From: Candidatus Micrarchaeota archaeon | GTDB lineage: Archaea; Micrarchaeota; Micrarchaeia; Micrarchaeales; Micrarchaeaceae | Length of the DNA stretch: 64,000 nucleotides | Reading direction: 5' to 3' | Assembly (NCBI GenBank): GCA_028866575.1 | Contig: JAGWHU010000002.1 | Location: forward strand, 62,001 to 126,000 | Shown: positions 1-64,000 of the stretch, one piece after another | Layout of the letters: every line of letters begins with the position of its first letter | Position numbering within the stretch: position 1 is the first letter of the stretch | Made by a program: the position numbers and the translations under genes | The notes under the pieces: model-generated | Told to the model about the DNA's origin: nothing | Seen by the model: only the letters and a program-made list of their open reading frames with translations | Databases searched by the model: none

Positions 1-10
1 GGAGGGTGAG

Positions 11-1342
11 ATGATGCTTCACCTGATCCTGAGCCTGGGTTCCGTATACGCCTTCATACCAGTAGTAGTGATATTCATACTAATACTTGCGGCAAGGGGA
101 TCGATAGGAAGGGACTTCTTCGAGGTATTCGGAATAGCCAGCCTTGTGGGCTGGACCAAGGGCATAGCCACGGGCGGCGCGGGAAAGGGAATCGGAAGGG
201 GAAGGGCATACAAGAGCAATGCGGAGCGAACCGCGCCTGCAGCTGGACAGGCTGGAAGGACCCTGCTCGGGCATCAGGACACGTTCAGGTCAAGGAATGA
301 CCTTGAGTCGGGAGGAAGGGGAAGGAGGGAGAGCGGCCTCGGACTGAAGCCTGGAAAGTACAACCTGTACGCAAGGACGGAAGCCAACCCCGGAGGCAGG
401 GTTTTGGGTAAGTTCGGCGAAGGCGGCAAAAGGATACACGAGGAGAAGTTCTGGAGGAGGGGATTGCCGGAAAGGTACGGCGAGACGTTCCATGGAGAGC
501 TGTGGGGCAAATATGCAGGGGACAAGACAAGCATACTCGGCAAGATGAGCGACGGCCAGATACACTCGATGCTCAAGCAGTACGGGCTTGACAACAGGAC
601 TGCTGGCATGGACAAGGCTGCGCTCGCGGAGTTTGCAGTATACAACCTTTCGCTCATAAGGATTAGCGACTATTACGACAGGAACGTAAGGCCTTCGAAG
701 AAGCCAGGGGGAACGCCTGAGCCGCTCAGGGCGCCGGAGTCCTCGCCCTACCCGCAGGGCGTGCGCATGGCGATAAAGGACTGGTACAAGAACTACTACA
801 ACGCGAGAAGGGGCAAGGTGTTCGACACAAGCATAAAGTCGAGGGCAGAAAAGGAGCGCGAGGCAGCAAGGCAGCAGAGGAGCCAGGCCGGCAGGGCGCC
901 ATCAGGCGGCGGAGCCACGGGCGGCGCGGGAAAGGAAAGCAGCGGCAATACATCCACTGACAGCAAGCTTGCGCTCATGAGCGACATGTCCCTCGAGGAG
1001 ATAATGCTGCTCTGCAATTCCTACGGCATACCTGCAAAGAACATAAAGGACAGGGACAGGTACGCAGCATATGCCGCGAGCATGATAGTCGATCCGGGGC
1101 AGATAAGCAGGTTCAAGGAGGATTACCTGAAGAGGGGATCGGCCCCGCAAAGCCCGGACGAAAAGAGAAGGGCGGATCTCATCGGCGGGATGTCCCTTGA
1201 CGACATACAGTCAATGGTCAACAGCTACGGCAACCCGGCAATAGACAGCAGGGACAGGGGCGAGTGGATCAGATACGCGAGCTCGAAGCTCAGCACCGAC
1301 CAGGTCGAGAAATACATAAACAGCAGGCGCAAACAAAAGTGA
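11..1342 (+). CDS. Membrane-anchored protein with three ~55-aa helical repeats
   Basis: I do not recognise this 443-aa protein. Residues 5-28 form one strong hydrophobic segment, so it is probably anchored in the membrane with a long basic, Gly/Arg/Ser-rich tail. Three related blocks begin near residues 178, 323 and 393. Each starts with Met-Ser or Met-Ser-Leu, continues with an Ile-x-x-Met/Leu helix, then Tyr-Gly, and ends with a second helix rich in Tyr-Ala; the layout resembles a SAP-like helix-turn-helix, but that is inference. The ATG lies directly behind a strong Shine-Dalgarno sequence at 1-10, so the gene is complete at the window edge. It converges on the next gene with a 5-bp gap. 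Confidence 0.85.
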   Translation: MMLHLILSLGSVYAFIPVVVIFILILAARGSIGRDFFEVFGIASLVGWTKGIATGGAGKGIGRGRAYKSNAERTAPAAGQAGRTLLGHQDTFRSRNDLESGGRGRRESGLGLKPGKYNLYARTEANPGGRVLGKFGEGGKRIHEEKFWRRGLPERYGETFHGELWGKYAGDKTSILGKMSDGQIHSMLKQYGLDNRTAGMDKAALAEFAVYNLSLIRISDYYDRNVRPSKKPGGTPEPLRAPESSPYPQGVRMAIKDWYKNYYNARRGKVFDTSIKSRAEKEREAARQQRSQAGRAPSGGGATGGAGKESSGNTSTDSKLALMSDMSLEEIMLLCNSYGIPAKNIKDRDRYAAYAASMIVDPGQISRFKEDYLKRGSAPQSPDEKRRADLIGGMSLDDIQSMVNSYGNPAIDSRDRGEWIRYASSKLSTDQVEKYINSRRKQK

Positions 1343-1347
1343 ACTGT

Positions 1348-1893
1348 TCATCTGATTGACTTTTCAAGTATGCTGCGCTCGCTTTCTGTAAGTATTTCCT
1401 CGCTGCCGATCTTGGCGTTCCCCAAGACGTAAGCGAGTACCTCCATCCTCGTTTCGTTGCCTTTCAGCGTGGCGGTTATCGCATCCTGCGGCTCTTTCGC
1501 CGTTACCTGCATTGCTATGTCGTGCATCCATTCGTCGAACAATTTGCTGTACGACATGAGCATCGATATCTGCTCAATTGCAAGAAGGAATTTTTTCAGC
1601 CTTTCCACCTGCTGCACCTTCTTCGGGTCGCTCGTGCCTTTTTCAGAAAGGTATTCCCTGTACCTTTCGGCTATGCCATCCTTGTCCTCCATTATCCTGT
1701 TTATTATGAACATCTTCATGTCGGTGTCGCTAGGCTTGTCCGGAAGCGTCACCAGCGAGCCGTTTACCTCTATGGCCCTGGAGTCTATCGCATCCTGGAG
1801 GGTTTCCATTGCCTGGGTTATCAGCTCCGTCTTTATCTTGTTGAATATGTCCTCGCAGACAAGCCATGCGGGAATATCTCTATCGCCTTGCAT
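1348..1893 (-). CDS. Hypothetical helical protein
   Basis: This 181-aa protein is unrecognised. It is acidic and almost wholly alpha-helical in character, with no signal peptide, membrane segment or cysteine cluster. An upstream reading frame stays open to 1974 but would run through the 5S rRNA gene, so I chose the internal ATG at 1893, which clears it. The gene lies about 40 bp downstream of the 5S rRNA on the same strand and might be transcribed with it. It ends in a convergent arrangement with the gene at 11-1342. Confidence 0.7.
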   Translation of the reverse strand: MQGDRDIPAWLVCEDIFNKIKTELITQAMETLQDAIDSRAIEVNGSLVTLPDKPSDTDMKMFIINRIMEDKDGIAERYREYLSEKGTSDPKKVQQVERLKKFLLAIEQISMLMSYSKLFDEWMHDIAMQVTAKEPQDAITATLKGNETRMEVLAYVLGNAKIGSEEILTESERSILEKSIR

Positions 1894-1932
1894 AAAATCA
1901 GGTGGGGAAATCCTTTGATGAAACAATAAGGT

Positions 1933-2046
1933 GCCAAACAGCAATATGCTTTCCCGCCCGAGGGCAGTACACACATATCGTAGGCAGGCTTAGCTTCCAA
2001 GTTCGGAATGGGATTGGGCGTTTCCCTGCCCCTGTTACCGTTTGAC
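1933..2046 (-). rRNA. rrf: 5S ribosomal RNA
   Basis: The reverse complement carries the conserved 5S core CCCAUUCCGAACUUGGAAG followed by CUAAGC. Closing helix I is formed by GUCAAAC at the 5' end (2046-2040) and GUUUGGC at the 3' end (1939-1933), seven pairs with one G-U. That gives about 114 nt, a normal 5S length. The gene stands alone: the 16S gene is 3.4 kb away on the other strand and no 23S gene is in the window, as in other archaea with unlinked rRNA genes. End coordinates are set by the helix and could be off by one or two bases. Confidence 0.93.
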
Positions 2047-2136
2047 GATAATTATTATGTTGGGAAACATTTAAATAGGTATCAAATTTGTGGAAAAAAA
2101 TATATATCTGGAGGCTTTTCCATATATTGTGACAGT

Positions 2137-2850
2137 ATGCAAAGGCAGAGAGGCAGGGGAGGCGCAAGCCTGAAGAGCATGGCAACATGCGGCGTGGGCG
2201 TATGCTCAGCGGTAGTTGCGCTTTCCATATTTCCCGGATCGCTTGCGCAATACAGGATTGAGCCGCAGCCTTCAGTCCAAAAAACCGCGGAATTGAGCGT
2301 GAAAGTGGATAAGGACAGCGATGCGTTCTATGCAGGCTTGTACATGAAGGGCGGGAAATGGGACATAGCAGAACTTAGGAAGAAGCAGGATGAGTATTTC
2401 GAGTTCATCAGGGACAACAGGAGGACGGGCAAGTTTTACAGCTACCCGAATGCAATCGAAAGCTTCATGCCGATAATAAACGGCGCGTCAAGGAAATACG
2501 GCGTGAATCCGAGAATCATAGCCTCGATAATACAGGCGGAATCTTTCGGATACACATACGCCATAGGCAGCGACGGGGAGATGGGACTGATGCAGCCGGA
2601 TCCCAACAAGCACCCGAAGGAGATGATGGCAAACTACAGCAGGATATTCGATCCAAGGGTGAACATAGACCTGGGCACCTCACTGTTCAAGGACTATCTT
2701 GTGGAGTTCCACGGCAACAGCAGGAAGGCGCTCGAGGCGTACAATGCAGGGGAGAACAGCGTAATCAGGAACAGGCTGCCGAAAAGCACAAGGGAATACG
2801 TGAGCAACGTGCTCAGGAGGTGCAGCTTCAGCATACGGATAAGGAGATGA
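2137..2850 (+). CDS. Secreted lytic-transglycosylase (SLT-fold) protein
   Basis: Residues ~15-38 form a signal-peptide-like segment ending Ser-Leu-Ala-Gln, so the 237-aa product is probably exported. The C-terminal half matches the soluble lytic transglycosylase / lysozyme-like family: the catalytic-Glu motif IIQAESFG near residue 129, then Gly-Leu-Met-Gln-Pro, a VNIDLGTSLFKDYL helix, and the AYNAG block near the C terminus. The family cleaves the glycan of murein, which archaea lack, so the natural substrate is unknown. The ATG at 2137 sits about 30 bp after an A/T-rich TATA-like stretch (2095-2107), suggesting a leaderless transcript; the longer upstream frame would overlap 5S rRNA. Confidence 0.82.
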   Translation: MQRQRGRGGASLKSMATCGVGVCSAVVALSIFPGSLAQYRIEPQPSVQKTAELSVKVDKDSDAFYAGLYMKGGKWDIAELRKKQDEYFEFIRDNRRTGKFYSYPNAIESFMPIINGASRKYGVNPRIIASIIQAESFGYTYAIGSDGEMGLMQPDPNKHPKEMMANYSRIFDPRVNIDLGTSLFKDYLVEFHGNSRKALEAYNAGENSVIRNRLPKSTREYVSNVLRRCSFSIRIRR

Positions 2851-2991
2851 TCATATCTTCCTGCCATGCATGCAGCTCGCGCAAAGGCCGGTCTTCTTAT
2901 CGTAGTCCTTGTCGCATGCGCCCTTGCCGCATAGACTGCAGGTGTTGCCTGCAAGTTTCCCGCATATGTGGCACAATGATGTCCTTCTCAT
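2851..2991 (-). CDS. Small treble-clef / HIT-like zinc-finger protein
   Basis: This 46-aa protein has seven cysteines: CHIC, CSLC, a single Cys after GKGA, and CASC. This spacing resembles the zf-HIT type of zinc finger, which binds two zinc ions. It has nothing beyond the finger, so it likely works as a small adaptor or RNA/protein-binding module. The chosen ATG at 2991 clears the upstream gene, which ends at 3005; the two are co-oriented with a 13-bp gap and probably form an operon with the primase subunit. It converges on the SLT gene, whose stop is the preceding base. Confidence 0.7.
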   Translation of the reverse strand: MRRTSLCHICGKLAGNTCSLCGKGACDKDYDKKTGLCASCMHGRKI

Positions 2992-3004
2992 GCAATCATC
3001 TTTT

Positions 3005-3985
3005 TTATTTTGAATCGCCAAGCTGCAGCTCAATGTCTAGCTGGCTTCCCAGGAGCTCCTTCGCGCGCACAAGCGACAGGGGCCTGAGGCCCCTCTTCTT
3101 CGCATATGAGCACTGGTACCTTATGTAGCTGTCGTTTATCTTGGTGTTGGGATCTATCTGCTTGCATTTCTCCATGTATTCGCTTATTATCCTGCTTGCT
3201 TCATCTACTTCCAGCCCCTTCGAATTCACAAGGTACGGAGCTAGTATCAGGTTGACGGTCCTGTGCCTTACGTCAGCAATTGGGGTTACAAGCAGCTTCT
3301 CTATCCATTCCTCCCGCTTGGCACCGCGCAGCCCGCTTGCTGCAACCGCAGGAATCGCCTTCAGATTTATCCCTTTTGAATACTCGGTTACCTGCTTGGG
3401 CAGCTCGGATGTCTTTATTGGGAGACCTTTCATTATCTCCCCTGCCATCGCACGCTCAATCACCCTGACCATGTTGTTCCTGCCCAGGAGCACTATGCCG
3501 TTGCTCAGCCTCTGGTTCACCAGCTCGAATCCCTGCGCCTTCGGCGCATGGGTCACGTAGTCTATGAAGCTTATGGAAAGGTCGCCGTCAATATGCGCAG
3601 TGCCGTGCGCCCGGAACTGCGCAGTCTCGGTTATCCGGATGCCGAGCTGCGAGGCCACCTCGATAATCTCGGGGTTTTCCGATGCGAGGAGCGCAACTGA
3701 GGATCTTTTCGCCTCGGCCTCCGCATACGACCTTATCATGTCAGCGCGCCTGAGCGCGCTCAGCAGCATCCTCGAATAAAGGTATGCCATCACGTAGTCC
3801 AGCTTCACGGAATTGATGCTTATGCTGCTGTACTCGAGGCCGGAGGTAGTTGCTATGTCTATCTGCTTCCTTGCCATCTCCAGGTATTTCAGCTTCAGCT
3901 CGCTGCCCTGGTCGTGGACTATGCCCTTGGCTTCCCTGGTAAACGGGTACTTGTACGCAAAGTCCAGTGCGGCTGAATCAACCAT
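3005..3985 (-). CDS. priL: DNA primase noncatalytic subunit (PriL-like, PriX-type C terminus)
   Basis: The 326-aa protein begins with a PriL-type N-terminal helical region (Tyr-Pro-Phe near residue 13) and ends with a domain carrying WIEKLLVTPI, then RHRTVNLILAPYLVN, a KGL helix, and a final GLRPLS, which I recognise as the PriX / PriL C-terminal type. In archaea this subunit partners PriS to make primers for DNA replication. Only two cysteines occur in the whole protein (in EKCKQ and RYQCS), so the four-Cys iron-sulfur site of classical PriL is absent. Whether it acts as PriL or a fused PriL-PriX version is inference. The start ATG is at 3985. Confidence 0.75.
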   Translation of the reverse strand: MVDSAALDFAYKYPFTREAKGIVHDQGSELKLKYLEMARKQIDIATTSGLEYSSISINSVKLDYVMAYLYSRMLLSALRRADMIRSYAEAEAKRSSVALLASENPEIIEVASQLGIRITETAQFRAHGTAHIDGDLSISFIDYVTHAPKAQGFELVNQRLSNGIVLLGRNNMVRVIERAMAGEIMKGLPIKTSELPKQVTEYSKGINLKAIPAVAASGLRGAKREEWIEKLLVTPIADVRHRTVNLILAPYLVNSKGLEVDEASRIISEYMEKCKQIDPNTKINDSYIRYQCSYAKKRGLRPLSLVRAKELLGSQLDIELQLGDSK

Positions 3986-4024
3986 AATGTATATTAAGCA
4001 ATTAACCTATAAGAATATTTTCTG

Positions 4025-4630
4025 ATGGGGGAAATGATAGTCATAGACATAGAGACGACCGGTCAGGTGCCTTGGGAGCATTCCATACTGAGCATAGGCG
4101 CAGTGGATTTCAACAATCCAGGCAACCAGTTCTATATGGAATGCACGGCCAGGCGGGGCGCGAAGATAGACCAGAGGGCGCTGGAAATAAACGGGTTCAC
4201 GATGGACGAGATAACCAGCGGCAAAAAGGAAAGCATGGAGCACATGTTAAGGGAATTCGTGGCATGGGCCGGCAAGGTGAGCGACATGACGCTTGCAGGG
4301 CACAACCATTACATGGACGTGTATTTCCTTGAGTACTCGTTGAACCTCTTCGGGATAGAAAGCCCTTTCAGGTACAGGCTCGTTGACACGCACACGCTCG
4401 TATATGCGCACATGCTCTCCAGGAATCTGGATATACCGCTGGACAGGAACGGCTCGGGAATAAACTCCGAAGTTTTCCTTAAATACTGCGGGCTTCCGAA
4501 GGAGCCGGTGCCGCACAACGGGCTTGCCGGTGCGAAGATCGAGGCGGAGGCGCTTTCCAGGCTCATGTTCGGAAAGGGCATAATAAGCGAGTACAAAGAG
4601 TTCGCGATTCCGGAGTACCTCGAAAGGTAA
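4025..4630 (+). CDS. DEDD-type 3'-5' exonuclease homolog, copy 1
   Basis: This 201-aa protein matches the RNase T / DnaQ exonuclease fold. Motif I is IVIDIETTG near residues 5-13, motif II is AGHNHYMDVYFLEY around residue 91, and motif III begins PHNGLAGAKIEAE near residue 160. In classical DEDDh enzymes the fifth residue after that His is the last metal-binding Asp; here it is Gly, so activity may be lost or the family may use another ligand. It lies 8 bp upstream of a paralog and the pair is probably co-transcribed. A 64-bp stretch near the 5' end is almost identical to the paralog (see findings). Confidence 0.83.
   Translation: MGEMIVIDIETTGQVPWEHSILSIGAVDFNNPGNQFYMECTARRGAKIDQRALEINGFTMDEITSGKKESMEHMLREFVAWAGKVSDMTLAGHNHYMDVYFLEYSLNLFGIESPFRYRLVDTHTLVYAHMLSRNLDIPLDRNGSGINSEVFLKYCGLPKEPVPHNGLAGAKIEAEALSRLMFGKGIISEYKEFAIPEYLER
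4081..4144 (+). repeat. 64-bp tract shared with the tandem exonuclease paralog (4686-4749)
   Basis: These 64 bases match 4686-4749 with one mismatch, a synonymous t/c in a Tyr codon. The rest of the two genes is much more divergent in DNA and protein. A short, sharply bounded near-identity inside diverged paralogs points to recent gene conversion. Confidence 0.9.
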
Positions 4631-4638
4631 GTGATATT

Positions 4639-5235
4639 ATGATAGTTTTGGACATGGAGATGTCAGGATTGGACATAAGGAGGAATTCCATACTGAGCAT
4701 AGGCGCAGTGGATTTCAACAATCCAGGCAACCAGTTCTACATGGAATGCAGGCTGAGGAAGTACGGGAAGTTCGATTCTGAGGCGCTTGCGGTGAACGGC
4801 TTCACCGAGAAGGGCATAAGGGACAGGAAGAAGCCCAGCGAGGAAAACATGCTCCGCGAGTTCTGCAAGTGGATGGATTCGGTGAACGACAGGACGATAG
4901 CAGGGCACAACGTCCAGTTCGACATACGTTTCCTCAAGCACGCATTGTACAAGTACGGCATAGACTACAAGGTGGGGAGCAGGTGCGTTGACACGTATGC
5001 GTTGGCGTACATAAACATGCTCAAAGGCAGGAGGAACCCGCCGATGAAGGAGAACCGCGCGGACATAACATCGAACGTTGTATTCAGGTACTGCGGGCTT
5101 GACAGGGAGCCTGACCCGCACAACGCGCTGACCGGTGCAAAGATGATGGCAGAATCGATATCAAGGATTGTCTACGGTAGGAGCATAATCGATGAATTCG
5201 GGCCTTTCAGGATCCCGGATTACCTGAAGCAGTGA
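4639..5235 (+). CDS. DEDD-type 3'-5' exonuclease homolog, copy 2
   Basis: A 198-aa paralog of the preceding gene with the same plan: motif I VLDMEMSGLD near residues 3-12, motif II AGHNVQFDIRFLKH near residue 88, and motif III PHNALTGAKMMAE near residue 157. As in copy 1 the expected motif III Asp is replaced by Gly, so the change predates the duplication or belongs to the family. The gene follows copy 1 after 8 bp and is followed by the 16S rRNA promoter region. Substrate (RNA or DNA ends) cannot be told from sequence. Confidence 0.83.
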   Translation: MIVLDMEMSGLDIRRNSILSIGAVDFNNPGNQFYMECRLRKYGKFDSEALAVNGFTEKGIRDRKKPSEENMLREFCKWMDSVNDRTIAGHNVQFDIRFLKHALYKYGIDYKVGSRCVDTYALAYINMLKGRRNPPMKENRADITSNVVFRYCGLDREPDPHNALTGAKMMAESISRIVYGRSIIDEFGPFRIPDYLKQ

Positions 5236-5270
5236 CGGGTTTATCCAGGTCGGAAGAATAGAGAGCAAGG

Positions 5271-5280
5271 TTTAAATACC
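5271..5280 (+). promoter_or_regulatory. 16S rRNA TATA box
   Basis: TTTAAATACC preceded by a purine-rich BRE-like GCAAGG fits an archaeal promoter. Transcription should begin near 5303-5308, giving a leader of about 150 nt before mature 16S. Within the leader, 5380-5391 and 5400-5414 are the 5' strand of the 16S processing stem. Confidence 0.7.
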
Positions 5281-5379
5281 CTATTCTATATAACTATTAA
5301 CGTTTGTTTTTTTCTTTATGTAAGTCCTATTTGTTGGATTTAGAACCTTTACTGTGAAAATTCCTTTTTGGAATTGGAT

Positions 5380-5414
5380 GTAGTCTTGAGGAATGTAAAG
5401 AGAGAAATCGCAAC
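5380..5414 (+). other. 5' strand of the pre-16S processing stem
   Basis: GTAGTCTTGAGG (5380-5391) pairs with CCTCAAGGCTAC at 6989-7000, and GAGAGAAATCGC (5400-5411) pairs with GCGATTCTCTC at 6970-6980 with one bulged A. Archaeal pre-16S RNA is excised by the splicing endonuclease from such a stem. The same 5' strand can also pair with the duplicated copy at 7422-7454, where the first block matches perfectly over 12 bp. Confidence 0.82.
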
Positions 5415-5459
5415 GCAATTGCTAAACAATTGCCAAACTCCAGATAAGGAGGCACATCG

Positions 5460-6948
5460 ACTCCAGTCGATGCTGCTGGAGGACACTGCTATCAGATTTC
5501 GACAGCCATGCAAGTTAGCTCAGCGACTTCGCTGGGCAGCGTACGGCTCAGTAACACGTGGTCAATCTACCGTAAAGAGGGGGATAACGATGGGAAACTG
5601 TCGCTAATACCCCATAGGTTAGGACACCTGGAAGGAGTCCTAGCCAAAAAGGTTGCAAATTGGAGCATTACCGCTTTACGATGAGACTGCGGCGGATCAG
5701 GCTGTTGGCGGGGTAACGGCCCACCAAACCGATAACCTGTAGGGGATGTGAGAGCATAGGCCCCGAGAAGGGCACTGAGACAAGGGCCCTAGCGCTACGG
5801 CGTGCAGCAGGCGCGCAAACTCCACAATGCGCGTAAGCGTGATGGGGGGAATCTGAGCGATTCACTTCGGTGAATCTTTTGCCAAGTTTAGTCAGCTTGG
5901 CGAATAAGTGCTGGGCAAGACCGGTGGCAGCCGCCACGGTAATACCGGCAGCACAAGTGGTGTCCACGATTATTGGGCTTAAAGCGCTCGTAGCTGGCAA
6001 GTACCGTCTCGTGTGAAATATTGGCGCTCAACGTCAATGCGGGCACGAGATACCTACTTGCTAGGGAGCGGGTGAGGTCAGGAGTACTTATGGGGAAGGG
6101 GTAAAATCCTATAATCCTATAAGGACTAACGGTGGCGAAGGCGCCTGACTAGAACGCATCCGACAGTGAGGGGCGAAGGCTAGGAGAACGAATCGGATTA
6201 GATACCCGAGTAGCCCTAGCAGTAAATCATGCAGACTCTGATGTTGCACATATCTCGAATATGTGCAGTACCGTAGCGCAAGTGTTAAGTCTGCCGCCTG
6301 GGGAGTACGGTCGCAAGATTGAAACTTAAAGCAATTGGCGGGGGAGCACCACAAGGGGTGGATGCTGCGGTTTAATTGAATTCAACGTCGGAAATATTAC
6401 CAGGAGCGACGGCAGGATGAAGGCCAGACTAAAGATCTTGCTTGACGAGCCGAGAGGTAGTGCATGGCGATCGTCAGCTCGTGGTGTGAACTGTCCGGTT
6501 AAGTCCGGTAACGAGCGAGACCTTCGCTAACAGTTGCTACCGGTGTAGAGATACACCGGGCACTCTGTTAGGACCGCCTCTGTTTAAAGAGGAGGAAGGA
6601 GAGGGCAACGGTACGTCAGTATGCTCTGAATCTTCTGGGCAACACGTGGCATACAAAGGTTGGCACAATGAGATGCAACACCGAGAGGTGAAGCAAATCC
6701 CCTAAAACCAGCCCGAGTTCGGATTGAGGGCTGAAACTCGCCCTCATGAAGCTGGAATCCCTAGTAATCGCATGTCACTATCGTGCGGTGAATATGTCCC
6801 AGCTCCTTGCACACACCGCCTGCCAAGTCACCCAAGTGGGGTCCTAGTGAGGCAGTGCCTTTCAAGGCATTTTCGAGTTAGGGTTCCGTGAGGAGGGCTA
6901 AGGCATAACAAGGTATCCGTAGGGGAACCTGCGGATAGATCACCTCGA
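5460..6948 (+). rRNA. rrs: 16S ribosomal RNA
   Basis: Clear archaeal 16S landmarks occur in order: ACTCCAGTCGATGCTGC then TGGAGG at the 5' end, GCCATGCAAGT, GTGGCAGCCGCCACGGTAAT, ATTAGATACCCGAGTAG, a GCACCACAAGGGGTGGATGC segment, GCACACACCGCC, and GTAGGGGAACCTGCGGAT. The 3' end GATCACCTCGA carries the CACCUC anti-Shine-Dalgarno sequence. Length is about 1,489 nt with no intron or large insertion. It has its own promoter and is not followed by 23S. The last 46 nt and the flank are duplicated 456 bp downstream. Confidence 0.97.
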
Positions 6949-7034
6949 ATACAATTAGTGTGCAACAGCGCGATTCTCTCGCATTAAACCTCAAGGCTAC
7001 GATTTTTGTAAGCTCAGCGCGAGCTTTATAATAA
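6903..7034 (+). repeat. Direct repeat, copy 1: 16S 3' end plus downstream flank
   Basis: The segment starting GCATAACAAGG in mature 16S and running ~85-130 bp past its end recurs at 7359-7490. Identity is near complete over the 16S part and declines downstream. This copy contains the functional anti-Shine-Dalgarno sequence and the 3' strand of the processing stem (6970-7000). Between the copies lies a single small gene, so this resembles an attachment-site duplication around an inserted element. Confidence 0.9.
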
Positions 7035-7073
7035 TCCATTTGGAAAGGAAAAGTAGATTAATAGTGGTATCCT

Positions 7074-7364
7074 ATGACCAAACAACAAAAGGTAAAGACC
7101 AATTATAAAGAACGTGTATGGTCTGTTGAAGAAGGAGAAAGGTTAATGCATCAGAGAAATCCAAATAATTTAATGCTTAGGTCTGCTGAACTTGAAGCAA
7201 AAAGAGATTATGATGGGGCTATAAAGGCAATAGAAAGTGCAATTAAAAAGAATCCGAAAACAACACCATTAACTTTTTACCTTTCTGATTTGTTAAGGCG
7301 TAAACAGATATACGAATCCGGAATAGCACGCGAATCAAAAAAGCATAAAACTGCCAGAGCATAA
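7074..7364 (+). CDS. Small TPR-like protein inserted at the 16S 3' end
   Basis: A 96-aa basic, AT-rich gene. Residues ~36-66 (a helix pair containing AKRDYDGAIKAIESAI and then a Lys-Asn-Pro) look like one tetratricopeptide repeat; the rest is unrecognised. The gene lies wholly between the two copies of the 16S 3'-end repeat, and its TAA stop is supplied by the second copy (GCATAACAAGG). Its base composition differs from the chromosome on both sides. It is the only cargo in this ~456-bp segment. Function unknown; a protein-binding adaptor is the most that can be inferred. Confidence 0.7.
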   Translation: MTKQQKVKTNYKERVWSVEEGERLMHQRNPNNLMLRSAELEAKRDYDGAIKAIESAIKKNPKTTPLTFYLSDLLRRKQIYESGIARESKKHKTARA

Positions 7365-7490
7365 CAAGGTATCCGTAGGGGAACCTGCGGATAGATCACT
7401 CGAATATAATTAGTGTGCAAAGTTGCGTTTCCTCGCATTAAACCTCAAGACTACGATTTTTTGAAGGATTAGCGTGAGCTGTATTTGGAA
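7359..7490 (+). repeat. Direct repeat, copy 2: displaced 16S 3' end plus flank
   Basis: This matches 6903-7034. It lacks one C of the anti-Shine-Dalgarno block (CACTCG against CACCTCG), so it is not a functional 16S terminus, yet CCTCAAGACTAC at 7443-7454 pairs perfectly with the 16S leader at 5380-5391. The genes on both sides (7074-7364 and 7469-7918) end inside the repeat. Confidence 0.88.
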
Positions 7491-7918
7491 TTATTGGATA
7501 ATACCTTTTGAATTTGTTTATAATGGCCGAAAATATGATTAGCGTCTGTCCCATCAAAAAGCCATCCGAATCTTTTTGAGTCGGCTTTTAAATCAGTTAT
7601 CCCTATCCGCTTCATCTCCCTTTTTACTATCTTATACTGGTGCTTCCATTCTTTTATCAAAGCACTATTGGAATATGTCTTGTATCGTTTGACTGACTTT
7701 TTATTGAAATCATCAAAATTATTTGTATGAGACCACCAGGCCCTTTTACGCGTTTTATATAGCTTGTATAATGTCCTTGCATCCTCTCTTTCCCAACCGA
7801 CTAAATGAGCAACAACATCCTTAATTGTCCAATTTTCGTTCACTTTTAGTTTCCAATCACCTTTGTCCAGTCTTTCTAGTAATTTAAAGAATTCTTTATG
7901 AAGTTTATCAACTTCCAC
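7469..7918 (-). CDS. DinB / maleylpyruvate-isomerase-like four-helix protein
   Basis: The 149-aa protein fits the DinB superfamily, small four-helix bundles that bind a metal through three His and often act in thiol- or damage-related chemistry. The helix WTIKDVVAHLVGWE near residues 31-44 carries the first His, and HIFGHYKQI near residues 129-137 carries the other two. The gene is AT-rich, unlike the chromosome around it, and its last codons and stop lie inside the duplicated 16S flank, so it probably arrived with the insertion at this site. It is 28 bp downstream of the co-oriented SGNH hydrolase gene. Confidence 0.75.
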   Translation of the reverse strand: MEVDKLHKEFFKLLERLDKGDWKLKVNENWTIKDVVAHLVGWEREDARTLYKLYKTRKRAWWSHTNNFDDFNKKSVKRYKTYSNSALIKEWKHQYKIVKREMKRIGITDLKADSKRFGWLFDGTDANHIFGHYKQIQKVLSNNSKYSSR

Positions 7919-7946
7919 AAAATCACCCGGTATATACCATCTTTAT

Positions 7947-8585
7947 TCACAATAAGTCATTCTTTTTCAAGAAATTCCTTACTTTTGTAAAAATAAATCT
8001 GTAGCCCTTGGCATTAGGATGCAGGCCATCTTCCAATAAAATTTTGTAATCCTTTTTCAGCATTATCTTATTTATATCCAGAAAAGGCAAATTCTCGTGT
8101 TTGCAACATTCTTTGATTATGTTGTTGAATCTTGTCACCCTCTCATTTGTCAATACAGTACCACTGCGCTGCAAAGTCTTTGATTCGTCAACTGGAAGAA
8201 GCCCCAGGAATGCCACCTTCTGATTTAATGATGTTGCATTTCTTATGAGTTCTAAAACGTTGCTTCTGAATTTGCCTTCTTTAATCAGTATATTCTCTTC
8301 AGAGACAAAGTTATTGTACTTTGTATCGTTAGTCCCTATCGCTATTATCGTTGTGCAAGCATCCATTTGCTCCTTGGATCTTAGTCTGGCTTTTGTTTCG
8401 ATGTTAAGCCTTTCCAGTAATTCAGATGAGTCTTGGCCAGGTATCCCTAAATTATAGACTTTATTCCCATCGTTAAGCTGTTCAAACCATTTCTTCAGAT
8501 AACCGCACCAACCACCATTATAGCCTTCCCCGAAGGTGATGCTGTCCCCAAAGCACAAAATCGTACTCAAACAATCATTCCACAC
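7947..8585 (-). CDS. SGNH/GDSL-family hydrolase
   Basis: A 212-aa esterase-like protein. Block I is CFGDSITFGEG near residues 12-22 with the nucleophilic Ser, a Gly is present in block II (GIPGQD), block III is IAIGTNDT with Asn, and block V is EDGLHPNAKGY with the Asp-x-x-His pair. These enzymes cleave ester bonds in lipids, glycans or small acyl compounds. There is no signal peptide, so it should act in the cytoplasm. AT-rich composition and co-orientation with the DinB-like gene suggest one acquired block next to the 16S gene. Confidence 0.85.
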   Translation of the reverse strand: MWNDCLSTILCFGDSITFGEGYNGGWCGYLKKWFEQLNDGNKVYNLGIPGQDSSELLERLNIETKARLRSKEQMDACTTIIAIGTNDTKYNNFVSEENILIKEGKFRSNVLELIRNATSLNQKVAFLGLLPVDESKTLQRSGTVLTNERVTRFNNIIKECCKHENLPFLDINKIMLKKDYKILLEDGLHPNAKGYRFIFTKVRNFLKKNDLL

Positions 8586-8663
8586 AGTTTCATTAGATTA
8601 CCAACATATATCTTTATTGAATACTTTATTATATTTTCAAAGATCAATAAAAACGTGTTATAA

Positions 8664-8966
8664 ATGGCCGAATCCAAATTTGCACAGCCAAAAAGCAAGG
8701 ATTGGACAAAATCGTTAACCTCCAATCCCTTTATCCAGAAGAAACTTGCCGAAAGGGATCCGATAGAGGTTATGATGAGCGGAGCCGACCGTAAAACAGG
8801 TAATTTCGCCCTGCTTTTCAGCTGCATTGCCTTGAGCAAGCATGCAGAGATAACAGGGGTATTGGACACCACTTCGAGTGCTTTTCAGGCTGCTGCAAGG
8901 AGCGAGGTTTGGAATTACTGGGTCAAGTACCCAATATCTTCAATAAAGGCGCAATTGAGGAAATAG
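8664..8966 (+). CDS. Hypothetical protein
   Basis: A 100-aa protein that I do not recognise, mixed alpha and basic, without membrane segments. It is preceded by a TATA-like sequence at about 8625-8637, which places transcription start almost at the ATG, so it is probably leaderless. Base composition is closer to the chromosome than that of the two AT-rich genes to its left. Its C terminus (SIKAQLRK) resembles a phrase near the end of the downstream protein (SIKAQLINR), which may reflect shared ancestry of a terminal helix. It lies 19 bp upstream of the LAGLIDADG-like gene. Confidence 0.6.
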   Translation: MAESKFAQPKSKDWTKSLTSNPFIQKKLAERDPIEVMMSGADRKTGNFALLFSCIALSKHAEITGVLDTTSSAFQAAARSEVWNYWVKYPISSIKAQLRK

Positions 8967-8985
8967 GGATTTATGAGGTGGACAA

Positions 8986-9507
8986 ATGGCGAAAAAACTA
9001 CCCTTGAGCCCTGACATCAGCTACTTCCTTGGAGCATATCGCTGCAACCGCATTTACAGGAATATTTACCTGCATGCTGCAGACAAGAAGCTTGTCGAAC
9101 GCTTTGTCAAGATAGCGATAATGGAATTGGGCACCAAGGCTGATGCTGTAAGTGTTACAATCGACGGCAAATTTGCAAATGCGGAGATTGGCAATTCCAA
9201 GCTAAAGAAGCTGCTAGATAAAGCACTGGAGGAGAGGGACAGGATATTCAAGTACAGGAACGAGTATTCGGCAAGCTATTTCGCCGCGATGTTCGACTGC
9301 AACGGGGCGATGGACAGGAAGGGAATGTTCGTGAGGGGAATGGACTCATACGACAGGATCATTCTCGAAAGGATAGGCTTCCATACAAAAGGCGGCTCCG
9401 GAAAATGCTATTTCAGGAACGGAAACGACTTCTTCATGTTCATCGCGCCATTCAGCATAAAGGCGCAACTGATCAACAGGTACGTCGAGGAGAGGAGCAC
9501 AGGCTAA
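8986..9507 (+). CDS. Degenerate LAGLIDADG homing-endonuclease-like protein
   Basis: The 173-aa protein has two helices positioned like LAGLIDADG motifs: ISYFLGAYRCNR near residues 11-22 and SYFAAMFDCNGAM near residues 91-103, each followed by alternating strand and helix. In the first the catalytic acidic position is Arg; in the second one Asp remains but the next acidic position is Asn. It is therefore likely to bind nucleic acid without cutting, as in domesticated relatives. It has a good Shine-Dalgarno (GAGGTG at 8975-8980). It lies 2 kb from the 16S gene, a classic homing target, but no intron is seen there now. Confidence 0.6.
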   Translation: MAKKLPLSPDISYFLGAYRCNRIYRNIYLHAADKKLVERFVKIAIMELGTKADAVSVTIDGKFANAEIGNSKLKKLLDKALEERDRIFKYRNEYSASYFAAMFDCNGAMDRKGMFVRGMDSYDRIILERIGFHTKGGSGKCYFRNGNDFFMFIAPFSIKAQLINRYVEERSTG

Positions 9508-9523
9508 TGAAACGGATATGAGC

Positions 9524-9829
9524 TCACCTGCTCAGGAGCTCGATAAGAACGCCCTCATTGTCATTCTCGGCCGCGCGGACCCTCTTTCGCACCTTGCATT
9601 TCCTGCATTCGTATATTATTATGAACCCGTTCCTGTCGTTTTCAGACTTTACAGGCTCCATGAGGCCGCCGCAGTCCGAAGCCCTGTCCCCGGGGTTTAT
9701 GTCCATGTGCTTGCTCCACAGGCACCTTGGGCAGTGATCCGTATACCCGGTGCCTTTTACGTTCTTTTTGCACACGTCACACGTGAAATTTTCCTGGTTC
9801 TTCGAAAATCTCCTGGAATTTTGCTCCAT
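9524..9829 (-). CDS. RNHCP-domain zinc-binding protein
   Basis: The 101-aa product matches the RNHCP family of small zinc-binding proteins of unknown function. After a RRFSKNQENFTC lead comes CDVC, then DHCPRCLWSKHMD, a PGDR turn, CGGLMEP, and a second pair CRKC. The diagnostic RNHCP tetrad reads TDHCP here. The start was set at the ATG at 9829, which has GGAGTG upstream; the longer frame begins with TTG at 9847. It is divergent from the fumarase gene with 61 bp between, so both promoters lie in that gap. Confidence 0.85.
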   Translation of the reverse strand: MEQNSRRFSKNQENFTCDVCKKNVKGTGYTDHCPRCLWSKHMDINPGDRASDCGGLMEPVKSENDRNGFIIIYECRKCKVRKRVRAAENDNEGVLIELLSR

Positions 9830-9890
9830 GCACTCCACTGTTATCAAAAGGCATAAAATCCTTAATTTGTATTGTTCTTAGGGTATTTAA

Positions 9891-11300
9891 ATGCGATTGG
9901 AAGAGGATTCATTCGGAAGCATAAAAGTGCCGTCGGACGCCTACTACGGGCCTTTCACGCAAAGGTCGATGGACAACTTCCACATTTCAGGGACTTATTT
10001 CCAGAAGGAATTCATACACGCGTATGCGATTCTGAAACGCTCCGCAGCCATAGCAAACGAAAGGCTCGGCGCCCTGGACCCGAGGATATCCAGGGCGATA
10101 GTCAGGGCATGCGACGAAATAATAAACGGCAAGTTCGGCGACCAGTTCAGGGTTGACGTCTTCCAGGCTGGCACGGGAACCTCGACCAACATGAACCTGA
10201 ACGAGGTCATAGCGAACAGGGCATTGGAAATCCTCGGGCACAAGAGGGGAAACTACAGGGTCGTAAATCCTAACGACCACGTGAACATGTCCCAGTCGAC
10301 CAACGACACCTTCCAGTCTGCGGCGCACATTGCCGCATGCCTAATGATTAAGAAAAGGCTCGTCCCAGCGTTGGAAAAGTACCAGAAGTCGATAGAGAAG
10401 AAGTCGGGGGAATTTTCTGGTATAGTGAAGTCCGGGAGGACGCACCTCATGGATGCCGTTCCGATAACCCTCGGGCAGGAGTTCAGCGGCTATACGATAG
10501 AGCAGGAGATGAAGGAGATAAGGGAGGCATCCGATGACCTGCTGCACCTAAGCGTGGGGGGTACTGCCGTAGGCACCGGACTGAACACGTACCCAAAATA
10601 CAAGAGCCTGTTTTTCTCGGAACTAAACAGGTACACTAAATCCAGGTTCGTACCTGTAAAAAACAATTTCGCGATGACGCAGAACATAACCACCATAGCT
10701 GAAACAAGCTCAAAACTCAGGAACCTCTGCTTAAAGCTCATAAAGACCTCAAACGACCTGAGGCTCATGTCTTCCGGCCCGTATGCTGGGCTCAACGAGA
10801 TTGCGCTGCCTGCAGTGCAGGCGGGCTCTTCCATAATGCCGGGCAAGGTGAACCCTTCGATGCCCGAGATGCTGACAATGGTGTGCTTCAGCGTGATGGG
10901 CAACGATTCCACAATAGCTATTGCAGCGCAGGGGGGCCAGTTCGAGCTCAACATATTTGTACCGGTTGCCGCATACAAGCTGCTTGAATCGATAGGAATA
11001 CTCTCAAAGGGCATTGAGGTGTTCACTGAAAGGTGCATATCAGGCATAAGGCCGAACAGGGCGCAGCTAAGGGGATATTTCGAGAGGAGCGCCGAAGTCG
11101 CAACCGCGCTTTCCCCTGCACTGGGCTACGAGAGAGTGGCAATGCTTGTCAAGGAGGCTGAGCGCAGGGACTTAAGCATAAGGGATTTGGTGCTGGAGAA
11201 AAGGCTTATTGGGAAAAAGGAGCTTGACAGGATCCTTGATCCTGCAAGGCTGACTAGGCCGGACCTTCCGTTTTCAAAAGCAGGCAAAAAAAGGGCTTAG
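9891..11300 (+). CDS. fumC: Class II fumarate hydratase
   Basis: The 469-aa protein is a full-length member of the fumarase/aspartase superfamily. Markers are GTGTSTNMNLNEVIANRA near residue 95, SGRTHLMDAVPITLGQEF near 180, and the superfamily signature GSSIMPGKVNP near 312. The His in GRTHL favours fumarase over aspartase, which has Gln there. It hydrates fumarate to malate. The nearby succinate dehydrogenase makes fumarate and malic enzyme uses malate, so the three genes form a metabolic path. The ATG follows closely on an A/T-rich promoter and is probably leaderless. Confidence 0.9.
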   Translation: MRLEEDSFGSIKVPSDAYYGPFTQRSMDNFHISGTYFQKEFIHAYAILKRSAAIANERLGALDPRISRAIVRACDEIINGKFGDQFRVDVFQAGTGTSTNMNLNEVIANRALEILGHKRGNYRVVNPNDHVNMSQSTNDTFQSAAHIAACLMIKKRLVPALEKYQKSIEKKSGEFSGIVKSGRTHLMDAVPITLGQEFSGYTIEQEMKEIREASDDLLHLSVGGTAVGTGLNTYPKYKSLFFSELNRYTKSRFVPVKNNFAMTQNITTIAETSSKLRNLCLKLIKTSNDLRLMSSGPYAGLNEIALPAVQAGSSIMPGKVNPSMPEMLTMVCFSVMGNDSTIAIAAQGGQFELNIFVPVAAYKLLESIGILSKGIEVFTERCISGIRPNRAQLRGYFERSAEVATALSPALGYERVAMLVKEAERRDLSIRDLVLEKRLIGKKELDRILDPARLTRPDLPFSKAGKKRA

Positions 11301-11303
11301 GCG

Positions 11304-11831
11304 TCATCCCTTTTTCTTTATGCCGACGACCTTGATTGTGAATACAAGGGTGTCACCCGCAAGCGGCGGGTTGAAGTCCACAGTTGCCGTGGTTGCGTTG
11401 ACCGCGGTTATCGTTCCCTGCTGGTAGCTTGAGGTGGTTACAACCATGCCTACGCTAACGGTCTGGTTGCCGAAGCTGCTCAGCGGCACCTGCACTATCA
11501 GGCTAGGATTGACCTCGCCGTAGGCCTGGCTTGGGGGCAGCGTTATCGTCTTAGTTTCATTTAGCTTCATGCCTATTACTCCCTGATCGAAGCCCTCGAT
11601 CAGCTGGTTTGAGCCGGCAGTGAACTGCAGCGGCTGCTTGCCCACGTTCGTATCGAACACGGTGCCGTTCGTGAACTTCCCGGTATAGTATACGCTCACG
11701 TTGTCCCCTGCAGCAACTGCGGGAGTTGCGGCTCCGCTGAGCACAAAGTACGCCGAACCTATTATTGCAGCAGCCACTACGATTATCAGTATGGGGTAGA
11801 GCGGTTTCGCGGTTATCTTGTCCAATTGCAT
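11304..11831 (-). CDS. Membrane-anchored FKBP-type peptidyl-prolyl isomerase
   Basis: A 175-aa protein with one N-terminal hydrophobic segment (residues ~12-33) and an FKBP domain: VYYTGKFTNGTVFDTN near residues 46-61, LIEGFDQGVIGMKLNE near 77-92, and a PPSQAYGE segment near 98. It should be held outside the cytoplasmic membrane and speed proline isomerisation during folding of exported proteins. The gene ends 3 bp from the convergent fumarase stop. Another, cytoplasmic FKBP of SlyD type is at 60005-60727. Confidence 0.9.
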   Translation of the reverse strand: MQLDKITAKPLYPILIIVVAAAIIGSAYFVLSGAATPAVAAGDNVSVYYTGKFTNGTVFDTNVGKQPLQFTAGSNQLIEGFDQGVIGMKLNETKTITLPPSQAYGEVNPSLIVQVPLSSFGNQTVSVGMVVTTSSYQQGTITAVNATTATVDFNPPLAGDTLVFTIKVVGIKKKG

Positions 11832-11931
11832 GATATCTGACCCAATATTAATTGTGGGTGCACCTTTTAAGCATTTACTAAGGTTTTTATATCTGGAAAC
11901 TGCCTAATAGTACCGGGCAAAGAGCATTGAC

Positions 11932-12894
11932 GTGGCAAAAATGGTAACAAGAACAAGGAACTACAATGATGAGACTGCCGGAGGCGGCGATGGCACAGGA
12001 GAGTCTATCGTCAAGCGCGCGAGGTCCAGAATCAAAAAGCAGTTAGGAGCGCTTACAATAGCAGTTGCATTCTCCTCCCCGATTGCACTGGCGCAAAATC
12101 CGCGGCCGGTTGGCAACATTACCGATGTCGGGCAGTATGAAACGGTAAAATTCAGCGAATTGAAATATGACATACAGCAGGCGCTGCTGATTGTCGACCC
12201 GAATTACACTTCCAAAAGCATATCGGCGCTTGTGACACCCCCAAGAACAAGAAATTCCATAGCGATGCTTTTGAATGCGCAATCAAAGGAAGGTTATTGG
12301 TACCAGGTGGGGGTAGGAAAGGGCGCAACAAGCAGGAGCATAGGCATGGAGAAATACGGGATCTATTACTGCGTATTCGACAATAAGGACAAAATGATAT
12401 ATTTCAGGGAGGATTCAATGGGAAAGCTGAATCCTGGAGATACCTACAAGGTTAACCTGGGATTCAATGGAAAAAGGATCGAGGGCAGGGTAACCGATTC
12501 CAAAAACAAGGTCCTCTCATCGCGGCTGCTTCCGACGCCAGGCACTGCAACCCAAAACCACTTCATCGCGGTATATGACCACAGGATCACAGGACTGATG
12601 ACCGAAACGCTCAGCAAGGAGAAATTCATACCGGAGCCGCCTGCGGTATACAAGTTCTATCCAGGTCCGGTTCCTGCAAGGAAGGAAAGCCTGATGCCGA
12701 AATACGAACTAGGCGTTGAGATAAGGAGCATAGACATAGTAGGGCAAAACTCGGAAAAAATCGTTTACGCCGTGGAAACAAACAGCTATCCCAAAGAGAC
12801 GCTCAACGTCGGGAAATATCACGTAACCGTCAACCAGGACAATGCTGACGGCACCTATACGTTCACCACGAAATCCGGTTATGGCGTTGAATGA
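11932..12894 (+). CDS. Secreted protein of unknown function
   Basis: The 320-aa protein is unrecognised. A basic N-terminal region precedes a hydrophobic stretch (residues ~38-53) ending Ala-Leu-Ala-Gln, consistent with a signal peptide after a long n-region; a shorter protein starting further in is possible. The remainder looks beta-rich with many charged residues and no cysteine pairs or repeats. It is flanked by FKBP on the other side of a divergent promoter and by the sdh operon downstream, 139 bp away. Confidence 0.65.
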   Translation: MAKMVTRTRNYNDETAGGGDGTGESIVKRARSRIKKQLGALTIAVAFSSPIALAQNPRPVGNITDVGQYETVKFSELKYDIQQALLIVDPNYTSKSISALVTPPRTRNSIAMLLNAQSKEGYWYQVGVGKGATSRSIGMEKYGIYYCVFDNKDKMIYFREDSMGKLNPGDTYKVNLGFNGKRIEGRVTDSKNKVLSSRLLPTPGTATQNHFIAVYDHRITGLMTETLSKEKFIPEPPAVYKFYPGPVPARKESLMPKYELGVEIRSIDIVGQNSEKIVYAVETNSYPKETLNVGKYHVTVNQDNADGTYTFTTKSGYGVE

Positions 12895-12978
12895 GCAGCA
12901 TGGATGCTGCCTTTCCGGCAGGCTTTACCCATACATGATGACACGTATCCTGCTCTGAATTTTGCAGGCCAACAAAGG

Positions 12979-12990
12979 TTTATAAATTGG
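12979..12990 (+). promoter_or_regulatory. TATA box of the sdh operon
   Basis: TTTATAAATTGG preceded by AAAGG (BRE-like) lies about 44-55 bp upstream of the sdhA ATG, so the operon should have a leader of roughly 20-30 nt. The GC-rich palindromic run at 12898-12928 just downstream of the preceding stop may help terminate that gene. Confidence 0.65.
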
Positions 12991-13033
12991 CTTTGCTTAT
13001 TGGATATCTTAACCGAAAGGGGGCCTTGCGCGA

Positions 13034-14749
13034 ATGGATGATTACAAAAAGGTAAGCTGCGATGTTCTTGTAATAGGGGAAGGCGGCGCAGGCTTGCGAG
13101 CGGCAATCGAGGCAAGCGGCAAGGGCTCGTATGTAGTGCTCGTATCAAAGACGCTGCTCGGCAAGGCGCATACTGTAATGGCGGAAGGTGGCATAGCCGC
13201 TGCAGTGGCAAACGTAGATTCAAAGGACACCTGGCAGGTGCACTTCTCCGACACCATTGTTGAGGGCGATTACATCGGCGACTGGAGGATGGCGGAGATA
13301 CTGGTCAAGGAGGCTCCCGAGCGCGTGTATGAATTGGAGAGATACGGCGCGCTGTTCGACAGGACGCCTGACGGCAGGATAATGCAGCGCGCATTCGGCG
13401 CGCACACGTACAGGAGGCTGTGCCACGTAGGCGACAAGACAGGCCTTGAGCTTATAAGGACGCTGGAGGACAGGATACTCCACAGCAACGTATCGTTCAT
13501 GGACGAGCTGATGATAACAAAGCTCGCGAAGAGGGGGAACAGGATAATAGGCGCAATAGGGCTGGACCTCAAGGAGGGGAAATACGCAGTTATAGAATCG
13601 AAGGCGGTCGTCATTGCAACCGGAGGCGGCGGCAAGATATACAAGACTACATCCAATTCAAAGGAGACTACCGGAGACGGCATTGCGCTTGCGCTTGATG
13701 CGGGGGCCGAGCTCCGCGACATGGAGATGGTGCAGTTCCATCCTACAGGGATGGTCTATCCGCACGGGGTCAAGGGAGTGCTCGTCACCGAAGGCGCCAG
13801 GGGGGAAGGGGGCATACTGCTGAATTCCAAGGGGGAGAGGTTCATGCTAAGGTACTCGCCGAAGCTTAAGGAGCTTGACGCGAGGGACGTTGTGGCAAGG
13901 GCAATCTACAACGAGATAAAATCAGGGAACGGAACGGAGCACGGTGGAGTATACCTTGATGTAACGCACATGAGCGGCAGCTTCATAAAGAAGAAACTTC
14001 CAGCGATGTACGAGCAGTTCCTGGAATTCGCAGGGGTTGACATAACTAAGGAGAAGATGGAAGTTGCCCCGACTGTGCACTATTTCATGGGAGGCATAGG
14101 GGTTGATCCGGAAAACTGCAGCACCAGCATGGATGGTCTCTTTGCCGCGGGGGAAGTTGCAGGGGGCCTCCACGGGGCCAACAGGCTCGGGGGGAATTCG
14201 CTTGCGGACATACTCGTGTTCGGGAGGAGAGCGGGAAGCGCTGCATCTGATTATGCGGGAAAAGTGAAGAACGAGAGTATTGGCGGCAATGAGATATCGC
14301 GGGAGATAAAAAGGATAAGATCGTATCTAGCCAACGGGAAGGAGAGCCCGTACGCGCTTATAGAGGAGCTGAGGAAGTCGATGAGCATGCATGTTGGGAT
14401 TATAAGGGAAAGGAGCGGGCTGTCGCAGGCGCTTGAAGACATATTGAAGCTCAGGAAGAGATCCGGGGGCATCGGCGTTGAGGGCGGCGAGAAGTACAAC
14501 CAGGGGCTAGTGGCATGCATAGAGCTTGGATTCATGCTGAATGTTGCGGAATGCATAGTGAGATCCGCACTGGAGAGGAAGGAGAGCAGGGGCGCGCATG
14601 CGAGGAGCGACTACCCGGCTAAGAAAAGGGAATGGAAAGGAAACATATACTGCAAATCGAGCAGGGGAGGAATATCGCTCAGATTAAAGGAGGTTCCGGA
14701 GATGCCCGCGCGCCTTGGCAGGCTTGTAACGCCCGAGAGATATACATGA
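13034..14749 (+). CDS. sdhA: Succinate dehydrogenase / fumarate reductase flavoprotein subunit
   Basis: The 571-aa protein has an N-terminal FAD-binding motif (VIGEGGAGLRAAIEA, residues ~12-26), the His that binds FAD covalently in KAHTVMAEGGIAAAV, the substrate-site blocks QFHPTGMV and TEGARGEGG, and the C-terminal GANRLGGNSL. It oxidises succinate to fumarate and passes electrons to the iron-sulfur subunit. The gene heads an operon and overlaps sdhB by ATGA. Direction in vivo (succinate dehydrogenase or fumarate reductase) cannot be fixed from sequence. Confidence 0.95.
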   Translation: MDDYKKVSCDVLVIGEGGAGLRAAIEASGKGSYVVLVSKTLLGKAHTVMAEGGIAAAVANVDSKDTWQVHFSDTIVEGDYIGDWRMAEILVKEAPERVYELERYGALFDRTPDGRIMQRAFGAHTYRRLCHVGDKTGLELIRTLEDRILHSNVSFMDELMITKLAKRGNRIIGAIGLDLKEGKYAVIESKAVVIATGGGGKIYKTTSNSKETTGDGIALALDAGAELRDMEMVQFHPTGMVYPHGVKGVLVTEGARGEGGILLNSKGERFMLRYSPKLKELDARDVVARAIYNEIKSGNGTEHGGVYLDVTHMSGSFIKKKLPAMYEQFLEFAGVDITKEKMEVAPTVHYFMGGIGVDPENCSTSMDGLFAAGEVAGGLHGANRLGGNSLADILVFGRRAGSAASDYAGKVKNESIGGNEISREIKRIRSYLANGKESPYALIEELRKSMSMHVGIIRERSGLSQALEDILKLRKRSGGIGVEGGEKYNQGLVACIELGFMLNVAECIVRSALERKESRGAHARSDYPAKKREWKGNIYCKSSRGGISLRLKEVPEMPARLGRLVTPERYT

Positions 14750-15480
14750 GGAGCATAAAGATGAGAGTATACAGGCAGGATCCGGAGAAGGATAGCTCCG
14801 GCCGTTACGAGGAATATGCAGTCCAGGTGGAAGAGGGCATGGTGGTCCTTGGTGCAATCATCAGCATAATAGAATCCATTGACTCAACGCTTTCCGCAAG
14901 ATGGAACTGCGAGGCAGCCAGATGCGGATCCTGCAGTGCGGAGATAAACGGGGTTCCGAGGCTCATGTGCAAGACCAGGCTGGACGGGCTCGGCGATGTC
15001 GTTACCGTTGGGCCGATGAGGGCTTTCAGGCTCGTCAAGGACCTGGTTACCGACGTATCCGAAAATTACGATGCGGAAAGGAAGATTCCGGAGTTCCATC
15101 CGGACCCCAGCGCCAGGAGGCCCTGGAAAATGGCTGGCATGGACGTAGCAAGGTCTAAGGAGTTCAGGAAATGCATAGAATGCTACCTTTGCATGGATGT
15201 TTGCCACGTCATCAGGGAGCACAAGGCAAGTTACATAGGGCCGAGGCACGTCATAAAGGCCGCGGCGCTAGACATGCATCCCCTCGATACCATCGACAGG
15301 TCGGAAATGCTCAACAAGGATTCTGGGATAGGGTACTGCAATGTCACCAAATGCTGCCAGGAGGTATGTCCCGAACACATAAAAATCACGGACAATGCGA
15401 TAATACCGGAAAAGGAAAGGGGCGCAGACAGCATATACGATCCACTTGGCAGGCTCTTCAAGAAAAAGGGCAGTGTATGA
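14746..15480 (+). CDS. sdhB: Succinate dehydrogenase iron-sulfur subunit
   Basis: The 244-aa product carries all three cluster sites: the [2Fe-2S] motif CEAARCGSCSAE with a later LMCKTRL cysteine, a CIECYLCMDVCHV ferredoxin motif near residues 144-156, and CNVTKCCQEVCPE near 199-211 for the other centre. It relays electrons from SdhA to the membrane anchor. The start at 14746 gives an ATGA overlap with sdhA; a longer frame inside sdhA is an artefact. Another ATGA overlap joins it to the next gene. Confidence 0.93.
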   Translation: MRSIKMRVYRQDPEKDSSGRYEEYAVQVEEGMVVLGAIISIIESIDSTLSARWNCEAARCGSCSAEINGVPRLMCKTRLDGLGDVVTVGPMRAFRLVKDLVTDVSENYDAERKIPEFHPDPSARRPWKMAGMDVARSKEFRKCIECYLCMDVCHVIREHKASYIGPRHVIKAAALDMHPLDTIDRSEMLNKDSGIGYCNVTKCCQEVCPEHIKITDNAIIPEKERGADSIYDPLGRLFKKKGSV

Positions 15481-16193
15481 GCATGAATAAAAATCAGATC
15501 GCGAATCTTGTCCCTTCGGAGTTCCTCGAACCCAACTGGAGGCTGTATTCTTTCGCATTCCTGATGGTGCTCGCATCAGCGGCGCTGGTATTATTCCCCG
15601 TAAGGGAATTCAAGGGATACATAGATCCGTTTTATTCGCCAACTGTCCTCATAATACCGCTTGTCGGCCTTTTCAGGCTCACCTGCTATGCCTACAGGAA
15701 GGACTACAACAGGCACGTTTTCGGGCATCCGAACGCTTGCCAGATATACGAAAGAGGGGATTCTGCAAGCAGGAAATACACAGGGGAAACAAGTACGCTG
15801 CTCAAGCTGGAGAATTACCACAGGTACTTCATGTACGCTTCGGTCGCGGTGCTGCCTTTCTTCTATTACGACCTTTACCTCTCTTTGGCATACGGCGGCG
15901 GGTTCCTTCTCAGGATAGGCAGCATATTGCTAGCGGCAAACGCCGTAATGCTTACCCTGTACGTGCTCTCCTGCCATTCCGTAAGGAGCCTGATAGGCGG
16001 CAGGAAGGATTGCTTCAGCTGCATGAAGCTCCCAAGGCAGAGGAAGGGAATTTACGACGTCCAGTCAAGGCTCAATGCGCACCACGAGGCTCTCGCGTGG
16101 TCCAGCCTCATAATCATAGTATCGGTCGACCTGTTCATAAGGGCGATAAGCGCAGGCATACCGCTGGACCGCATCATCATGCACATCCTGTGA
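15477..16193 (+). CDS. sdhC: Succinate dehydrogenase membrane anchor
   Basis: A 238-aa membrane protein with about five hydrophobic segments (residues ~25-44, 57-72, 118-135, 142-166, 206-225). His and Cys residues in LSCHSVRSLIGGRKDCFSC and the pair RLNAHHEALAW could bind heme; these blocks resemble the single large anchor protein found in some bacterial sdh operons, from memory of that family. It should anchor SdhAB and pass electrons to quinone. The ATG at 15477 overlaps the sdhB stop (ATGA), which settles the start. Confidence 0.82.
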   Translation: MSMNKNQIANLVPSEFLEPNWRLYSFAFLMVLASAALVLFPVREFKGYIDPFYSPTVLIIPLVGLFRLTCYAYRKDYNRHVFGHPNACQIYERGDSASRKYTGETSTLLKLENYHRYFMYASVAVLPFFYYDLYLSLAYGGGFLLRIGSILLAANAVMLTLYVLSCHSVRSLIGGRKDCFSCMKLPRQRKGIYDVQSRLNAHHEALAWSSLIIIVSVDLFIRAISAGIPLDRIIMHIL

Positions 16194-16197
16194 TGCA

Positions 16198-16368
16198 ATG
16201 GCGAAAATAATACCGACAAAATACAGATACCCGATGTTCTTCGCAGGGATTACCATAATGGCCGCGGCGGGATTTGCTGACAGGTACGCGCATCTCGGCC
16301 TGGGATTGACAGCAACATGCGCAGCTGCAGGCTTCCTGCTTTTCGTGGCTTCGATCGCATTGCCTTGA
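16198..16368 (+). CDS. Small two-helix membrane protein in the sdh operon
   Basis: A 56-aa ORF starts 4 bp after the sdhC stop. It has two hydrophobic helices (residues ~13-26 and 34-55) joined by a short polar turn. Its position and size suggest an extra anchor subunit (SdhD-like) of the complex, but there is no recognisable motif, so this is inference. It ends 7 bp before the convergent malic enzyme gene. Confidence 0.55.
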   Translation: MAKIIPTKYRYPMFFAGITIMAAAGFADRYAHLGLGLTATCAAAGFLLFVASIALP

Positions 16369-16375
16369 GAGCAGT

Positions 16376-17656
16376 TTAGGAAAGCAGTCCCTGCCTCGCT
16401 GCAAGCCGCTCCAGCTTCCTGTATTTTTTCAGCGAATCGCTGACGTTTTTCTTTACTTCGCTCGGGTTCGCATCTATCCTTGCCAGGCCCTGCTTGAGCA
16501 GCGCCCTGACGACCTCAGCCGCTACGCTGGCTGTCAGCTTCCTTGCGGCGCTGTTGTCCGTCAAATCAGGCATTATCGATTCCGGTGAAAGGTTCCTGGC
16601 CGCGGCCTTTGATATCACGGCTGACGCCCTGAGAAGGACGTATTCGTCTATTCCCTTCGCCCTAGCTTCCAGAATACCGCGCAGTATTCCCGGAAAAGCC
16701 GACAGGTTGTTGACCTGGTTGGGCGTATCGCTCCTTCCTGTTGCAACTATAAAGGCTCCGGCACCCTTCGCCTCTTCGTAGCTTATTTCAGGATCAGGAT
16801 TCGCAAGAGCAAACACGATCGCCTTGTCAGACATCGAGCCTATGAGTTCCCTGTCGAATGCGCCTTTGGCTGATACGCCTATGAGCACGTCTGCGCCGTT
16901 TGCAACCGATCTTATGTCTCCGGTCTTCCCATCGCGGTTTGTAATATCTGCAATCATCTCCTTCGCGTAATTCATGTTCTCCTGCCTTCCTTTGTATATC
17001 AATCCGGAGGTATCGACCGCATATATGTTCCTGGCCCCGGCGTAGCTCAGCATCTCCGCTATGCCTATGCCTGCTGTTCCTGCGCCGTTTATGACTATTT
17101 TCGCGCTGCTGAGCTTCTTGCCTGCGAGCTTCAACGCATTAGTGAGCGCCGCAAGCGCCACCACGCCCACCCCGTTCCTGTCATCGTGGAAAACAGGTAT
17201 GTCAAGCTCCTTTTTCAGCCTGTCTGCAATCCTGAGGCATTTGGGTGTCTCTATGTCCTCTATGTTTATTGCACCGAAAGGCGCGCATGCCGCCTTTACG
17301 ATCTCCACTATCCTATCCTCATCCACGTCGCCAATGCAGAGTGGGAATGCATCCACGCCGCCGAACTTCTTGAGCAGTAGGGCCTTGCCTTCCATCACCG
17401 GAAGTCCTGCATCCGGACCTATTTTCCCCAGTCCGAGAACCCTTGTCCCATCGGTTACTATAGCTACGGTCCTGCCTTTCAGCGTATAATCGTAGACCGT
17501 GTTTTTGTCATCCTTTATCGCGAGGCAGGCGTATGCTACCCCCGGGGTGTAATAGGTGGACAGCTGCTCCCTTGTCTCCACCTCGACCCTCCCGATTATC
17601 CCTATCTTGCCCCTGGATTTTTTGTGGGCTTCAAGTACATCGCCTTCTTCAACCAT
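16376..17656 (-). CDS. maeB: NAD(P)-dependent malic enzyme
   Basis: The 426-aa protein is a full-length short-form malic enzyme. It has YYTPGVAYAC near residues 35-44, GLGKIGPDAGLPVMEGKA near 75-92, PVFHDDRNGVG near 153-163 (the family usually has HDDQHGT) and the Rossmann motif INGAGTAGIGIAE near 187-199. It decarboxylates malate to pyruvate while reducing NAD(P). With fumarase and succinate dehydrogenase close by it completes a route from succinate to pyruvate. It is convergent with the sdh operon. Confidence 0.9.
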   Translation of the reverse strand: MVEEGDVLEAHKKSRGKIGIIGRVEVETREQLSTYYTPGVAYACLAIKDDKNTVYDYTLKGRTVAIVTDGTRVLGLGKIGPDAGLPVMEGKALLLKKFGGVDAFPLCIGDVDEDRIVEIVKAACAPFGAINIEDIETPKCLRIADRLKKELDIPVFHDDRNGVGVVALAALTNALKLAGKKLSSAKIVINGAGTAGIGIAEMLSYAGARNIYAVDTSGLIYKGRQENMNYAKEMIADITNRDGKTGDIRSVANGADVLIGVSAKGAFDRELIGSMSDKAIVFALANPDPEISYEEAKGAGAFIVATGRSDTPNQVNNLSAFPGILRGILEARAKGIDEYVLLRASAVISKAAARNLSPESIMPDLTDNSAARKLTASVAAEVVRALLKQGLARIDANPSEVKKNVSDSLKKYRKLERLAARQGLLS

Positions 17657-17731
17657 AAAAACACGTTAGACTAAAAAGAACCTCAAGTATAAATATCATC
17701 GCTACAACAAATATAGATTCCGGGTATTGCC

Positions 17732-18265
17732 ATGGAAAACGAAATTGTCCAATCCATTGTGCGTGATGCAGCACATGCGCGTTCCGCCAATCTGAGGGAT
17801 CTTTTCAGGAGCAGGGTGCGCAGCGCGGATAGCCTGCAGGAAGTAAAGGAGGGGATTATAGAGGTGCTTATGGGATTGAATAACAGGGAACGCGCAAGGA
17901 TAGGTTTCGTCTCAGGTATCATAACATCAGATGGCGAGGAATCCATAGGCAGGAACACCGAGGTGCTAGATGATTTCACATCGGCGCTCAAGAATTCCGT
18001 TTCTTTCGGCGTATTCTCGCAGGTGGACGTGTTCGATTACGAGCTTGCCTCAAGGATGAGGGGCAGGAGCTGCAGGGACGACTGGCAGGAGCTTTGGAGG
18101 GGAGTACTTGGCAGTTCCTGTGTCACGGACATCTTCATGACCCCCAGATGGGAAAAATCATGCGGCTCTGTTGACGAATATAAAACAGCCATAGGGATGG
18201 GCATCAACATATTCCACGTATACAGGCATCACCTGACCAACGAGCTGCACATCGTGAGAAAATAG
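17732..18265 (+). CDS. Nucleoside 2-deoxyribosyltransferase-like (DUF4406-like) protein
   Basis: I recognise only the general fold in this 177-aa protein: after a helical N-terminal region, RIGFVSGIITSDGEES resembles the first strand and loop of nucleoside deoxyribosyltransferases and DUF4406, followed by a central Trp-rich helix and DIFMTPRWEKSCGSVDEYKT, which matches the motif with a strand, Trp-x-x-Ser and an acidic residue on the next helix. A role in nucleotide or nucleoside handling is possible but not shown. It is convergent with the uS11 gene. Confidence 0.6.
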   Translation: MENEIVQSIVRDAAHARSANLRDLFRSRVRSADSLQEVKEGIIEVLMGLNNRERARIGFVSGIITSDGEESIGRNTEVLDDFTSALKNSVSFGVFSQVDVFDYELASRMRGRSCRDDWQELWRGVLGSSCVTDIFMTPRWEKSCGSVDEYKTAIGMGINIFHVYRHHLTNELHIVRK

Positions 18266-18292
18266 CCGCACATGCATGCGTGCACTCCTGGG

Positions 18293-18799
18293 TTATACCC
18301 TTCTTCCCCTTCTTCCGCCAGGCCTCCTTGTAGTGTCTGTAGGTATCGGGGTTACATCGCCTATCCTGTTGACCCTGAGGCCGCTCCTTGCCAATACCCT
18401 AACGACAGCCTGGGCCCCAGCACCGGGTGTCTTGGCGCCGTGGCCTCCTGGCGCCCTTATCTCTATGTTTATGTTGGTTATGCCCTTTTCCTTTGCCTCC
18501 GCAGCGACCTTGTATGCTGCCTGCATTGCAGCGTAGGGCGATCCCTCCTGCGAATCGGCGTTTACCATCATGCCGCCGCTGCCAACAGCTATCGTTTCGG
18601 CGCCGCTAAGATCTGTAAGCGTTATTATCGTGTCGTTTGCAGACGAATACACGTGAGCCACGGCCCATCGCTCGGCCTTTGGCTTGACCACCTGCTGCGC
18701 CATTGCCTTAGATTCGTATGAAACGTTCTCCTTGTCCTTTGCCTTTGCCCCCTGCTGCGGCGGCGCTGCAGTTTTTTTAACCTGGGCTTTCTTCGGCAT
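18293..18799 (-). CDS. rps11: 30S ribosomal protein uS11
   Basis: The 168-aa protein has an unusually long N-terminal tail (residues 1-45, Lys/Gln/Ala-rich) and then a canonical uS11 domain: [18 protein letters not shown], the [10 protein letters not shown] turn, and the C-terminal [13 protein letters not shown] and [18 protein letters not shown]. It binds 16S rRNA in the platform of the small subunit. It is the last gene of the uS13-uS4-uS11 operon. The RNA polymerase subunit D gene that usually follows in archaea is not here. Confidence 0.97.
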
Positions 18800-18815
18800 T
18801 GGTATTCACCATGTT

Positions 18816-19409
18816 TTATTTCTCTTCCTGTCCTTCAGCTGCAGGCTCCTCGGCGGGCTGCTGCCCCTGCGAAACCTGCTCCTCCTGGATCGGCGAAGGT
18901 CCTGCCCTTCTCGAGGCACCTTCCGGAGGCGAGATGTCTATCGGCTTGTAATAGCCTATGCTTCCCTCAACTATTGAATCAACAAGATATCCAGGCCTGT
19001 TGACCTTTCTCCCGTTTACGGCTATGAACCCGTGAACTGTGAGCTGGCGCGCCTGCTTCATTGTCCTGGCCATGCCCTTCCTGAAAACGACGGTCTGCAG
19101 CCTCCTGTTGAGAAGGTCGCTTTCCTTGATGTCGAGAAGATTGTCGAGGGTCGTGGTTGAGGTTGCAACGCCGAGCCTCCTTAATCGCCCTATTATTTTC
19201 TCCTTCACGTCATCGGATTCTGAGACGCCTGAAAGCAGCCTCCTCACGTTGCCCCTTATCCTGCTTACCTCAGTCTGCACCTGCCACAGCTCCTTCATGT
19301 TCTTGAGCCCGTACTCGTTTATAAGCGACCTGTCGGTCTTTATCCTTTCAAGGTTCCATCTTTCCTTGGGCTTCTTGAACTTCGACCTGTTTCTTTTTGG
19401 TGCTCCCAA
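18816..19409 (-). CDS. rps4: 30S ribosomal protein uS4
   Basis: The 197-aa product matches archaeal uS4: an N-terminal [15 protein letters not shown] segment, a helical part with [12 protein letters not shown], and the S4 RNA-binding domain [20 protein letters not shown] through [19 protein letters not shown] Glu/Gln/Ala-rich tail of about 30 residues extends the C terminus. It nucleates small-subunit assembly on 16S rRNA. The start lies 4 bp from the end of uS13 and the gene is clearly in one operon with uS13 and uS11. Confidence 0.97.
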
Positions 19410-19413
19410 TCAA

Positions 19414-19962
19414 TCACTTTGCCTTTGGCGCGGCGGGCTTAGCGGATCCTGCCGTAGCGGGCTGCAGGGCCTTCTTCGTCACGCCTATTGTTGCGCCGGT
19501 CCTTCCGGTGGAGCGGGTGTGCTGCCCGCGCACCTTCTGCCCGTATTGGTGCCTGAAGCCTCGCCATGTCTTGTTGGATATATCCCTGGATATGTCCTGC
19601 CTTGTATTGAATATCAGATCGTTGCTAACCACGTGTATGCTCTTTCCAGTTTCGGCATCCTTGTTCCTGTTTATAAGATACCATGGTATTCCGTTCTCCA
19701 TGGGCTCCTTTATTATCTTCTCTATGTCCTCTATCTGCGACTCGCTCAGGGATCCTATCTGCGTGCTCTTCTGGATGCCTAGCTTGGATTCTATGGTAAG
19801 CGTAAGGGAATGGGACAAATTGAGGCCTATGCCCTTGACCTTCGACAATGCCCTCTCTATGTTCAATGATCCGTCAACGTCCCTTCCTGCTACCCTGACT
19901 ATTGAAGAGGCTCCGCTAACTTGAGCCTTTCCTCTATGTTCTTGTTTTGGGCTTTCCGCCAT
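19414..19962 (-). CDS. rps13: 30S ribosomal protein uS13
   Basis: The 182-aa protein has the uS13 core: IVRVAGRDVDGSLNIERALSKVKGIG near residues 21-46 (helix-two-turn-helix contact), SESQIEDIEKIIKEP, and the basic C-terminal block RHQYGQKVRGQHTRSTGRTG that contacts tRNA and rRNA. It sits in the head of the small subunit. It is first in the operon; a TATA-like A/T run at 20041-20055 on this strand would give a leader of roughly 60 nt or more. Confidence 0.96.
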   Translation of the reverse strand: MAESPKQEHRGKAQVSGASSIVRVAGRDVDGSLNIERALSKVKGIGLNLSHSLTLTIESKLGIQKSTQIGSLSESQIEDIEKIIKEPMENGIPWYLINRNKDAETGKSIHVVSNDLIFNTRQDISRDISNKTWRGFRHQYGQKVRGQHTRSTGRTGATIGVTKKALQPATAGSAKPAAPKAK

Positions 19963-20112
19963 TAGGGCACCTAAAAAACTCTGAGAATCTAGATAATTGC
20001 TTCAGAGACTGACAGCCGTAACGTAGTAATATTGTGTCAGATATATATAAAAACCATAAGGCTGAATTGTATTTAGGGGTTGAAATAGCTTATTAATGCC
20101 CGGAGTGGATTT

Positions 20113-20625
20113 ATGGTCGCGGATAAGATAAGCCTTGAGAATGCGAAAAAGGAGAAGCTCTTCTATTTTGTTGCGAACGTTATAGTTTACAGGGAGAGCG
20201 ACGGCAGGTGCCTTATACTGAAGAGGAGCAAGGGCGAGAAAGTGCATCCGGAGAAGTACTGCGTCCCTGGAGGCAAGCTTGAATGGAAGGACATGGATCT
20301 TGAAAACCCGACAAGGCTGAACGGCGAAGTCTTGGATTTTGAAAACGCTGTGGAGGATCTTCTTGAAAGGGAGGTCATGGAGGAATCAGGCATAACAATC
20401 AAGAAGGGCATGACATACATAAACAGCGTGGCTTTCGTCAGGCCGGATGGCATACCGGTAGTATTGCTAAAATTTGCGGCGAGATACGGATCCGGGGAGG
20501 TGAGGATAGAGGACGGATCCTTCACAGATTACGCGTGGGTGAACAGCAGCGAGGTAAATGACTACGACTGCATAGATGGGATAAAGGAGGAGGTATCCAA
20601 GGCTATCGGCGAGTTTTCGGGGTGA
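20113..20625 (+). CDS. Nudix hydrolase
   Basis: A 170-aa Nudix protein. The Nudix box is complete but stretched: GGKLEWKDMD near residue 56, then an insertion of about 20 residues, then REVMEESGI near residues 92-100 with the metal-binding glutamates. These enzymes cleave nucleoside diphosphates linked to another moiety. The ATG at 20113 has GGAGTGG upstream at a normal spacing. It is followed within 5 bp by the NAD(P)H-hydrate dehydratase gene, so the pair may clean up damaged nucleotides; that link is inference. Confidence 0.88.
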   Translation: MVADKISLENAKKEKLFYFVANVIVYRESDGRCLILKRSKGEKVHPEKYCVPGGKLEWKDMDLENPTRLNGEVLDFENAVEDLLEREVMEESGITIKKGMTYINSVAFVRPDGIPVVLLKFAARYGSGEVRIEDGSFTDYAWVNSSEVNDYDCIDGIKEEVSKAIGEFSG

Positions 20626-20629
20626 TGCA

Positions 20630-21520
20630 TTGCCTTCGGCAAAATACACTATGGCCAACATGGGAGACATTTACGCCGCAACGCCCAAACGGGATCCCTA
20701 TTCCTCGAAAGCGGATAACGGAAGCGTAGTTGTTGTTGCCGGTAGCTGGAAGTTCCACGGTGCGCCAGTGCTTGCATCGACAGCCGCATATTCGGTGCTT
20801 GCTGCGCTTAGATCAGGCATAGGGTACGCAACATTATTCGTCCCGAAGGGCATACTCGATCCCGTAAGGAATCTGTCGCCTGACATAATAGCTAGGCCGT
20901 TGACAGGGAATTCGCTTGAACCGGATGACATCCCAACCATAACAGGGAAGATGGCCCGCTCCCAGTGCCTGGTAATCGGGCCGGGGCTTGGAAGGGAAAA
21001 AATGACAATGAATGCTGTGAGAATGCTGCTCGGCCATGCCAAGAGCAACGGGATGAAGGTGGTCGTGGACGCTGATGCTATATATGCGCTGGCAGGATAC
21101 AGAAAAGAGCTAGGCAGCGATTTCATAATCACACCAAACATGAAGGAATTCGGGCTGTTTTGCAAAAAGGACATTAGCGAGAGGGACCTCTCGTTGAGGG
21201 TTGAAGCTGCGATGAACGTTTCGCGCTCGCTCAATGCAATTGTAGTACTCAAGGGCCACGACAGCGTAATAGCTAACGGTAAAATTGCTAAGGTTTCCAG
21301 GGCGAAGTCATCCGCTCTCGCGGTCATGGGAACAGGGGACGTCCTTTCCGGGATTATAGGGGGATACGCTGCCCTCAACAAGGACGCGTTCGCTGCTGCA
21401 GTTGCGGGCGTGCACCTTCACACGCTGATAGGAGACATGCTTTACAAGGAGAAGGGCAACCACATACTGGCTAGCGATGTTGTTGGAGGCATACCTAGGC
21501 TCCTCAGCAAAAGCGGGTAG
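20630..21520 (+). CDS. nnrD: ADP/ATP-dependent NAD(P)H-hydrate dehydratase
   Basis: The 296-aa protein corresponds to the YjeF C-terminal domain. It has GSVVVVAGSWKFHGAP near residue 32, VIGPGLGREK near 117, DADAIYAL, ITPNMKEFGLF near 170, VVLKGHDSVI near 206, and MGTGDVLSGIIGG near 231 with the catalytic Asp. It restores NAD(P)H from its hydrated form. The gene is predicted to start with TTG at 20630, or ATG at 20651. The epimerase partner domain is absent from this protein. The 3' end of tRNA-Ser lies 8 bp beyond its stop, on the other strand. Confidence 0.9.
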   Translation: MPSAKYTMANMGDIYAATPKRDPYSSKADNGSVVVVAGSWKFHGAPVLASTAAYSVLAALRSGIGYATLFVPKGILDPVRNLSPDIIARPLTGNSLEPDDIPTITGKMARSQCLVIGPGLGREKMTMNAVRMLLGHAKSNGMKVVVDADAIYALAGYRKELGSDFIITPNMKEFGLFCKKDISERDLSLRVEAAMNVSRSLNAIVVLKGHDSVIANGKIAKVSRAKSSALAVMGTGDVLSGIIGGYAALNKDAFAAAVAGVHLHTLIGDMLYKEKGNHILASDVVGGIPRLLSKSG

Positions 21521-21527
21521 GATTTTA

Positions 21528-21661
21528 CGCCAGGGTTGGGATTTCCAAAGCTTTTGGTTAGGCTTTTACCAAAAGTTTATTTGAACCCAAAAGGCCTTGC
21601 GGCCACGCGCTTGCGGGATTTGTTTCCAGGCGCGCGCGTTACCGGATTCCGCCACCCTGGC
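21528..21661 (-). tRNA. tRNA-Ser (GGA) with two introns, one in the T-loop
   Basis: Acceptor GCCAGGG pairs with CCCTGGC, the D arm closes with GCG/CGC, and the variable arm is GGCC-GCAA-GGCC, a class II tRNA. The anticodon stem CGCGC/GCGCG closes a loop CTGGAAA followed by 12 extra nt (CAAATCCCGCAA), so a tiny intron sits at or near the canonical 37/38 position; its TCC pairs with the GGA anticodon. The T stem TTGGG/CCCAA is split by a second intron of ~38 nt inside the T-loop after TTCAAA. That intron contains a perfect 8-bp stem, CTTTTGGT/ACCAAAAG. AAAT occurs at both T-loop boundaries, so the exact cut is ambiguous. Confidence 0.88.
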
Positions 21662-21751
21662 ATCTTTAAACATTATTGCGTTATTATATATAGTCTTTGC
21701 TGTCATTATCTAACTAACCGGATTGCGCAGCTATGGGACGGGTATGTGGAG

Positions 21752-22369
21752 ATGGAGACAGGAGCGGCGAAAGAGCATTATTTTTCTAAGAACCCAGGGT
21801 CCAGGCACAGGAATGCGCTGATAAACTGCGTGCTTAGGAACAAGAATTATATCTTCCTTACCGACGCATCCACTTTCTCAAGGGCGAAGATCGATACGGG
21901 CACAAAGGTCCTGGCAAAATGCATGAAAATAAACAGGTCGGACGTCGTTCTCGACCTTGGCTGCGGATACGGGCCGATAGGAATTGTCGCGGCTGTTCTT
22001 GCGGAGGACGGAAAATGCTACATGGTCGACATAAACAGGAGGGCGGCGCGGCTTGCGGAGAAGAATGTAAAGCTAAACAACATAAAAAACGCAGAGGTGA
22101 GGTCCGGCAACATGTTCGAGCCCTTGGACGGCTTGCGTTTTGACGTCATATTGACAAACCCTCCGATAAACGCAGGAAGGAAGCTGGTCCTGGCCTTCAT
22201 CGAAAATTCATACGGGCACCTCAAGCGCGAGGGGAGGTTCTATCTCGTGGTGCGCACGAAGCAGGGCGCGAAGACAATAAGGGAAATAATGAAGGGCATA
22301 TTCGGCAACGCGGAATACGCCTCCATACACAGCGGCTACAGGGTAATAATGTCTTCAAGAGAAGAATAG
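21752..22369 (+). CDS. Class I SAM-dependent methyltransferase (RsmC/MTS type)
   Basis: The 205-aa enzyme has an N-terminal segment ending YIFLTDASTFSRAKIDTGTK, then the SAM motif VVLDLGCGYGPIGIVAA near residues 64-80, an acidic residue after strand 2 (YMVDINRRAA), and the catalytic DVILTNPPI near 130. NPP-type enzymes methylate N2 of guanine or N6 of adenine in RNA, so an rRNA or tRNA target is likely. The open frame continues upstream through the tRNA-Ser gene, so I chose the ATG at 21752. It sits between two intron-containing tRNA genes on the other strand; its stop is 2 bp from tRNA-Lys. Confidence 0.85.
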   Translation: METGAAKEHYFSKNPGSRHRNALINCVLRNKNYIFLTDASTFSRAKIDTGTKVLAKCMKINRSDVVLDLGCGYGPIGIVAAVLAEDGKCYMVDINRRAARLAEKNVKLNNIKNAEVRSGNMFEPLDGLRFDVILTNPPINAGRKLVLAFIENSYGHLKREGRFYLVVRTKQGAKTIREIMKGIFGNAEYASIHSGYRVIMSSREE

Positions 22370-22370
22370 C

Positions 22371-22487
22371 CGGGCTCGGGGGGATTTTCCTAAGCCTTTT
22401 GATTAAACTTCAGCCAAAAAGTTTATTTTGAACCCCCGACTTACTGGTTAAAAGCCAGCCACTCTGGCCAAACTGAGTTACGAGCCC
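22371..22487 (-). tRNA. tRNA-Lys (UUU) with an intron in the T-loop
   Basis: Acceptor GGGCTCG/CGAGCCC, D arm ACTC/GAGT, and anticodon stem GCTGG/CCAGT around CTTTTAA give anticodon UUU. The T stem GGGGG/CCCCC is interrupted in the loop after TTCAAA by about 40 nt. That insert closely resembles the T-loop intron of the tRNA-Ser gene 700 bp away: both begin TAAACTTTT, both contain CAAAAG, and both end GGAAA(A) before TCCC. Exact splice points are ambiguous because AAAAT flanks both sides. No CCA is encoded. Confidence 0.9.
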
Positions 22488-22606
22488 AACAGCTATAGAA
22501 TAGATATTTAATTATAAAAAACATGCGCTATGATGCTGATTTCCTTACCAAAACGATTTAAAGTTTTAATTGCCATATTATATGTCTAATTGTATCAAGT
22601 GGTAAA

Positions 22607-23170
22607 ATGATAAAGATAGGAAGCACTATCCCGGACATGGAGCTTGAGGCTCTGGTGAATAATGAGATAAAGAAGGTAAGGATGCGAGATTACCTGGGCA
22701 AGTGGCTGGTGCTGATATTCTACCCTGCTGATTTCTCGTTCGTCTGCCCTACGGAGCTTGAGGAGGCCGCAAACCATTACGACGAATTCAGGAAGCTGGG
22801 TGCGGAGGTGCTGAGCGTGAGCACTGACACAGTGTTCTCGCACAAGGCGTGGCACGACACATCCCCAGCGATAAAGAAGATAACCTACCCGATGATTGCG
22901 GATCCAGCTGCAAAGCTCTCAAGGGAGTTCGGCACCTACATAGAGGATGAAGGGCTCTCGCTCAGGGGCACTTTCATAGTAGACCCGGAAGGGTATGTCA
23001 GGGCACTTGAGATGCACGACAACAGCCTGGGAAGGAACATCGCGGAAACGCTGAGGAAGCTCAAGGCGGCGATACACGTAAGGGAATTCCCAGGAGAGGT
23101 GTGCCCGGTGAACTGGGAGCCGGGGAAGAAGACGCTCAAGCCCGGCGCTGATCTTGTTGGGAAGATATGA
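22607..23170 (+). CDS. 2-Cys peroxiredoxin (AhpC/Prx1 type)
   Basis: The 187-aa protein has the peroxidatic site FYPADFSFVCPTELEE near residues 39-54 and a resolving cysteine in GEVCPVNWEPG near 164-174, so it is a typical 2-Cys enzyme. It reduces hydrogen peroxide and organic peroxides. Length and motif order are normal for AhpC. It is preceded by a TATA-like region near 22570-22580 and followed 20 bp later by a TPR protein gene on the same strand. The reductase that recycles it is not in the window. Confidence 0.93.
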   Translation: MIKIGSTIPDMELEALVNNEIKKVRMRDYLGKWLVLIFYPADFSFVCPTELEEAANHYDEFRKLGAEVLSVSTDTVFSHKAWHDTSPAIKKITYPMIADPAAKLSREFGTYIEDEGLSLRGTFIVDPEGYVRALEMHDNSLGRNIAETLRKLKAAIHVREFPGEVCPVNWEPGKKTLKPGADLVGKI

Positions 23171-23190
23171 TATCGCACTAATGTGGTAAA

Positions 23191-23706
23191 ATGACAACCA
23201 TCCAGCGCAAAGACCTCATGAGAAGGATAGAGCTCAGGAAACATGGCAGTCCTTTCGATGCAAAATCCGAGCACGACAATGCAATCGGCATGCTCAAGCA
23301 GGGCATGTACCCAAAGGCGATAGAGGCCTATACAAGGATCATAGAGCACGATCCGAAGGAGAAAAGGGCGTACTACTACAGGGCGGTTGCCGAGGCCAAG
23401 GGCGGAAACCACGACAGGGCAATGACTGATCTGGACAGGGCGCTGGACATTGACGAGAATTACCTGGAGGCTAACGTGCTAACAGGGGTATTGCACTGCA
23501 TATCCGGGAGCTACGGCGACGCGGTATATTATTTTGACAAGGCGAAGGACACTGGGAGCATGGAGGACATATACAACATACTCGAGGAGCAGCAAATGCT
23601 TGGCGACTCTAAGGCAAGCAAGAGGAAGGAAGCAATGGCCATCACCGAAATAATACTCGGCAATCCTGAAGCGCTGGGGATGGAGCTGGAGCTTGACGGG
23701 CTCTGA
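23191..23706 (+). CDS. TPR-repeat protein
   Basis: A 171-aa protein with three to four consecutive tetratricopeptide repeats between residues ~24 and 130. Typical phrases are MYPKAIEAYTRIIEHDPKEK, YYYRAVAEAKGGNHDRAM, and LEANVLTGVLHCISGSYGDA. TPRs are protein-binding scaffolds; the partner is unknown. There is no signal peptide. The ATG follows a TGGTAAA sequence and the gene is probably in one operon with the peroxiredoxin. Confidence 0.85.
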   Translation: MTTIQRKDLMRRIELRKHGSPFDAKSEHDNAIGMLKQGMYPKAIEAYTRIIEHDPKEKRAYYYRAVAEAKGGNHDRAMTDLDRALDIDENYLEANVLTGVLHCISGSYGDAVYYFDKAKDTGSMEDIYNILEEQQMLGDSKASKRKEAMAITEIILGNPEALGMELELDGL

Positions 23707-23721
23707 CAATCCCGGATGCCA

Positions 23722-24510
23722 TTACTTGCCCTGCATCCTGCTGAAGGCTATGTTTGCTATTATCACGAGGCCTATGGTTATGCCGAGGACTATGCCGAAG
23801 TCCAGGTAAACCGGATAGGTGTATATCCCAAGCAGCGCGCCCCTCATGCCGTCCACCCCGTACATGAGCGGGTCTATCGATGCGAGGCCCTTCATCCACA
23901 GTGGCGCCTTCTGCAGCGGGAACAGCGCGCCCGATAGGAAGAACATGGGCAATACCAGGAAATTCATCAGGACCTGGAACCCCTCTATGTTGTTTACGTA
24001 CGATGCTATTATGAGTCCTATTGCCACGAATATCGCGGATATGAGCACCATGAATATTATTGCCTCTGCCACGCCTACGACGGTTAGCAGGCGGAGAGGT
24101 ATGACACCCACTACCACTATTGCCGCGAATATCGCTATTGCGGTTATTAGAGACACAGTCGCGCTTCCAGCTATCTTGCCCATGACTATCCCCAGCCTCG
24201 AGACCGGGGCCACGAGTATCTCCTTGAGGAAGCCTAGCTGCTTGTCCCATATGACGCTTATGCCGGCGAATATAGATGTGAATAGTATGGTCATTCCTAT
24301 AACTCCCGGTGCGAGGAATGTGAGATACGATACGTTGCCGAACGCGCCGGAGATGCCCCCTGCAGCGAACGCTGACCCGAATCCGACGCCCACTATCGCA
24401 AGCCATATGAGCGGCTGCCCTCCGGTGCCGACCAGCCTCGACTTCGACTTGACGAACCTTATGAGCTCCCTGAGCCACAGCGCGTATATGGTTTCTATTG
24501 TGTTGGCCAT
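23722..24510 (-). CDS. ABC-2 type transporter permease
   Basis: The 262-aa membrane protein has about six hydrophobic helices and matches ABC-2 permeases of the daunorubicin-resistance type: an N-terminal LWLRELIRFVKSKSRLVG amphipathic lead and the FLKEILVAPVSRLGIVMGK segment near residues 105-123. It forms the export channel with the ATPase encoded just upstream. The ATG at 24510 has GGAGGAGATAGG directly before it, which decides the start over the longer frame to 24537. The gap to the ATPase stop is 2 bp. Confidence 0.9.
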   Translation of the reverse strand: MANTIETIYALWLRELIRFVKSKSRLVGTGGQPLIWLAIVGVGFGSAFAAGGISGAFGNVSYLTFLAPGVIGMTILFTSIFAGISVIWDKQLGFLKEILVAPVSRLGIVMGKIAGSATVSLITAIAIFAAIVVVGVIPLRLLTVVGVAEAIIFMVLISAIFVAIGLIIASYVNNIEGFQVLMNFLVLPMFFLSGALFPLQKAPLWMKGLASIDPLMYGVDGMRGALLGIYTYPVYLDFGIVLGITIGLVIIANIAFSRMQGK

Positions 24511-24512
24511 TC

Positions 24513-25517
24513 CTATCTCCTCCCGCCCCTCACCCATGGTATGTTCTTGAACTGCTCGTTGGAATCAGCGCCCTCCTCGCGTATCTCCCTGCCCGTGAGG
24601 CTTATGAAGACGTCCTCGAGCGTGGGCCTTTTCAGCGTCGTGTAGTCTATAGATATCTTTGATGCCTGCGCTAGCTTTATTATCTTAGGTATGGCCGCGC
24701 TCCCATTCTTTGTAGCTATCTCCACGTTGCTCTCGAACTCCTTGACTGAGCTTGCGAGCCTGCTCTTTTTTATAACAGCGACCAGTTCCTTGGGCTTGTC
24801 CGATCCTATCCTTATTATGTCCCCGCCGAGCGAGTCCTTAAGCCTTTCAGCAGTATCCAGCTTTATTATCCTGCCGTGGTCCATTATGGCTATCCTGTCG
24901 CAAAGCTCGTCCGCCTCCTCCATGTAGTGCGTAGTCAATATCATCGTTATCTTCTCCCTTTCGTTGAGCTGCGATATGTACTCCCATATCTTTCTTCTAG
25001 TCTGGGGATCCAGCCCTATAGTAGGCTCGTCAAGGAACAGCACCTTCGGATTGTGTATGAATCCCCTCGCTATCTCAAGCCTTCGCTTCATGCCCCCGGA
25101 ATATGTCTTCACCTGCCTGTCGGCCTTGTCCTCCAGCTCAACAAGCGCTAGCGCCCTTTTTATCGCGTCTTTCTTGTCCTGCCCCTTCACGCCGTATAGC
25201 CTTGCGTGCAAGTCAAGGTTCTGGCGCCCTGTAAGCTCGTCGTCCAGGCTCGGGTCCTGGAAGACTATGCCTATCATGTTCCTTACCCCGCCCTTGTCCC
25301 TGAGCACGCTACTGCCGTTTACCGTTGCTGATCCTGAGGTCAGGCTTACTATGGTTGATAGTATAGATATTGTCGTGGTCTTGCCTGCTCCGTTGGGCCC
25401 GAGCAGCCCGAATATCTCGCCCTCCTTGACTTCGAATGATATATCATCCACTGCGGTGAAGTTTCCGAACCTCTTCACCAGGTCCTTCACAATTATGGAC
25501 TTGCCTGCATCTTCCAT
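24513..25517 (-). CDS. ABC transporter ATP-binding protein (DrrA-like)
   Basis: A 334-aa ATPase with Walker A GPNGAGKTTT near residue 39, a Q-loop FQDPSLDDELTGRQNL, signature YSGGMKRRLEIA near 139, Walker B VLFLDEPTIGLD near 158, and the H-loop TTHYMEEADELCDR. A C-terminal extension of ~100 residues, as in DrrA-type exporters, follows. With the downstream permease it should export a lipid, drug or polymer. The promoter region upstream (25518-25560) has an A/T-rich TATA-like sequence. Confidence 0.93.
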   Translation of the reverse strand: MEDAGKSIIVKDLVKRFGNFTAVDDISFEVKEGEIFGLLGPNGAGKTTTISILSTIVSLTSGSATVNGSSVLRDKGGVRNMIGIVFQDPSLDDELTGRQNLDLHARLYGVKGQDKKDAIKRALALVELEDKADRQVKTYSGGMKRRLEIARGFIHNPKVLFLDEPTIGLDPQTRRKIWEYISQLNEREKITMILTTHYMEEADELCDRIAIMDHGRIIKLDTAERLKDSLGGDIIRIGSDKPKELVAVIKKSRLASSVKEFESNVEIATKNGSAAIPKIIKLAQASKISIDYTTLKRPTLEDVFISLTGREIREEGADSNEQFKNIPWVRGGRR

Positions 25518-25603
25518 CCGTACACCTTTTATTATTTACAAATTTATCTATTAAAACAATTCTATTGCATTAGGCACATGCCCATGCTCCGGCTTTTGGA
25601 ATT

Positions 25604-26224
25604 TCACGGGGCGCTTATAAGGTGCTGCGATATCGCGGCTATGCCGACCGATGCCGACAATGACCCAGCTGCAAAAAGAAAAAGCCAGAACAGTACCAGC
25701 ATGATTATCCAACCCATCCAGACCCTTGCGTATATGCGCGGCAGCGTTATCTTGTCCGCTATCAGCGAAACAGGATAGGAGAATATTCCGGCAAGCCCGT
25801 ACAGGAAATACATCGCAAGCAGCGCGACGGGCTCTTTCGTAAGCCCTATCTTGTAGCCCTCCACGCCGTAGAGTATCGTCATAACGCCTATCATCAGTCC
25901 TAGGAACCCCAAGTATTCGAACCTTACCTCGTATTTTACAGTAAGGGAGAACGCGAGCAGTATTATGCCGAATGATATGAACGGATCGTAGAAGAGAATG
26001 TTGTAGCTCCCAGGAAGCGGCCACGTGAACTGTCCCCAGAGGCCCGTGACTATCATGTATGTTCCGAGCATCGCTATGGGCACGCTTGCGCTCTTGAGGT
26101 GCTCGCGGAAGTTCTTCCCCTTCTTCCTGTAGATGAGGTACATGGATGTTACGGTATAAAGCAGCATGAAGCAGGCGAAGCTGAGCGTGAGCAGCTGGTA
26201 TGCCAGGTTGTCTATGAATGCCAT
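25604..26224 (-). CDS. DUF981-like integral membrane protein
   Basis: The 206-aa protein has about seven hydrophobic helices and resembles archaeal DUF981 membrane proteins of unknown function: helices around FACFMLLYTVTSMYLIYRKK, then the conserved LPGSYNILFYDPFISFGI region near residues 70-88. The ATG at 26224 follows a TATA-like ATATTTAAAT at about 26253-26262 by the right distance for a leaderless start; the longer frame would begin with TTG. Confidence 0.75.
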   Translation of the reverse strand: MAFIDNLAYQLLTLSFACFMLLYTVTSMYLIYRKKGKNFREHLKSASVPIAMLGTYMIVTGLWGQFTWPLPGSYNILFYDPFISFGIILLAFSLTVKYEVRFEYLGFLGLMIGVMTILYGVEGYKIGLTKEPVALLAMYFLYGLAGIFSYPVSLIADKITLPRIYARVWMGWIIMLVLFWLFLFAAGSLSASVGIAAISQHLISAP

Positions 26225-26346
26225 CCTTACACGCTTATTAATAATTGCCAAAATTTAAATATGTTACAGTATCGCGGGAAACCATCATACAATACAGTTT
26301 AATACCTTCCCGGAAAATACTTTCTGCTGTTTAAGGAGCAGGTTTT

Positions 26347-26811
26347 ATGCAGACAAAAATGATCATATACGCAATAGTGGCGGTCCTTGCGGTTTCGGCA
26401 GTTGGCTTTTTTGCCTTGAGGCACGGAGCTGCACCGGCGCAAAAACCCGGCGCAACTTCAACTGTTGGCAGCTACGCAAGAACCACTGCACAGCAGGGCA
26501 ATTCCACTGGGGTGCTCCTGGCCGACGAGCCATATGCCCCCTATTCCTACTTGGTTTCAGGGAGCAACATGTCGCAGCAGGCGGCATATGCGATGGACGG
26601 GTTCAACATGAGCTCCATGACGTTGAGTAACGGCACCAGGACAATAACCATAACGGTTATCGGCACCAACGTATACAAGAACATAGAGCTTGCGCAAGGC
26701 TACAGGCTGTACGTGGTTGAGACATCCTTCGGCGACGACAGCTACAGGTTCGACTCTTCCCTGGGTGACGACGGATTCGTAATTGTAAATCCGAATGGGT
26801 ACGTGATATGA
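26347..26811 (+). CDS. Small membrane-anchored exported protein
   Basis: A 154-aa protein with an N-terminal transmembrane segment (residues ~5-24) followed by a Pro/Ala/Thr/Ser linker and a compact beta-like domain. No family is recognised. Similar architecture (one N-terminal anchor, then Thr/Ser-rich linker and extracellular domain) recurs at 29923, 41126, 52047 and 59149, so these may be cell-surface proteins. A Shine-Dalgarno-like AAGGAG lies about 10 bp upstream of the ATG. The gene ends 7 bp before a convergent membrane protein gene. Confidence 0.7.
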   Translation: MQTKMIIYAIVAVLAVSAVGFFALRHGAAPAQKPGATSTVGSYARTTAQQGNSTGVLLADEPYAPYSYLVSGSNMSQQAAYAMDGFNMSSMTLSNGTRTITITVIGTNVYKNIELAQGYRLYVVETSFGDDSYRFDSSLGDDGFVIVNPNGYVI

Positions 26812-26818
26812 TGGCGCA

Positions 26819-27598
26819 TCAGCGCCTTTTCACCCTGTAGAGCGCGTATGCTGCGTTGCCCAATAGGAGCGCAATGAGCAGCGGATAGCTTATCCTGAGG
26901 CTGCCAATTGCAATGTATAGGATTGCAATGGATGCGCCGAACGCAATCTGGTGGTACCTACTGTTTGGGGATGTCTTTGGCTCGCACAGCATTACGAACG
27001 CGAAATAGAAGTTTATGCTGAAGAACGCGGCCAATATTCCTATCGGGGACAGGTGGGATATGCCACCTATCGCGATCGTGGATATTAGGGATACAAGCAC
27101 GAAGGATGCCGCAGCCGTCAGCCTGCGCGCCTCGTATGCGGTTATCACAAGTACAAGTGTCAGCGACACGGCTATGCCAAGGATGTTGTAGTTGCTTGCG
27201 GCCCACCACTGGTCCCCGGCGCCGAATATGGGCAGTGCGATGATAAGGCCAAGGGCGGCGGGATTGAATATGTTCGATCCCCTCATTTTTATGAAGAACT
27301 TGGAAAACACCGCGAATGCTGACGCGACCAAGACTATAGCCATTGATCCTGTCGGTGGAGCTATTGACCCTATTATCAGGCCGGTGACTATCGCAGAGTA
27401 CGGAACCCTCAGGCTTCTTTTGAAATGGAATCTGGCTATTGCGATCTCAAGCAGGGATGAGACCAGCACCGCAAGCAAAAGAGGATAAGGCACTATCCTA
27501 AGCGTATAGGATGAAATTGCAGCGATTGAGGAAAGGAGGATTATCGTAGTTATGTACATCCTTCCTACTGGCTGGCCGAGTATCCTCATGCTCATCAA
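26819..27598 (-). CDS. RnfD/NqrB-like membrane protein
   Basis: A 259-aa protein with about nine hydrophobic helices. The phrase GSNIFNPAALGLI near residue 108 matches the conserved segment of the NqrB/RnfD family, and MLCEPKTSPNSRYHQ near residue 208 matches the RnfD loop of the type with Asp-x-x-Thr-Ser-Pro. The flavin-binding Thr of true NqrB/RnfD is not evident, and no other Rnf/Nqr genes are near, so it may be a stand-alone transporter-like relative. It lies 13 bp from the vapC end on the same strand. Confidence 0.75.
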   Translation of the reverse strand: MMSMRILGQPVGRMYITTIILLSSIAAISSYTLRIVPYPLLLAVLVSSLLEIAIARFHFKRSLRVPYSAIVTGLIIGSIAPPTGSMAIVLVASAFAVFSKFFIKMRGSNIFNPAALGLIIALPIFGAGDQWWAASNYNILGIAVSLTLVLVITAYEARRLTAAASFVLVSLISTIAIGGISHLSPIGILAAFFSINFYFAFVMLCEPKTSPNSRYHQIAFGASIAILYIAIGSLRISYPLLIALLLGNAAYALYRVKRR

Positions 27599-27611
27599 AA
27601 AGGTTTTATGG

Positions 27612-28019
27612 TCAGAGCCCTATCGTTATGCCAGTAGCTGGTGCGGTGCTTTCGGCCTTTTTGCCGCCTGCGCCGCGCTTGACGCTGTTCGTAAGTATCT
27701 TCAGGCCGTATATGGTCCCTGTGGCAAGTATGAACGGGTTCAGCACGCCAAGAGTCTTCCCCGCGCGCTTGCCCTCGTAGACGAAGCGCCCCGCAAGTGA
27801 GGATATCTCCTTGTCCAGCTTTATAACCGAGCTTAACTGCTCTATTGTGTTAAGCAGGTAGTTGATGTTGCGGCCCTCCTTGAGCGCCCAGTTTGTCACT
27901 TCAGCTACTGTGACTATGCTTGTGTAGCACACGTTGCTGCGCAGCATCTCCTTTACGCGCTGGCCCTTCTTGCTCCCATTGAAGAATTCTATCCATGCGG
28001 ATGTGTCGAGCAGTAACAT
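27612..28019 (-). CDS. vapC: PIN-domain toxin VapC (active site partly degenerate)
   Basis: The 135-aa protein has the PIN opening LLLDTSAWIEFF with the first Asp and TVAEVTNWAL with the second acidic residue. The expected third Asp reads Asn (LNPFILATGTIYGLKILTNS), and the usual Thr-x-Asp near the end is TNS, so two of four metal ligands look changed. Family members cut tRNA or rRNA; this one may be weakened or dead. It follows vapB after 7 bp and is followed by a C-terminal Gly/Ala-rich tail. Confidence 0.85.
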   Translation of the reverse strand: MLLLDTSAWIEFFNGSKKGQRVKEMLRSNVCYTSIVTVAEVTNWALKEGRNINYLLNTIEQLSSVIKLDKEISSLAGRFVYEGKRAGKTLGVLNPFILATGTIYGLKILTNSVKRGAGGKKAESTAPATGITIGL

Positions 28020-28026
28020 AATATCA

Positions 28027-28236
28027 CTAAGCGGTATTCATCATGTCCCTTACGAAAGGCTTGGATCCCTTGGTGACCCCGAAGGCCTTTGCTATAAGGT
28101 GCTTCTTCCTCTTCAGCAGCGCTATCTCTACCTCCTCGCCCTCCTTTATCTTCTCGTCCTTTATCAGCTGCTTGGGTATCAGGACACCCAGAGAGGTGCC
28201 TATTCGCCTTATCTTCCCCTTGAATATCGTATCCAT
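28027..28236 (-). CDS. vapB: AbrB-type antitoxin VapB
   Basis: The 69-aa protein has a SpoVT-AbrB swapped-hairpin domain: KIRRIGTSLGVLIPKQLIKD near residues 8-27 followed by an acidic EGEEVEIALL strand. It would bind operator DNA through this domain and neutralise VapC with its C-terminal tail. Two 8-bp palindromes directly upstream (28251-28274) are the likely operator. It is the first gene of the pair. Confidence 0.87.
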   Translation of the reverse strand: MDTIFKGKIRRIGTSLGVLIPKQLIKDEKIKEGEEVEIALLKRKKHLIAKAFGVTKGSKPFVRDMMNTA

Positions 28237-28250
28237 TGAATCACATTACA

Positions 28251-28274
28251 AATGCATTACCATTATAATGCATT
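28251..28274. promoter_or_regulatory. Paired palindromes, likely VapB operator
   Basis: AATGCATT occurs twice, at 28251-28258 and 28267-28274, with centres 16 bp apart, 15 bp upstream of the vapB start. Each is a perfect palindrome and the pair forms a larger dyad. AbrB-type antitoxins usually bind such sites as dimers to repress their own operon; that link is inference. Confidence 0.65.
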
Positions 28275-28376
28275 AGTATTTTTCACATATTTAGTAATTT
28301 ATATGTGCGAGAAAATTTATAATATTATCCTTTTTGCCATTTTTTTGGCAGGAATGCCATAAATCCGCAAAAAACA

Positions 28377-29789
28377 TCATGCGTCAAGATAATAGTACAT
28401 CTCCATCGGGTGTGGATACATGGATATGGTCCTTGACTCGCCGCGCTTCAGCTCTATGTACTTGTCAAGTATGTCGCTGCCGAACACAGGCTTGAGGAAT
28501 TCCCTGTCGTTCTCCAGCTCGTCAAGCGCCTCGTCAAGAGACTTCGGCACCTCCTTTATCCCTAGATCGCGCCTCTTTACCTCGGAAAGATTGTATATGT
28601 TCTCCTCCACTGCCGGGCCGGGCTCGGTCTTGGCCTTTATCCCGTCAAGCGCTGCGCAGAGCATCGCGGAGAACGCGAGATAAGGGTTGGATGAGCCGTC
28701 CGGAGCCCTGTACTCAATGCGTTTAGAGCCCTCTATACCCTTGTGGTATGCAGGAATTCTTACGACGGCGCTCCTGTTTGACCTGCTCCATGCAAGGTAC
28801 ACAGGCGCCTCGAACCCGGGTATCAGCCTCCTGTAGCTGTTCATCGTGGGGGACACTATTGCCGAAAGCGCCCTGGCGTGCCTCAGTATGCCCCCCATGG
28901 CATACCTACCCAGTTGGCTTATCTCTGCATAAGGCTCGCCTTGATCGTACATCAGGTTCCTCTTGCCAGCCGCATCCCATACGCTCATGTGGACATGCAT
29001 GCCGCTGCCGTTGTCTCCGAACATGGGCTTTGGCATGAAGGTGGCTACCATGCCCCTCCTTGATGCTATGTTCTTTGCGACGTACTTCAGCGTCTGGGCG
29101 CTGTCCGCGGCATCGACAAGGGTAGAGTACTTGAAATCTATCTCGGCCTGGCCTGCCGTGGCAACCTCGTGGTGGTGGGCCTCTACAGAGAATCCGAAGT
29201 CCCTAACCAGCGTATCCGCTATCTCCATCCTGAGGTCCATCATCTTGTCTATCGGCGGCGCTGGATAATAGCCCTCCTTGAACCTCACCACGAAACCGCC
29301 CTCCTCGCCCCAAGGGGCCTCACGGGCGCGTATCTTGTATCCGGTGCCGCTGTACGGATTGGATACGTCCACGTCAACACCGTCAAATATGAAGAACTCG
29401 AGCTCTGGCCCGAAGAAGCTCTTGTAGCCAAGGCCCTCCTGCAGCTTCTCGGCGCTCTCGGCTATGCCCCTGGGATCGTTCTCGAACCTGCCCTTGCTGC
29501 CGCCCCAGTGCACCTTGCAAAGAACCCTTGCCACGTTGGGCGTCCATGGTATCAGCCTGAGTGTGCCCTTCACAGGCATAAGGACCATGTCGCTCTCGGA
29601 AATCGAGGTGAAGCCCCTTATGCTGCTGCCGTCCAGCTTGGCGAAGCCCTCCTCAAAGGACTCGTCAGTGAATGAACTTGCAGGTATCGTGACGTGGTGC
29701 ACCGTGCCTGGAAGGTCAGTGAACTGAAGATCAACCCACCGTATGTCTCTGTCCTTGAAAAACCCGGAAATATCCATGTCCTCGTACAT
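28377..29789 (-). CDS. glnA: Glutamine synthetase, type I
   Basis: The 470-aa enzyme makes glutamine from glutamate, ammonia and ATP. Landmarks are [19 protein letters not shown] near residue 19, [11 protein letters not shown] near 130, [18 protein letters not shown] near 210, [16 protein letters not shown] near 264, [12 protein letters not shown] near 345, and [15 protein letters not shown] near 366. Length and order are normal. The loop that is adenylylated in bacteria (NLYDLPPE) is not present. The ATG at 29789 has GGGGG upstream; the longer frame to 29807 begins with TTG. Confidence 0.95.
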
Positions 29790-29922
29790 AAAAGCCCCCT
29801 TTACCAATGATAGGAAACCACTGCTTTAATAACTTCCCGGCAATGCGCAGTAATGCGAATCAATTGCGCTGCATTTATAAGCTTTGCTTTTTAATATTGC
29901 TCTATATTCCTAAGGAGATAGC

Positions 29923-31128
29923 ATGGCAAACAACTCAGGCATAATAATAGGCATAGTGGCCATAATAGTGATAATAGGCGCGATTGCGGTGTTCGGGCTT
30001 TCGTACAAGTCTGGCGCGCACGCAAGCACTAGCGCGTATACTACAATACAGAACACCAATACGACAACGGTACCTGCGGCAAGCAGGTCCGGAAACTACA
30101 GCGTTCCGGTCATGATGACTGACCCGCCGCAGGTCCCAGCTGGGGCGCAGGCGCTTGTGGTAACTTATTCGTCGGTAATGGCGCACACCAGCGGAGGGCA
30201 GAACTCGGGCTGGGTGAACGTGGCCGGCAGCGGATCGGTAAACCTTCTCGCTGTTGTAAATTCAAGCCAGGTCATAGGCAATGCCAACATATCTGCAAAC
30301 TCTACAATAAACCTGATAAGATTCGAGATCACTTCTGCAAACATAACGGTCAACGGCACCACATACAACGTAACTCTGCCTAACAGCAACCTCACGATTG
30401 CCGTGACGGGGAAGACGAAGGTGAATTCAAGCACAGGGGTGCTGGTGGATTTCGCGCCGGTTGTGCATGCGGTATACAATGACAATTCAACGGCTTTCGT
30501 GATGGCCCCTGCCGCAAAGGCCACGGTAGTCACAAACGTCAGCGCAGGTATTGGAGTAGGCGCAAGGATAGGCCTGAGCGCAAGCTCAATGGCTGACATA
30601 GAGGATGCCGCGCCCAACATAACCATAACCAATGCCACGATAACCGTAAACGGCAACATGACAACGGTGAGCGTTACGGTAAAGGACAACTCCAACAGCA
30701 GCGTTGTGCTGAACAATATATTCATACGCGGGCAGCAGAATGCTACGGTGACGCAATCCGCGAACATCAACGCATCGGTGATGGAGAGCATAAACGGGGA
30801 GCTCAACGGCAATAGCATGATGATGAACGAGAGCTCAGGCATGCATGCGGATGCACTGGGCACGCTAGGCCTGAATATAGAGCACTTTGACAGCCTGGGG
30901 TTCGTCGTCATGTCGAACGGCACACTGGAAGTGCCGACAGGCGTAGAAAGCCTTAGGAGCAGCGGATACACGCTTGCTGCGGGATCGTCTGCAACGCTCA
31001 GCTTCAACGGAGTGGTGTCATACAATTCAGGGGAAATCCAGTCCACCCCGGAAACAGGCTCGCAGCAGCAGATTACTGTAATAGGAAATGAAGGGGCAAG
31101 GGCGTCAACTGCCGCAACAGTAACGTAG
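29923..31128 (+). CDS. Membrane-anchored surface protein, Asn/Thr/Val-rich
   Basis: A 401-aa protein with an N-terminal transmembrane helix (residues ~6-27), a short Ser/Thr linker, and a long beta-rich ectodomain with many Asn-x-Ser/Thr sequons. No named domain is recognised; the ectodomain looks like a surface or S-layer-associated protein. The start has AAGGAGATAGC upstream. A T-rich terminator follows the stop. Its base composition is that of the chromosome. Confidence 0.75.
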   Translation: MANNSGIIIGIVAIIVIIGAIAVFGLSYKSGAHASTSAYTTIQNTNTTTVPAASRSGNYSVPVMMTDPPQVPAGAQALVVTYSSVMAHTSGGQNSGWVNVAGSGSVNLLAVVNSSQVIGNANISANSTINLIRFEITSANITVNGTTYNVTLPNSNLTIAVTGKTKVNSSTGVLVDFAPVVHAVYNDNSTAFVMAPAAKATVVTNVSAGIGVGARIGLSASSMADIEDAAPNITITNATITVNGNMTTVSVTVKDNSNSSVVLNNIFIRGQQNATVTQSANINASVMESINGELNGNSMMMNESSGMHADALGTLGLNIEHFDSLGFVVMSNGTLEVPTGVESLRSSGYTLAAGSSATLSFNGVVSYNSGEIQSTPETGSQQQITVIGNEGARASTAATVT

Positions 31129-31131
31129 TGC

Positions 31132-31162
31132 TTTTGCTCTTTTTTCTTATTTTTTTATTTTA
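31132..31162 (+). terminator. T-rich transcription terminator
   Basis: Several T-runs (CTTTTGCTC then TTTTTTCTTA then TTTTTTTATTTTA) follow the surface protein stop. Archaeal RNA polymerase stops at such U-runs without a hairpin. It may also serve the convergent gene at 31186-31599 in reverse only weakly, since the other strand is A-rich. Confidence 0.6.
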
Positions 31163-31185
31163 TGAGATTGCAGCTGCTGCAGTAT

Positions 31186-31599
31186 TCAGCCGGACTTCAT
31201 CTGATCCCGCATATGCTCCTTGAATTCGGAACTTGAGGCCCTTTTAATGAATCCGGAAAGCATGCCTGCAAGCCTTTCCCCGAGCCGCGGCCTGGTGTTA
31301 TAAGCATCTATCCTTATGCTTTCGGAACGTGCGAGCCGCATTAGCTCCGCCGCGCTTTCCACAGGGATTCCGTTGATATTTATGCCGCCTTTCACGAATG
31401 AAACGGTGCTCGAGGATCTTATGGATATGCCCCTGCGCTCCGACTTGCGCACAAGCCTGCTCAATTTGGCGATGGAGCCATAATAGGATCTCCCTTCAGC
31501 CTCTATGCTGCTGCCGCTTATTGATACAATATGGTAGAGCCTTGTCTTTTTTGCTGGTGCGGCTGTAGCATCTTCCATCCAATCGCTTTCAATTGGCAT
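31186..31599 (-). CDS. Hypothetical protein
   Basis: A 137-aa basic protein that I do not recognise. The middle third repeats the ideas GSSIEAEGRSYYGSIAKL and GININGIPVESAAELMRLA, two beta-hairpins each followed by a helix that may be an internal duplication. It has no membrane segment. It is divergent from the next gene, with TATA-like sequences for both in the 86-bp gap (31604-31618 and 31641-31650). Confidence 0.6.
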   Translation of the reverse strand: MPIESDWMEDATAAPAKKTRLYHIVSISGSSIEAEGRSYYGSIAKLSRLVRKSERRGISIRSSSTVSFVKGGININGIPVESAAELMRLARSESIRIDAYNTRPRLGERLAGMLSGFIKRASSSEFKEHMRDQMKSG

Positions 31600-31685
31600 T
31601 GCAGGTATATATAATTTTACGTCCTGCAGTGCAGGGAAAGGATTATATATGTGATTCGGAAAAAGTTATCCTATCGGTGATAAGA

Positions 31686-32249
31686 ATGCTCAGGGAAATC
31701 CAAGAGGGGAAATATTTGAACCTGGAAAGGCGGCTTGAGGAAATAATGAGCGACCCTAATGACCATCAGGGCCAAAAGCTGACCGTTGTCATGGAGCAGC
31801 GGCCCAATGCAATGCTGAGGGACAAGAGCCACATAACGATTGCGGATGTATTGAGGATAGAAGGGAAGCCAAGGGCAGAGCTGGAGGCACTGTATTCCGA
31901 TGTGCTAGGCCCGATGGGGAACCGACTTAACCTCCTGAAGGCCGTTTCGGCGAGCAAGCGCGTTGACAGGGACGCATTCAGGAATGGCTTCATGGACTTA
32001 TTTGCGGATTCCATGATGAAAGGAGGGCTTGAGGACAAGCCGAGGATAAAGGAGGTTATACTGTATCCGTTCCTTGTGTCCGGCCTGGTGGAGATAAGCA
32101 AGAACGACTATGGCTTCTCAAGCGACCTTGCCAGCTCAATCAGGTCTGCGGAGCAGAGGCAGGAACTGAGGGAAAAATTTGACGCGGTATGCGCAGAGCA
32201 CGGCGTGGGGTTGCGCGTAAATGATGGAAGGATAGCAATTAGGTCGTAA
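31686..32249 (+). CDS. Hypothetical helical protein, paralog of 33023-33637
   Basis: The 187-aa protein is all-helical and unrecognised. It resembles the product of 33023-33637 throughout: opening Leu-Lys/Arg-Asp/Glu-Ile followed by GKY, a middle ELxxLYSxVxxPM phrase, an EVILYP / RAIIYP block, and a terminal Ile-Arg. I chose the ATG at 31686 because it follows a TATA-like sequence at 31641-31650 by the right distance and clears the divergent gene. The pair brackets the pentapeptide gene. Confidence 0.7.
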   Translation: MLREIQEGKYLNLERRLEEIMSDPNDHQGQKLTVVMEQRPNAMLRDKSHITIADVLRIEGKPRAELEALYSDVLGPMGNRLNLLKAVSASKRVDRDAFRNGFMDLFADSMMKGGLEDKPRIKEVILYPFLVSGLVEISKNDYGFSSDLASSIRSAEQRQELREKFDAVCAEHGVGLRVNDGRIAIRS

Positions 32250-32524
32250 TAAGCCGATAGCCAACCATTGCCTGGTTTATCAACTCAGGGGCCAAAACGC
32301 AGCAATAGGAAGCTATATATATGTGGCCAACCACAATATACTAGAAGAAGAAATTTCAGATAATGCAGTAATTGTCTTATCCTAAAAATCTAAAACAAAG
32401 GAAGCGATAAATCTAAACTTATCCATTTTTTGATTGATTTACGAGATTTTAATTGCTTTACAGATTTGAAAATAATGAATGCTTCCGTTATTTGGGATCC
32501 TTCTTCAGGTTATTATTGAAGTGC
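32250..32524. other. AT-rich intergenic stretch
   Basis: I see no gene, tRNA or strong repeat in these 275 bp. The stretch is markedly more AT-rich than its surroundings and contains several short TTTTTTGATTG-like runs. It could be a remnant of an inserted element or simply a spacer between the two convergent genes. Confidence 0.4.
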
Positions 32525-32947
32525 TCAGCGCACCGCATCCGGCAGCACAGTTTTGAGCAGTATTGCCCCCATGAAGCTTGCCCCTTCTATTTTCGTGTTT
32601 GAGGCCCTGGCATAGGAGAGATCTGAATAGGAAAGGTTGGAATTGGACAGGTCCGAGCCGGATATGTCCGCAGAGAACAGTGTCGAGTTGGACAGGTTTG
32701 AATGCGACATGTTTGAATTGGAGAGGTTGGCCCTTCCCAGGCTCATGTTGCTCAGGTCCAGCCTGCTAAGGTCCCTTCCGCTCAGGTCGACAATCCTGCC
32801 CCTCTTCTGCGCCTCCTTTATGAGCGCCAGTATGTCGTTCCTCGTGAGCTTCTTCGGGCTGACTATTTTTATGTATTTGCCGTCGTCCTTGAACTTTAGC
32901 AATAGCACATTATTTCCATTAACCACGCTTATCACTGGCATATACAT
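32525..32947 (-). CDS. Pentapeptide-repeat protein
   Basis: The 140-aa protein has about eleven pentapeptide units of the form A/S-N/D-L-S-x between residues ~56 and 115, for example SNSNMSHSNLSNSTL. These fold into a square beta-helix. Such proteins can mimic DNA or bind enzymes, but most have unknown roles. The N-terminal ~55 residues form a separate alpha/beta region beginning VISVVNGNNVLLLKF. The gene lies alone between the two paralogous hypothetical genes. Confidence 0.88.
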   Translation of the reverse strand: MYMPVISVVNGNNVLLLKFKDDGKYIKIVSPKKLTRNDILALIKEAQKRGRIVDLSGRDLSRLDLSNMSLGRANLSNSNMSHSNLSNSTLFSADISGSDLSNSNLSYSDLSYARASNTKIEGASFMGAILLKTVLPDAVR

Positions 32948-33022
32948 TGTTTGTTCTAATATATAAGGCTTCTGAGCGTTAGCTTTGGAATGAATTATGG
33001 ATGCGGATGAGATGCCGCATAC

Positions 33023-33637
33023 TTAGAAGCGGATTGACACCCTTCTCCGCGCGGGATTGTGTATGACGTCTATCGCGTTTTTAAGCTCCGGATCCCCCTC
33101 GTGGGCCTTTATTGCGCCTATAAGGCCGTCAACGTGCTCGGTGAACTTCCCGTTGTACCTGTCCCAGCTGCTTATCACAGATATCGTCAACGGGTAGATT
33201 ATCGCCCTCTTTATCTCTTTCTTGTCATAGACATTGCCCCTTTCCATGAGCCTGAAGAAGGATTCGGAGAACCCGCTAGTGGCGCTGATGACTTCAGCTT
33301 CGTTATGGCCCTTTGCAGGACTCGCAATAGGTAATATGCCGAACCATGACCTTGTGGTTATGATCCTGCTTCGAAGAGAATGAAGGCCCGATCGCATCGG
33401 CTCTATCACCTCGGAATACAGGTCCTTGAGCTCCTCCTTCGCCTTTGCGTTCAGCCTCAGCTTGTCCGCAACCGCCCTGTATTGGGGTATTGGGAGGTAG
33501 CCGAGGTATGCAGCGGCGTCAGAATTTATTACGGAATTTTTCAGGTCCTTGTATTCGGGATATATGGCGGTCTTTGCCTTGAGCTCAAGCTCCAATTCTG
33601 AATACTTGCCCTTTTGCGACGGTATATCCTTCAGCAT
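33023..33637 (-). CDS. Hypothetical helical protein, paralog of 31686-32249
   Basis: A 204-aa helical protein of unknown function. The middle (EELKDLYSEVIEPMRSGLHSLRSR) and the following IKRAIIYPLTISVISSW align with the paralog at 31686-32249, and both end with a basic stretch and Ile-Arg. There is no membrane segment or metal motif. Upstream (33638-33815) lies ~180 bp in which I see no gene apart from the promoter of the next ORF. Confidence 0.7.
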   Translation of the reverse strand: MLKDIPSQKGKYSELELELKAKTAIYPEYKDLKNSVINSDAAAYLGYLPIPQYRAVADKLRLNAKAKEELKDLYSEVIEPMRSGLHSLRSRIITTRSWFGILPIASPAKGHNEAEVISATSGFSESFFRLMERGNVYDKKEIKRAIIYPLTISVISSWDRYNGKFTEHVDGLIGAIKAHEGDPELKNAIDVIHNPARRRVSIRF

Positions 33638-33836
33638 CTTATCACGTTATTTTATGTATTCGTTAATATATAAGCATATAGTGGCTTTGGCAGTTGCAGC
33701 AAGTAGCCGCTTATTTTTATCAAAGGATATCGTGTTTACCAGATACTTAATCCTTTTGCAATGCAGAATGTCCTCGTGGCGCGTATCAGATAGGTATTTA
33801 TATTAAAGCAAGGAAATGATTAGTCACTGTGATAAT

Positions 33837-34070
33837 ATGGCAAGCAAAAGCAAGAGTTGCAGCGAATGCAATGATTGTTCCGAAGTGAAGGGTATGGCTA
33901 GGTTCTACGGCCTTGATGCCGGAATATCCATAGGGGTTACGGCTTTTATGCTTACGGGCCCTGACACTGGCGCGTTATTGAGATCGGGAGAGATTACAGG
34001 ATTTGCCGCGGCAGCCTCTGGAATTGGGGCCTATTACCTTGCAATGCATCTGCTAAGGAAGGAGCAATAA
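33837..34070 (+). CDS. Small membrane protein with N-terminal cysteines
   Basis: A 77-aa protein with a CSECNDC cluster near residues 8-14 and two hydrophobic helices (residues ~27-42 and 52-69). The cysteine cluster could bind a metal on one side of the membrane. It is unrecognised. The ATG at 33837 was chosen because the TATA-like GTATTTATATT (33793-33803) predicts transcription start near 33825-33835; an ATG at 33816 would be too close. Confidence 0.6.
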   Translation: MASKSKSCSECNDCSEVKGMARFYGLDAGISIGVTAFMLTGPDTGALLRSGEITGFAAAASGIGAYYLAMHLLRKEQ

Positions 34071-34158
34071 TTGCAAGGATTGTGCGTTCTGGATCTGCGC
34101 CTGTTGCCCTAAAGACCCACCTGCACAGGCTTGAATGAAAAGGTTTTGGCAGGAATGC

Positions 34159-34635
34159 TCATTCGGTGCCGGTTCTCAGTGCTATAGGCTTTGCCTTCGG
34201 GCTTTCCTTAACATATGCTACCGGCGCGATAATGCCTGAAGTGTCAGTTGAAGTGGCGACAAGGCCCAATTCCCAAATGCTGTAGTAGTCCGCCTTGACG
34301 GCCAGAGGCTCCTTGCCCTTGATATGGAACATCCTCTCCTTTAGATCAAGCTCTAAAAACTCGGCATTGGCCACTTTTTTGACGCCATTATCTGTTATCC
34401 TGTAATGTCCTTTCGCCAGATCGGCATCGCCGGACACCCATGCGTGCTCAACCAGCCACAGCTTCTCCCTGAAATCAGGATCGTTCCTGTACATCAGGGC
34501 CACCTCCTTCAAGGTTGCTTTCCTGTGCCCTTCAGGTATTATGCAGTCTGCCTGGTCGCCTTTCACGAATTCATCAGTTAAAAGTACCTTTTCGGACCCG
34601 TTTGATTTTAGTTGAATTGTAGTCACTTTTACCAC
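34159..34635 (-). CDS. Hypothetical protein
   Basis: A 158-aa protein without recognised domain. Its centre (HRKATLKEVALMYRNDPDFREKL) suggests a helical pair and the remainder alternates strands and charged helices. It begins with GTG at 34635, which lies ~26 bp after a TATA-like ATATAAATAT (34661-34671), so it should be leaderless. Gap to the GNAT gene on the same strand is 71 bp. Confidence 0.6.
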   Translation of the reverse strand: MVKVTTIQLKSNGSEKVLLTDEFVKGDQADCIIPEGHRKATLKEVALMYRNDPDFREKLWLVEHAWVSGDADLAKGHYRITDNGVKKVANAEFLELDLKERMFHIKGKEPLAVKADYYSIWELGLVATSTDTSGIIAPVAYVKESPKAKPIALRTGTE

Positions 34636-34706
34636 TAAAGGTAATCCGTTTTTCCAGATATTTATATGTATCGTAGCGTTGGACGCAGCTGCAGCTGATC
34701 TGCGTT

Positions 34707-35222
34707 TTAAACGGCAATCTCCTTCTGGAAGAAGTTCAACCTTTCGCCATGAAATGATGTTTCCTGATCCATCAGATTGTAACCCCTCTTCATGTAGAAA
34801 TCGGACAGCTTGGGCTCGGAATGCAGCAGCGTGTACCTCATGCCTTCCGACAACGCAATCCGCTCCACAGATCCGAGGATCTGGGTGCCGAAGCCCATGG
34901 CACGGTATTCCTCTTCTACGGCGAAATTCCCTATGTATGCAGATGGCACCCTGGCGCCTTTGAATCCGAACCCGTCAAACCCCCTGAGCAGTGATTCCAG
35001 CTCGAATTCCCACATTTTAATCGTGCCTACGTAAACATTGCCCACGCATGCAACGTATTTTACCCCGCTCTTGGATAATTTCGTTTCCCCGACCCACCTC
35101 AATGTCATAGTATCGTTGACGTAAAGGTGTTGCGAGTGCTTTCTCTTCCTAAGCAGCTCAGCAAGCCATTTTTCCATTTCGCAGCTTGTGCGCCTGCTTA
35201 GCTTTATGGTTTCAACGCCCAA
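34707..35222 (-). CDS. GNAT-family N-acetyltransferase
   Basis: A 171-aa acetyltransferase. The acetyl-CoA binding motif A reads IGNFAVEEEYRAMGFGTQIL near residues 96-115 with Arg-x-x-Gly-x-Gly, followed by the motif B strand and YMKRGYNL near residue 148. The substrate is unknown. The start appears to be TTG at 35222, with GGTGGAAGA directly upstream. It is divergent from the TspO gene. Confidence 0.85.
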   Translation of the reverse strand: MGVETIKLSRRTSCEMEKWLAELLRKRKHSQHLYVNDTMTLRWVGETKLSKSGVKYVACVGNVYVGTIKMWEFELESLLRGFDGFGFKGARVPSAYIGNFAVEEEYRAMGFGTQILGSVERIALSEGMRYTLLHSEPKLSDFYMKRGYNLMDQETSFHGERLNFFQKEIAV

Positions 35223-35361
35223 TCTTCCACCATGTTTTGCTTTATCAAAATCTGATAAACCAGATATAAATAACTATCACAATAGGGCACAACATTTGCA
35301 CGGACTGAATGGCAATACCAATAAATCCGTTTCCAGCCAAGCTTATTCATCCAATGGTTGC

Positions 35362-35841
35362 ATGAAAATAAATGGTTTTGTCAAGCCGGCATTGTTTGTC
35401 GTCGCATGCGAGATGGCGGGATTGGTAGGCACAGCCTTTACGGCAAATTCCCTGGCCGTTTGGTACCTTTCTCTCAGGAAGCCGGCATTCAATCCGCCTG
35501 GTTGGATTTTCGGCCCGGTGTGGGTCATATTATACGCGCTGATGGGAGTTTCAGCCTACATCATATGGTCCAAGGGATTGCAAAAGCAGAATGTAAGGAT
35601 AGCGATGTGGATATTCGTGCTGCAGCTGGCACTGAACATCTTATGGACTGCGGCTTTCTTCGGGCTGAAGTCCATACTATTCGGGTTTGCAACAATTGTG
35701 GCGCTTTTGGCGGCGATTATCCTTACAATTATCTTATTCTACAAAATATCGAAAAAATCCGCGCTGCTCCTGGTGCCTTACCTGTTCTGGGTATCGTTTG
35801 CGCTTGTCCTAAACCTTTCCATACTGCTGCTGAACGGTTGA
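35362..35841 (+). CDS. tspO: TspO/MBR family membrane protein
   Basis: The 159-aa product has five hydrophobic helices and the family signatures RKPAFNPPGWIFGPVWVILY near residues 36-55, AYIIW after it, and LNILWTAAFFGLKS near 90-103. TspO proteins bind porphyrins or other hydrophobic ligands. I chose the ATG at 35362 because the longer upstream frame has no family similarity and overlaps the divergent promoter. Length is normal for bacterial and archaeal TspO. Confidence 0.92.
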   Translation: MKINGFVKPALFVVACEMAGLVGTAFTANSLAVWYLSLRKPAFNPPGWIFGPVWVILYALMGVSAYIIWSKGLQKQNVRIAMWIFVLQLALNILWTAAFFGLKSILFGFATIVALLAAIILTIILFYKISKKSALLLVPYLFWVSFALVLNLSILLLNG

Positions 35842-35926
35842 ATCGCAATGTAAGGAATGCCATATCTGGAACGAACTTATTGAAAAATATTAAATTCATG
35901 CAAGTACATAATAGTCTTGATACACG

Positions 35927-36577
35927 ATGACAGTAGATTATAAAATAATCAAATCAAGATCCGGGGCAAGAGAGTATGCCAAGGGCGCAGGAATTATAGA
36001 AATACCCGACGGATCAGAGATCAAGGAGCATCTTATACTAAGCCATGACAGCAACGTTACGCCGTATTTCGGCATTGTCCTGGATCCCAGCATAGCGGTA
36101 GCCCCGGATTCGGAGATCCCTGTATTCGTGAATATACCGGCTGATATAGGCATATTCATAACGAACGGTAAAAACCACACGCTCATAGACAGGATAAGCA
36201 AGCACGAAAGCAGGTATTCCTTGTACGGCAGCGCATCGGACGGCATAGTATACAGGTACTTCAAACTGGGGCATTCGAGGAAGATGGTAAATGGGGAAAG
36301 GAATGCCATACCTACCGAGATAGTGATAACCAACAGGAGCAACTCCTGGCAGATAATAAGCAGGATAATTTTCGTGGGCAAGTCCTTCGACATATTTTCC
36401 TACGAAGACAAAATAGTGGGAGAGAGGATACACTTCAACATATCAGACGAAAACGTCATAACGACAAGGCTGGGCAATGCCCCTTCGGTGAAGGGGGCCA
36501 GGATGGTGGAGTACTCCGCGGCGTTTGAAAAGATCAGGATCAAATCCGATACCGTGGAAATGAGGTATGGCCCATGA
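35927..36577 (+). CDS. DUF432-like protein
   Basis: A 216-aa beta-rich cytoplasmic protein that I assign to the archaeal DUF432 type, partly because of its context: such genes often sit just before a mechanosensitive channel gene, as here. Recognisable phrases are FGIVLDPSIAVAPDSEIPVF and GIVYRYFKLGHSRKM. Its stop overlaps the start of the MscS gene by 4 bp (ATGA), which implies translational coupling. It may assist or gate the channel; that is inference. Confidence 0.7.
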   Translation: MTVDYKIIKSRSGAREYAKGAGIIEIPDGSEIKEHLILSHDSNVTPYFGIVLDPSIAVAPDSEIPVFVNIPADIGIFITNGKNHTLIDRISKHESRYSLYGSASDGIVYRYFKLGHSRKMVNGERNAIPTEIVITNRSNSWQIISRIIFVGKSFDIFSYEDKIVGERIHFNISDENVITTRLGNAPSVKGARMVEYSAAFEKIRIKSDTVEMRYGP

Positions 36578-37416
36578 TAGGCGTAGTAAACTGGATAGTT
36601 TCCAACTACGTCAAGCTGGCAATCTCCGCCATAATAGTTGTCATAGGCATAGCCATAGGGAGCATGCTCTCCGTTGCGATAAGGAGGAGGATGCACAAGG
36701 ATTATTCCATCCAAACGGCAAAGCTTGCCGGGAGGGCTGTATATTACGTTGTATCGGCTATTGCCATTATTGCCGCGCTGGGAAACCTTGGCGTTAACCT
36801 TGGATCGGCGCTTGTTGCTGGGGGATTCCTGGGCATTGTGGTGGGGTTTGCGGCGCAGTCCTCGTTCTCCAACCTGATAGCAGGGGTATTCCTGATGATA
36901 GACAAGCCCTTCAAGATAAGCGATTACATAGGCTACGACAACATGAGCCTTCAGGTGATTGACGTGGGGTTCTTCTCGACCAAGGCTGCGACTTGGGACG
37001 GAATGCAGCTGCGCATACCCAACAACCAGCTGTTCAACTCGAACATAACAAACTACACGCGGTCAGTGGCCAGGCTTGTAAGCGCGCAGTTCACGCTCAT
37101 TTACGAGGAGGACCTTAACAGGGTAATACCAAGGATAATATCCGCATTCAAGGAGCAGTGGTTCGTTTTGATAGAGCCGGCGCCGCAGGCGTTTGCCACG
37201 GAATTCTCGGACAAGGGAGTTACCATAGAGGTGAGGGTGTGGACTGCGGGAAGCACCTGGGGGGATCTCTACTTCTCTATGATAGGCACAATAGCCTATA
37301 CACTAAAGGACCTGAAGGTGAAGTTCGCCTACCCGAGGATGATGTACAGCTCCGGGAGCAGCCTTAAACTGCAGGAAAAGACCGATTCCTTGCCGAAACC
37401 CAGCGTCAGCAAGTAG
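36574..37416 (+). CDS. mscS: MscS-family mechanosensitive ion channel
   Basis: The 280-aa protein has three N-terminal hydrophobic helices (residues ~14-35, 52-70, 76-104). The pore helix reads ALVAGGFLGIVVGFAAQSSF, followed by SNLIAGVFLMIDKPFKISDYI, the conserved entry to the MscS beta domain. A C-terminal domain of about 100 residues completes the fold. It should open under membrane tension and release solutes at osmotic downshock. It is coupled to the upstream DUF432 gene. Confidence 0.93.
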   Translation: MIGVVNWIVSNYVKLAISAIIVVIGIAIGSMLSVAIRRRMHKDYSIQTAKLAGRAVYYVVSAIAIIAALGNLGVNLGSALVAGGFLGIVVGFAAQSSFSNLIAGVFLMIDKPFKISDYIGYDNMSLQVIDVGFFSTKAATWDGMQLRIPNNQLFNSNITNYTRSVARLVSAQFTLIYEEDLNRVIPRIISAFKEQWFVLIEPAPQAFATEFSDKGVTIEVRVWTAGSTWGDLYFSMIGTIAYTLKDLKVKFAYPRMMYSSGSSLKLQEKTDSLPKPSVSK

Positions 37417-37418
37417 AT

Positions 37419-37727
37419 TTAGGATTTCCTCTTGCCAGATGCTGGAGATTTCCGCCTTACGGCCTTCTTCTCCCCAATGCGCAGAAGCACCAGCAACAAC
37501 GCAAGCATTATTACGGACCAGAAGACTACATCCGCTACAATCCCGACATAGTCGATCCTCCACGGATTGTACTGCGGTGCTATGACGAGCTTCCTTATCC
37601 ATGTAAGCGGATAGCCGTACCATGAGGCGCCCACAAGCCCGATGGGCGTGCTGTTCAATGCGCCGGTTGCCAAGGTCACGATTATGCCCAGTATCAGGGC
37701 AACAGCCGTGATCTTCAGCTTTGACAT
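37419..37727 (-). CDS. Small two-helix membrane protein
   Basis: A 102-aa protein with hydrophobic segments at residues ~6-22 and 65-82 and a basic C-terminal tail. Between them is an aromatic-rich stretch (WYGYPLTWIRKL). I do not recognise a family. The ATG at 37727 lies 23-30 bp from the TTTAAA at 37750-37756, so it is probably leaderless. It shares this promoter with the divergent DUF998 gene. Confidence 0.65.
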   Translation of the reverse strand: MSKLKITAVALILGIIVTLATGALNSTPIGLVGASWYGYPLTWIRKLVIAPQYNPWRIDYVGIVADVVFWSVIMLALLLVLLRIGEKKAVRRKSPASGKRKS

Positions 37728-37749
37728 AGGATTAGATTGGAAAACAGCA

Positions 37750-37756
37750 TTTAAAA
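37750..37756. promoter_or_regulatory. Shared palindromic TATA box of a divergent gene pair
   Basis: TTTAAAA lies almost at the midpoint of the 57 bp between two divergent ATGs (37727 on minus, 37785 on plus). TTTAAA is its own reverse complement, so one TATA element could direct transcription both ways, each to a leaderless start about 25-30 bp away. Confidence 0.6.
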
Positions 37757-37784
37757 GGTTTTGCAAGAGACTAATTATGGACAT

Positions 37785-38477
37785 ATGCCCGGTAAGGACA
37801 ATAGAATTGGAAAGGCGGAAGTTGCAGGGCATGGCAGCGCGAGGGTTGCAGGATGCCTCTTGGCACTTGGAACGCTGCAGTTCATCATAGTAATGGCGAT
37901 AGTGCAGGCCTATTTCCCCTGCAGGGCCTCTATATGCTACAACACAGGCACGAACCCGATCAGTGATCTAGGCAATACGGCGATGTCGCCGCTTTGGCCG
38001 CTGTTCAATTACTCGCTGATAGCGTTCGGGATAATGTTCTTTGCCGGCCTTGTCCTGATTATGGAGGGAAATCCAAGGCGCTTTGCGGCAAGGCTGGGGA
38101 TCCTGCTAATGGCGATAAGCGCCTTCGGCGCAGCTGGGGTTGGGACGGTACCGGAGAACGTTATACTGAAACTGCACAGCTTGTTTGCCGCGATAGCGTT
38201 CTTCGCAGGAGGACTGGGAATACTGCTCTTTGCAATTTCCATGATGGCAAGCAGGAAAAACAGGGCGTATGCAATTTATTCGCTGATATCTGGAATTGTT
38301 TCGGTGGTTGTTTTCCTGGCCTTCACAGCGCCTTTGGGCTTGGTTCCGCACCTCATCACCTCGGGAAGCGGAATTGGATTCGGAGCCGTGGAAAGGGTGA
38401 TTGCGGGGCCGATCCTACTCTGGGCGCTTGTAACTGGTATATTGCTTCTGAAAAATGGCCATGGCTTTGACTTTTGA
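37785..38477 (+). CDS. DUF998 family membrane protein
   Basis: The 230-aa protein has six hydrophobic helices and matches DUF998: after helix 1, YNTGTNPISDLGN near residue 55, PLWPLFNYSLIAFGIMFF, then a VGTVPENVILKLHSLFA loop near residue 122 that corresponds to the conserved His segment between helices 3 and 4. Function unknown. The ATG at 37785 is favoured over a TTG upstream because of the TATA position. Confidence 0.85.
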   Translation: MPGKDNRIGKAEVAGHGSARVAGCLLALGTLQFIIVMAIVQAYFPCRASICYNTGTNPISDLGNTAMSPLWPLFNYSLIAFGIMFFAGLVLIMEGNPRRFAARLGILLMAISAFGAAGVGTVPENVILKLHSLFAAIAFFAGGLGILLFAISMMASRKNRAYAIYSLISGIVSVVVFLAFTAPLGLVPHLITSGSGIGFGAVERVIAGPILLWALVTGILLLKNGHGFDF

Positions 38478-38558
38478 ATCGGTATTTTCAAAGCAGGGGA
38501 AATCCAACTGGCTTAGGCCAGAATAGTCGGATTCGCAAACCATATTGCCGCGCAATAC

Positions 38559-38987
38559 TCAGCTGGCTGCTTTCTTCACGAGCGCTGCTATCTTCTTCTC
38601 TTCCGCGGGAGTCAGCTTCTTGACAGCATAGGATGTCGGCCACATGTCGCCTTCATCTAGGTTTGCCTTGTCGCTGAAACCCAAAGTAGAGTATCTCGCC
38701 TTGAACTTTCCCGCATTCTGGAAGAAGCATATGATCTTATCGCCCTTGGAATATGCAGGCATCCCGTACCACGTTCTGGGAGAAAGTTCTGGTGCGGTGG
38801 CAACGATTAGAGCATGGACCTTCTTTGCCATGGAGCGGTCAGGCTCCTTCATCTTGGCTATAGCTGCAAGTACAGCATCTGTGCCATCCGCCTTTGAATT
38901 CTTTTCTTGAAGGTACTCCTTCATCGCGGCTATTTCCTCTTTGCTCAGTCCCTTTGCCTTCTTCGGTGCGGTTGTTGCCTTTTTCAT
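38559..38987 (-). CDS. DUF1801 (YdhG-like) protein
   Basis: The 142-aa protein has a Lys/Ala-rich N-terminal part and a DUF1801 domain: [20 protein letters not shown] near residues 75-94 and the downstream [21 protein letters not shown]. Some members were linked to iron handling, but the role is unsettled. The start at 38987 overlaps the upstream gene's stop by 4 bp (ATGA), and GAGGGG lies just before it. It is the second gene of a two-gene operon. Confidence 0.82.
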
Positions 38988-39571
38988 GGTGATCCCCTCT
39001 TCTTGATTATATCGCATATCATGTCAGAATGTATATTTAGGCCTATATTTGTCAGGTTGTATACGTGCTCGCTTGCAACCAAGTAGACTATCTCGCAGGC
39101 TTCGCGGTCCGAATAGTGCTTCGATAGTCGTTTGAACGTCTCTGGATCGACTTTTTTGTCCTTCGTAAGCTCGGTAACATAGTCCAATGCTGCGCGTTCG
39201 GCTTCGGTAAACAAAGGGCTGGTGCCATATTTGTCAAGCGCGTCGAACTTTGCCTGGTCCATGTGCGCGGCTATGGTGCCTGCTCTGTTGGAGTCTATGC
39301 AAAACAGGCAGAGATTGAGGTTGGCTATCCTTTGCCGTATGAGCATTACTGTCTCGGGGTTCAGCTCCAATTTCCGGTCTAGTTGCGAAATCTGCCCATA
39401 AAATTGTGTGTAAAAGTCCCAAGGCAGGCGCGCATTGAGAACCTTTGCAGGCGTGAGCACCTTGCCGAAGTACTGGCGCATCATCGCGTATGCCTTCTTC
39501 GCCTCTGGATCTTCTGGCTCTTCTATGGGGGCCAGGAATGGTTCGTCTTTGCTTCTTTTTATGTCCGTCAT
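38984..39571 (-). CDS. AhpD-like / carboxymuconolactone decarboxylase family protein
   Basis: A 195-aa all-helical protein. The CxxC active site occurs in [15 protein letters not shown] near residues 85-99, with the following acidic and His residues typical of the AhpD fold. Family members have peroxidase or related redox activity using the Cys pair. It is co-transcribed with the DUF1801 gene, with which it overlaps by 4 bp. Confidence 0.87.
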
Positions 39572-39741
39572 TTAACCACAACGTATAATATGTTCTTTCA
39601 GGTAGAAATAGATTGCGGCACAGGTGTAGGCCTTGAAGGGCATCGTCCGAAATGTCGTAATAATTTAATCATGATGCCTTACATTAAAGTGTTTTTGAAG
39701 CATGCACAGAATTTCTCACTAGTAATGAGAAGGTCTAGGTT

Positions 39742-39954
39742 TTATCTACTCTCCACGATGTTCAATATGTCCTTTATCATGGCGTTGGCATCCTTTTCGG
39801 ACATTTTATCTATGCCTTCTTCTATGTATTTGAGGTAGGATTTTACAAAAAAGTTATCCCTAAGCCTGTACTTGTCCAGTATGTAGTCTATGAGTTGGTG
39901 GATTTTCTCCTTGCTGCTGATTTCAACACCTTCATACTGTTGCGTTAATTTCGC
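39742..39954 (-). pseudogene. Frame-broken small ORF downstream of a zinc-finger gene
   Basis: A reading frame of 70 codons encodes a coherent helical sequence (for example KIHQLIDYILDKYRLRDNFF and SEKDANAMIKDILNIVESR) but has no ATG, GTG or TTG near its 5' end. An ATG does exist at the expected ATGA overlap with the upstream gene (39935), but in another frame, where it stops after 15 codons. A one-base shift would join them. I read this as a frameshifted second gene of the operon, or a sequencing error. The remaining 39572-39741 stretch shows nothing. Confidence 0.5.
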
Positions 39955-40207
39955 TCAGGGCAGATTTGCTTACCTTTCCATCACGCTGGTCCTTTATGAG
40001 CCTGCTCACACCCTCGAGTGCACTCGATCCGTGATCCATTATGTGAACCATGGCGTCTATCGGGTCCTTTGCGCTGTTGTTGCATATTTTGCATACGTAT
40101 GACTTACCCCTCTTGGCAACCAGCATTTCCATCAACGGGTTGCTATCATCTGATAAAGCACTTTTGTTTTTGGATACATTGTTCTTAGTAATCTTTCCAC
40201 GTACCAT
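39932..40207 (-). CDS. Small C2H2-like zinc-finger protein
   Basis: A 91-aa protein with CKICNNSAKDPIDAMVHIMDH near residues 39-59: Cys-x2-Cys, 12 residues, then His-x3-His, as in C2H2 zinc fingers. The rest is polar. It may bind nucleic acid or protein. It lies at the left edge of the AT-rich island. Its stop overlaps the start of the frame-broken ORF downstream (ATGA). Confidence 0.68.
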   Translation of the reverse strand: MVRGKITKNNVSKNKSALSDDSNPLMEMLVAKRGKSYVCKICNNSAKDPIDAMVHIMDHGSSALEGVSRLIKDQRDGKVSKSALSEINATV

Positions 40208-40272
40208 TTCATCACCTATACAAATTTTCTATTTTTATCTTATTAAGAACTTGTTTTTCTTTCGGTTCGGCT

Positions 40273-40374
40273 TCAAAAATCAGCTATTAATGCAGTTCTC
40301 TTGTTTCCATCAACAAAAGGATGTTCTGCAATTTCTTCTATTGTTGGGTAGTAGGTTACTTCTGTTTTATCCAT
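40273..40374 (-). pseudogene. Fic/Doc toxin fragment
   Basis: A 33-codon frame contains HPFVDGNKRTAL, the Fic/Doc active-site motif (His-Pro-Phe-x-Asp-Gly-Asn-Lys-Arg-Thr). A functional Doc needs about 120 residues, so only the core helix region survives. No antitoxin gene is adjacent. It shows that mobile or selfish genes have been lost from this island border. Confidence 0.75.
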
Positions 40375-40420
40375 GATGGATTAGGTGAAGTAATTAATTA
40401 ATGATTTCTTATATAAGTTC

Positions 40421-40978
40421 ATGAAAGCCAAATTTGAGATATTCATTCTTATTAAGAATAAGCAGGCAACTACATTAACTAAACAGATAGCAACAAGATA
40501 TAAAACCTACAGTGCTTTAAGAGATACAAAAGGGCCACATATTTCTTTCATTTATTTGAACAAGAAGTTAAATGAGGATAGAATTAATGAGCTGATTGGG
40601 TACTATGAAGACAAATTAAAGAAGATAAAGCCATTTTATTTAGAGGTTAGTGGTATAAGTTTCTTTAGGAAATATTATGGCCAACATCACTTAAATTATG
40701 CTGTAATATTGAAAGTAATTCCTGATAAAAACCTTGTAAATCTGAATCGCATTTTTAATAGCGGGATTAAAGATATAGATCATAGAACTTTCAACAAGTT
40801 CCAGCCACATATAAGCCTTGCCAGAACGGATCTAGATAAAGAGAAATTTTATGGTATACTAAAGGATTACAAAGATCATAAGATAAAATTTAAGGTTTGG
40901 TTAACTTGTATTTACGCCGGTACTAGAAGAAAAAAGAGACAAAAATGGAAACTTGTTAAAATGAAATTAGGCACATAA
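40421..40978 (+). CDS. 2H phosphoesterase (2'-5' RNA ligase / CPDase-like)
   Basis: The 185-aa protein has two His-x-Ser motifs, GPHISFIYL near residues 43-51 and FQPHISLART near 127-136, the hallmark of 2H phosphoesterases. These act on 2',3'-cyclic or 2'-5' phosphodiester bonds in RNA ends or nucleotides. The gene is strongly AT-rich, unlike the chromosome. Its TAA stop lies inside the first bases of the composite repeat that follows, so gene and repeat form one unit. Confidence 0.85.
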   Translation: MKAKFEIFILIKNKQATTLTKQIATRYKTYSALRDTKGPHISFIYLNKKLNEDRINELIGYYEDKLKKIKPFYLEVSGISFFRKYYGQHHLNYAVILKVIPDKNLVNLNRIFNSGIKDIDHRTFNKFQPHISLARTDLDKEKFYGILKDYKDHKIKFKVWLTCIYAGTRRKKRQKWKLVKMKLGT

Positions 40979-41095
40979 CCTGTCATACCAACGCCATGAC
41001 GAGGCGTCAAAACTAAGCATTATCTTTCGATGACAAACTAAGCGAAATAATCCAATTTCGCCCGAAGCACAGGATGCGCATCAGATACATCTCCT
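40972..41095 (+). repeat. Island repeat R1 (long form)
   Basis: This copy has the full layout: a ~85-bp flank (40972-41057) shared with R6 and R7, the tRNA-Asn 3'-end decamer GCCCGAAGCA (41060-41069), and a 3' tail ACAGGATGCGCATCAG shared with R2-R4. The flank has hairpin ACGCC/GGCGT (40991-41007) with loop ATGACGA, and outer blocks TGTCAT (40981-40986) and ATGACA (41030-41035) that are fully complementary. CTAAGC occurs twice (41012 and 41038). Confidence 0.85.
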
Positions 41096-41125
41096 AAAAG
41101 GAGGTTTTAAGAGCATTTTTGTATA

Positions 41126-42916
41126 ATGTTATTCAAATCGGTTGCTATGAACAGGTTGATATTTGTTGTAGTTGCTGCTATTGTCATAGGAGTTGTGGCC
41201 ACGTACTATCTGCTGGCTGGATTTTCTGGGCATGGAATTCAGCCTCAATCAAACACGACAGTACAAAACTCTGGAGTCAACAACTCGGCCAATAATTCGG
41301 TTGTAAATGCAGCACTCACAGATTGCGCAAAGGCAGGCATATCTGCATCACAATGCCAACGCTATTGCGAAAGCAATCCAAGTGCATGTGGACTCGCAAA
41401 TCCGAATAACAATGCATCAAACCAGTCAGGCAGCCCGCATAACCAGAGCACCCAAAACAATCAGAGTAAATCCCAAAAGGTCTATGTTGGCAAATCTGTG
41501 ACATTCCTTGGACAATTCACTATTAAATTATTGATGATCAACAACTCTCAGGCCGTTCTTAATGTCAGTCAGGGCCAATACTCTAGAGTTGTTCAAATGG
41601 GTCAGTACCAGTATGTGGGTTTCGGTCAGTCAGGCAATGGGCCCTACCTTTTCACATATCAGGTAAATGGCACAGGCCAAAACGGCTGGGTATCCCTTAA
41701 CATGACAAACATCCTGCCCAGTGGATTCAGCCAAGCGCAGAGCGTGCTCGGTAACCAATCCGGCTCAACCGCCCAGTACCAGAACAATTACACCACAAAC
41801 CAGTCACAGTCCAATTACACTGCAAATGGCGGTATAGCATCAAGCCTGATGGCATGCCAAAACCAGACCTACCTTACAGCGTTGCCCGCAAACCTCTCAT
41901 CCATTTCATCCTTATCGCCCATTGGCAATCTTAATCCTCCCGGACACGTCATTCCGTCAGACCATGGGAGCATAAATCTTGTATCCGCAAGCACGCTCCA
42001 GGCCACGGTGTATGCTCCGGGAAACGTTCATATTCTACAGATAGTCTACCAGAACTCAACGCAAGCTGGCAAACACTTTAGCGATTATGGAGTATATTTT
42101 TCGCCATGCAAGCAGCTTGTATTCTATTACGGGCACCTGGATGAGCTTTCTGGTGCACTGCAGCAGCAAATCAGCAATGCAAGCAAGAACGCGTCCTGCC
42201 AAAGCTTCCAAGAGCCAGGCCTAGCATCCAAAACGTGCACATATCATTTCGACTACATGGCAAAGGCAGGGGAAGTTCTAGGTGCCGCCGGAGGGCCAAA
42301 CAGCAACATTAAGGGTTTTGATTTTGGAGGCTATGATCTGCGTACGTCAACCCAGGCATTCATAGACCAGGCCAGGCAGGTCAATAATTTTGGGAGGCCA
42401 TTGAATGCGATATGCCCTGTTAATTATTACACAGGAGCCTTGTACACCGAGCTCTACTCCATAATGAACAATACTGCAAAAGGTTCAAATGGTTACCCAT
42501 CATGCGGCACTGACATGGAGGATATTGCGGGCACCATACAGGGCAACTGGTATCTGAACGGCAGTGCAGCAACTGGTCCGGCAAACTCGAGCCAGCAGAT
42601 GGCCATAGTCCATTATTACGAGAACCCAGCCATAGGCGTTGTCTCCATTGGTGGAGTCGTAGCTCAAGCAAGCCTTAACTACTTCACACCAACCAGCAGC
42701 GGTTACATAAACAGAGAACCATCGCAGGTGACCGCGGACGGACACATATACTGCTACTACCAGAATAATGACAATACGCCATATGGGGCGTCCCCTCTCA
42801 CCGGTTACTTCCTTGTCCAGTTAGTTAATACAAACACTCTAAAGATAGAATACCAGAATGGAGCATGTCCGCAGACCCCATCTTCGTTTAGCAACCCAAC
42901 AATATACGTGCGATAA
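41126..42916 (+). CDS. Large secreted or anchored protein, Ser/Asn/Gln-rich
   Basis: A 596-aa protein with one N-terminal transmembrane helix (residues ~10-31), a ~90-residue low-complexity linker rich in Asn, Ser and Gln, and a large ectodomain with eight or more cysteines, probably disulfide-bonded. No named domain is recognised. It may start at ATG 41126 or 41147. The gene fills the segment between repeats R1 and R2. Its composition is less GC-rich than the chromosomal genes. A surface adhesin or binding protein is possible but unproven. Confidence 0.72.
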   Translation: MLFKSVAMNRLIFVVVAAIVIGVVATYYLLAGFSGHGIQPQSNTTVQNSGVNNSANNSVVNAALTDCAKAGISASQCQRYCESNPSACGLANPNNNASNQSGSPHNQSTQNNQSKSQKVYVGKSVTFLGQFTIKLLMINNSQAVLNVSQGQYSRVVQMGQYQYVGFGQSGNGPYLFTYQVNGTGQNGWVSLNMTNILPSGFSQAQSVLGNQSGSTAQYQNNYTTNQSQSNYTANGGIASSLMACQNQTYLTALPANLSSISSLSPIGNLNPPGHVIPSDHGSINLVSASTLQATVYAPGNVHILQIVYQNSTQAGKHFSDYGVYFSPCKQLVFYYGHLDELSGALQQQISNASKNASCQSFQEPGLASKTCTYHFDYMAKAGEVLGAAGGPNSNIKGFDFGGYDLRTSTQAFIDQARQVNNFGRPLNAICPVNYYTGALYTELYSIMNNTAKGSNGYPSCGTDMEDIAGTIQGNWYLNGSAATGPANSSQQMAIVHYYENPAIGVVSIGGVVAQASLNYFTPTSSGYINREPSQVTADGHIYCYYQNNDNTPYGASPLTGYFLVQLVNTNTLKIEYQNGACPQTPSSFSNPTIYVR

Positions 42917-42924
42917 AAGGACTT

Positions 42925-42978
42925 CTTGAAGCACAAAGCCCGAAGCACAGGATGCGCGTCAGGCACATCCCCGACAAA
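42925..42978 (+). repeat. Island repeat R2 (short form)
   Basis: CTTGAA, a short variable spacer, AGCCCGAAGCA, then CAGGATGCGCGTCAGGCACA and TCCCCGACAAA. The reverse strand can fold as GGATGTG-CCTGACG-CGCATCC. It is nearly identical to R3 and R4. Confidence 0.88.
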
Positions 42979-43053
42979 ATTATATAAATAAGATCTTACA
43001 GAATAGTATTTGGTGGTTATACGATAAGCTCTGACAAGGATCTTATTGCAAAA

Positions 43054-43455
43054 GTGCAGATCAAAGTTAATGCACCTATAGCGAAGGTTTGGGATGCCCT
43101 GATTGACCCAAGGGCAATCAAGCAATATATGCTCGGTGCCGATGCAGTATCAGAATGGAAGGAGGGGAGCCCTATCGTATGGAGAGGGGAATGGAACGGC
43201 AAAAAATACGAAGATAAAGGAAAAATACTAAAGCTGGCTCCTGAGCGCCTCATTAGATACAGTCACTTTAGTCCGCTGGCCGGATTACCCGACGCACCTG
43301 AAAATTACCACATAGTCACTGTAGAATTAGCCAGCAAAGGCACACATACATTGGTGTCTCTATCCCAAACAAACAACCCTACACAAGAGGCTCTGCAGCA
43401 TAATGAGCAGGGGTGGAAAATGATGCTGGACGGGCTTAAAAAATATCTTGAATAG
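43054..43455 (+). CDS. SRPBCC/AHSA1-like ligand-binding protein
   Basis: The 133-aa protein has the helix-grip fold sequence of activator of Hsp90 ATPase homolog 1-like proteins: IKVNAPIAKVWDALIDPRAIKQY at the N terminus, GEWNGKKYEDKGKILKLAPE in the middle and WKMMLDGLKKYLE at the end. Such proteins bind hydrophobic ligands in a cavity. It begins with GTG at 43054, about 65 bp after a TATA-like ATATAAATAA (42981-42990). It fills the 540-bp unit between repeats R2 and R3. Confidence 0.8.
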   Translation: MQIKVNAPIAKVWDALIDPRAIKQYMLGADAVSEWKEGSPIVWRGEWNGKKYEDKGKILKLAPERLIRYSHFSPLAGLPDAPENYHIVTVELASKGTHTLVSLSQTNNPTQEALQHNEQGWKMMLDGLKKYLE

Positions 43456-43462
43456 AGCAGAA

Positions 43463-43516
43463 CTTGAATGCCATAGCCCGAAGCACAAGATGTGCGTCAG
43501 GCACATCCCCGACAAA
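43463..43516 (+). repeat. Island repeat R3 (short form)
   Basis: CTTGAATGCCATAGCCCGAA, then GCACAAGATGTGCGTCAGGC and ACATCCCCGAC. Compared with R2, AGGATGCG has become AAGATGTG, which keeps the stem GATGTG-CCTGACG-CACATC on the other strand fully paired (a G-U pair becomes A-U). Confidence 0.88.
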
Positions 43517-43622
43517 GAACTTTAAAGAATGGGTCTTAATTGATGTAGATCACATACTTTTATTTAAATTATTTAAGCATATAAGGAACGTACAGGGCAG
43601 GTTAGGATACCAATAGATTAGC

Positions 43623-44159
43623 ATGGTCCAATTTATGGCTAAAAGCAAGCAGATGGTTTTTACTATAGGCCACTCAACGCGTAAGCTTAGCGAGTTCGTG
43701 AGGTTGCTTGATGCATATAAGATAAAGGAATTGGTAGATATACGCACCATACCAAAGTCAAGGGCCAATCCGCAGTTCAATGAGAAACGACTCGCCTATG
43801 GCCTGAAGAGGCACCGCATACGCTACAGACATATAAAAGGCCTAGGGGGTCTCAGACATCCATCGAAGAATTCAGTCAATACATATTGGCACAATGCGTC
43901 ATTCAGAGGCTTCGCAGACTATATGCAGACCAGGAAATTCAGGAAGAGCCTCATCGAACTTATAAGTCTAGCAAAGAAAAGGCAGACAGCCATAATGTGT
44001 GCAGAGGCAGTACCGTGGAGGTGCCATAGATCGCTGATAGCGGATGCGCTTCTGGTCAGGGGAGTAAATGTCAGGCATATATTTAGTCCAACAAATTCAA
44101 AACCACACGAGCTAACAAAAAGCGCAAGGGTGAACAGGCTGAATATAGTGTATAAATAA
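43623..44159 (+). CDS. DUF488 family protein
   Basis: The 178-aa protein matches DUF488: FTIGHSTRKLSEFVRLLDAY near residues 13-32, LVDIRTIPKSRANPQFN, and CAEAVPWRCHRSLIADAL near 126-143 with the conserved Cys and Arg/His. Function is not established. It shares the R3-R4 segment with a small membrane protein and a hemerythrin-like protein. Starts at ATG 43623 or 43635 are both possible. A second, different DUF488 (YeaO-like) protein is encoded at 63405-63830. Confidence 0.85.
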   Translation: MVQFMAKSKQMVFTIGHSTRKLSEFVRLLDAYKIKELVDIRTIPKSRANPQFNEKRLAYGLKRHRIRYRHIKGLGGLRHPSKNSVNTYWHNASFRGFADYMQTRKFRKSLIELISLAKKRQTAIMCAEAVPWRCHRSLIADALLVRGVNVRHIFSPTNSKPHELTKSARVNRLNIVYK

Positions 44160-44188
44160 CCGGTCTGCAAGAGATAATCGGTGCGTTT

Positions 44189-44605
44189 ATGGATAATGTT
44201 GCTGCAACGAGCAAGATGGTAAGGCTTTACATAGCTACGGGGTTCTTGTATTTCGTAATCGGTACGATACTTCTTGCCTTTAACTTGTCAGGCGCAGTTG
44301 CCGTAGATAGAGACCCGATATTCATACTATTATTGTATGGTTTTGTAACGCAGCTGATTTTTGGCGTATCATATATCTTTGTGCCTGGGGTTTCACGCCA
44401 TAGTGGCTCAAATTATAAGGTTATAGCCGCAGAATACGTCCTCTTAAATGCAGGGATAATTGCATTCGAGGGCGTTGCACTTGCAGGCAAGAAGGAAGTA
44501 GCAGTGATCCTGGGAGGGCTGATAACGATGATCGTGGCTGTTTTGTTGCATGCAGTCAACATATGGCACACGATAATCGGCAGGAAAAGCGGAAATACGA
44601 CATAG
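44189..44605 (+). CDS. Four-helix integral membrane protein
   Basis: A 138-aa protein with four hydrophobic helices (residues ~11-31, 43-64, 77-96, 104-126) and short loops. The first half, with a GFLYFVIGTILLAF helix and an FGVSYIFVPGVSRHSG segment containing a His, recalls small heme-copper-related membrane subunits, but I cannot assign it. It lies between DUF488 and the hemerythrin-like gene. Confidence 0.65.
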   Translation: MDNVAATSKMVRLYIATGFLYFVIGTILLAFNLSGAVAVDRDPIFILLLYGFVTQLIFGVSYIFVPGVSRHSGSNYKVIAAEYVLLNAGIIAFEGVALAGKKEVAVILGGLITMIVAVLLHAVNIWHTIIGRKSGNTT

Positions 44606-44613
44606 CATGATAA

Positions 44614-45177
44614 TTATACCATCCTTGATAGTGCCTCATTCTTTGCTTTATCATCGATATAATTATCTATCCACGGATACATGTCTTCTTCCTCCATCTT
44701 ATCATGTGCTGCTAGCAACTGCTCCAAGTCATTCTCAAGGGTTGTATCTCTGGCTTTTAAGCTATCAGCCAATCCCCTTAAATCATCTTTAATCCTGTTA
44801 TGCTGCACTATCAGTTCGTCTATTATCGGTGAATCGTCCCCCATCTTCTTCTTGGCAAGCGGGAATAGGATATCTTCCTCCCATTTTATATGACGATCAA
44901 TTCCTGCCCTAAATTCCAAAAAGAGTTGCTCTGCTTCTGCCGCTTTTTTCGATTTCCTGAACTCCTGGAAAATGTATTCAAGCCTTGAATGGTCTCTGGA
45001 CATGAATCCATATATGTCTTGCCCCTTCTTAGAGTAGGCGCCCTTTGCCTGCTTCCATACATCCCATGCGATGGCAAACTTTATTATCTGCGGTTCTGTG
45101 CCTTTTGTTGCTTCATCCAACGTAAGTTTGTACTTGGCTTTCATGTATTCCAAGAACTCTTTATCGTACTGTTCCAT
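44614..45177 (-). CDS. Hemerythrin-like (HHE) protein
   Basis: The 187-aa protein has the HHE cation-binding pattern: a His in SRDHSRLEYIFQEFR near residues 60-74, HIKWEEDILFPLAKK near 96-110, QHNRIKDDLRGLAD near 124-137, and AAHDKMEEEDMYPWID near 157-172. These residues bind a di-iron centre for oxygen or NO sensing or storage. The ATG at 45177 is preferred because the longer frame would run through repeat R4. It is convergent with the membrane protein gene. Confidence 0.85.
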   Translation of the reverse strand: MEQYDKEFLEYMKAKYKLTLDEATKGTEPQIIKFAIAWDVWKQAKGAYSKKGQDIYGFMSRDHSRLEYIFQEFRKSKKAAEAEQLFLEFRAGIDRHIKWEEDILFPLAKKKMGDDSPIIDELIVQHNRIKDDLRGLADSLKARDTTLENDLEQLLAAHDKMEEEDMYPWIDNYIDDKAKNEALSRMV

Positions 45178-45268
45178 ACAGTATAAGTTGTCTTTTAAGC
45201 AATTTAAGCGTTGCGGGATGCAACGTATACTGCAAATTCCTATTGGACTATTGAGCGCTGTGGTTGAC

Positions 45269-45322
45269 CTTGAAGTGTATAGCCCGAAGCACAAGATGTG
45301 CGTCAGGCACATCCCCGACAAG
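45269..45322 (+). repeat. Island repeat R4 (short form)
   Basis: CTTGAAGTGTATAGCCCGAA, then GCACAAGATGTGCGTCAGGC and ACATCCCCGACAAGG. It is the same as R3 over the core and lies between the divergent hemerythrin-like and RibD-like genes. Confidence 0.88.
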
Positions 45323-45372
45323 GAAACTTAATAAATAACCAAGTTTAAATAACTTAAATAAAAGTTGATAAC

Positions 45373-45966
45373 ATGAGAAAAATAATCGTCATAACAATGA
45401 TTACGCTAGATGGGGTAATGCAAGCCCCCGGCGGACCAGAGGAAGACACATCAAGCGGTTTCAAATATGGTGGGTGGACAGCACCGTTTTCGAATGACAA
45501 CGGGAGCGATTTCTTCCAAAAAAATATGCAGCCTGCAGAATATCTATTAGGTAGAAAAACATTCGAGATTTTTGCCAGCTACTGGCCACAGCACAAAGAC
45601 ATCTGGCCCGGCATAAACGATGGCATGAAGTACGTTCTGAGCAACACTCTGGAAAAGTCAGATTGGGGGAACACCGCATTCCTCAAAAATTTGACAGATA
45701 TAAAGAAACTTAAAGATTCAAACGGTTCTGACCTTCATGTTTGGGGCAGCGGCAAGCTCATACAGCTACTAATGAAGAATGATTTAGTTGATGAGTTCAG
45801 ATTAGTAACATATCCGTTGACGCTTGGTCAAGGGCAAAAGTTATTTGCAGAGGGCACAATTCCGGTCACATTCAAACTAACAGAGAGTACGGCCACGCCA
45901 AGCGGCGTTGTTATGGCGAACTACAAGCGAGCTGGGGAAGTTAAGACAGGAACTGTTGGTGAGTAG
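45373..45966 (+). CDS. RibD C-terminal / dihydrofolate-reductase-like protein
   Basis: The 197-aa protein has the reductase fold seen in RibD C-terminal and YyaP/YwjB-type proteins: IITMITLDGVMQAPGG-like N terminus (here IVITMITLDGVMQAPGG), LLGRKTFEIFASYWP near 58-72, YVLSNTLEKSDWGN, HVWGSGKLIQLLMKNDLVDE near 122-141, and YPLTLGQGQKLF. These use NADPH to reduce small heterocycles; the substrate is unknown. It is alone in the R4-R5 segment. Confidence 0.85.
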   Translation: MRKIIVITMITLDGVMQAPGGPEEDTSSGFKYGGWTAPFSNDNGSDFFQKNMQPAEYLLGRKTFEIFASYWPQHKDIWPGINDGMKYVLSNTLEKSDWGNTAFLKNLTDIKKLKDSNGSDLHVWGSGKLIQLLMKNDLVDEFRLVTYPLTLGQGQKLFAEGTIPVTFKLTESTATPSGVVMANYKRAGEVKTGTVGE

Positions 45967-46011
45967 TCTGTTCACCAAAATAGCAAATTACTTCTAGTGT
46001 CAAGAACCCTA

Positions 46012-46041
46012 CGCCCGAAGCAGGCAACAGGATGAGAAGTC
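46012..46041 (+). repeat. Island repeat R5
   Basis: CGCCCGAAGCAGGCAACAGG followed by ATGAGAAGTCC, the same as the 3' part of R6 (47222-47252). The long flank is not present here. It marks the left end of the second 1.2-kb duplicated unit. Confidence 0.85.
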
Positions 46042-46121
46042 CCACGCCCGGTGTTTTTTCTAGGCATAGATTTCACTTTTAGCATTACTATGTTAACTTA
46101 TATAAAATGGTTTGTAAATTT

Positions 46122-46397
46122 CTACACCCTTAGCGCTATTTTATGATTATTCTTCTTTGATTCTCTACCAAATATTTTATGCGGTATCCCAAGTCTTTCA
46201 AGCTCCTTGACTTGAAAACCCCAAACAATGGAAACGTGTTCACCGTCTATATAAGCTCCTTGTCGAACACCACCTATTTCTGACATTGCCTCTTTCCCCT
46301 CTATTCTAGCCTTCCTATTGGGAAATGTCAACATGTACGTATTTTCATCTTTTATTTGAGATCCATTTTGTTCAAGTTTTGCTTTTTCCTTAGTCAT
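46122..46397 (-). CDS. Small partner protein of duplicated module, copy 2
   Basis: A 91-aa protein, homologous to the product of 47297-47590. Shared positions include LEQNGSQIKDENTYMLTFP against IEQNEMQVEDRKTYAITFP, a following R-K-x-R-I-x-G, a central Gly-x-Tyr, then QVKELERLGIP against QVKVLDKLGIP, and a C-terminal Ala-Leu-Arg. No named domain is recognised. It always follows the larger gene on the same strand and precedes a repeat. A partner or regulator of the larger protein is likely. Confidence 0.7.
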   Translation of the reverse strand: MTKEKAKLEQNGSQIKDENTYMLTFPNRKARIEGKEAMSEIGGVRQGAYIDGEHVSIVWGFQVKELERLGIPHKIFGRESKKNNHKIALRV

Positions 46398-46439
46398 AAA
46401 ATCCCTTATTTTATCTTATATATAGAATTCAAGGTTATT

Positions 46440-47051
46440 TTAATTTTGCTTTTTTCTCAAATTTCTTATTTCCCTTAATAATGGTTTAACATCAGGTGAA
46501 ATGCCTGGTACGATTGTAATTTCACTCTGTTCGATTACTATTATCTTCTCTTTCGAATGCTCTTCTAATATTCGCCTTAATTTTTTGAAATATTCCATAG
46601 CATTATTATGTCGGAGAGTATAAACTTCATAACGTGCATGTTTATTTACAATTGTTTTCTTTTTCTTATTTATCCATGCACCTCTTATTGTAGGTGATGT
46701 AAGTATATGCGGTACTCCAATGGGCGTTTCAGGTAAAAACGGTAAGAATTCTTTTGGAATGCTCTTTAATTCTTCTCTTGAATATTTTGCTTTATATCTA
46801 AAATTTGTGTAACCACCTAAATGTTTTCCAAAATGTACTTCAAGCGTGTCCAGATCTGCACTTGTAAAAATTGATTTTTCTACGGGAAAAGGTTTTCTAG
46901 GTATCTTCTTCTCTTCGCTTATGGGTAATAAAAGGGTAAACTTGAAATGATAACCTTCCAATACTGGTTTAAAGACACCGGTGTAAGATGTTCTAAATAC
47001 TGCTAATTTCCTGCCTAGTAACTTTTCTTTATTTACATCTTTCGTGCTCAT
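46440..47051 (-). CDS. Larger protein of duplicated two-gene module, copy 2
   Basis: A 203-aa basic protein, homologous to the product of 47651-48283 over its full length. Conserved blocks include LEGYHFKFTLLLPISEEK, a PHILTSPTIRGAW stretch, VNKHARYEVYTLRH, and the C-terminal KEKIIVIEQSEITIVPGIS. The C terminus is a basic coiled-coil-like helix. I recognise no family. The gene is strongly AT-rich. The promoter and repeat R6 lie upstream. Confidence 0.72.
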   Translation of the reverse strand: MSTKDVNKEKLLGRKLAVFRTSYTGVFKPVLEGYHFKFTLLLPISEEKKIPRKPFPVEKSIFTSADLDTLEVHFGKHLGGYTNFRYKAKYSREELKSIPKEFLPFLPETPIGVPHILTSPTIRGAWINKKKKTIVNKHARYEVYTLRHNNAMEYFKKLRRILEEHSKEKIIVIEQSEITIVPGISPDVKPLLREIRNLRKKQN

Positions 47052-47134
47052 TTTATCACAAAATTATACTGTTTATAAGATATAATAATGTTTCAGAAAG
47101 ATGGAATTTTAGATGTGTATTTTTGATTTTAAGG

Positions 47135-47252
47135 CACCTAACCTGCCATACTAACGCCCTTACAAGGCGTACAGACTAAGCATTCTCTTTAGACGACAAG
47201 CTAAGCAAAATAAGCAAATTTCGCCCGAAGCAGGCAACAGGATGAGAAGTCC
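47135..47252 (+). repeat. Island repeat R6 (long form)
   Basis: The flank runs from CACCTAACC (47135) through hairpin ACGCC/GGCGT with loop CTTACAA (47154-47170), then CTAAGC twice, and ends with the tRNA-tail CGCCCGAAGCAG (47222-47233) and GCAACAGGATGAGAAGTCC as in R5. A GCCC-TTTTGTTTT-GGGC hairpin follows at 47256-47272, which may end transcription of the neighbouring gene. Confidence 0.87.
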
Positions 47253-47296
47253 TTCGCCCTTTTGTTTTGGGCATAGTTACACCAATAATATTGAAT

Positions 47297-47590
47297 TTAC
47301 CTTCTTAATGCAACAGATTTACTGTTTCCATTTGATTTTCTTTTGAAGAATTCCCAAGGTATCCCTAATTTATCAAGAACTTTGACCTGGTAGCCTTTGG
47401 CTACTGTTACATCTTGGCCATCATCCGACATGCTTGATGATGTACCTGGATATATTCCCATAAGTATATAGTTTCCATCTATTCTAGATTTGCGTGTAGG
47501 AAATGTTATTGCATAGGTTTTACGGTCTTCTACTTGCATTTCATTTTGTTCTATTTTTTTGACTTTACTTCTTGTAAGCTTTTCAGACAT
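47297..47590 (-). CDS. Small partner protein of duplicated module, copy 1
   Basis: A 97-aa protein homologous to the product of 46122-46397 (see that entry for matching positions). It contains KTYAITFPTRKSRIDGNY near residues 25-42 and KGYQVKVLDKLGIPWEFFKR near 66-85. It follows the larger module gene by 60 bp on the same strand. The ATG at 47590 was chosen over a GTG three codons upstream. Function unknown. Confidence 0.7.
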   Translation of the reverse strand: MSEKLTRSKVKKIEQNEMQVEDRKTYAITFPTRKSRIDGNYILMGIYPGTSSSMSDDGQDVTVAKGYQVKVLDKLGIPWEFFKRKSNGNSKSVALRR

Positions 47591-47650
47591 CAATATCACA
47601 TATTAATTGTGTTTGTTTGAATATAAATATGTTACGGCAATTATAATTTG

Positions 47651-48283
47651 TCACATAGATTTTATCTTTTGCTTTAACCTTTTGTTATCATTTTTCAATT
47701 TCTCAACTTTTCTTAAGAGGTTTCTAGTTTCTGATGAAATGCTTGGAAGTATAGTAACTTCTGACTGTTCGATTAGAATTACTTTTTCTTTTGAGTATTT
47801 CTCTAGTATCTCTTTTAGATCCTTGAAATATTCAACAGCTTTATCATGTCTTTGGGTATAAATATGATATTGAGCATGCTCATTAACAATAGGTCTTCTA
47901 TTTTCGTCTACCCAAGAACCTTTTAGTGTAGGTGAAGTTAATATATGTGGCGATACTCCAGGTAATGGCATTTCAGGAAGTATATATTTTGGTATGTTTC
48001 CTATTTCGCGCTTTGTATATGTTATGTCGTATCTAAATTGGGTGACACCTTTGAATTGACTAATGAAAAGTTTCCTGAGTGCATCTAAATCAGTCTTTCC
48101 GAAGATTATCTGTTGTATGGGGTATTTTCCCTTTGTTACTTTTTCTTCGCTTATTGGAAGAAATATACTAAATTTGTAGTGATATCCCTCAAGCGTCGGC
48201 TTGAAGAATTCTAAATGTTTATCATACGTTCTCAGTTGCTTCAAGCTCTTGCTAAGTGGTTCTTCTTTAGTTATACCTTTCAT
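47651..48283 (-). CDS. Larger protein of duplicated two-gene module, copy 1
   Basis: A 210-aa basic protein, homolog of the product of 46440-47051. It has LEGYHYKFSIFLPISEEK, then PHILTSPTLKGSW, VNEHAQYHIYTQRHDKAVEY and KEKVILIEQSEVTILPSIS, ending in a Lys-rich helix. I do not recognise a family. It lies next to the tRNA-Asn gene with its promoter just inside the flank of R7. Its own DNA is strongly AT-rich. Confidence 0.72.
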   Translation of the reverse strand: MKGITKEEPLSKSLKQLRTYDKHLEFFKPTLEGYHYKFSIFLPISEEKVTKGKYPIQQIIFGKTDLDALRKLFISQFKGVTQFRYDITYTKREIGNIPKYILPEMPLPGVSPHILTSPTLKGSWVDENRRPIVNEHAQYHIYTQRHDKAVEYFKDLKEILEKYSKEKVILIEQSEVTILPSISSETRNLLRKVEKLKNDNKRLKQKIKSM

Positions 48284-48366
48284 TTTATCGCATAATTATA
48301 CCGCCAAGGAAATATAATAATGTTTCAGAAAGATGGAATTTTCGGAAGTATATTTTGATTTTAGGA

Positions 48367-48466
48367 CACATAACCTGACATATTAACGCCCAACCAAGGC
48401 GTACAAATCAAGCATTCTCTTCCGACGACAAGTTAAGCAAAATAAGCCATTTTCGCCCGAAGCAGG
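48367..48466 (+). repeat. Island repeat R7 (long form, contiguous with tRNA-Asn)
   Basis: The flank CACATAACC (48367) through hairpin ACGCC/GGCGT with loop CAACCAA and the CTAAGC-like pair (TCAAGC, GTTAAGC) ends in CGCCCGAAGCAGG, which here is the real 3' end of tRNA-Asn (48454-48466). R1 and R6 share this flank, so they are displaced copies of the tRNA downstream region. Confidence 0.9.
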
Positions 48467-48525
48467 GATCGAACCTGCAACCTATTGGTTAACAGCCAAT
48501 CGCTCTACCATTGAGCTATTCGGGC
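48454..48525 (-). tRNA. tRNA-Asn (GUU)
   Basis: Acceptor GCCCGAA/TTCGGGC, D arm GCTC/GAGC, anticodon stem ATTGG/CCAAT with loop CTGTTAA, and T arm GCAGG-TTCGATC-CCTGC form a clean 72-nt cloverleaf. The discriminator is G, no CCA is encoded, and there is no intron. Its 3' end (GCCCGAAGCA on the plus strand) is repeated six more times across the island to the left. Confidence 0.96.
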
Positions 48526-48531
48526 ATATCC

Positions 48532-49221
48532 TCAGAAGAAAGGAAATTGTTTCTTCAGATTTATAACCCTTATGTAGATACCCGCCTTCTCGGTGAAAGA
48601 ATTAGCCGATTCAATGGAATCGTTCGTGTAGTTGTACCTCAGGGTGCTGAACTTCTCTTTTATTTCTGTCTTTGAATACGTGAATATCCTTGCTCCGCTC
48701 TCGTGGAAGAAGTTGAAAGACCCTATTATGTGGTCGTTGCCGCTGAAGAACGCGTACATCTTCGGCATCGAGTCGTCGCCGTGCGCGCTGTTAGCTATAG
48801 ATCTCACAAGCATGTTGCAGTCCTTGGCCTCTATGCTGATTATCCTTCCCGCCTTCTTTAGGTCCTTCATTTCCGTGTACGGGTTCGACAGCAGCTCCAC
48901 AATCGGAGCCCTGTAGGACCTGTAGTCCATGCTTTCCGATATCCTGTCGACCATCTCGAACCTTTCCATGGAATCAGATCCGGGGGTGTAAACGAAAAAA
49001 TTGCCTATGCTCTCGAACTGGAAGTAGTATATCATCCTTATGTCGCCAAGCCTCTCGCCTGCAAAAATGAGCTTGTATTTCCCGCTTTCCTTCAGCGCCT
49101 TGACATGCCCGGGAGTATAGTCGAATACCTGCCTTGCAAGGTCAAGTGGCGAATCGAGCTCTATGTAATATGCGTATATGTCCTTTTCCTCCTTTGTCTT
49201 GCCTTTTGATTCTTTGGCCAA
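48532..49221 (-). CDS. Hypothetical protein
   Basis: A 229-aa cytoplasmic alpha/beta protein with an N-terminal Lys/Glu-rich lead. The sequence YAYYIELDSPLDLARQVFDY is followed by alternating strands with many aromatic residues. No family is recognised. Chromosomal composition returns here, so it marks the right edge of the acquired region; it ends 6 bp from the tRNA-Asn 5' end on the same strand. Confidence 0.65.
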   Translation of the reverse strand: MAKESKGKTKEEKDIYAYYIELDSPLDLARQVFDYTPGHVKALKESGKYKLIFAGERLGDIRMIYYFQFESIGNFFVYTPGSDSMERFEMVDRISESMDYRSYRAPIVELLSNPYTEMKDLKKAGRIISIEAKDCNMLVRSIANSAHGDDSMPKMYAFFSGNDHIIGSFNFFHESGARIFTYSKTEIKEKFSTLRYNYTNDSIESANSFTEKAGIYIRVINLKKQFPFF

Positions 49222-49282
49222 TCAGTCACCTATTCCCGGATTAGTAGCTTGCCTGTTCCCGCTGCAGGCTAGGCTTGCTTGC

Positions 49283-50119
49283 TCAGGCATGCCTGGAAAG
49301 CAGGCTTATTATGTACATTACAGCATAAACCGGAGCGTATGTTATCGGGAACGCAAGCACCCCCCTGCCTATCGCATCGTAGTCGCTTGCTATGCTTGCC
49401 TTTGTCGTGAGGGTTATGTTGCTCTGCTTGTATACAAGGGAGCTTGCTATGGAGCTTACGTACAGCCTTATGCGGTACTGCCCCGGCTCGTTCTCATATA
49501 CGGGATATACGAAACGCCCCTCGGTGTGGTGCAGCGCTATGACCGTTATGCTTTTGTTCCATGCTGGAAGCCCGTAAACCGTTATGTTGAACGGGCTGTC
49601 CGAAACCCCGGTATTGTTTATTGTCACGTATATGTCAGCCGGGTTGCCAGGACCGACGGTTATCGCGGTTGGCGTGACGCCCAGCTTGAACACGTCTGGC
49701 GTTACGTTCACGTATGCGGTGAACTTGAGGCTTCCGAGCTTTGAATAGTTGCCCAGGTTTATCGCCGTTATGTTGAACTTGTATGTGCCGTTCTGCGCCT
49801 GCGGGGACACAGCTATCTTTACGGATGGGCTAGGCGTATAAAGAGGGGAGTTCTGCGCTATCCAGCCTGCTGGAAGCGCCGAGGCGCTCAGCTCGTCCCA
49901 CCCTATCGGGAACACGCCTCCGGTATTGTTCGTAGTTTGTGCAGATATCGTAACGTAGAACGTCTCTCCCGGGCCTACGCTGCCGAGGTATACGCTGCCG
50001 TTCTGGTTGACGGTAGTTACGTATGGCTCCGTCATGTTGACGTACGTCGCGTTGAGCAGCGCCATAAACGAAATGCTAAGGATGATTGGCAATATTATTA
50101 GGCCCGGTCGCAATCTCAC
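49283..50119 (-). CDS. Surface protein with beta-sandwich repeats and C-terminal anchor
   Basis: The 278-aa protein has a signal-like N-terminal hydrophobic segment (residues ~6-24), two beta-sandwich-like regions rich in Asn-x-Thr/Ser (FYVTISAQTTNNTGG and NPADIYVTINNTGVSDSPFNI, the latter like the CARDB/NEW3 type), and a C-terminal hydrophobic helix (residues ~252-275). It should be displayed on the cell surface. It is the last of three co-oriented genes with the pilin-like gene and the response regulator. Confidence 0.72.
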   Translation of the reverse strand: MRLRPGLIILPIILSISFMALLNATYVNMTEPYVTTVNQNGSVYLGSVGPGETFYVTISAQTTNNTGGVFPIGWDELSASALPAGWIAQNSPLYTPSPSVKIAVSPQAQNGTYKFNITAINLGNYSKLGSLKFTAYVNVTPDVFKLGVTPTAITVGPGNPADIYVTINNTGVSDSPFNITVYGLPAWNKSITVIALHHTEGRFVYPVYENEPGQYRIRLYVSSIASSLVYKQSNITLTTKASIASDYDAIGRGVLAFPITYAPVYAVMYIISLLSRHA

Positions 50120-50171
50120 ACCTGATCGTATATATCATTCATGGATATTTATATTAAATTATCCCTTCGGC

Positions 50172-50714
50172 TCATGTATACTTGACGGATACTGATGCCA
50201 GCCTCTGGACGTTGCTGTAGCTTCCGGGCAGCTCGCTTATCGTGTAGTTTATCCACACGTAGCCGCTGAACTCGTTTCCGAGCCTTGCCTTCGCGACCTT
50301 CGGGCCTGAATAGCAGTTTACCCTGATCTTCGTCTCGTTGGAAGAGTATGCGGTTATGCCCCCCTGCAGCTGGTTGTCGGGATAGTAGCCGGGCGCTGCG
50401 CCGTATGGAAGGACGTGCACGTTGCCGTACTTTGGGCTGTCGGATGAAACGTTCTGCTGCGTCGAGCAGGCTACGCCGCTGATTATCATCGAGCCGCCTG
50501 TAGACTGCGAGAAAACCATTATCATTGTGCCGTTGGGGTGTATCGCCACGCCGTCGCACGAGAATGACGGCGAGGGGGCGCAGTATGTCGGTGCTGCCCT
50601 GGAGTTGAATATCCCAAGCTGCAGCAGCACGTACAATGATATCGTTATCATGAGTATTGCAATGCCATACGCGACAAGCATGTCTATCGATGCCTGCGCC
50701 CTTGAGATTCCCAT
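50172..50714 (-). CDS. Type IV pilin-like protein
   Basis: A 180-aa protein with a class III signal peptide: short basic lead MGISRAQASIDM followed by a hydrophobic helix LVAYGIAILMITISLYVLLQ (residues ~13-32). This is typical of archaeal pilins and flagellin-like proteins cleaved by a prepilin peptidase. The C-terminal domain has four cysteines and Asn-x-Ser/Thr sites. It lies 3 bp from the response regulator stop and 52 bp from the downstream surface protein. Confidence 0.78.
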   Translation of the reverse strand: MGISRAQASIDMLVAYGIAILMITISLYVLLQLGIFNSRAAPTYCAPSPSFSCDGVAIHPNGTMIMVFSQSTGGSMIISGVACSTQQNVSSDSPKYGNVHVLPYGAAPGYYPDNQLQGGITAYSSNETKIRVNCYSGPKVAKARLGNEFSGYVWINYTISELPGSYSNVQRLASVSVKYT

Positions 50715-50717
50715 AGG

Positions 50718-51929
50718 TTACCTTTTGTCCTCTTCGTTGCCCTTGTCCTTGCTTACCTGCAATTTGACCCCCTTTGAGTCCCTTGTTATCCTTACGTCAA
50801 GGTCCTCGTTCCCGAACATCTGCCTTATCTCCTCGTATGTGTAGGAGCCTATGTCCTTCCTCGAGGTGCCCTTGCTCTTGAGTATCTCGTTCCTCCTCTC
50901 CCTTATCTTGTCCTTTTCCGACTGCTCGTATATGAGGGACGGCCTCGGTAGCTCCTTTGAATCGAATAGGTCGCCTATGTCCATCGGTATTGCCTTGTAG
51001 CCCTCGTCCTGGAGTATGAAGGGAAGCACCGCATCGAATTCCTCCCTGAGCTTCTCCACGCTCACGTCTACCGTTTCCTTCGGGCCCGCTATGACGAACA
51101 CCTCGCTGTCAAGGAAGCCCACGAATATCCTGTTAGGGTTGTTCTTCGCGGTGTCCTGAAGGAGCTGGGATATTAGCCTGAGTATGACCATTGCTGAATT
51201 GACCCCGAAGCGCTTTGCGTATTCGCCGAGGCCCCCTATCTTGAGCGTGCCTATGGAATACTGCTCGCCCTCCTTTATGGAGTGCTCTATCTCGTTGGAT
51301 ATGCCCTCCTCGTCGGGCAGGTCTATGAGAGGGTCGAACCTCTTGCCCTTCTTCCTAAGGAATATCGTGACCAGGCTCCTCAATTCGTTCGGGTCGAAAG
51401 GCTTCTTTATGTAGTAGTCTGCGCCGAACTTTATACCATTGAACCTGTTTTCCGTGGGGTCCATGGCGCTTACCAGTATGACTATCGTATTGCTCACGCC
51501 GGGGTCGCTCTTTATCGTCCTGCAGATGTCAAGCCCGTTCTTGTGCGGGAGCATCAGGTCGAGTATTACAAGATCCGGCTTCTTCGTCCTCACGAAGGCT
51601 ATCGCATCCCCTCCGTCGTATATCTGGCTCACCTCGAAGCCCCTGCCTATGGAGAGCGCCATGAGCTTGTTTATGTTCTTGTCGTCCTCTACTATGAGCA
51701 CCTTGCTCAGGGAGCCCTGGTCCTGCAGCGGGTAATAAGTCAGTACGCCGCCCCTGCTCCTCGATGCTATGGCCTTCATCTTCTCGAGATCGGTGAGCGC
51801 CCTCTTCAGCTTCTCCTTGTCTATGCCCCTGCTGAACGACATGTCGCTCAATTCGTTGAATGATATCTGCTGCTTCTCGTTTATTATATCGAATATGTCG
51901 CTTATGCTTCCTGCGGTCGTGTTCTCCAT
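50718..51929 (-). CDS. Response regulator with N-terminal winged-helix and C-terminal domain
   Basis: The 403-aa protein has three parts: a winged-helix-like region (residues 1-65), a receiver domain with VLIVEDDKNINKLM near 73-86, the phosphoacceptor region LVILDLMLPHKNGLD near 114-128 and KKPF near 166, and a C-terminal domain (residues ~195-330) that resembles a degenerate GGDEF fold. It ends in a Lys/Asp-rich tail. The histidine kinase encoded 1.1 kb upstream is its likely partner. The target genes are unknown. Confidence 0.85.
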   Translation of the reverse strand: MENTTAGSISDIFDIINEKQQISFNELSDMSFSRGIDKEKLKRALTDLEKMKAIASRSRGGVLTYYPLQDQGSLSKVLIVEDDKNINKLMALSIGRGFEVSQIYDGGDAIAFVRTKKPDLVILDLMLPHKNGLDICRTIKSDPGVSNTIVILVSAMDPTENRFNGIKFGADYYIKKPFDPNELRSLVTIFLRKKGKRFDPLIDLPDEEGISNEIEHSIKEGEQYSIGTLKIGGLGEYAKRFGVNSAMVILRLISQLLQDTAKNNPNRIFVGFLDSEVFVIAGPKETVDVSVEKLREEFDAVLPFILQDEGYKAIPMDIGDLFDSKELPRPSLIYEQSEKDKIRERRNEILKSKGTSRKDIGSYTYEEIRQMFGNEDLDVRITRDSKGVKLQVSKDKGNEEDKR

Positions 51930-52046
51930 CTAGTCACCGAATAAGGATTCAACAACAAATAATATTAGGCTTGTCATATTTGCGCAATTGTTGAAGTAAA
52001 CTACGTAAGGGATTAAAAAGCTTTATGAGCATATAGATATGATCAG

Positions 52047-53072
52047 ATGGCATTCCTGAAGAAGGGGACGCAGTCCAGGCAGGGGCAGGGCAGGCCCAGC
52101 AACAGGACCATTGCAGTTGCGGCACTTGTCGTGATAATAGTGGTAGCCGCATTGTACTATTTCGTGTTCCTGAACGTCAGCCAAACCATAGTCAAGGCCC
52201 CGGCTGTCGCCAATCTCTCCGAATCTGGCACGGTTTTCAGCGTTGACTCGCAGCAGTACCTCATTTCCCTTGCAGGGGAATCGGCAAGCTCAGGTATTGC
52301 ATACGTCCACGTGGACAAGCTCCCCATATTCGTAAACCCGCCCCTCAACGTAACGCTCACGATAAACAACATAACCAAGATAAATGCAGGCACGCAATAC
52401 GCAAACATGGGGATACAGCTCGAGGCCATAGGGCAGAACAGCGTAACCGTCAAGGTGTCTCCGCTGTTCACCAGCTTGCAGATAAGCCCGGATTCGCAGT
52501 ACATAAGGACTATGCAGGGATCCCTTTACTCGCAGAGCCAGCCCAAGGCGCAGAGGCCCAGCAATTCCACAATTACAGTTGCCACTTCGACAACTTCTAC
52601 AAGCGCGTCCACTACCACGATGTCGCAGGCTAGCGCAATAGCTGCTGACATAAACTCAACGCTCGATGCTGACAGCCTGTATTTGCTGCTCCTGAACTTC
52701 AGCGCTCTCTACGCCAATACAACCGGCTGCACCCCAACGCTATACAGCGAGGCCTACATAAGGGCATACGGCAGCGCGCCCGGCGGGCCGAACGACTATG
52801 CAAACGTGAGCTACATAGTGCCTTACAACATGTCGCTCAGGATAGCAGGCGTGGGCAGGGGCGACTACAACGCCACATTCACGACGCATGCAAGGGGCTC
52901 GTTCTACAACAACGTAGTCGCTGCATCTATAGAGGTCAACGCCAGCACAAAGAGCGTGCTCGGCAAGGGCGTGAACAGCAAGGGCATATTCGCGGGCCAG
53001 ACGAGCATATCCCAGCTGCAGGCGAACTACTACAGGGCATTAGGATACGGATCCTGCGGCGTTTACGTTTGA
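52047..53072 (+). CDS. Membrane-anchored surface protein, Thr/Ser-rich
   Basis: A 341-aa protein with an N-terminal basic region, one transmembrane helix (residues ~24-46), a beta-like ectodomain and a central TVATSTTSTSASTTTMSQAS linker near residues 176-195. No named domain. It lies between the response regulator and the histidine kinase on the opposite strand, and its 3' end overlaps the kinase gene by 33 bp. Confidence 0.72.
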   Translation: MAFLKKGTQSRQGQGRPSNRTIAVAALVVIIVVAALYYFVFLNVSQTIVKAPAVANLSESGTVFSVDSQQYLISLAGESASSGIAYVHVDKLPIFVNPPLNVTLTINNITKINAGTQYANMGIQLEAIGQNSVTVKVSPLFTSLQISPDSQYIRTMQGSLYSQSQPKAQRPSNSTITVATSTTSTSASTTTMSQASAIAADINSTLDADSLYLLLLNFSALYANTTGCTPTLYSEAYIRAYGSAPGGPNDYANVSYIVPYNMSLRIAGVGRGDYNATFTTHARGSFYNNVVAASIEVNASTKSVLGKGVNSKGIFAGQTSISQLQANYYRALGYGSCGVYV

Positions 53073-55328
53073 GCGCTCCTTCTTCTGCTTCGGCTTCACC
53101 CTCAATGTGAATGTGAACGTGCTGCCATTGCCGAGCTCCGACCTGCTGCATGCGATCTTGCCCCCGTGTAGCATCACTATCTGCTTTGTTATGGACAATC
53201 CAAGCCCTGTTCCTGACGCCTCCTGCTTCAGCAGGCCTTTCTTCGGGGCCTCGTAGAAGTTCTTGAACAGCTTGTGCCTGTCCTCCTCGCTTATGCCTAT
53301 GCCGGTGTCCTCCACGTCGCACTGTATCATGCTCTTGCTCTTCCTTTTTATGGATACGCTTATCCTGCCCTCATTGGTGAATTTTATCGCGTTGTTTATC
53401 AGGTTGGTGAACGCCTGCACCAGCCTGCTGGGATCCGCCATTATCTTTGGCACGTCGTCCTCTACTTTCCATGCGAACTTGAGGCCCTTCTCCCTTGCCA
53501 TCGGGGATTCCATCAGCGCCTGTATCGTAGGGTTGCTTCCGAGCTCCTTCATGTCTACCTCCCTTATCTCCAGCTTCATCTTCTTGGATTCCAGCTTCGC
53601 GGCGTCAAGCACCTGCTGTATTATGAACATCAGCCTGTCGCCCTCCTCCATTATCGTTGCTAGGCAGTCCAGCTGCTCCTTGTTGAGGCTCCCGAACTCA
53701 CCGCTGTAGAGCAGCTTGGAGAAACCCTTTATGTTGGTGAGAGGTGTCTTGAGCTCGTGGGATATGTTGTGTATGAACTGGGATTTCAGCCCGCTGGTAG
53801 CCTCAAGGCGCTGTATCCTGCTCTCGGCCTTGGCGATTGCCTCCTTGTAGTCGCGCAGCTTCCTCTTGGTCTCCAGCTCCTTTATGACTATTATGTAGTC
53901 TGCTACATCCGTACCGCTGAAGAGCCTTATCGAGTGCGTTGCATCAGTTACCATGTCGCTGCCGTCGGCGTTCTTGCCCTTGCTCAATAGGGTGACATAT
54001 GAGTTGTCTATCTTCCCGCCGTTCCTGACGTAGGTTATGTCCCTGTCGAATATCGACTGGTCGGAATAGATGCTCCTGAGCTCCCTGCCTATCAGCTCGC
54101 TCCTCGAATATCCCAGCACGTTCTCAGCTGGCATGTTGCAGTCCTTCACGTACCCGAGCGCGTCCATGGTTATCACCGCGTCGGAAGTGCCCTTTATGAA
54201 GTCGTTGAATGCGTTGCTTATGCTTTCCGCATACCCTTCGGAAGTTGCGTCGGAAAGAAGCATTAGGTAGCCGTTGGCCCATTTGGAGAGCACGAAGCGC
54301 AGGTGCGAAGGTATGCCTGTCGCAGAGACCAGATCTATGGAGCCGTGCAGCCTTTCGGAGGAGGCGTTCTTCTCCAGGAGCTCCTTCAGCTCCCCCCTCC
54401 TCTTCTCCGTGGTGAGCTCTGTCAGCGTCTTGCCGATTATGAGATTCTTGTCGTAGCCTATCGCCTTCTTTATGCTGTCGGTGGCGCTGCGCACCTCTAG
54501 ATTGCCGTCAAGGTAGAGCGCGCTGACGTAGGATTCGTTGTCCATCGACTGCTCCATCAGCGCGAGCCTCTTCAGCTCCGTCACGTCCCTGAGCGATATA
54601 TCCGCCAGCCTGTCCCCTATCATTCCCACTGACAGGGAATAGTACCTCGTCCTTCCCCCCTTTTCAAGCTGTATTATGGTTCCCCTGCTCTTGGAGAGCG
54701 TTGCCAGCTTTGCGAAGTCCAGGCCTATCGCGTTCTCTATGCGGCGCCCCTCAGGGCTTTTCTGGTCCAGGATCTCCTTGCGCGCCGCATCGTTGGACTT
54801 GACTATCTTCCCGTCGTTAGATACAAGCAGCTGCGACTCGGCCACGCTGAACGCGCTGTTGAAATAGCTTGCGAGCCTTATGCTGCGCTCGCTCTCGGAT
54901 TTGTACAGCATGGTTATGCCTGCAAGGTAGGCGCCAAAGGATGCGCCGTTAAGCAGCAGCTCGCTGAACTTGTTTTCCGAAGTGGAGAGCATCTCCACCA
55001 TTGATACGACATTCCCGTCGACCACTATAGGTATAACCGCGCAGCTCCTGAACCCGCGGTTCTTGTAGCCTATGAGCTCCTGGAAGGAGGAATACTCGCT
55101 GAGCTGGTTGTCCACGTAAGGCTTCTTTGTGTTGTAGACATAGCCGAAGAGCTCGCTGTCCGGGTTCTTTTCCCTTGACGTGGGTAATATCGTTACCTTC
55201 TCTACCCCGAAGAACTCCCCTATCATTCTCGCGAAGCGCCTGTCGGAGCCCTCCTCGATGGAGGCGCTGTTCGCTGCGGATATTATGCCCTGAAGCATCT
55301 TGCTTATTAGGAAGTTCTCCTGCTGCAT
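53040..55328 (-). CDS. Sensor histidine kinase with GAF and PAS domains
   Basis: A 762-aa kinase. An N-terminal GAF-like domain (residues ~10-160) is followed by three PAS-like regions (~165-250, ~265-360, ~370-475), a coiled coil, a HisKA segment with FIHNISHELKTPLTNIKGFS near 517-536, and a HATPase domain with NLINNAIKFTNEGR, DTGIGISEEDRHKLF and GTGLGLSITKQIVMLHGG. No transmembrane helix is seen, so it should sense cytoplasmic signals. It probably phosphorylates the response regulator at 50718-51929. Confidence 0.92.
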   Translation of the reverse strand: MQQENFLISKMLQGIISAANSASIEEGSDRRFARMIGEFFGVEKVTILPTSREKNPDSELFGYVYNTKKPYVDNQLSEYSSFQELIGYKNRGFRSCAVIPIVVDGNVVSMVEMLSTSENKFSELLLNGASFGAYLAGITMLYKSESERSIRLASYFNSAFSVAESQLLVSNDGKIVKSNDAARKEILDQKSPEGRRIENAIGLDFAKLATLSKSRGTIIQLEKGGRTRYYSLSVGMIGDRLADISLRDVTELKRLALMEQSMDNESYVSALYLDGNLEVRSATDSIKKAIGYDKNLIIGKTLTELTTEKRRGELKELLEKNASSERLHGSIDLVSATGIPSHLRFVLSKWANGYLMLLSDATSEGYAESISNAFNDFIKGTSDAVITMDALGYVKDCNMPAENVLGYSRSELIGRELRSIYSDQSIFDRDITYVRNGGKIDNSYVTLLSKGKNADGSDMVTDATHSIRLFSGTDVADYIIVIKELETKRKLRDYKEAIAKAESRIQRLEATSGLKSQFIHNISHELKTPLTNIKGFSKLLYSGEFGSLNKEQLDCLATIMEEGDRLMFIIQQVLDAAKLESKKMKLEIREVDMKELGSNPTIQALMESPMAREKGLKFAWKVEDDVPKIMADPSRLVQAFTNLINNAIKFTNEGRISVSIKRKSKSMIQCDVEDTGIGISEEDRHKLFKNFYEAPKKGLLKQEASGTGLGLSITKQIVMLHGGKIACSRSELGNGSTFTFTLRVKPKQKKERSNVNAAGSVS

Positions 55329-55445
55329 GGGTTCTCACTTTCCGAGGCAAGGATTTTCCTTGGATATATGAAAATGGATTTCGTTATAGATATATGCAGG
55401 AAGATTATTTAAAGATTCATTGCGTTCTTAATATGGGTTGTGGAT

Positions 55446-55829
55446 ATGAGAAGCGTAAGGGGCCTTATAGTAAGGGCATCAAGGGACTTTGAGCTGGCCA
55501 AGGGTTACAAGCAGATCAGGGAATACGTTACTGCAACGCTGCTCTACACGAAATCCATAGAGGAGGCACTGAGGGCGCTCTTCATAAGCAGGACAAGGAG
55601 GGTGCCGCCCAAGGACGCGTCGATAACCTATCTCGCGAGGGGAGCTGGTGTTCCCGAGGAGGTATCGGTTTACATCGCATCGATGGAGGAGAGGGATGCG
55701 ACAGAGGATCCTTCAGACCTTAACGGGATAGAGGGCAAGGAGGGATTCGGCTCCGAGGAGAATGCGTTCTTCATGGACGGGCTTGCGCAGAGGCTTCTGG
55801 ATTACGTGTATGCATACAGGAGGATCTGA
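55446..55829 (+). CDS. HEPN-domain-like protein
   Basis: A 127-aa helical protein starting with an arrangement typical of HEPN proteins: SRDFELAKGYKQIREYVTAT then LYTKSIEEALRALFISRT. The catalytic Rx4-6H motif of HEPN RNases is not evident, so it may bind nucleic acid or nucleotides instead. The ATG at 55446 or a GTG at 55440 follows a TATA-like TTATTTAAA (55405-55413). No MNT partner gene is adjacent. Confidence 0.62.
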   Translation: MRSVRGLIVRASRDFELAKGYKQIREYVTATLLYTKSIEEALRALFISRTRRVPPKDASITYLARGAGVPEEVSVYIASMEERDATEDPSDLNGIEGKEGFGSEENAFFMDGLAQRLLDYVYAYRRI

Positions 55830-55904
55830 GATCTGATGTAACGCCGTTGCAAATGCCAGGGTGCAATGTATAAAAGGGTTAGTCCCGATTATAGTTGCGA
55901 TTAG

Positions 55905-56564
55905 ATGCAGGTAAGGGAGCTGTTCAGCGGAATATACATGATAGACAACAGGCTTGCCACTGCAAACCTTGCAAGGGGTAAGAAGACGTACGGCGAGGAT
56001 CTTATCACGGAGAACAGGACGGAGTACAGGTCCTGGAACCCGTACAGGAGCAAGCTTTCAGCTGCGATACTCAACGGCATCAAGAACGTCAAGATAGAAA
56101 GGGGGAGCAGCGTACTCTACCTCGGGGCAGCGACCGGGACAACAGTCAGCCACGTGAGCGACATAGTGGGAGCGTATGGAAGGGTGTACGCCGTGGAGCT
56201 CTCCGAGAGAAACGTGAGGAACCTGATAGCCCTTTGCGAGTCCAGGAGGAACATAATACCTATACTCTCGGATGCGAGGTACATAGAGGGCTACAGCGGC
56301 TCCGTTGACCTATGCGACGTCATTTACCAGGACATATCCGCAAGGAGGCAGGCTGAGATACTGTTGGCGAACAGCAGCATGCTCAAGAGGGGCGGCTACG
56401 CCTACTTCGTGATAAAATCGCAGAGCATAGACATATCTAAAAGCCCTAAGGACGTATATAGGAATGAGCTTGCACTGCTCAAGGAGGGATTTGAGCTTGT
56501 TGAGCAGGTGAGCCTTGAGCCGTATGACAGCATGCACCTCTTCGTTGTGCTGAGGAAGCTGTAA
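55905..56564 (+). CDS. flpA: Fibrillarin-like rRNA/tRNA 2'-O-methyltransferase
   Basis: The 219-aa protein matches archaeal fibrillarin: YRSWNPYRSKLSAAILNG near residues 41-58, VLYLGAATGTTVSHVSDIVG near 70-89, VYAVELSERNVRNLIALCES, DVIYQDIS near 143, and GGYAYFVIKSQSID with the catalytic Lys near 168. It is the methylating subunit of C/D box RNPs. The partners Nop5 and L7Ae are not in this window. A small TPR protein gene follows after 11 bp. Confidence 0.95.
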   Translation: MQVRELFSGIYMIDNRLATANLARGKKTYGEDLITENRTEYRSWNPYRSKLSAAILNGIKNVKIERGSSVLYLGAATGTTVSHVSDIVGAYGRVYAVELSERNVRNLIALCESRRNIIPILSDARYIEGYSGSVDLCDVIYQDISARRQAEILLANSSMLKRGGYAYFVIKSQSIDISKSPKDVYRNELALLKEGFELVEQVSLEPYDSMHLFVVLRKL

Positions 56565-56575
56565 CCGTTGATTGG

Positions 56576-57415
56576 ATGAACGCGCAAGATTACATTTCGA
56601 GGCTGAAGGGATTTGACGGATCCGCGCTGCTCCTGTGCGAGCATTGCGGCGCTGAGACCCCGGCAAAAGGCACCTCGGGAATATGCTCCAACTGCGAAAG
56701 CATGATATTCACCAGCAGGAAGATGCTCCAGGCGAGGGACCACATGCTTCTGGACGCGCTTGACAGGATAAACAGCAGCATGGGCAACTCTGAATACGAG
56801 AACGCGACAAAGATATACGAGGGCCTGATTGCGGAGAGGAAGGATCCTGCGCTTATGTATGCAGCGGCAATAGCCTACCTTAGGCATTCCAACTACGAGA
56901 TTTCCCAGATAGGATACGCAAAGCCAGGATTCATGGAGGAGAATTCGGCGCACAGGGACAGGGCGTCCAAGCTCGTGTCAAGCGCCAAGAGGCTTCTTGC
57001 CAGGCTGATAAGGATAACTACAAATGACATGTCGAGCGGCAACGAGGCCCAGAACGTCGCGTATACCAGGTTCCTTGCGCAGATAAAGATGGGATCACTG
57101 AGGGGCGCCAAGCATAGCATGGGCATGCTGCAGAAAACGGACAGGGACTGCGTTTACGAATATGCGGGTATCGTGTATGATTCCCACACCGGAAAATACG
57201 AAGGCATAGTCAAGGCGGCAGAGAGCCTGATGCTGAAGGAGAATTTCCCGATAAACACCTTCTACTATCTCGGGTTCGCGCTCTTCAAGAAGGGAAATGC
57301 AAAAGACGCGAAATCGGTGCTGCAGGAGCTTGCGAAGCGCATCAAGAACGGCAACCTTGACGCGCTCATTTTCGAGGTAGACTACCAGCTGAACGCGATT
57401 ACGGGCATACTCTGA
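56576..57415 (+). CDS. Zinc-ribbon TPR-like protein
   Basis: The 279-aa protein begins with a two-Cys-pair zinc ribbon (CEHCGAETPAKGTSGICSNC, residues ~22-41) and continues with helical repeats that look like TPRs (for example YENATKIYEGLIAERKDPAL and YYLGFALFKKGNAKDAKS). It may be a scaffold that reads RNA or protein through the ribbon. It is co-oriented with fibrillarin at an 11-bp gap, so an RNA-related role is possible but unproven. Confidence 0.72.
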   Translation: MNAQDYISRLKGFDGSALLLCEHCGAETPAKGTSGICSNCESMIFTSRKMLQARDHMLLDALDRINSSMGNSEYENATKIYEGLIAERKDPALMYAAAIAYLRHSNYEISQIGYAKPGFMEENSAHRDRASKLVSSAKRLLARLIRITTNDMSSGNEAQNVAYTRFLAQIKMGSLRGAKHSMGMLQKTDRDCVYEYAGIVYDSHTGKYEGIVKAAESLMLKENFPINTFYYLGFALFKKGNAKDAKSVLQELAKRIKNGNLDALIFEVDYQLNAITGIL

Positions 57416-57424
57416 AAACTGCAG

Positions 57425-59140
57425 CTACTTGGATATGAATATGAACTGCATCCTCTCCTTGTCGTCAAGTATGCAGAACCCGAACCTCTCCAGCTGAACT
57501 ATCTCCCTTTCCCTTAGGCTTGAGGCGTAGGATTCTATGTAGCCCTCGTTTACCCTCAGGCTGTCCTTCCTGAATCTGCCCTCATCGTCAAGCGGCGCAT
57601 CCGGCACGAGTATCCTGCACTTCAGGTAATTGCCGTCGCATACCCACTGCACCCTCCTTTCAGGCTCCCTGTCGGTAATCTCGCCTTTCAGCGAGTCGTC
57701 CTCCCTTGAAACGCTTACGCTGAACAGCTCCTTGAGGCGAAGTATGTCTCCATCTTTAACGGATGATGCATCATCGCCGCTTATGTAGAGGCTGTTCCTT
57801 ACGGTGTATTTCCTGGCGCCCATGTCGATGGAGGGGTGCAGCCTTATCTCGACATCTCGCTGCATCAGGCCCTTGACCTCAAGGTCCACGGGCGCGGGCA
57901 CATAGTACAGGCGCCTGGCCTCCCCGTCTATGATCCTCTTGTTGCAGGACATTAGGGAGCCGATGTCCACAACGCTGTCTGTTATGCTCATCCCGAATCC
58001 CAGCACGAATTCCTTTATGGCGCTTGGCCTGACGCCCCTCCTCCTCAACGCCGCGATTGTGACCAGCCTTGGATCGTCGAAACCGCTTAGCAGGCCATCG
58101 CTCACGAGCGCGCGTATCTCCCGCTTCTGGCGCGGCTGCCCCTTTATCGATATCCTGCCGTGAAGGTGCATGCTTGGCCTCCTCATTTGCAGGTAATCAA
58201 GCACCATGTCGTAGAGCGCGCCCCTCAATTCGTATTCCTTGGTCCTTATGGCATCGGTAACCCCGAACATGGAATCGTTTATGGGCGTGTTGAAGTCGTA
58301 CGTTGGCCAGACTACGTATTTCGTGCCCTGCCTGTAATGCGCATGCTTCTTAACGCGCATTATTGTGGGATCCCTAAGCGCGGTGTTCTGCGACTTCATA
58401 TCGCCCTTTATCCTTAGCACTATCCTTTCCTCGTCGTAGCGGTTCTGCAGCATGGATTCGAACTTCTCCGAGTTTTCTTCCGGGCCCGCATTCCTGTGCG
58501 CGCATTCCTTGCCCTCAAACCTGTCCGATTTTATCGTTTCGCCGGCGCATTCGCATGCGTATGCCTTTCCCAGCTTTATGAGCTTCCTTGCGCATTCGTA
58601 TATCGCTTCCATGTTGTCGCTGGCGTAATACTCCTTGTCGAACTTTATGCCAAGCCATTCAAGGTCGCTTTTTGCCGCATCGACGAATTCCTGCTTCTCC
58701 TTTTCGGGGTTTGTGTCGTCAAAATATAGGAATGCCTTGCCATCGTATATCCTTGCGAACTCCTTGGCCAGGAAGGCAGCGCTCGCATGCCCTATGTGCA
58801 GGTAGCCGCTGGGCTCCGGGGCGAACCTTGTGGAGAAGCTGCCCCTTGCAGCTCCGTCCAGCTCCATCCTGGGCTTCGAGGTTGCCTCCACTTTCATCTC
58901 GTACTGCCTCTCGAATTCGGCCTCGTAAGCGGAATACTCCCTGCCAAGCTCCTCCTTCGAAAGCGAGTTTATTTCATCGACGACCCTTTTCGCTTCAAGC
59001 TTCAGCTCGTTCACGCTTTCCTTCGGCACCGACCTGGCGACCTTGGCGAGCACGTTCTCGACGCGCGCCTTGCCGTAATCCATTGCGTTCTTTATCGCGT
59101 ACTTCCTGAGTTCGCTTATTATTTCTTTTTTTAGGGCCAT
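57425..59140 (-). CDS. gltX: Glutamyl-tRNA synthetase (archaeal type)
   Basis: A 571-aa class I aminoacyl-tRNA synthetase. The HIGH-type motif lies in FAPEPSGYLHIGHASAAFLA near residues 107-126, FDDTNPEKEKQEF follows near 142, and LLSGFDDPRLVTIAALRRRG matches the archaeal GluRS/GlnRS block downstream of the KMSKS site. In that site the usual Leu-Ser-Thr-Ser-Lys reads GQPRQKR, a notable change with Lys retained. It charges tRNA-Glu and in archaea often also tRNA-Gln. Confidence 0.95.
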   Translation of the reverse strand: MALKKEIISELRKYAIKNAMDYGKARVENVLAKVARSVPKESVNELKLEAKRVVDEINSLSKEELGREYSAYEAEFERQYEMKVEATSKPRMELDGAARGSFSTRFAPEPSGYLHIGHASAAFLAKEFARIYDGKAFLYFDDTNPEKEKQEFVDAAKSDLEWLGIKFDKEYYASDNMEAIYECARKLIKLGKAYACECAGETIKSDRFEGKECAHRNAGPEENSEKFESMLQNRYDEERIVLRIKGDMKSQNTALRDPTIMRVKKHAHYRQGTKYVVWPTYDFNTPINDSMFGVTDAIRTKEYELRGALYDMVLDYLQMRRPSMHLHGRISIKGQPRQKREIRALVSDGLLSGFDDPRLVTIAALRRRGVRPSAIKEFVLGFGMSITDSVVDIGSLMSCNKRIIDGEARRLYYVPAPVDLEVKGLMQRDVEIRLHPSIDMGARKYTVRNSLYISGDDASSVKDGDILRLKELFSVSVSREDDSLKGEITDREPERRVQWVCDGNYLKCRILVPDAPLDDEGRFRKDSLRVNEGYIESYASSLREREIVQLERFGFCILDDKERMQFIFISK

Positions 59141-59148
59141 CGGATCAA

Positions 59149-59895
59149 CTAGCCCGAATTGTTAGCATTTGGAATGCTGTTTGAAGGTGTTGAGTTGGTT
59201 GTATTTGTTTTTGAGATGCTGTTTGCAACTGTCGTTGTTGCGGTTGAGGATGTTGGCGCGGTTGAATTGGCGCTGCTGTTGGATGCCGAGCCGTTTGACG
59301 AGCCCAGGCTGACCCTGAACTGGTTGTTGTACACGCTCCCGTTCCTTAGTAGGAGGGCGGATATCCCCACGCTTATCGTGGAGTTCAGGGGCACCACGCT
59401 GGCCATATAAACGGAGTAATTGCTTATAGGCACGTAAACGCCTATCGGTGCGTTGTTGTAGTGTAGCTGCACGCTGCTGGGAAGCCTTATGTAAGCGTTG
59501 GAGCCGACCCTTGCGGTGCCGTTGCCCAGGTCTTTGTAAAGCCATTGCTGGAGAGCGTAGGCCGACATGTTGGAATTGAGTATCAGCTGGAAGGTGCCGT
59601 TCGTCTCTATGTAGTTCTGCACGCTTCCGGTGGATTCCAGCTGCGAGACCGCGTCCGCAAGCCTGCTTTTTGAGGAATTCGTCGCGTTGACTGGCGACAC
59701 GTATGCTACGCTGCCGTATTCGTACACTATCGCGTTGGAGTCGCCAGTGGCGAATACAGTCGCCTGGGACTTGATCGTGGTCGTGGTGCTGCTTGCGCCG
59801 CCGTTGTTGCTGAATGCAGCGTATGATGTCAGGAATATAACAGCAACAAAAACTGATCCTAGGAAGAATATGAGTTTCTTCTTGTTCGCGTCCAT
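59149..59895 (-). CDS. Membrane-anchored Ser/Asn/Thr-rich protein
   Basis: A 248-aa protein with one N-terminal transmembrane helix (residues ~8-28), an ectodomain of about 150 residues, and a C-terminal tail rich in Ser, Asn and Thr (residues ~200-248). No family is recognised. The ATG at 59895 was chosen because the longer frame adds only a non-conserved lead. Its gene lies 8 bp downstream in the direction of GluRS, so the two may be co-transcribed. Confidence 0.7.
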   Translation of the reverse strand: MDANKKKLIFFLGSVFVAVIFLTSYAAFSNNGGASSTTTTIKSQATVFATGDSNAIVYEYGSVAYVSPVNATNSSKSRLADAVSQLESTGSVQNYIETNGTFQLILNSNMSAYALQQWLYKDLGNGTARVGSNAYIRLPSSVQLHYNNAPIGVYVPISNYSVYMASVVPLNSTISVGISALLLRNGSVYNNQFRVSLGSSNGSASNSSANSTAPTSSTATTTVANSISKTNTTNSTPSNSIPNANNSG

Positions 59896-60004
59896 TGATA
59901 CACCGTGTAATGCCAACGATAATTTATGCATTCGGATTGCTCCATTACGTCAAAAGTATTTTATTCATATAATATAAAGTTATTTTGCCTTGAGGGGTAA
60001 TATT

Positions 60005-60727
60005 ATGGTATTTAAAGACGGCGACTTTTTAGAAGTGGAATACAGCGCATGGACAGCTGCGGACGACAACCTGATAGCTACTACTGACGAGAAGAAGGCC
60101 AAGGAGGGCGGAATATACGACGGCCACACGCGATACGGGCCGGTGCTCGTGGTGCTGGGCTCAAACAGCGTGATAAAGGGCCTTGACAGGGAGCTCAGGT
60201 CAGCAGGCATGAACGAGGCGAAGAAGATGACGTTCAAGCCGGCGGATGCCTTCGGTGAGAGGGAGCTTGACCTTATAAGGGTAATGCCCATAGCGGAATT
60301 CAGGAAGCGCGACATAGACCCGTACCCAGGGCTTGAGGTCAACATAGACAACGCCGTTGCAATCGTGAAGAGCGTGAACTCCGGAAGGGTGACTGTTGAC
60401 CTGAATCACCGCTATGCGGGACAGGACGTGACCTACGAGATAAAGGTGACAAAGCACCTCACCTCAGAAGTTGAGATGATAAACGCGCTTGGCAAGACGT
60501 ACAGCGTCGAGCCCAGCAAAGCTGAGGTAAAAGGCAAGACAATAAGCATAGGCTTCAACGATGCGGTAAAGAAGAATTCCGACTATTTCGTCGGCAGGGC
60601 AAACCTGATAGCATCGCTATTCACATACTTCAAGGAAATTGAAAGGATAGAGGTAAGCGAGGAATACCTGAGGCCCAAGCAGGACGATGTCAAGGCGGAA
60701 GGCGACAAGCAGCCAGCTGAAAAGTAA
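60005..60727 (+). CDS. slyD: FKBP-type peptidyl-prolyl isomerase (SlyD-like)
   Basis: The 240-aa cytoplasmic protein has an FKBP domain split by an inserted flap, as in SlyD and archaeal long-type FKBPs: GDFLEVEYSAWTAADDNLIA near residues 6-25, VLVVLGSNSVIKGLDREL near 47-64, an AFGERELDLIRVMP segment near 82, and DLNHRYAGQDVTYEIKVTK near 132-150. A C-terminal domain of ~85 residues follows. It helps fold proteins. The ATG at 60005 has GAGGGG upstream. A TATA-like ATATAATATAAA lies at 59966-59977. Confidence 0.9.
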   Translation: MVFKDGDFLEVEYSAWTAADDNLIATTDEKKAKEGGIYDGHTRYGPVLVVLGSNSVIKGLDRELRSAGMNEAKKMTFKPADAFGERELDLIRVMPIAEFRKRDIDPYPGLEVNIDNAVAIVKSVNSGRVTVDLNHRYAGQDVTYEIKVTKHLTSEVEMINALGKTYSVEPSKAEVKGKTISIGFNDAVKKNSDYFVGRANLIASLFTYFKEIERIEVSEEYLRPKQDDVKAEGDKQPAEK

Positions 60728-60786
60728 AAGGCTGAAGAAAATGTTTATATATTATGGCGTTCGTTAGTCTATCTATTCAACCAGTG

Positions 60787-61017
60787 ATGTCAATGTCTAG
60801 CACATCCAGTATCGCATACCGATACATACCCAGGAAGGGCGCAACAAAGAGGGAGATAAACAGGGAGATCAGGCACGAGAGCAGGAGCATAACTGCGGTT
60901 TTGAGGGGCAAGAAAAGCCTTGAGCTTCTGGAGGTCCCGGAGAACTTGGACTCTGCGGTTTTTATGGGAAGCCCGTTAAAGACAAAAGCGCACAGCATGC
61001 TAAGGAGCAGCTATTGA
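60787..61017 (+). CDS. Small basic protein
   Basis: A 76-aa Arg/Ser/Lys-rich protein with no recognised domain. RYIPRKGATKREINREIRHE is a basic helix that could bind RNA or DNA. The ATG at 60787 lies about 30 bp after a TATA-like GTTTATATATTA (60743-60754). A T-rich terminator follows the stop. Confidence 0.55.
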   Translation: MSMSSTSSIAYRYIPRKGATKREINREIRHESRSITAVLRGKKSLELLEVPENLDSAVFMGSPLKTKAHSMLRSSY

Positions 61018-61025
61018 GCCGAATA

Positions 61026-61050
61026 TCTTTTTCTTTTTTTCTTTGTTTTA
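61026..61050 (+). terminator. T-rich terminator
   Basis: CTTTTTCTTTTTTTCTTTG and a further TTTTA follow the stop of the small basic protein. The predicted TTG start of the next gene lies within this run, so that gene may start further in. Confidence 0.55.
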
Positions 61051-61741
61051 TTCCCAACATTGTACGAGTGATAAAACGGCCACGATAGACATATTGAGGT
61101 TTTACAACAGGGCAGAGCACAACGCGCTGAAGTTGAGGGCCTCGGAGGACAGGAGCGTAGGGCAGATGCTGCTCCTCGACATAGCAAGCTCCTCCTATAT
61201 AGCGGGAGGATACTTCCAATACGAAAATGCGCTGAAGCCGGTAAGCGAGGCGTACAGCATAAAGGACATAGAGGATTTCTACAGGAGGATAGGGCCGGTG
61301 CAGAACGGCGGAGCCCTGGGCGAGTTCCTTTCCGCGGCGATAAACCTGAAAATAAGGGAAAGGCAATCGGTGGTGCTTGACAACAAGGGCATCAAGCTCC
61401 ATGGGATAGGCCTGTTCCAGGAGCGCGGCGCAATAATAATACCGAACGACGTAGGATCCAGCGTGGCGCAATGCATGAGAGGTGGCAGCATACTTATCAG
61501 GGGCAATGCGGAATACGACCTTGGAATATACGGCTCAGGGGGCGAGGTCGTGCTCTTCGGCAATTCCAAGTCAAGGGCGGGATACGGAATAAGCGGGATC
61601 AACCTTTTCATAATAGGCAATTCAGGGGAAATGCTCGGGGAGAACTCCCTATCAAATTCGATCATAACCGTAACAGGATCCTACGGCAGGGCGGACAGCT
61701 GCTGCGCGATGATAAGGACGGAGCTGCCGCTGCCACGCTGA
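61043..61741 (+). CDS. GXGXG beta-helix domain protein (FwdC/GltB C-terminal-like)
   Basis: A 232-aa protein whose C-terminal half has the right-handed beta-helix repeat of the GXGXG family: RGGSILIRGNAEYDLGIYG, EVVLFGNSKSRAGYGISG, NLFIIGNSGEMLGENSLS. This domain forms a scaffold in glutamate synthase and formylmethanofuran dehydrogenase; here it stands alone with an N-terminal helical part. The start is unsure (TTG at 61043 or further in). It converges with Spt4 after 21 bp. Confidence 0.72.
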   Translation: MFYSQHCTSDKTATIDILRFYNRAEHNALKLRASEDRSVGQMLLLDIASSSYIAGGYFQYENALKPVSEAYSIKDIEDFYRRIGPVQNGGALGEFLSAAINLKIRERQSVVLDNKGIKLHGIGLFQERGAIIIPNDVGSSVAQCMRGGSILIRGNAEYDLGIYGSGGEVVLFGNSKSRAGYGISGINLFIIGNSGEMLGENSLSNSIITVTGSYGRADSCCAMIRTELPLPR

Positions 61742-61762
61742 AATTGTAAAACAGCCTCGGAT

Positions 61763-61954
61763 TCAGGACTTTATGTTTATGGCATATGTGCTGTTAAGCT
61801 TCACTCCGAGGAGCTTGGCTATTGACGACTTCTCCGCGTTTATTATTATCGCGTAGCCGCTCCACTTTGTGGTAAGGTCCCTTGAGCTGCAGCTGGGGCA
61901 CACGTCCCCGTGGCTTATTACGAGCCTGCAATTCCTGCATGCCTTCTCTTCCAT
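61763..61954 (-). CDS. spt4: Transcription elongation factor Spt4 (RpoE'')
   Basis: The 63-aa protein has the zinc ribbon CRNC (residues ~6-9) and CPSC (19-22) followed by WSGYAIIINAEKSSIAKLLG, a close match to archaeal Spt4. It pairs with Spt5 to close the clamp of RNA polymerase and support elongation. It sits 16 bp downstream of the Rpo7 gene, the usual archaeal order. Confidence 0.93.
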   Translation of the reverse strand: MEEKACRNCRLVISHGDVCPSCSSRDLTTKWSGYAIIINAEKSSIAKLLGVKLNSTYAINIKS

Positions 61955-61970
61955 GTTTTCATCTCATTTG

Positions 61971-62561
61971 CTATTTTTTCCTCCTGTGGCTGCCGCTTCC
62001 CCTCTGGACCCTGGCCTTGTAGCGCTCGCCCTCGTTTATCCATTCCTGCTTGCCCAGGCCATCGGGCTTCATCGTAAGCGCTATCTTGGAGTCCTTTACG
62101 GAGTTCTTCATGCTTATGGTCGATATCTTTGCGAAGACCAGGTCGCCCTTCTTCAGCGTCCTGCCGCTCTTCTTGGATACGAATGCCGGTACCTTCCTGT
62201 CAAAGGAAAGGAAATCATTTGTTATCTGCGAGACGTGGACAAGCCCGTCTATCGGGCCTATCCTTATGAATGCCCCGAATTCCGCTAGTTCAGTCACCTC
62301 CCCAGCGACAACCTCCTCGACATAGGGCATGTACGTGAGCATGTCGAACTCTGCATCGTGGTGCAGGGACGGGTCCCCGGCGTATATTATCCCGTCGCTG
62401 ACGTCCCTTATGTTGAACACCGCCACTATTACGCCCAGGCTCTTGTCGATGGTGCCCTCGTATTTCCTCTTGAGCACGTCGGTTGCGACCTCCTCTATGT
62501 CCTTGTCGAAATGCTCTGGGGATATCTTGAATGTGTCCTTCACGGAATGTATGTAGTACAT
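61971..62561 (-). CDS. rpo7: DNA-directed RNA polymerase subunit Rpo7 (RpoE1)
   Basis: The 196-aa protein has the N-terminal tip domain ending GVIVAVFNIRDVSDGIIYAG near residues 46-65 and an S1 domain GEVTELAEFGAFIRIGPIDG near 91-110 with GLVHVSQI. With Rpo4 it forms the stalk that contacts DNA and RNA. I chose the ATG at 62561; a GTG three codons upstream is also possible. The conserved order PIN - Rpo7 - Spt4 supports the call. Confidence 0.95.
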   Translation of the reverse strand: MYYIHSVKDTFKISPEHFDKDIEEVATDVLKRKYEGTIDKSLGVIVAVFNIRDVSDGIIYAGDPSLHHDAEFDMLTYMPYVEEVVAGEVTELAEFGAFIRIGPIDGLVHVSQITNDFLSFDRKVPAFVSKKSGRTLKKGDLVFAKISTISMKNSVKDSKIALTMKPDGLGKQEWINEGERYKARVQRGSGSHRRKK

Positions 62562-62580
62562 CAATATCACTCGTTAAACA

Positions 62581-62961
62581 TCACTGGAAATCTTTCAGAA
62601 GCCCGCTCTTCGATACCTTGAGAACCTTTACCCTTGACCTGGCAAGCTTCCTGGCGAGGACAGTGTCGTTGGTTACGACCATGGTGCCCTTGCGCTTCGG
62701 AGCCGTATTTAGTATCCACTTGTCCGGGTATGTGGATATATTATCAACGTTAATCTTTTTAGCCTTTAGCTCAAGCAGCGCCACCCTTGCCCTAAGCCCT
62801 TTTGCGCCCCTGTTCGCGGATAATCTGGTAAGCTCGTTTATTATGCCCCTGGAAACGAGCTGCCTGTATTCGGGAAAGGCGCTTTTCAGCGTCTCGAATA
62901 TGTTCCTGTTGTAGGAGAATCCGTACAGGATGGAGCTTGTGTCTATTATCACTCTCTTCAT
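62581..62961 (-). CDS. PIN-domain protein (Fcf1/Utp24-like)
   Basis: A 126-aa PIN protein with the acidic residues in place: VIIDTSSILYGFS near residues 3-15, INELTRLS near 41, PDKWIL near 80 and VVTND near 96. Archaeal members next to rpoE1-spt4 are of the Fcf1/Utp24 type and are thought to act in rRNA processing; that role is inference. The start ATG is at 62961. It lies 19 bp upstream of the rpo7 start. Confidence 0.85.
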   Translation of the reverse strand: MKRVIIDTSSILYGFSYNRNIFETLKSAFPEYRQLVSRGIINELTRLSANRGAKGLRARVALLELKAKKINVDNISTYPDKWILNTAPKRKGTMVVTNDTVLARKLARSRVKVLKVSKSGLLKDFQ

Positions 62962-63112
62962 GCGAACCCACAGTCTCGGCGCATGTACGTTGATTGCCAA
63001 TTCTCCAAAAAAGACAAAAAAACTGGCATATATTGATACATGTACCAGTATACTAATTACCCTAGAAACCTATATATATCTGCCAAATTATAAGCTAATT
63101 AAGGTGTATAAA

Positions 63113-63397
63113 ATGCCACTTAAAACTAAGGATTCAACAAAGGACCTCTCAAGGCTTGAGCAGCACATAGGGAAGCAGGTCTGGGTAAACGACATTGACG
63201 GCTATGCCGAGTACAAGGGAACGCTGCACAGGGTCAACGCCAGGAAGGGCATAGTGGAGATAAAATTCCCGAACGATTCAAGGCTTGAGGTAATACCGCT
63301 CAGCGTCCTGGAGGAGAACCACATGGTAACGCTATACGAGGGAAACGTGACCAGGAAGAGCCTGAAGGACCGCGCGAGAGAGATTGCGGAATTCTGA
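63113..63397 (+). CDS. Small Sm-fold-like protein
   Basis: A 94-aa protein with a core of five short beta strands and basic loops. The pattern IGKQVWVNDIDGYAEYKGTL followed by VEIKFPNDSRLEVIPLS resembles an Sm-like fold by size and hydrophobic pattern, but the Sm signatures are not clear, so this is a weak inference. AGGTGTATAAAATG gives it a good ribosome-binding site. The preceding 150 bp have a TATA-like TATATATA at 63071-63078. Confidence 0.6.
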   Translation: MPLKTKDSTKDLSRLEQHIGKQVWVNDIDGYAEYKGTLHRVNARKGIVEIKFPNDSRLEVIPLSVLEENHMVTLYEGNVTRKSLKDRAREIAEF

Positions 63398-63404
63398 ATT
63401 CTGA

Positions 63405-63830
63405 TTAATACCTTACCCCTCTCCAGTCGTATCTTGTCCTGTGGGGGTGCAATGCCACTGGATGCTCAACCTTGGGCGCCTTGCTCAGCAGCTTTTCCAT
63501 GTAACGCTGCAGTACTATTGCGCTGTTGTGCTTCTCGTCGATCGTGGCGTATACGAAAGTTACAGGGTCCGTGGATTGCAATATGCTCAACAGCTTAAGG
63601 GCCGCCTTGTTGCCTTCCAGCTCTTTCAGGTACCTGCTCCGGAATTCCACCCATTTCTTTGGGTCGTGCATGTACCATTTCCTGAGCTCGTGCGAAGGCG
63701 CGACGTTCCTGATCCAGATGTCGACGTTTGGGGTATTCCGCCTTATCCCCCTGGGCCACAGCCTGTCGACCAGGATCTTGACCCCGTCTGTTATGTAGAA
63801 CTTCTCGTAAACCCTCTTTACAAGTATCAT
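63405..63830 (-). CDS. DUF488 / YeaO-like protein
   Basis: The 141-aa protein fits the YeaO branch of DUF488: VKRVYEKFYITDGVKILVDR near residues 4-23, LWPRGIRR, a W-Y-M-HDPKKW region near 51-58, and FVYATIDEKHNSAIVLQRYM near 92-111. Function unknown. It is a different branch from the island DUF488 at 43623. It converges with the Sm-like gene. Confidence 0.87.
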   Translation of the reverse strand: MILVKRVYEKFYITDGVKILVDRLWPRGIRRNTPNVDIWIRNVAPSHELRKWYMHDPKKWVEFRSRYLKELEGNKAALKLLSILQSTDPVTFVYATIDEKHNSAIVLQRYMEKLLSKAPKVEHPVALHPHRTRYDWRGVRY

Positions 63831-63904
63831 TCATAGCACTACTTAGATTAAAGCAGTATGGTATTTAAAGATTATCTGATTATTCTCTTTAAGGAAGGGA
63901 TCGG

Positions 63905-64000
63905 ATGCCAATAGACAGGTACGATAGGGGGACCAAGGAGATAGCAAAAAGGAGGGTCTTTGTATTCATTTTGCTCATAGGGCTCATAGCAATAGGCCCG
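63905..64000 (+). CDS. N-terminal part of a membrane protein, cut by the window edge
   Basis: The 32 visible codons begin at an ATG with GGAAGGG upstream and TATA-like GTATTTAAAGATT at 63861-63873. A basic lead (RYDRGTKEIAKRR) is followed by a hydrophobic helix, so it starts as a type II membrane or signal-anchored protein. Family cannot be told. Confidence 0.55.
   Translation, partial: MPIDRYDRGTKEIAKRRVFVFILLIGLIAIGP

Follow-up and report, generated by a model that had tools for sequence, protein, structure and literature searches.

A probable one-gene cassette inserted at the 3' end of the 16S rRNA gene in a micrarchaeotal genome

Introduction

Genes for tRNA and tmRNA are classical attachment sites, and the tycheposons and other tRNA-targeting islands of streamlined genomes are cargo islands placed at tRNA genes via tyrosine recombinases. 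In the tyrosine-integrase islands described at the 3' ends of tRNA and tmRNA genes (PMC4383910, PMC8371274, PMC6563490), the 3' end of the RNA gene is present as a direct repeat, the gene is restored by the element, the displaced fragment lies at the far end, tandem arrays occur and the recombination cores are short. In a thaumarchaeal survey, the median core length was 17 bp, with cores as short as 8, and the sites listed were tRNA genes (39), intergenic regions (15) and protein genes (14), with rRNA genes absent (PMC6563490). The word rRNA is absent from the main text of both an archaeal review (PMC8371274) and the Islander paper (PMC4383910), and a literature search for rRNA genes as integrase targets found no such report, which is weak evidence of absence because most subscription papers fell outside its scope. 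These sources agree with the initial annotation of the locus analyzed here, which had called an rRNA 3' end a very unusual target.

Results

Duplication of the 16S rRNA 3' end

The window, that is, the whole 64,000-nt stretch of DNA that was analyzed (G000:C2:62001-126000), belongs to a 1.13-Mb micrarchaeotal MAG in 53 contigs. Its 16S rRNA gene (5460-6948, forward strand; Rfam RF01959, 1393.6 bits) is the sole copy found, a search of the genome having returned no second 16S gene, and the model is matched over its full length (1-1478) using the first copy of a duplicated 3' end. According to the initial annotation, the last 46 nt of the gene and its 3' flank recur 456 bp downstream, around a gene encoding 96 aa. 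This was confirmed, with flank homology extending over ~80 nt: 41 nt at 6903-6943 are repeated exactly at 7359-7399, with a start-to-start offset of 456 bp, and are followed by two more in-register blocks (33 nt at 82% and 35 nt at 91%), the homology reaching about 7029 in copy 1 and 7487 in copy 2. Alignment of the 46 nt (6903-6948) with the 45 nt of the displaced copy (7359-7403, forward strand) also bears out the reported loss of one C from the anti-Shine-Dalgarno block, with ATCACCTC reading ATCACTC in copy 2; the missing C of the terminal CACCTC fits a loss of function there. The 3' flanks of copy 1 (6949-7029) and copy 2 (7404-7487), both on the forward strand, share 73% identity with gaps counted (61/83 columns).

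A chance origin of the repeat is excluded, since no other site with three or fewer mismatches to its 16-nt start was found within the 64-kb window, and since the 13-mer GCATAACAAGGTA occurs three times in the whole genome (in the 16S gene, in copy 2 and at a paralog of the 96-aa gene), whereas its reversed control occurs 0 times. No tRNA gene lies within the repeat region, and a third copy of the 16S flank, sought at 7495-9600, was not found. As a side observation, nearly all relatives shown from this order have a 16S gene that ends in ATCACCTC, with GA or AA next, and not in ATCACCTCCT; the anti-Shine-Dalgarno block is thus shortened in this order, as seen at 6940-6950 of the window and in the 16S ends of the relatives.

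Both 3' flanks can be folded with the 16S leader. The 5' strand of the pre-16S processing stem (5380-5414, forward strand) co-folds with the 3' strands in copy 1 (6970-7000) and copy 2 (7422-7454) into an archaeal bulge-helix-bulge stem with a 12-bp outer helix, 3-nt bulges and an inner helix, and all six relatives with a foldable leader and trailer show this architecture. The predicted energy of interaction with the leader is -27.9 kcal/mol for copy 1 and -18.7 kcal/mol for copy 2; copy 1 pairs better in the inner helix, and copy 2 alone gives a perfect outer helix.

Empty sites in related genomes

The locus was compared across 301 Micrarchaeota genomes, 216 of which had a detectable 16S 3' end, and only the genome studied here, among these 216, carries two 16S 3' ends on one contig. 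Five other genomes with two 16S 3' ends each (G019, G050, G090, G226 and G273) were rejected as second cases, their copies lying on different contigs. Relatives present a single 3' flank without the 96-aa gene, as integration at this site would predict. In a same-genus relative with a 96% identical 16S (G001), the single flank is followed after 145 nt by a 170-aa gene homologous to window 8986-9507 (57% identity) and then by an RNHCP gene, as here. The 96-aa gene is absent in that genome and beside the 16S gene of every other relative examined.

What the window has in excess of G001 is the 96-aa gene together with the second 16S end and another ~1.5 kb (7469-8966). The latter stretch encodes a DinB/MDMPI-like protein and a GDSL lipase, both at about 36% GC, as well as a 100-aa ORF; all three sit between the second 16S flank and the conserved gene at 8986 and are absent beside the 16S genes of relatives. 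It is possibly a second insertion with no visible far end, and it was not assigned to the cassette proposed below because no third flank copy marks its end. The gene at 8986-9507 encodes a LAGLIDADG-like protein of 170-173 aa that lies directly 3' of 16S in this genus, and most relatives have homologs of it either within a 16S interruption or 3' of the 16S gene, a distribution suggesting that an endonuclease gene escaped from its intron or underwent exaptation. The 16S gene of G001 itself (L048, G001:C51, 6059-7993) carries a LAGLIDADG-encoding insertion after position about 138, and in many family members the gene is interrupted after position about 1052.

The 96-aa gene and its paralog

The only gene between the repeats (7074-7364, forward strand) has a GC content of 35%, against 49% for the window. 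It is a real protein gene under purifying selection, since third-position changes dominate in the comparison with its sole paralog in the genome (L002, contig C4; 66% amino acid identity over the aligned part): changes by codon position number 23, 21 and 52, with dS saturated. The predicted structure of the protein is all-helical (mean pLDDT 68.8) and looks like one TPR hairpin with an additional long helix, with weak Foldseek matches (best E 0.23). No Pfam TPR model scored above its gathering threshold (best TPR_14, 18.8 bits vs 23.5), making the protein weakly TPR-like, and Pfam returned no match to a homing endonuclease, LAGLIDADG or other. No relatives of the protein were found in viral contigs or phage records, and PADLOC and PHROGs yielded nothing useful.

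The gene ends in AAAACTGCCAGAGCATAACAAGGTATCCGTAGG, and copy 2 opens with the six bases GCA TAA, which are the gene's final sense codon and stop. The 3' end of the paralog is the same 13-mer as at 7359, after which the sequence diverges from 16S. The shared 13 nt take in the stop codon and 7 noncoding nt, and the latter are not a leftover of recent common descent, because synonymous sites between the two genes are saturated. This shared end, lacking the rest of 16S, fits a recombination core carried by an element, for which the proposed left (attL) and right (attR) copies, both on the forward strand, would lie inside 16S at 6903-6915 and at 7359-7371, the latter taking in the final codon and the stop of the 96-aa gene.

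At its other end, the paralog locus is cut off, the contig ending in a 149-nt sequence common to five contig ends; the paralog's own pair of cores is thus not visible, its left end being lost at a multi-copy contig break. No pre-insertion site of the paralog was identified in the readable rtcB loci of relatives. The 149-nt sequence (L047:13125-13274 and the ends of C9, C11, C21 and C22) is 99-100% identical among its copies, contains a small inverted repeat, CACGACTTTTAAGTCGT, and probably represents the terminus of a multi-copy insertion sequence on which the assembly broke. In the same region (L047:12690-12820, contig C4), a 17-nt tRNA-Arg(GCG) 3' end directly follows the rtcB stop codon, 70 nt from the paralog and 86 kb from the intact tRNA-Arg. 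With tRNA-Arg(GCG) lying just upstream of rtcB in another genome (G008), this fragment suggests an old insertion or rearrangement.

Homologs and cassettes at tRNA 3' ends

The initial annotation had proposed looking for the 96-aa gene beside other RNA genes, and a homolog (117 aa, 30% identity) was found in such a setting in a genome from another genus of the same family (G004). There it resides in an element of 1.83 kb that opens with a tyrosine integrase gene (PF00589, 1.1e-12) at the 3' end of a tRNA-Leu gene and is closed by a perfect 32-nt repeat of this 3' end, within an array of four copies. In this and two other genomes, a protein of the 96-aa family adjoins an asparagine-synthetase-like gene (PF00733). 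The pairing is seen in tRNA-Leu elements of G004 and G131 and also in G141, with a remnant in G162, and the partner has a C-terminal motif of the CxxCHGG...CxxCG type (L049, L052, L055, L173). A scan of genome contigs returned one homolog, on a contig of a Candidatus Micrarchaeota MAG that is identical to the G162 contig; this G162 homolog adjoins the remnant of an asparagine-synthetase-like gene, has no tRNA within the 16-20 kb examined, and is followed by a stretch similar to the 149-nt contig-end sequence. Given the pairing, the ancestral setting of the family was probably a multi-gene element, of which the 16S cassette would be a stripped form; as a guess, the 96-aa protein might play a small adaptor-like role beside the asparagine-synthetase-like enzyme.

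In the genome studied here, displaced tRNA 3' ends were located downstream on the same strand for tRNA-Asp, tRNA-Leu, both tRNA-Glu, tRNA-Thr and tRNA-Asn. When displaced ends were defined as matches of at least 15 of the last 16 nt, within 4 kb and on the same strand, downstream copies were found for 4 of the 37 tRNAs, compared with 0 upstream and 0 in eight shuffles; the tRNA-Asn and tRNA-Thr cassettes are marked by shorter cores. Small integrase-less cassettes lie at the ends of tRNA-Asn (two), tRNA-Asp, tRNA-Glu (two) and tRNA-Thr, and most tRNA-end units in the genome span 0.5-1.25 kb and lack an integrase. At tRNA-Asp, a 0.84-kb cassette precedes a region that is far larger, bears an integrase and contains a third copy of the tRNA end, and it is plausible that the small cassette uses the enzyme of the larger element. 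The ~15.3 kb between the second and third copies (L043:228-15609, contig C5) contain two integrase ORFs, a 464-aa ORF and genes for large Thr/Ser-rich surface-type proteins, and look like an integrated element or provirus.

Within the window, the tRNA-Asn gene (48453-48526) and two cassettes of about 1.2 kb without integrase occupy 46012-48526 on the reverse strand, each cassette ending in the tRNA 3' end CCTGCTTCGGGCG. A relative of these cassettes (L099) lies between two copies of the same core with no tRNA there, which parallels the occurrence of the 96-aa paralog away from 16S. The family is dispersed in copies of about 1.1-1.2 kb (46012-48526, also 40967-41069, L099:2865-4017 and L078:10706-11674) that have a conserved left arm of about 100-180 nt and a conserved right end, GGGACTTCTCATCCTGTTGCCTGCTTCGGGCG. 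The two copies at tRNA-Asn are arranged in tandem and, like the L078 copy, carry two genes of about 200 and 90-100 aa, while the L099 copy carries different genes. The link that the initial annotation drew between this array and the 16S locus holds for mechanism and anatomy; it does not extend to a single element family, the sequences being unrelated.

Proposed insertion into the 16S gene

The empty sites, the integrase-bearing tRNA-Leu element with a homolog and the cassettes at tRNA ends support the earlier reading of the locus as integration at the 3' end of a stable RNA gene. The anatomy is that of 3'-end integration, but the 46 nt are not all core, as the paralog indicates a core of about 13 nt. 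We therefore consider it likely that a non-autonomous one-gene cassette of 456 bp (6903-7358, forward strand; the repeat offset), absent from all relatives examined, was inserted site-specifically into the 16S gene, most probably by a tyrosine integrase acting in trans. An integrase from another element would have recombined the core of the cassette with the 16S core at 6903-6915, which starts 46 nt before the end of the gene and spans about 13 bp. The cassette would then have supplied the remaining 33 nt of 16S, including the terminal CACCUC, together with about 80 nt of 3' flank containing the 3' strand of the processing stem, followed by the 96-aa gene, and the original 16S 3' end of the host would have been shifted 456 bp downstream to 7359-7487. 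Because the cassette would bring its own 16S continuation and processing strand, 16S would stay complete and processable.

In events of this kind, the element contributes what lies rightward of the left core, and the present 16S terminus and flank would thus be cassette DNA. By this logic of site-specific recombination, we infer that copy 1 would be element-derived and copy 2 the displaced host end, although both copies still pair with the leader. The flanks are about equally far from that of G001 (54% identity for copy 1, 57% for copy 2). The cassette trailer is closer to the other copy in its own genome (73%) than to that of any relative (at most 61%), which points to acquisition within the lineage and would also fit a local duplication. 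The 73% is similar to the divergence between two co-assembled 16S variants of G019 (75%). On these sequence comparisons, the 16S end of the cassette would have come from this lineage or a very near relative, or else the copies diverged after insertion.

Several observations temper this proposal. The PF00589 matches of the genome lie near tRNA genes, with candidate integrases next to tRNA-Arg and tRNA-Asp, away from the repeats, and no integrase was found in the 16S cassette or beside a 16S-like core. The insertion is a single case in one fragmented MAG, and it counts against the proposal that homolog-bearing elements in other genera target tRNA-Leu rather than 16S.

Alternative origins of the repeat

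The most serious competitor, although unlikely in our judgment, is a local tandem duplication, in which the gene was already located 3' of 16S and slippage or unequal crossover duplicated the 16S end around it without a recombinase. The two flanks are indeed each other's closest relatives at 73% identity, the unit is short and no integrase is present. Such an event would, however, leave a second copy of the gene after 7487, and there is none; nor is the gene found downstream of 16S in any relative examined. It also offers no reason for the left boundary to fall exactly on the last codon of the 96-aa gene, or for the paralog to share the 13-nt end without 16S, including 7 noncoding nt, despite saturated synonymous sites.

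Somewhat less probable still is an artefact of assembly or strain mixture that joined the 16S 3' ends of different strains. In a 53-contig MAG a short k-mer could cross the 41-nt exact repeat, and other genomes in the set do carry two 16S variants, albeit on separate contigs. The repeat sits inside a 164-kb contig, and a chimera would still need molecules in which the gene runs into 16S-type sequence, while the paralog displays the gene-to-core junction without 16S and comparable cassettes at tRNA ends follow the same pattern.

Homologous recombination with an incoming plasmid or with chromosomal DNA of a relative carrying the gene next to a 16S 3' end, with no site-specific step, would account for 41 nt of perfect identity followed by a diverged homologous flank, and the flank divergence does resemble that between the G019 variants. 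We regard it as improbable, since it leaves unexplained both why the paralog has the 13-nt end away from 16S and the array of tRNA-end cassettes with 13-32-nt cores. Finally, interrupted 16S genes in many relatives and the LAGLIDADG-encoding insertion of G001 speak for the idea that the 456 nt form an intron or twintron of 16S and were not inserted behind the gene, but we give it almost no credence, because the 96-aa protein is not a homing endonuclease and the insert is bounded by 41-nt direct repeats and holds a complete 16S end and processing strand, so that no splicing is needed.

Discussion

Site-specific insertion of a small cassette into the 16S gene, the favored reading, would have several consequences. 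As 16S is single-copy in this genome, the insertion must restore a functional rRNA at once, and the restoration spans both the 16S 3' terminus and a half-helix pairing with the leader 1.5 kb upstream, making the locus a clear-cut case for gauging the limits of gene restoration by an element. The insertion would also put the cargo gene behind the rRNA promoter. We give roughly even chances to a broader hypothesis, in which the cassette lineage uses the 16S 3' end as its attachment site, carries a working substitute for the terminal 33 nt and the processing strand, so that mobile DNA would provide this organism with the decoding-end RNA of its ribosome and the maturation signal, and belongs to a wider Micrarchaeota pool of integrase-less cassettes of one or two genes, with 13-30-nt cores at structural RNA 3' ends, that would be moved in trans. 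The data suggest a reservoir of very small RNA-gene-end cassettes in the Micrarchaeota that would be missed by island finders requiring an integrase.

Of the features of tDNA-type elements, the 16S locus displays the bounding 3'-end repeat, an intact target gene (with copy 1 taken as belonging to the element) and an empty site in relatives; the integrase inside the element and the tRNA or tmRNA target are lacking. The tRNA-Leu element of 1.83 kb in G004 resembles it in encoding a homolog of the 96-aa protein and in being bounded by repeats of an RNA gene 3' end, and differs in its own integrase, its asparagine-synthetase-like partner gene and its tRNA target. The tRNA-Asn cassettes (46012-48526) are likewise small, lack an integrase, have their core of about 13 nt at the 3' end of an RNA and occur also at a non-tRNA site, but their genes and arms are unrelated, two lie in tandem and their arm is no copy of the host RNA flank. 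Tycheposons work similarly but are bacterial and mostly larger.

The closest counterparts are the tyrosine-integrase islands at tRNA and tmRNA 3' ends (PMC4383910, PMC8371274, PMC6563490), with which the locus shares the direct repeat of the RNA gene 3' end, the gene restored by the element, the displaced fragment at the far end, the tandem arrays and the short cores. Unlike them, the 16S cassette targets an rRNA, has no integrase and measures only 456 bp, and the part that it restores includes an RNA-processing strand outside the mature RNA. The cassette as proposed works like such an island and, with no integrase inside, is not classed as an autonomous member.

Follow-up and report, generated by a model that had tools for sequence, protein, structure and literature searches.

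Organization of the locus

The window, a stretch of 64,000 nucleotides, corresponds to positions 62001-126000 of contig C2 in a genome of 1.13 Mb and 53 contigs. Two cassettes lie to the left of a tRNA-Asn gene, each with a larger gene (p1) and a smaller one (p2), and all four open reading frames are on the minus strand. The features of the locus are as follows.

48453-48526, minus strand: tRNA-Asn (gtt), the putative attachment target; its last 13-16 nt, CCTGCTTCGGGCG(AAA), are repeated at the unit borders
47223-48454, minus strand: cassette 1, tRNA-proximal, 1232 bp; p1 then p2, in the direction away from the tRNA
48353-48454, no strand: tRNA-side end block of cassette 1; GACGACAA at 48424-48431; inverted repeat ACGCC..GGCGT
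48284-48342, minus strand: p1 promoter/upstream block of cassette 1; 86% identity to 47052-47110 of cassette 2
47651-48283, minus strand: p1 of cassette 1, 210 aa; ferredoxin-like model, pLDDT 70.8
47297-47590, minus strand: p2 of cassette 1, 97 aa from ATG or 100 aa from an upstream GTG; ferredoxin-like model, pLDDT 69.1
47223-47268, no strand: distal end block of cassette 1; tRNA 3'-end copy and GGCAACAGGATGAGAAGTCC; block also at C3:2876
46013-47222, minus strand: cassette 2, 1210 bp; related p1-p2 pair
47121-47222, no strand: tRNA-side end block of cassette 2; 86% identity to the cassette 1 block; GACGACAA at 47192-47199
46440-47051, minus strand: p1 of cassette 2, 203 aa; 78% identity to the copy on contig C1 (L015 4774-5385)
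46122-46397, minus strand: p2 of cassette 2, 91 aa
46013-46058, no strand: distal end block of cassette 2; tRNA 3'-end copy and GGCAACAGGATGAGAAGTCC
41060-46012, no strand: array continuation; 4 further intervals with GCCCGAAGCA borders at 41060, 42938, 43476, 45282 and 46013

The initial annotation had placed repeats at 46012, 47222 and 48454, spaced 1210 and 1232 bp apart, four minus-strand ORFs between them and a tRNA-Asn gene alongside; all of these proved to be real. All borders of the array carry the 10-mer GCCCGAAGCA, which is the reverse complement of the tRNA 3' end. Seven copies were counted in the window against 0.26 expected, a number reached in none of 100 shuffles. Genome-wide the 10-mer occurs 14 times, and 13 of these copies fall in three arrays, on contigs C1, C2 and C3. 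A third copy of the tRNA-side end block (75%) ends at the 41060 border. The cargo of the array continuation comprises a 596-aa surface-type protein; an AHSA1-like protein; DUF488, small-protein and hemerythrin genes; and a RibD_C protein.

Relationship of the two cassettes

The two cassettes share a left block of 47 nt (87%) and, on the right, a promoter block of 63 nt and a terminal block of 114 nt (each 86%), which bears out the related promoter and terminal repeat reported at the outset. Gene DNA is mostly 50-70% identical. The proteins are 48% (p1) and 43% (p2) identical, and the blocks noted earlier (LEGYH, PHILTSPT, EQSE, QVK and LGIP) are present. The p1 protein of cassette 2 (46013-47222) shares 78% identity with its counterpart in a cassette on contig C1 (110627-112337, which carries a cytidine deaminase gene besides p1-p2) and 48% with the adjacent one, and synonymous sites are saturated between the two window cassettes. 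A recent local tandem duplication was therefore rejected, and the two cassettes look more like members of one family that came in independently, or else like a pair of great age. What had been described as "duplicated" is better taken to be two related insertions.

Proteins encoded by p1 and p2

Between cassette 2 and the C1 copy, dN/dS was 0.10 for p1 and 0.06 for p2. Values this low show that purifying selection acts on both genes, so that both protein products matter. The two genes overlap by 4 nt in genome G028, and several genomes share an almost identical promoter-like block around TTAAATATTTCCTATG. The pair forms an operon with its own promoter, the latter judged by conservation of sequence only.

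The large protein had been called basic, a property that is not conserved: among p1 relatives the pI spans 6.0 to 10.0 and the net charge about -3 to +18. Polar residues that are invariant or nearly so (K, E, D, N, H and Y) are dispersed over the p1 core. Neither protein matched a family, housekeeping or other, in Pfam, PHROGs, NCBIfam, PADLOC or PDB sequences, in agreement with the initial annotation, and known toxin or antitoxin homology was absent from Pfam, NCBIfam, PHROGs and PADLOC.

AlphaFold models of p1 and p2 were built from six sequences and are of modest confidence (pLDDT 70.8 and 69.1). Both have a beta-alpha-beta-beta-alpha-beta appearance suggestive of a ferredoxin-like fold. 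The best PDB matches of the p1 model (Z about 7) were the EBNA1 and LANA DNA-binding domains, a phage SAM lyase and PII-like proteins. The EBNA1 domain aligned over 114 residues (Z 7.5, rmsd 4.8) and the SAM lyase over 104 (Z 7.3, rmsd 3.2), with PII-like proteins and the SAM lyase scoring equally with EBNA1; the p2 model gave matches at Z about 5. The p1 scores of Z about 7 are the background expected of a common fold, and in the lists for both proteins no family rose above unrelated rows.

Distribution in Micrarchaeota

Among 301 genomes from the phylum, profile search detected p1 in 8. Each of the 13 p1 loci has p2 alongside, a co-occurrence that upholds the initial view of a two-gene module. 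A p2 gene interrupted by the contig end was also found in G180, with p1 undetected. A contig scan using only the two window proteins gave no match, while a deeper alignment search gave four loci, in archaea named Candidatus Micrarchaeaceae or Micrarchaeota. Two scans of viral contigs gave no relatives. A candidate p1 relative in G034 was a false match, by eye an Orc1/Cdc6-like protein, and weak p2 matches in additional genomes (E 0.0006-0.05) were treated as chance. A literature search covering few subscription papers returned no description of such cassettes in Micrarchaeota.

At three of the 13 loci p1 is broken or shortened (G242 contig C6, G234 and G028 contig C5), and on G242 contig C9 p2 adjoins a small integrase gene with p1 undetected. 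In these cases the defect always hit p1, and p2 was kept. The asymmetry may be due to chance, with four cases and p1 twice the length of p2. Copies of p2 are multiplied in G242 C6 (two) and G234 (up to three), and a remnant of a second copy is present on G028 C14.

tRNA borders at other loci

The pair is usually found in cassettes of 0.96-1.7 kb that run from a tRNA gene, or a copy of a tRNA end, to a second tRNA-end copy. The mobile appearance first ascribed to the module is upheld, as is its repeated anchoring at tRNA 3' ends. In G028 a segment of 1.45 kb, holding the pair and a p2 remnant, extends from tRNA-Lys to a 53-nt repeat that exactly matches the 3' end of this tRNA; in G178 the distance between tRNA-Leu and a 26-nt end copy is 963 bp; and the cassette of G247 (1.09 kb) has a 12-nt copy. 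The window cassettes are of 1.2 kb with border copies of 13-16 nt. On contig C4 a 1025-bp p1-p2 cassette lies between tRNA-Thr end copies (11-15 nt). Between it and tRNA-Thr is a tandem element of 12.6 kb with type I restriction genes and a 435-aa integrase; its genes encode HsdM, HsdS, HsdR, an adenine methylase, a DndB-like protein and an OLD-like ATPase. A cassette of 1165 bp on contig C13 has AGCCCCAGGAGG borders and a tRNA-like fragment on one side.

In G210 and G234 the tRNA gene is present and a search for a complete second tRNA-end copy found none, and at tRNA-Pro of G028 a match of 14 nt covers the T-arm only. As a control, tRNA ends were compared with the flanks of other loci, which gave T-arm-type matches of at most 13 nt. 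Because the control reaches this length, repeats of 12-14 nt are weak alone; those of at least 15 nt are strong. Genome G001, of the same genus, has an identical tRNA-Asn gene with the same right-hand neighbors, and other tRNA-end copies are absent from the contig. Its left neighborhood is wholly different, and G001 thus serves as an unoccupied comparator, not as a base-exact empty site.

Cassette ends and recombinases

At C3:2876-4005 the same left block and a right block of the p1-p2 type enclose Fic-family and glyoxalase-like genes. Since the same ends surround these genes and the array cargo is unrelated, the ends, which are independent of the cargo, are the recognized part and a recombinase probably acts in trans. 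No integrase match was found in the cassettes, and the genome's five tyrosine-recombinase matches are all elsewhere. One small integrase gene belongs to a 3.06-kb element at tRNA-Leu on C3, in which a tRNA-end sequence of 33 nt is repeated and GACGACAA is found at either end. This gene is frameshifted, and it is the only small integrase found in the genome; neither an excised circle nor an event of excision or integration was observed. These points weigh against the explanation proposed below. In G247 and G210 relatives of the small integrase adjoin tRNA-Glu, and GACGACAA is 11-12 bp away from that tRNA gene; intact small integrases are encoded on G210 C87 and G247 C13. The motif stands 11-12 bp past the tRNA in the small-integrase elements of three genomes and in the p1-p2 cassette of G028; its orientation relative to the tRNA differs between the window and G028.

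Seven of the 17 occurrences of the GACGACAA 8-mer lie within 100 bp of 20 att cores versus 0.37 expected (nominal P=4e-8, an optimistic value, the motif having been chosen after some sites were viewed and several borders being mutual copies). Two loci of G242 have p2 directly next to a small integrase gene. Against a tight dependence on such an integrase, G246 has an intact p1-p2 pair and no tyrosine recombinase was detected in that genome (90% completeness). Six integrases were tested; XerA was the best NCBIfam model for all, and with the integron-integrase model TIGR02249, which has a cut-off of 265, none scored above 78.5 bits.

Proposed explanation

The best explanation overall, which is put forward tentatively, is that the cassettes are non-autonomous mini-elements that target tRNA genes and carry a toxin-antitoxin-like maintenance pair. 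The anatomy of the cassettes is unusual and well supported, and it is from this anatomy that we infer their mobility. Recombination would insert a segment some 1 to 1.7 kb in length site-specifically at the 3' end of a tRNA gene. The tRNA would be kept intact and a copy of its 3' end placed at the far border, and later insertions would enter between the tRNA and older ones to build an array. The cassettes carry no recombinase, so a tyrosine integrase would most likely move them in trans. The leading candidate for this helper is the small XerA-like integrase, which has its own elements at tRNA-Leu and tRNA-Glu with GACGACAA beside the att core. This cassette and trans-mobilization part of the explanation is probable.

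The maintenance role, granted that part, is evenly balanced. The job of p1-p2 would be to retain the element in the cell in a toxin-antitoxin-like manner, with p1 losable and p2 kept; this is the weakest step. The initial annotation had likewise suggested toxin-antitoxin, defense or element maintenance. The considerations behind the maintenance role, each weak alone, are the operon, the standing of the pair as sole conserved cargo, purifying selection, the occurrence of toxin-like genes (Fic and, weakly, YoeB-like) in sister elements, and the loss of p1 only. As in toxin-antitoxin systems, the genes form a two-gene operon of linked partners, p2 accompanying p1 wherever the latter was found. 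A wider reading is conceivable, though less likely than not: Micrarchaeota may possess integron-like arrays of their own at tRNA 3' ends, with exchangeable cargo, a small XerA-like integrase acting in trans on GACGACAA-flanked sites, and p1-p2 serving to mobilize or maintain them.

Alternative explanations

It is rather unlikely that p1-p2 are instead recombination machinery, binding the element ends as directionality or accessory factors or replacing the integrase, so that excision would stay under the control of an element whose integrase has been lost. The pair is the only conserved content of minimal elements and sits beside the att site, the position of the integrase gene in larger elements; p2 is of excisionase size and adjoins the small integrase in G242, and the DNA-binding domains of EBNA1 and LANA are among the best matches of the predicted p1 fold. 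The C3 cassette, however, has the same ends without p1-p2, and the pair is thus not needed in cis. Near-identical p1 proteins (63/76 residues) also occur at tRNA-Lys in G028 and at tRNA-Gly in G234, and p1 is therefore not target-setting; p1 as a site-determining integrase is disfavored by this pair of loci. The variable net charge of p1 and fold scores at background level speak against a recombination factor as well.

That p1-p2 are enzymatic cargo for defense or counter-defense, such as a ferredoxin-like enzyme processing nucleotides or SAM to the benefit of host or element, is distinctly unlikely. The polar residues conserved across the p1 core would suit an enzyme, as would the phage SAM lyase and PII-like proteins among the matches of the model, and nearby elements carry type I restriction, DndB-like, Fic and weakly YoeB-like genes; against this, matches in PADLOC, Pfam and PHROGs were absent and, as above, the fold scores are background.

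Another alternative is that a chromosomal gene pair next to a tRNA gene underwent an ordinary tandem duplication in place, the tRNA-like repeats being incidental. This would account for two adjoining units with homologous genes in the same orientation, but it is very improbable, with cassette 2 nearer the C1 copy than the adjacent unit, repeats at other tRNA genes carrying the ends of those tRNAs, and p1 limited to 8 of 301 genomes. An integron of the CALIN type, suggested by tandem short cassettes, exchangeable accessory genes and a recurring border site, has next to no probability and was rejected on core sites and integrase type: the RYYYAAC/GTTRRRY pair is missing at 6 of 7 borders (a single chance-like pair at 48455 is not conserved at the sister border 47223), the border sites are tRNA 3' ends that vary with the target tRNA, and the integrases are far under the integron-integrase cut-off and score better as XerA.

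Significance and comparison with known systems

If the explanation as maintenance-carrying mini-elements is right, the cassettes would be among the smallest described integrative elements that still carry genes. They would also show how an archaeon with a genome of 1.1 Mb can, in the absence of integrons, collect individual accessory genes at its tRNA ends, among them genes for cytidine deaminase, glyoxalase, Fic and hemerythrin. With a cassette of about 1 kb, an att site made of a tRNA end and an integrase of about 300 aa, the system would be a simple test object for the spread of archaeal non-autonomous integrative elements, and p1-p2 a new protein pair without an assigned family.

Genomic islands that target tRNA genes by means of a tyrosine integrase include those of the Islander type (PMC4383910) and the cryptic integrated elements of Thaumarchaeota (PMC6563490). 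Like the cassettes, such islands lie between an intact tRNA and a displaced copy of the tRNA 3' end, with tandem occupation of the site; unlike the cassettes, which have only two conserved genes, they carry their own integrase. The smallest thaumarchaeal cryptic element reported is 2.6 kb with its integrase (PMC6563490), while the cassettes are of 0.96-1.7 kb. In Sulfolobus islandicus tRNA genes are likewise repeated targets of integration (PMC3718332), but the insertions are remnants of plasmids or fuselloviruses and not minimal two-gene cassettes; trans-mobilization of defective elements has been discussed in that organism for IS and MITEs (PMC3718332).

Integrons, including those of archaea (PMC9668308), resemble the window array in their cassettes of 1-3 genes and exchangeable accessory genes. 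The array differs from them in that attC core sites and an integron-type integrase are lacking, a tRNA provides the anchor and p1 has its own promoter. Helper-dependent "hitchers" (MITEs, CALINs and phage satellites; PMC11389934) share with the cassettes an apparent dependence on the recombinase of another element. MITEs, however, are geneless and bounded by terminal inverted repeats, whereas the cassettes hold two selected genes between direct repeats; CALINs have attC sites where the cassettes have direct copies of the target tRNA end; and phage satellites are larger and use phage particles. The cassettes work like helper-dependent integrative elements and fall outside the tested definitions of integron, MITE and autonomous island.

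Integrase-bearing elements

The following integrase-bearing elements lie at tRNA genes on other contigs of the genome.

L078 (C4:41305-53886), 12.6-kb element at tRNA-Thr, in tandem with a cassette of the uncharacterised p1-p2 gene pair
L080 4797-7960 (C3), 3.06-kb element at tRNA-Leu, with an attachment-site (att) repeat of 33 nt

The 12.6-kb element carries a 435-aa integrase, type I restriction-modification, a D12-class methylase, a DndB-like protein and an OLD-like ATPase. In the 3.06-kb element, a weakly YoeB-like gene and a partner accompany a small integrase, which is frameshifted.

Intervals with other cargo

Another four intervals were found in the same array as the p1-p2 units of the window. 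They start with a different repeat type (GCCCGAAGCACAAGATGTGCGTCAGGCACATCCCCGACAAGG), which looks able to form a hairpin through GCACA..TGTGC.

Window 41060-46013, cargo of the four intervals: surface-type protein; AHSA1; DUF488 and hemerythrin; RibD_C

On C3, the ends of L018 2876-4005 match those of the p1-p2 units, and the cargo is instead one gene of the Fic family and one that is glyoxalase-like. In the related genome G242, an IS110-family transposase gene (L074 3349-4329) is located immediately upstream of the broken p1 gene.

tRNA-Asn and genes flanked by tRNA ends

A second tRNA-Asn of this small genome (L079 14541-14616, C5) has the same anticodon as the window copy; CCA is encoded in the C5 gene and is absent from the window gene. 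Also on C5, a 0.8-kb one-gene interval (L079 13624-14425) adjoins a 414-aa integrase. The interval is bordered by tRNA-Asp on one side and by an imperfect repeat of that tRNA's 3' end on the other, and the 142-aa protein it encodes was without a Pfam family. In the related genome G028, tRNA-Pro and a tRNA-end-like fragment flank a cytidine-deaminase-like gene (L019 2873-3639), and a cytidine deaminase is also present in a p1-p2 cassette on C1.
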